NCBI GenBank assembly: GCA_022360105.1
Contig: JAKSDL010000536.1
Location: forward strand, 1 to 9,425
DNA: 9,425 nucleotides
Direction of reading: 5' to 3'
From: Pseudomonadota bacterium
GTDB taxonomy: Bacteria > SAR324 > XYD2-FULL-50-16 > JAHJRI01
Below, in pieces: positions 1-9,425 of the stretch. Position 1 is the first letter of the stretch, and the number at the start of each line of letters is the position of its first letter. The translations under genes and the position numbers were made by a program. A model generated the notes under the pieces. That model was not told where the DNA came from, made no database searches, and worked only from the letters and a program-made list of their open reading frames with translations.

Positions 1-110
1 AAAATGCAAGTTTGTTGGAGGTAAATTGCTTTGAGTATTGATATAACCTGTCGGCGGGGTCGTAGCCCCGCCCTACCATCTACCCGCAAATTCAATCAAA
101 ACGTCGCATT
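1..110 (+). repeat. Long direct repeat, copy 1 (may extend left of window)
   Basis: Bases 1-79 are identical to 260-338, and the next 31 bases (80-110) still match 339-369 at roughly two thirds of positions. The repeat contains an AT-rich inner part (1-50), a GC-rich palindrome (53-77) and a less conserved tail. Because identity starts at base 1, the true left edge may lie outside the window. No coding potential is apparent. It looks like part of a repeated non-coding element rather than a gene duplication. Confidence 0.9.
53..77 (+). repeat. REP-like palindromic element, type A, copy 1
   Basis: A 7-base GC arm (53-59, GGCGGGG) is followed by a 6-base loop (TCGTAG) and the perfect complementary arm (66-72, CCCCGCC), ending with CTACC. 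The same 25-mer is at 312-336 and 3056-3080. Size, GC richness and intergenic placement match REP-type (repetitive extragenic palindromic) sequences; no transposase is visible nearby. Confidence 0.85.
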
Positions 111-183
111 TAATTTGGTTGGTGGAGCCGTAGTTCCAATGTGTTTAGTTGAGGCATAATTCTAGTTATCTCTGGGAACGAAC

Positions 184-208
184 GGTAGGGCGGCCCTACG
201 TGGCCGCC
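184..208 (-). repeat. REP-like palindromic element, type B (inverted)
   Basis: Read on the minus strand, this 25-mer matches the type A element except at five positions. Four of these are two base pairs of the stem that have swapped G-C for C-G on both arms, so the hairpin is kept; the fifth change is in the loop. It lies 103 bases left of the type A copy at 312-336 in inverted orientation. The plus strand also contains the short palindrome GTAGGG-CGG-CCCTAC. Confidence 0.75.
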
Positions 209-259
209 GGGGGATTTGATTGGGAGAAGTAACAAGGAAGGAAAAGACGGATCTTCGAT

Positions 260-369
260 AAAATGCAAGTTTGTTGGAGGTAAATTGCTTTGAGTATTGA
301 TATAACCTGTCGGCGGGGTCGTAGCCCCGCCCTACCATTTGTCCGCAGACTCAATCAAATCTTTGCATT
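260..369 (+). repeat. Long direct repeat, copy 2
   Basis: This is the second copy of the repeat at 1-110: 79 identical bases (260-338), then a diverging tail. It lies just downstream of the modC stop and overlaps the right half of the paired REP unit. The identical stretch suggests a recent duplication or active homogenisation. Confidence 0.9.
312..336 (+). repeat. REP-like palindromic element, type A, copy 2
   Basis: Identical 25-mer to 53-77, with perfect 7-base GC arms around a 6-base loop. It lies about 75 bases past the modC stop, so in the leftward modABC transcript it would form a stable hairpin that could protect or end the mRNA. No T-run follows, so I do not call it a classical terminator. 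Confidence 0.85.
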
Positions 370-410
370 GACTTGAGTATGGTATATACGTTGGTGAAGC
401 AGGGTATTAA

Positions 411-1115
411 CTAACCAACCAAATCAAAAGAAGCAGCAGGCAAGGGCATTGTTCCGGCCTCATTGATCGATTTTTTCTTTACCCCAAGCTCATTTTCCAC
501 GATCAGAATATCATCGGTCAGTTGTCTGATCTCTTCCAGAGAATGGCTGACATAGATGATAGGTACAGACATGGTTTTTGAAATCTCTGAAATAAAGGGC
601 AAGAGCTCCTGTTTCATTTTTAAATCCAGTGATGCCAGGGGCTCATCCATTAATAGCAGATTTGGACTCATTAACAGTGCTCTGCCAATGGCCACACGTT
701 GCTTTTCTCCACCGGACAGCTTTCCCGGAAAGCGATGCAGCAGCTTTTCAATTCTCAGTAAATGGATCACTTCATCAAAGCAGATTTTTCTCCGGTCGTT
801 GCGGACCAGTTTTCTACCATAATTAAGGTTGGTTCTTACTGAAAAATGGGGAAAGAGTCGTCCTTCCTGAAATACGTAACCAAAGCGTCTTTTTTCAGAG
901 GGTATATCGATCTTGAGATAGGAATTATAGATCCACTCGCCGTTGAAAATAATCTTCCCGGAAGAAGGTTTGAGCAATCCGGCCAGCATGTTGATAATAC
1001 TTGTTTTACCTGATCCGGAAGGACCGTACAGTGCCAGAATGCCGTTTCCTTTGACTGAAAAATTCACCCGAATATCGTTCGCTGCTAACTTCTTATGCAA
1101 TGTGGCTTGTAACAT
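411..1115 (-). CDS. modC: Molybdate ABC transporter ATP-binding protein ModC (short form without TOBE domain)
   Basis: This is the ATPase that drives molybdate import through ModB on the inner face of the membrane. In 234 residues it shows a Walker A motif GPSGSGKTS (31-39), the Q-loop glutamine (Q83), the ABC signature LSGGEKQR (133-140), Walker B LLLMDEP (153-159) and the switch histidine (H191). It is last in the leftward modABC operon, three bases after the modB stop. Typical ModC proteins are about 350 residues and end in a TOBE/Mop-like oxyanion-binding domain. This one stops about 40 residues after the switch histidine, so that domain is absent. Motifs alone do not separate ModC from related sulfate or tungstate ATPases; the modA-modB context decides. 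The gene looks intact rather than frameshifted. Confidence 0.9.
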   Translation of the reverse strand: MLQATLHKKLAANDIRVNFSVKGNGILALYGPSGSGKTSIINMLAGLLKPSSGKIIFNGEWIYNSYLKIDIPSEKRRFGYVFQEGRLFPHFSVRTNLNYGRKLVRNDRRKICFDEVIHLLRIEKLLHRFPGKLSGGEKQRVAIGRALLMSPNLLLMDEPLASLDLKMKQELLPFISEISKTMSVPIIYVSHSLEEIRQLTDDILIVENELGVKKKSINEAGTMPLPAASFDLVG

Positions 1116-1118
1116 GGC

Positions 1119-1811
1119 TTAACCTTTTAATTTCGAGCGATATATTTTTGTGCTGTATTCGGAAACAAGCAGAGCCAGCATAGCTGTTGCTATTGAGATT
1201 AGACAAAGTCTCATGGCACCTGCTTCTCCCTCTGGTGTTTGAATCAGGTTATACAAAGTTAAGGGCAGTGTATTGGTTTGTCCGGGAATATTTGAAGCAA
1301 AGGTGATAGTTGCCCCAAACTCACTAATACTTCTGGCAAAAGCCATCATGGCACCGGATACAATACCCGGGATAATCAATGGTATTGTTACGGTAAAAAA
1401 CACCCTGAATGAGCCCGCCCCTAATGTCTTCGCTGCCGCTTCCAATCCCCTGTCCATACTTTCCAGGGAAATCCGAACTGCCCTGACCAGAAGCGGAAAC
1501 GCAATGATTCCGGAAGCCAGTGCAGCACCTTTCCAGTTAAAGGTCAGGGTGATTCCTAACCAGTTGTAAAGGATTTTTCCCAGAACGCCGTTTCTTCCCA
1601 GTAGCAACAGGAGTAAATAGCCAGTTACTACCGGGGGAATAACCAAAGGTAAATGAACCAGTCCGTTTAAAAGGGATTTTCCTGCAAACTCATATCGATT
1701 CAGTACCCAGGCCAGAAAAATTCCCAGGGGAAGGCTAAAACCAACTGACACCAGGGATACCTTCAAACTTAAAAACAATGCCTGTAATTCCAATGGAGTC
1801 AGCCAGTTCAT
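1119..1811 (-). CDS. modB: Molybdate ABC transporter permease ModB
   Basis: This is the inner-membrane channel subunit of the molybdate importer. The 230 residues are strongly hydrophobic, with about five or six membrane spans. They include the cytoplasmic EAA loop (about 123-145, LEAAAKTLGAGSFRVFF) that docks on the ATPase, with its conserved glycine at G131. The ISEFGATI segment near 162-170 is typical of ModB/CysT-type permeases. The length is normal for ModB. The start codon overlaps the modA stop (ATGA, 1808-1811) and there is no strong ribosome-binding site, so translation is probably coupled to modA. modC follows three bases after its stop. Molybdate rather than tungstate or sulfate is inferred from ModA and the nif context. 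Confidence 0.92.
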   Translation of the reverse strand: MNWLTPLELQALFLSLKVSLVSVGFSLPLGIFLAWVLNRYEFAGKSLLNGLVHLPLVIPPVVTGYLLLLLLGRNGVLGKILYNWLGITLTFNWKGAALASGIIAFPLLVRAVRISLESMDRGLEAAAKTLGAGSFRVFFTVTIPLIIPGIVSGAMMAFARSISEFGATITFASNIPGQTNTLPLTLYNLIQTPEGEAGAMRLCLISIATAMLALLVSEYSTKIYRSKLKG

Positions 1812-2590
1812 GGTAAGTTAGTGTCAAATCCGTGTTTTTTAAAGATGCCTTTTGCCCGGGTTGATTTTAAAAAAGACAGAAACTGTTTTGATTCCTTCCG
1901 TTCTTTTTTATTAACCAAAGCACAAAGATATACAATGGGCGGATGACTGGTCTTAGGAAAATACCCTACGATATTGACCTTTTGGGAGATAAAAGCATCT
2001 GTCTGATAAACGATTCCAAAAGGGACTTCGTGTCGTTCAACCAGCATTAATGCTGCGCGAACATCCTTAGTTCGCGCGATTTTGGAGACCAGTCCGGGCC
2101 ACATTCCGAGGTTTTGTAGCGATTTCTTTGCATACATTCCCACTGGTGTGTGATCAGGGTTGGCCATAGCCAGATATCCCTCTCCCAGCATTGCGTTCAA
2201 ATCAAGGGAAGCATCGATATCTGCATTGATCGGATTTTGCGACGACGAGATCAGAACCAGGGTATTGGTGAAGAGTATTTCTTTTGTTGAAGGTTTGATC
2301 AGATTCTTTTTCTCAAGATAATCCATCCACTTCAAATTGGCTGATATGTAGAGATCTGTCGGTGCACCTTGTTCGATTTGTCTGGCAAGTGTTGAGGATG
2401 CAGCAAATGAAGTCGTGACGCTGATTCCATGAATCTCTTCAAATTCAGCTGTGGCATCCAGCATGACGTTGGTTGTGGATGCAGCAGCAAAAACCAGCAG
2501 GCTGTTTTTTGCTGCTGCCAGTAAAACTCCTGATGTGGATAACAAGATTAAGGCAAGCAGTCCGGTTTTTAACATTGGTCGAATAATCAT
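1808..2590 (-). CDS. modA: Periplasmic molybdate-binding protein ModA
   Basis: This is the high-affinity periplasmic receptor that hands molybdate to ModBC. Its 260 residues start with a positively charged N-terminus and a hydrophobic core (about 8-27), a signal peptide with likely cleavage after the LLAAA stretch. ModA landmarks follow: VFAAASTTNVM (33-43, oxyanion-binding loop), GAPTDLYISAN (75-85) and a PVGMYAKKSL segment near the middle. It is the first gene of a leftward operon. The start at 2590 has an AAGGA ribosome-binding site six bases upstream; the internal ATG five codons later is less well placed. A possible sigma-54 promoter lies at 2626-2641. Molybdate feeds FeMo-cofactor synthesis, which fits the nif genes next door. 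Specificity for molybdate over tungstate cannot be read from the sequence. Confidence 0.92.
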   Translation of the reverse strand: MIIRPMLKTGLLALILLSTSGVLLAAAKNSLLVFAAASTTNVMLDATAEFEEIHGISVTTSFAASSTLARQIEQGAPTDLYISANLKWMDYLEKKNLIKPSTKEILFTNTLVLISSSQNPINADIDASLDLNAMLGEGYLAMANPDHTPVGMYAKKSLQNLGMWPGLVSKIARTKDVRAALMLVERHEVPFGIVYQTDAFISQKVNIVGYFPKTSHPPIVYLCALVNKKERKESKQFLSFLKSTRAKGIFKKHGFDTNLP

Positions 2591-2625
2591 GGTCTTTCCT
2601 TGTTCGAGTTTTTGTTACCCTAATC

Positions 2626-2641
2626 AGCAGATTGTGTACCA
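2626..2641 (-). promoter_or_regulatory. Candidate sigma-54 (-24/-12) promoter of modABC
   Basis: On the minus strand the sequence TGGTACACAATCTGCT matches the TGGCAC-N5-TTGCA consensus at 8 of 11 positions, with the essential GG and GC correctly spaced. Transcription would begin near 2615, about 25 bases ahead of the modA start. GG-N10-GC pairs arise by chance every few hundred bases, so this is suggestive only; the NifA-like site at 2760-2775 at a suitable distance supports it. Confidence 0.4.
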
Positions 2642-2759
2642 GTGTGATTTTTATGAGAGGGGATAAGGTATAACATCCCATCAACCGGAGTTTAATAGCG
2701 AGTATCCGGTTTGAAAGAGATAATTAATCAGACCAGGCCATGTCGGAGCCTGAACATTT

Positions 2760-2775
2760 TGTCGGATTCCCGACA
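2760..2775. promoter_or_regulatory. Candidate NifA upstream activator site inside a palindrome
   Basis: The sequence TGTCGGATTCCCGACA fits the NifA site pattern TGT-N10-ACA and lies within a longer inverted repeat (2759-2765 and 2770-2776, 7-base arms). It is about 150 bases upstream of the inferred modABC transcription start, a usual distance for an enhancer of sigma-54 promoters, and about 390 bases upstream of the inferred nifLA start. The GTCGG motif recurs nearby (2742, 2783), so it could instead belong to a local repeat or another regulator. Confidence 0.35.
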
Positions 2776-2879
2776 ATTTGTAGTCGGTGGGTCGTGAAAA
2801 TGAGAATGACAAAATTGCCATTGGTTTTAAGAGTTTGGGTGGTTTTGTCAAAATTGTCATAAAATCACCAGGGAGAATT

Positions 2880-2894
2880 CTCGAATGATTCGAG
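2880..2894. repeat. Short perfect palindrome
   Basis: CTCGAAT-G-ATTCGAG is a perfect inverted repeat with 7-base arms and a single central base. It stands just left of the interrupted type B REP element, between modA and nifL. It could be an operator or part of the repeat cluster; nothing decides between these. Confidence 0.5.
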
Positions 2895-2902
2895 TACAAA
2901 CC

Positions 2903-2950
2903 GGTAGGGCGATTCTTTGCTGCGAGTCTCGCAAATTCAGCGTGGCCGCC
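2903..2950 (-). repeat. REP-like element type B, with enlarged loop
   Basis: The outer parts (2903-2911 and 2941-2950) match the type B element at 184-208 exactly, but its central 6 bases are replaced by 29 bases (2912-2940). The inserted piece contains its own perfect palindrome, TGCGAG-T-CTCGCA (2921-2933). The element faces the type A copy at 3056-3080 in inverted orientation. Confidence 0.7.
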
Positions 2951-3055
2951 GGGGGATTGGTTAAAGGTAAGAGTCAATAATTTGCATGATGGGGTTTGTG
3001 GAAAAATGGGGATCTGAGCGCGGTATCTTTGAGTGAAGATGTGTTCTGGACTGTT

Positions 3056-3080
3056 GGCGGGGTCGTAGCCCCGCCCTACC
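3056..3080 (+). repeat. REP-like palindromic element, type A, copy 3
   Basis: Identical to the 25-mers at 53-77 and 312-336, with perfect 7-base GC arms around a 6-base loop. The base just before the shared GGCGG differs (T here, C in the other two copies), marking the left edge of the conserved core. Confidence 0.85.
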
Positions 3081-3134
3081 GTTAGATTCTCGAACCACAG
3101 CCTCGTACACTATACCACCTGCGGTTCAATCCAA

Positions 3135-3150
3135 CGGAATGTTTTCTGCA
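3135..3150 (+). promoter_or_regulatory. Candidate sigma-54 (-24/-12) promoter of nifLA
   Basis: CGGAATGTTTTCTGCA keeps the essential GG and GC at the right spacing and matches the -24/-12 consensus at 7 of 11 positions. The start of transcription would fall near 3161, about 44 bases ahead of the preferred nifL start. The nifLA operon of Klebsiella is transcribed from an NtrC-activated sigma-54 promoter. I see no clear NtrC site upstream here and no convincing sigma-70 promoter. Confidence 0.35.
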
Positions 3151-3195
3151 GAAGGTTTCCGATAATTTTATGTTCCGGCTTTTTAAATTATTATG

Positions 3196-3201
3196 AGGAG
3201 G
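3196..3201 (+). promoter_or_regulatory. Ribosome-binding site that selects the nifL start
   Basis: AGGAGG stands three bases before the ATG at 3205 (the match continues one base to AGGAGGT). The in-frame ATG at 3193 lies just before this motif and has only AT-rich sequence ahead of it. I therefore prefer 3205 as the start, though the short spacing leaves some doubt. Confidence 0.6.
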
Positions 3202-3204
3202 TCC

Positions 3205-4815
3205 ATGTCCACTTTCACCAGTCTGGAAAGTTTTAGTTCCACACGATTCGCTATTCGAGCCTGGGAGCCTGCAAACCCGGCAACTGATTTGCTGAAGGAG
3301 CAGATCCTGGATTTTCTGGATATTGTTGAAGCGCAAAACGGACAGTTGCTTGAGGTATGCAATGCGCAGAACAATGAGCAGAAACAACTGGAAATGGCGC
3401 TGTGCAATACTGAAGATGCCATCAGCATTGCTTCAGCGAATGGTCTTATCAGAATGGTCAACCCCTCATTTGAAAAACTGGTTGGGATTGCCGGTCCCAA
3501 GCTTATTGGTCAAAATCATGATATCTTCTGGTCTGCCGAGGTTTTGAACAAGGTTGATAATATGAAAACTGCCATTGGAAAAGGCTGTGATTGGCGGGGA
3601 GAACTCTCGCTTTGCAGCAATGACGGAAATAATTATGACGTTCAGGCGTCAGTCGTTCCGATTGTAAAACCAACGGGGGAGATATCCCATTTTGTCTATA
3701 CGCTTCATAACATTACAGAAAGAAAAAAGCTCGAAAATAACATACGGCGTCAATCGCAATTCCTGGAAAAAGTGATCAACCTGAATCCCAGTATGATCAT
3801 GATCCTGGATGAAAATGGGGAATGGATATTGGATAACCTGGCCGCCAAAACCTTGATCAGCGATTATGGAGAAGGAGCCAGGAACAAGATATCCAGCCAG
3901 ATATTACTTTTCATCAGGAGCCGTAAAAACAATACATCGCAAAAATTAAAGTTACAGTGGCCAAACGGTACGGAAAGAATATTTCTAATGAAACATGAAG
4001 AAATTCCCGCTAAATACCTGTTGCCGGAAAGCGACAAAAAAACAAGCTATCTGATCACCCTGTCTGACATTACAGCAAATGAAAAAACCAATCGTGAAAA
4101 CCTGGTCAGACAAAAGGCTCTGCTGGCCTCGCGAATCGAAAGAAACATGATTCAAGGCGAGTTCATTAACGGCTTTATTTATCACCTGCAAAAACCTCTT
4201 AATATTTCGAAAGCTGCCATTTCAAGGGTTCAAGCTGCGGTAAACAATAACCGTTTTGACAAGGTGGAACAGGCTGTATTGCTGATGCGAGAAGAACTGG
4301 AGTTTCTGGAAAAGGAGCTAAACAAGTTTCGCATCATTCCACAAACGCGACCCTCTTCAAATGAATGGACCGGATCATCCGAACTGGTCGATGCTATCAA
4401 GGTTCTCTATTTTAAACAATTTCAAGAGTCATTAATTGGAGTATCGGCCAGCGATATAGACAATGATTCATGCTTTCCCCTGCCGTACGAAATCATGCAG
4501 TTGATATTGAAAATACTGATAGATAATGCGTTTGAATCAATGTGCGAATCCGGCAAAGATGTCCGTGTGAAAGTTACGTTTTCCAAAGGTTCGGACTGCA
4601 TGCTTTTAACAGTTGAAGATAGTGGTCCTGGTATCGGTCAAAACGAAAGATACAAGATATTTGAACCTTTTTATACATCCAAACAAAATCATTCCGGACT
4701 TTCCCTGACCGTACTTCATCAATTGATAAACAGCATTCACGGTAATGTGGAGTTGTCCGGATCGATCATGGGTGGAGCCAAAATAACACTCTATTTTCCA
4801 GTGGAGACTGCATGA
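3205..4815 (+). CDS. nifL: NifL-like sensor protein, partner of NifA
   Basis: The product is probably a cytoplasmic flavoprotein-type sensor that restrains NifA when oxygen or fixed nitrogen is high. From the 3205 start it has 536 residues, like other NifL proteins. An N-terminal helical lead is followed by PAS1 (about 62-176), PAS2 (about 185-290), a helical H-like region (about 300-375) and a GHKL ATPase-type domain (about 390-536). The region YLITLSDIT...LNIS (about 282-335) closely resembles the matching part of Azotobacter NifL. The N box (IDNAFESM, 439-446), G1 box (EDSGPGI, 471-477) and F box (FEPFYTSK, 486-493) are present; the glycine-rich G2 box is degenerate. The position of the usual phospho-accepting histidine is tyrosine (Y326), with a histidine next to it. 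The stop overlaps the nifA start (ATGA). An orphan PAS histidine kinase is the alternative; context and H-region similarity favour NifL. Confidence 0.8.
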   Translation: MSTFTSLESFSSTRFAIRAWEPANPATDLLKEQILDFLDIVEAQNGQLLEVCNAQNNEQKQLEMALCNTEDAISIASANGLIRMVNPSFEKLVGIAGPKLIGQNHDIFWSAEVLNKVDNMKTAIGKGCDWRGELSLCSNDGNNYDVQASVVPIVKPTGEISHFVYTLHNITERKKLENNIRRQSQFLEKVINLNPSMIMILDENGEWILDNLAAKTLISDYGEGARNKISSQILLFIRSRKNNTSQKLKLQWPNGTERIFLMKHEEIPAKYLLPESDKKTSYLITLSDITANEKTNRENLVRQKALLASRIERNMIQGEFINGFIYHLQKPLNISKAAISRVQAAVNNNRFDKVEQAVLLMREELEFLEKELNKFRIIPQTRPSSNEWTGSSELVDAIKVLYFKQFQESLIGVSASDIDNDSCFPLPYEIMQLILKILIDNAFESMCESGKDVRVKVTFSKGSDCMLLTVEDSGPGIGQNERYKIFEPFYTSKQNHSGLSLTVLHQLINSIHGNVELSGSIMGGAKITLYFPVETA

Positions 4816-6347
4816 AGGATTTGAACGCTGCAGCCCTGAAAACTGTCTACAAAGTATCCCAGATTTTGGGACAGGACAGATCTCCCAGGGAAGCCCTGAT
4901 GGATATTTTAGAGGTCCTGGATGATATGCTAGATTATCATCATGGCATGATTAGTTTGTTGGATCCTGAAACCGGTGATCTATTGGTTGAGGCTGCTCTT
5001 GGAATCGAAAGGAAAAAGCTGGATGAAACACGTTACCGCAAAGGGGAAGGTATTATTGGATTGATTCTAAAAACCAGAAAATCCCTGGCAATCAAAGTGA
5101 TAGAGAACGATCCTCGTTTTTTACATCGGATTGATGTCTATGATCCAAGCTCTGCTTTTCTGGGAGTTCCCATTCTGATTCAGGATAGAATACTGGGTGT
5201 ACTGACAGTGACCCTGGAATCGTCTCAAAAATCCAGGTTGGATGACCATGAGAAAATACTGACTCTTTTTGCCAATTTGGCGGGCAGTCTGATTATCCGG
5301 CTGATGAAGGTTGAAAAAGAGAAAAAAGCCATTGTCGATGAAAAACATAGTTTGCAAAGAAAATTGAAGAGTAAGTATCGACCTTCCAATATGGTAGGAA
5401 TCAGCAAAGTTATGCAGGATGTGTTTGAAACTGTGAGTCAGGTGGCAAGATGGAATACGACCGTATTGATCCGAGGAGAATCGGGGACAGGGAAAGAGCT
5501 TATTACCAAGGCGATTCATTATGAAAGCATGCGCAGCAGCGGACCATTTATCAAATTAAACTGTGCAGCATTGCCGGATAATCTTTTGGAAAGCGAACTA
5601 TTTGGACATGAGAAAGGAGCATTTACCGGTGCTGTTAAACAGCGTCCTGGTCGATTTGAACTGGCAGATGGCGGCACCTTGTTTTTAGATGAGATAGGTG
5701 ATACGTCTCTTTCCTTTCAGGCCAAGCTACTCAGGGTGTTGCAGGAGAGTCAGTTTGAAAGACTGGGTGGGGATGAAGTCATTACAGTCGACGTGCGAAT
5801 TATAACCGCTACCAATGTGGATCTGGAACTGGCCGTTGCCGAAGGACGGTTTCGTGAGGATCTGTTTTACCGGTTAAACGTGATGCCGATCTATCTTCCT
5901 CCCTTAAGGGAACGCCGGGAAGATATCCCTTTGCTTGTTGACTTTTTCCTTGAGAATTTAAGCAAAGAGTGCGGGCATCCTCTTTCAACTGACGAGGAAT
6001 TTATGAGTATTGTCTCCCAATGTGCTTTACCTGGTAATGTGAGAGAGTTGGAGAACTGTGTGCATCGAGCGGCGGTAACAAGTCATGACTATGTGCTAAG
6101 AGGTGCCAATCTTCCCTGTACCAAAGGACGATGCTTTAATCACCTGATTACCAGGAAAAAAGAGTCTGCAAATACAATCAGCAATGACGACGATCTTATG
6201 ATGATCGAAAATGAGAGGGAGCGTGTGATTGCGGCCCTGGAACGTTCCGGATGGGTGCAGGCAAAAGCAGCCCGCCTGTTGAACCAGACACCGCGTCAGA
6301 TTGGTTACAGGATAAAAAAGCTTCATATTGAAATGAAATCGTATTAA
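4812..6347 (+). CDS. nifA: NifA, sigma-54-dependent activator of nif genes, with interdomain cysteine motif
   Basis: This protein binds enhancer sites and uses ATP to open sigma-54 promoters of nif genes. Its 511 residues comprise a GAF domain (about 20-165), a charged linker (about 166-190), a AAA+ domain (about 193-420) and a C-terminal helix-turn-helix. The AAA+ domain has Walker A GESGTGKE (222-229), the sigma-54 contact loop GAFTGA (269-274), Walker [11 protein letters not shown] (287-296) and [10 protein letters not shown] (347-356). The C-terminal segment [19 protein letters not shown] and the TPRQIGYRI recognition helix closely resemble Azotobacter NifA. Cysteines 404, 416, 436 and 441 form C-X11-C-X19-C-X4-C, the signature of oxygen-sensitive NifA proteins. 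The start overlaps the nifL stop, with GGAG seven bases upstream, so translation is coupled to nifL. The stop overlaps the convergent nifV stop. Confidence 0.95.
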
Positions 6348-7450
6348 TGTGGCGCCAGTATTCCCAAGATCTGCTCATCAGAGATGCCACCTTTTTGAAT
6401 CGCCGCGATTTTACGAATCTTCGGCACAGCCCAACGCATGGACTCGGAATCGGAGCAACATCTTAGCTCTTCAATTTTCTGCAGGACTGCTTTTGGGCCC
6501 GAATGTTTTCCAATGACGAATTTACGAATCCCTCCGACTAGCTTGGGGTTGTAGGGTTCATAAGTAACCGGATTTTTAGTCATTCCATCAATGTGAATTC
6601 CCGATTCGTGAGCAAAGATGTCATCACCAACAACGCTTTTCCCCCGGGAAATGGGTCGTCTGGCCGCTGCCGATACGGTCTTGGCCAGGGTTTTCATGAA
6701 TTCCGGCTTGACGCCTGCGTCTGTCCCCATGTTGACTCTTAACGCCATGGCTATTTCCTCAAGCGGTGTGTTTCCAGCCCTTTCGCCCAGTCCCATGACC
6801 GTTGTGTCTATCGCTTCGGCACCGGCTTTAACTGCTGCCAGGGCGTTGGCTGTGGCCATACCCAGGTCGTTGTGACCATGAAACTCCAAATCGAGATCCA
6901 GTACATTTAACCTGTCAATCAAATCCAGAACGGAAAACGGATCAGCGATACCCACGGTATCACATAATCTCAACCGACAAGCCCCTGCTTCGTGCGCAAG
7001 TAAAGCATAGTCCAGCAAGAAATGTTTATCTGCACGAGTTGCGTCCTCTGCGCCGATTGAAAATGTGACTTTCTCTTTTTGAATGATTGAGCTGATTGCT
7101 GCCAATTTCTCCAGGACCCACTGCTTGGTTTTACCCAGCTTATCCTCAATCATCAGATCAGACACGGGAAGGGAGATATGTATAATATCCGCCCCTGTCT
7201 CCAGAGAACATTCAATATCTTTCATTACAGCCCTGTTCCAGGTGATGATGTCCGCGTTTAGATTGAGTTTTAGGATTTCTTTGATAGCTTCCTGCTCACA
7301 TTTTCCGTTAACCGGGGTTCCGGCTTCAATTGCATGGACTCCGGCTTTATCCAACAGTAAGGCTATTTTGATTTTTTCTTTTAGAGAAAATAAAACGCCA
7401 GGAGTCTGTTCTCCGTCTCTCAGGGTCGTATCTATGATTGTTGGTTTCAT
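6344..7450 (-). CDS. nifV: Homocitrate synthase NifV
   Basis: The enzyme condenses acetyl-CoA with 2-oxoglutarate to give homocitrate, the organic ligand of the FeMo-cofactor. In 368 residues it shows the DRE-TIM family signature DTTLRDGEQ (7-15), the metal-binding HGHND (191-195), GLGERAGN (220-227), HESGIH (281-286) and FVIGKHSG (311-318). The length suits NifV and is too short for 2-isopropylmalate synthase, which carries an extra regulatory domain; lysine-pathway homocitrate synthase is the other relative. The nif setting supports NifV. Its stop shares bases with the nifA stop on the opposite strand. There is no clear Shine-Dalgarno sequence before the ATG and no convincing promoter in the 210 bases between it and nifB, so it is probably expressed as a nifB-nifV transcript. 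Confidence 0.93.
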   Translation of the reverse strand: MKPTIIDTTLRDGEQTPGVLFSLKEKIKIALLLDKAGVHAIEAGTPVNGKCEQEAIKEILKLNLNADIITWNRAVMKDIECSLETGADIIHISLPVSDLMIEDKLGKTKQWVLEKLAAISSIIQKEKVTFSIGAEDATRADKHFLLDYALLAHEAGACRLRLCDTVGIADPFSVLDLIDRLNVLDLDLEFHGHNDLGMATANALAAVKAGAEAIDTTVMGLGERAGNTPLEEIAMALRVNMGTDAGVKPEFMKTLAKTVSAAARRPISRGKSVVGDDIFAHESGIHIDGMTKNPVTYEPYNPKLVGGIRKFVIGKHSGPKAVLQKIEELRCCSDSESMRWAVPKIRKIAAIQKGGISDEQILGILAPH

Positions 7451-7627
7451 GGTGTGTTTTATTTAATTTGGCAATTGGTTATAACAGTCAGTTCTAGCCA
7501 TTTATTCGTGCTCGTGAACGCGCGCGTGATTGTATTTGTGGGAGAAATTGCAGATTTATATTGATATATCACCTCGTAAATTCTACTGAGTGTATCAAGC
7601 TGTTAAAACGCGTCGCAATGCAAATTA

Positions 7628-7651
7628 GTGGATCCGTTTCGCTTGATCCAC
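7628..7651 (-). terminator. Hairpin just after nifB (weak terminator or mRNA-stabilising stem)
   Basis: On the minus strand, nine bases after the nifB stop, GTGGATC and GATCCAC form a perfect 7-base stem around a 10-base loop. No run of T follows, so it is unlikely to stop all transcription and may allow read-through to nifV or protect the nifB mRNA end. The rest of the 7451-7660 spacer is non-coding; it contains a TGATATATCA palindrome (7562-7571) and no promoter I can support. Confidence 0.4.
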
Positions 7652-7660
7652 CAAAGTTTG

Positions 7661-9028
7661 TTAACTCAATGCTCCCCTGACTAACTTTTCATTTTCCAAA
7701 TTCTTGGTATCCACTCTATTATTTGCAAGGCGATGCGCGGCCGTCTTAACAGCCCCATCAACAGGCAATCCGGAAAGATCAGCAATTGGAATGATCTTGT
7801 TGCGCTCAAGCTCCTGATAAAGCCGATAACCGATTTTGGTGCTCAACACGGCATCACATCCTTTAAGGCCTTCAATCAATTCCTCGTTGGTCAGGTTTCT
7901 GTTAAACCGTCTGATGTTCAGTAACACCGCCCGATCGTCGATGACTTCATAAATATGTGTTTCTTTTGCCTGTTTGATTGGCAAATCAACAATGCCTGAA
8001 CCGGTTGTGCAAACAGCAATTTTGCCTTGGCTCTTGGCAGTGCTGTCAGCATTCTCCTCCAGCAGGGATTTCATTTCCTGGTGGTGCATAAGATTTAAGG
8101 AAAGATTGCGCCAGTCGCTTCTTGCCTTAAATCCGAAATCCCTGCTTATCTGTTTCTCTCCTTTCAACCGATCGTCGTCGTTCAGCTTGCCTGCTGCATC
8201 TGCCCTGCACTGCCTGCAATGAGCCATCTGCTTCATGTTGCTGCATGATTTTCTAACCTCTTCCAGCTGGTTCGGCGTTGGTTCAACCTGTCCATCTTGA
8301 GAGAAAACAGTCCCGTGTTCGGGTTTGGAGATAAGCGGCAAAATGTTGTGAATTGCTGCACCCATCAGCTTCAGGCGTTTGGAAATACTTTTCAGTTCTT
8401 TGTCATTTATTCCGGGAATCAGAAGTGAGTTAATTTTAACGATAATCCCGGCGTTGATCAGCAGCTTGATGCCTCGTTGCTGAAGGTCCAGAAATTCTGC
8501 CATTGAATCTGGATTGCCGACCCTGGTGTTTTCTAATCGAACCCATTGGTAGATTTTAGCTGCTGTTTCCGGATTGAACGTGTTCACAGTGACGGTCACA
8601 TGATCGATGCCCAATTCGACAATTTGATTAATGTTTTCAAGTAGCTTTAATCCGTTGGTGGACAGACATAGCTTTAGATCCGGTAATTTTTCCTTAATCA
8701 AACGAAAGGTTTCAAATGTTTTTTCCGGATTGGCGAGGGGATCTCCCGGTCCTGCAATACCTATCACTGCTAATTCTTTATGCTCACGGGCATATGAAAG
8801 TGCTGTCTGAAGAGCTTCTTCAGGTTTCAGTAATTTGCTGGTAACGCCCGGTCTGCTCTCATTTGTGCAATCGTATTTACGATTACAATAGTTGCATTGA
8901 ATATTACATTTTGCTGCCACCGGGAGGTGAATCCTGGAGAAATATTGCTGAGCTTTCTCTGAAAAGCAAGGGTGATTGTCCAACGAACTTTTATCGAAAT
9001 GTCTACTGTAAGTTGAATCGCAAACCAT
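7661..9028 (-). CDS. nifB: NifB, radical SAM FeMo-cofactor precursor synthase with NifX-like C-terminal domain
   Basis: NifB builds NifB-co, the 8Fe-9S-carbide core of nitrogenase cofactors, by S-adenosylmethionine radical chemistry. The 455 residues carry the conserved NHPCFSEKA (18-26), the radical SAM cluster motif CNIQCNYC (C41, C45, C48), NRKYDCTNESRPGV just after, GIAGPGDPLAN (90-100), LSTNG (122-126) and HCRQCRADA (270-278). A NifX/NafY-like domain begins near residue 335 (GKIAVCTTGSG) and runs to about 432. This two-domain form is typical of proteobacterial NifB. The start is well defined: GGAGG lies six bases upstream. A -24/-12 promoter and NifA sites lie further upstream, in the spacer shared with divergent draT. 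nifV follows 210 bases downstream on the same strand. Confidence 0.97.
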   Translation of the reverse strand: MVCDSTYSRHFDKSSLDNHPCFSEKAQQYFSRIHLPVAAKCNIQCNYCNRKYDCTNESRPGVTSKLLKPEEALQTALSYAREHKELAVIGIAGPGDPLANPEKTFETFRLIKEKLPDLKLCLSTNGLKLLENINQIVELGIDHVTVTVNTFNPETAAKIYQWVRLENTRVGNPDSMAEFLDLQQRGIKLLINAGIIVKINSLLIPGINDKELKSISKRLKLMGAAIHNILPLISKPEHGTVFSQDGQVEPTPNQLEEVRKSCSNMKQMAHCRQCRADAAGKLNDDDRLKGEKQISRDFGFKARSDWRNLSLNLMHHQEMKSLLEENADSTAKSQGKIAVCTTGSGIVDLPIKQAKETHIYEVIDDRAVLLNIRRFNRNLTNEELIEGLKGCDAVLSTKIGYRLYQELERNKIIPIADLSGLPVDGAVKTAAHRLANNRVDTKNLENEKLVRGALS

Positions 9029-9087
9029 TTTGTTCCTCCAGGCTTCAAGTTTGGTATATTCCGTTAATCTATTAGGTAGACCTATTC

Positions 9088-9103
9088 AGCAAAGGAAGGA
9101 CCA
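9088..9103 (-). promoter_or_regulatory. Sigma-54 (-24/-12) promoter of nifB
   Basis: The minus strand reads TGGTCCTTCCTTTGCT, which keeps TGG, TTGC and the exact spacing of the TGGCAC-N5-TTGCA consensus (8 of 11 positions). The inferred transcription start is near 9077, about 49 bases before the nifB ATG. Two NifA-type sites lie 100-120 bases upstream of that point, the expected arrangement for a NifA-activated promoter. Confidence 0.75.
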
Positions 9104-9169
9104 GGATGAAATTTGATGATAACATTTTGTTTTTACTGCATTTTTTATTTTTAGAATTTGATGAACCTG

Positions 9170-9185
9170 TGTAACATATCCTACA
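9170..9185. promoter_or_regulatory. NifA upstream activator site 1
   Basis: TGTAACATATCCTACA fits TGT-N10-ACA exactly. Its centre is about 100 bases upstream of the inferred nifB transcription start. An AT-rich stretch (9120-9160) lies between it and the promoter and could bend, with or without IHF. Confidence 0.7.
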
Positions 9186-9188
9186 CAT

Positions 9189-9204
9189 TGTTAGCTTTGC
9201 GACA
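9189..9204. promoter_or_regulatory. NifA upstream activator site 2, touching the draT start codon
   Basis: TGTTAGCTTTGCGACA is a second exact TGT-N10-ACA, centred 19 bases from the first. Its last base is the A of the draT ATG. If bound, it would strengthen nifB activation and could block transcription into draT from an upstream promoter. Confidence 0.55.
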
Positions 9205-9425
9205 TGAACCAGAATCACATCACCAGTCTTAACCTTGTTGGGTGTCCGACATCCTATTTCGCTTCACCGGCTTTTAATCAGAATCCATTACCCATTTCAA
9301 TCAATGGTGTCAGGCAGATGAATCATCAGCTATTCAGTACCATGGATAAATATGATGAAAAGGATGCACCGTTGCTGTTTATGGAGCACATGCGGGTGAT
9401 GTTTGAACTGGATGTGGATGTGGAA
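9204..9425 (+). CDS. draT: DraT, dinitrogenase reductase ADP-ribosyltransferase (N-terminal part, cut by window end)
   Basis: DraT uses NAD+ to ADP-ribosylate an arginine of the nitrogenase Fe protein (NifH), switching nitrogenase off after ammonium or energy shift. Only 74 codons lie in the window and the frame is open to the end; the whole family is about 250-290 residues. The visible part matches the DraT N-terminus as I recall it: LNLVGCPTSYFASPAFNQNP (9-28), SINGVRQMN (32-40) and an acidic helix with FMEHMRVMFELD (59-70). The catalytic region is not visible. An in-frame stop at 9192-9194 rules out a more upstream start. There is no clear Shine-Dalgarno sequence and I cannot support a promoter. 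It is divergent from nifB across 175 bases. The activating partner draG would be expected downstream, outside the window. Confidence 0.8.
   Translation, partial: MNQNHITSLNLVGCPTSYFASPAFNQNPLPISINGVRQMNHQLFSTMDKYDEKDAPLLFMEHMRVMFELDVDVE

Follow-up and report, generated by a model that had tools for sequence, protein, structure and literature searches.

NifA proteins have been divided into a NifL-controlled type, found in gammaproteobacteria, and self-sensing cysteine types found in alpha- and betaproteobacteria (PMC10590331). In the NifA of Herbaspirillum seropedicae the cysteines are C414, C426, C446 and C451 (PMC9866876, PMC10590331). NifL itself has been found in gamma-, alpha-, beta- and zetaproteobacteria (PMC9866876, PMC6490700); one of these studies reports an alphaproteobacterial NifL group and adds an unclassified one, and its main text contains neither 'cystein' nor 'Cys' (PMC6490700). 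The first PAS domain of NifL (PAS1) contacts FAD through Ser39, Thr41, Ala45, Glu70, Arg80, Tyr83, Trp87, Leu90, Asn102, Tyr110 and His133 (PMC12540587, PMC8063818), and alanine substitutions of the FAD-cavity residues, except Glu70, abolished oxygen sensing (PMC12540587). An Asn keeps the flavin ring in place in both NifL and Aer (PMC8063818, PMC9668731); the flavin-contacting Asn is N85 in Aer and N164 in MmoS (PMC9668731), and both probably correspond to Asn102 of NifL. A 2:2 NifL-NifA complex has also been described (PMC12998174), and A. vinelandii NifL-NifA has been studied in E. coli with a two-plasmid nifH-lacZ reporter (PMC8219145).

Here we describe a cysteine-type NifA whose NifL-type partner appears to be devoid of the flavin pocket, a pair which departs from the textbook split. 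No account of NifL in SAR324 or Nitrospinota was found in the literature covered, a scope that leaves out most subscription papers and all preprints.

A cysteine-type nifA overlaps a nifL-like gene

The window, i.e. the whole stretch of 9,425 nucleotides of SAR324 DNA analysed here, carries a nifL-like gene and nifA among other genes (Table 1). An earlier note on this DNA had claimed that the start of nifA overlaps the stop of the gene upstream, and this was confirmed, the ATG lying at 4812 and the TGA at 4813-4815; the two genes are likely to be translationally coupled through these 4 bases. The same overlap was found in L004, L005 and L123, three related loci, and a 3-base gap in a fourth (L003). 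The nifL-like gene most likely starts at 3205 rather than at the ATG at 3193, from which the ORF would count 540 aa, because of a GAGGAGG ribosome site and because a product of 536 aa has the length seen in the closest relatives. The order nifL-like, nifA, nifV, nifB, draT is kept in L005 (Lambdaproteobacteria), where the ORFs adjoining this block are, judging from their openings, presumably nifHDK. A scan for sigma-54 promoters upstream of the nifL-like gene gave no convincing site.

Table 1. Features of the window (positions are those of the whole stretch).
Feature	Position	Strand	Remarks
modCBA	411-2590	minus	
nifL-like gene	3205-4815	+	536 aa; homologue of the PAS1-PAS2-H-GHKL anti-activator
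PAS1 region of NifL-like	3391-3732	+	FAD-contact residues replaced
PAS2 region of NifL-like	3733-4092	+	LDN..AKTL signature
H domain of NifL-like	4093-4377	+	Tyr replaces the phospho-acceptor His
GHKL nucleotide-binding domain of NifL-like	4378-4806	+	conserved boxes intact
ATGA 4-base overlap	4812-4815	+	nifL-like stop / nifA start
nifA	4812-6347	+	511 aa; GAF-AAA+(GAFTGA)-Fis HTH; TIGR01817 and Pfam domains
C-X11-C-X19-C-X4-C redox motif	6021-6134	+	read from sequence
nifV	6344-7450	minus	
nifB	7661-9028	minus	
draT, start only	9204 onward		at window end

The nifA product scored 609.9 bits against TIGR01817, above the curated NifA cut-off of 528.85, and Pfam recognised its GAF domain, an AAA+ domain with GAFTGA and a Fis-type HTH. 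Its four Cys codons (6021-6023, 6057-6059, 6117-6119 and 6132-6134) have exactly the C-X11-C-X19-C-X4-C spacing that marks the oxygen-sensing cysteine class, the last part reading CTKGRC, and the motif reported in the earlier note is thus verified. Among the best 120 of 7997 NifA homologues, the exact motif was present in all 28 top-ranked ones (P0018-P0045, P0018 being the window's own protein) and absent from the remaining 92, so that it lies beyond chance; the nearest named homologues in this set came from a 'bacterium' MAG, followed by Nitrospinae and 'Lambdaproteobacteria' (SAR324) MAGs. The four Cys were found in 28/28 of these top-ranked sequences, and some of the columns between them drop to 7-13/28. 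At the DNA level, the Cys codons switch between TGT and TGC yet remain Cys in eight members of the clade (the window, L001-L005, L121 and L123). The window NifA may be redox-sensitive through its own cysteines, which might bind a metal.

PADLOC matched NifA to RtcR/CARF AAA+ relatives only, and these hits were discarded. E356 of Azotobacter vinelandii NifA was considered as a mark of NifL control and set aside, unused; the window NifA likewise has a Glu at this position, provided that chain 9qq6_C is numbered like the protein itself.

The protein encoded upstream of nifA is a sister of NifL

The nifL-like product has HATPase_c and PAS domains in a PAS1-PAS2-H-GHKL architecture over its full length. 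It matched the NifL profile TIGR02938 from 14 to 494 of 494 with 163 bits, below the curated cut-off of 242; its relatives scored 128-169 bits and canonical NifL 396-890. This score was dropped as proof of NifL identity because PAS kinases reach 199 bits in genomes without an over-cut-off NifL. The best PDB sequence match was 9qq6_A, A. vinelandii NifL as solved in complex with NifA (E 4.3e-21), which was also the best Foldseek match (E 1.9e-30, TMq 0.62); the second-ranked match had a TMq of 0.25, and no other exceeded 0.35 among the 50 matches listed.

A tree of the H/GHKL part was built from 19 NifL-like proteins (leaving aside the window's own protein, P0001, and P0007, a 360 aa fragment), 21 canonical NifL and 17 kinases. 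NifL-like and canonical NifL were separated from the kinases with a support of 100/97, in a tree with a limited kinase set (17) and a long NifL-like stem branch (2.28), and formed sister groups (100/100 and 88/94, respectively). The phospho-acceptor His was found in 0/19 NifL-like proteins, 16 of which have Tyr, in 7/21 canonical NifL and in 17/17 kinases. The GHKL residues N445, D476, G478, G480, F490, P492 and G502 were invariant in the 18 sequences aligned, and the Asp-Asn of the PAS2 signature was present in 19/19 NifL-like and 16/21 canonical NifL. Pro-X-Asn in the H box, tried as a NifL signature, was dropped: it occurs in 18/19 NifL-like and 20/21 canonical proteins, yet in 4/17 kinases too. 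At E 1e-60, a repeat search with the NifL-like profile returned 15 proteins, and apart from one Brevibacillus PAS protein all (14) had been found before. The gene had been called NifL-like in the earlier note, and this description stands: tree and fold make its product a sister of NifL, yet it lies under the curated NifL score. It may inhibit NifA by direct binding.

Motif and NifL-type partner occur together in the window clade

Seventeen loci emerged when contigs were scanned with the NifL-like alignment. Of these, five were true relatives (L001 and L003 from Nitrospinota, L002 from a 'Deltaproteobacteria' MAG, L004 from SAR324 and L005 from Lambdaproteobacteria), each with an exact-motif NifA directly after the NifL-like gene (5/5); the other 12 were rejected as weak matches, mainly PAS kinases of different kinds. 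In 76 genomes of the phyla Nitrospinota and SAR324 (24 sampled with G001, 52 with G005) there were three plus three NifAs over the cut-off, and 6/6 combined the motif with a directly upstream NifL-like gene, the partner in one of them (G007) being seen only as its last 101 aa at a contig end. Adding G002, the MAG that carries L002, both features were found in 7/7 over-cut-off NifA loci sampled in the clade. The window clade is one lineage, so these seven pairings count as one evolutionary event. The same search gave 22 plus 8 sub-cut-off matches, and only one of these 30 (L027, in G018) had the motif; it is devoid of a NifL-like gene, and the kinase downstream of it was rejected as a NifL because of its kinase-type His box and its place among kinases in the tree.

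The situation was reversed in the Pseudomonadota samples, which were drawn around the Iodobacter MAG G006. Its class sample (369 genomes) contained 20 over-cut-off NifL, and the adjacent NifA was without the motif in 20/20. Its phylum sample (398 genomes) contained 41 NifAs, 12 with the motif and 29 without. None of the 12 adjoined a NifL, and no over-cut-off NifL was present among the candidates scored in their genomes; seven of the 29 adjoined a NifL and 22 had neither feature. Taking the two samples together, the motif was found in 0/27 NifL-paired NifAs. With the canonical NifL profile built here, the NifL proteins of the Pseudomonadota sample scored 320-686. A further sample covered the phylum of G002: 109/198 genomes matched, 79 of them over the cut-off, and the 30 matches listed were examined as loci; 29 had neither feature and the one with both was G002 itself. 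Kinases beside two NifAs of this sample (L131 and L143) were rejected as NifL, with 76 and 109 bits. A NifL search in the class of G473 gave 0/337 genomes at E 1e-60, a setting at which nothing matched anywhere. Few candidates were scored per genome (4 in the G006 class search, 3 in the G006 phylum search, up to 22 or 30 elsewhere), and the finds are therefore lower bounds. In the Pseudomonadota samples motif and NifL are mutually exclusive, whereas the window clade has both together. The coexistence of a cysteine-type NifA with a NifL-type partner, on which the earlier note rested, is real and abnormal elsewhere, and it is no oddity of a single organism.

PAS1 of the NifL-like proteins is devoid of most FAD contacts

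The window protein keeps two of the 11 FAD contacts of NifL, the NifL-like proteins one to four (19 rows) and canonical NifL six to 11 (21 rows). For single residues, canonical NifL was counted in 27 sequences, i.e. the 21 rows and six more, some of them N-terminally cut. Asn102 and Tyr83 were each found in 27/27 canonical NifL versus 0/19 NifL-like proteins, Trp87 in 27/27 versus 1/19 and His133 in 25/27 versus 0/19; the window has Leu140 (codon 3610-3612) at the Asn102 position. Ser39 (14/19) and Thr41 (13/19) are mostly retained in NifL-like proteins, and Arg80 (4/21) and Leu90 (10/21) vary in canonical NifL too. Positions of the PAS fold are retained in the NifL-like set (Asn51 and Phe54 19/19, Gly67 18/19, Trp96 17/19, Gly98 18/19) and Asn102 lies six residues past Trp96, so that the alignment is safe at Asn102 and less so at positions 80-90.

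The rate of divergence gave a concordant picture. The PAS1/GHKL divergence ratio was 0.71 in canonical NifL (bootstrap 5-95% 0.67-0.75; 19 taxa) and 0.99 in NifL-like proteins (0.87-1.06; 12 taxa): the extra conservation of PAS1 is lost in the latter. Relative to NifA, divergence in canonical versus NifL-like proteins was similar for GHKL (1.71 vs 1.86), slightly slower in NifL-like for PAS2 (1.95 vs 1.69) and somewhat faster for the H domain (2.01 vs 2.32); the overall partner/NifA ratio was 1.80 for canonical and 1.99 for NifL-like pairs. L064 and L079 were left out of these comparisons, and 5/12 NifL-like/NifA pairs were matched solely through an equal length of the longest contig.

PAS1 is predicted to fold with a pLDDT of ~90 across residues 90-180, the model being close to LOV, MmoS and NifL PAS structures. 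Cys71 was found in 16/19 NifL-like and 0/21 canonical proteins. Some NifL-like proteins have His at position 70 or Gln at 133, which is reminiscent of other flavin PAS domains. The FAD-binding PAS1 pocket characteristic of the NifL family is not found in the NifL-like proteins; going by the residues, their PAS1 appears to have lost it, and may hold another ligand.

The window NifA branches with NifL-type NifA

NifA phylogeny was studied on 63 rows with the motif columns removed, using an IQ-TREE mixture model; some rows given as NifL-like with Cys are P entries, labelled without sight of the upstream gene. The window clade (17 rows, 100/100) was sister to the NifL-type clade (29 rows, 19 of them NifL-paired and 10 with neither feature), the union having a support of 100/99. 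The NifL-less motif NifAs of Pseudomonadota (8 rows, 99/95) branch below, and the node joining all three clades was supported at 94/85. A single clade of all 25 motif NifAs was rejected (AU p 0.001), and the motif requires two changes on the tree. Because the cysteines are homologous in position and identical in spacing, the motif was, on the simpler view, gained once and lost once, the loss falling in the NifL-type line. In combination with the NifL tree, this points to NifL having been paired with NifA before that loss. Two other histories are compatible with these data: nifLA may have passed between phyla as a pair, or the cysteines may have been gained twice.

Discussion

The pair resembles the A. 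vinelandii-type NifL-NifA system (9qq6) in its overlapping or adjacent genes, its PAS1-PAS2-H-GHKL partner and its GAF-AAA+-HTH activator. It differs in that canonical NifL-paired NifA is without the four Cys, that canonical NifL keeps the FAD pocket, with Tyr83, Trp87 and Asn102 throughout, and that the NifL-like protein scores under the NifL cut-off. The cysteines have the same spacing and homologous positions as in the NifA of rhizobia, Azospirillum and Herbaspirillum; those proteins, however, stand without a NifL partner (0/12 motif NifAs in Pseudomonadota), and the window NifA branches with the NifL-type ones. The flavin sensors Aer and MmoS share the PAS fold, and 10/19 NifL-like proteins have a His at the NifL Glu70 position, but the flavin-contacting Asn is absent in 19/19 at the Asn102 position.

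In the reading that we favour, with moderate confidence, a clade related to Nitrospinota and SAR324 has a divergent NifL-NifA module whose partners divide the tasks between them. Redox would be sensed by NifA's own cysteines. The co-translated NifL-like protein would act as an anti-activator, binding NifA through its H/GHKL part and trapping it as in the 2:2 complex; since the FAD pocket of PAS1 appears lost, it would signal the state of nitrogen and energy (PII protein, ADP), not that of a flavin's redox. By its tree position the pair may represent an early stage, with NifL already beside NifA and the cysteines still to be lost in the NifL-type lineage. In a wider scenario, to which we give somewhat less than an even chance, the oxygen sensor moved between the partners: a cysteine-sensing NifA with a NifL reporting nitrogen or energy state would be ancestral, the canonical line would have gained the flavin pocket as its NifA cysteines went, and the window clade would have kept the older state.

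The most serious alternative, though we consider it unlikely, is that both partners are active oxygen or redox sensors; in the NifL-like protein the sensing element would be a non-canonical flavin, a different ligand of PAS1, PAS2 itself or the conserved Cys71. The confidently predicted PAS1 fold, near to LOV, MmoS and NifL PAS, and the Cys71 that canonical NifL does not share are in line with it, whereas the missing flavin-ring Asn and the vanished extra constraint on PAS1 speak against it. A combination of both oxygen-control layers was one of two options in the earlier note, and it is the less likely of them because most FAD contacts are missing and that constraint is gone. The other option, that one layer is vestigial, fits better in a refined form: the flavin sensor of NifL appears lost, while conservation persists in the GHKL boxes and in the cysteines of NifA.

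It is improbable that the NifL-like protein no longer controls NifA and is being lost, with the cysteines doing everything. Its low NifL score, its long stem branch, its somewhat faster H domain and the G018 locus, which retains a motif NifA without a NifL-like gene, would fit such a decay. However, the ORF overlaps or adjoins nifA in the window and in six whole-gene loci (L001-L005 and L123), the partner/NifA divergence ratio is close to the canonical one, and the GHKL boxes are invariant. We give very little credence to the view that nifA is adjoined, by chance, by the gene of some ordinary PAS histidine kinase: generic PAS kinases do match or exceed the TIGR02938 score of the NifL-like protein, but the phospho-acceptor His is missing throughout the NifL-like set, the tree separates this set and NifL from kinases, the full-length fold match to NifL ranks above kinases, and adjacency to nifA is kept across two phyla. 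Equally doubtful is that the cysteines are a relic and the NifL-like protein alone regulates, since, even though NifL-type NifA functions without them (as in all 27 canonical pairs), the four Cys are kept at exact spacing among variable neighbours, with TGT/TGC changes only in the eight DNA sequences compared, and the partner's FAD pocket appears lost.

A clade which has both features, and in which the flavin site of NifL appears lost, would mean that the anti-activator role of NifL is separable from its role in oxygen sensing. It also provides a specific sequence of events, open to testing, by which the control of nitrogen fixation by oxygen would have passed from one partner to the other. 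In practical terms, it provides a natural NifL that may answer to nitrogen while ignoring oxygen, which would be useful for rewiring nif control.

NifA cysteines in the presence and absence of NifL

In genome G018, the cysteine motif of NifA persists beyond NifL. Its locus L122 encodes, at positions 3977-5485, a motif-bearing NifA which scores below the cut-off of the curated model and is placed within the clade of the window's NifA, with no NifL-like gene next to it and a PAS kinase containing a His box downstream. Both the cysteines and an adjacent NifL are missing from 22 of the 41 Pseudomonadota NifAs (loci L082, L089, L095-L099, L101-L104, L106-L108, L111-L115 and L118-L120), and the members included in the NifA tree are placed in two well-supported clades within its NifL-type branch.

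The NifL-like partner itself carries a cysteine, Cys71 (numbering of the 540-amino-acid ORF; codon at window positions 3403-3405), immediately N-terminal to PAS1. This position is occupied by Cys in 16 of 19 NifL-like proteins versus none of 21 canonical NifL proteins, 17 of which have Glu.

Other features of the window

The nifV product (6344-7450) reached 439.5 bits with the NifV model, slightly under the cut-off of 462.9. The intergenic 115-base stretch at 1-115 is a dispersed repeat, with a second copy at 260-374 (91% identity, offset of 259 bases) and a further copy of its 33-base core (GGCGGGGTCGTAGCCCCGCC palindrome) at 3051-3083, upstream of the nifL-like gene.

Five NifA-type upstream sites (TGT-N10-ACA) were found, grouped in two clusters. 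Since 2.33 were expected and at least five occurred in 17 of 200 shuffles, the site count, taken by itself, is weak evidence.

Coordinates of the NifA-type site clusters and the draT-like gene
Feature	Window position	Location	Basis
TGT-N10-ACA cluster, 2 sites	2741-2775	upstream of modA	
TGT-N10-ACA cluster, 3 sites	9170-9251	around nifB/draT start region	
draT-like gene (dinitrogenase reductase ADP-ribosyltransferase), start portion	9204-9425		PF07357

A DraT-like relative likewise lies downstream of nifB in the Lambdaproteobacteria locus L005. Post-translational control of nitrogenase through the DraT-like gene may constitute a third layer adjoining nifLA.
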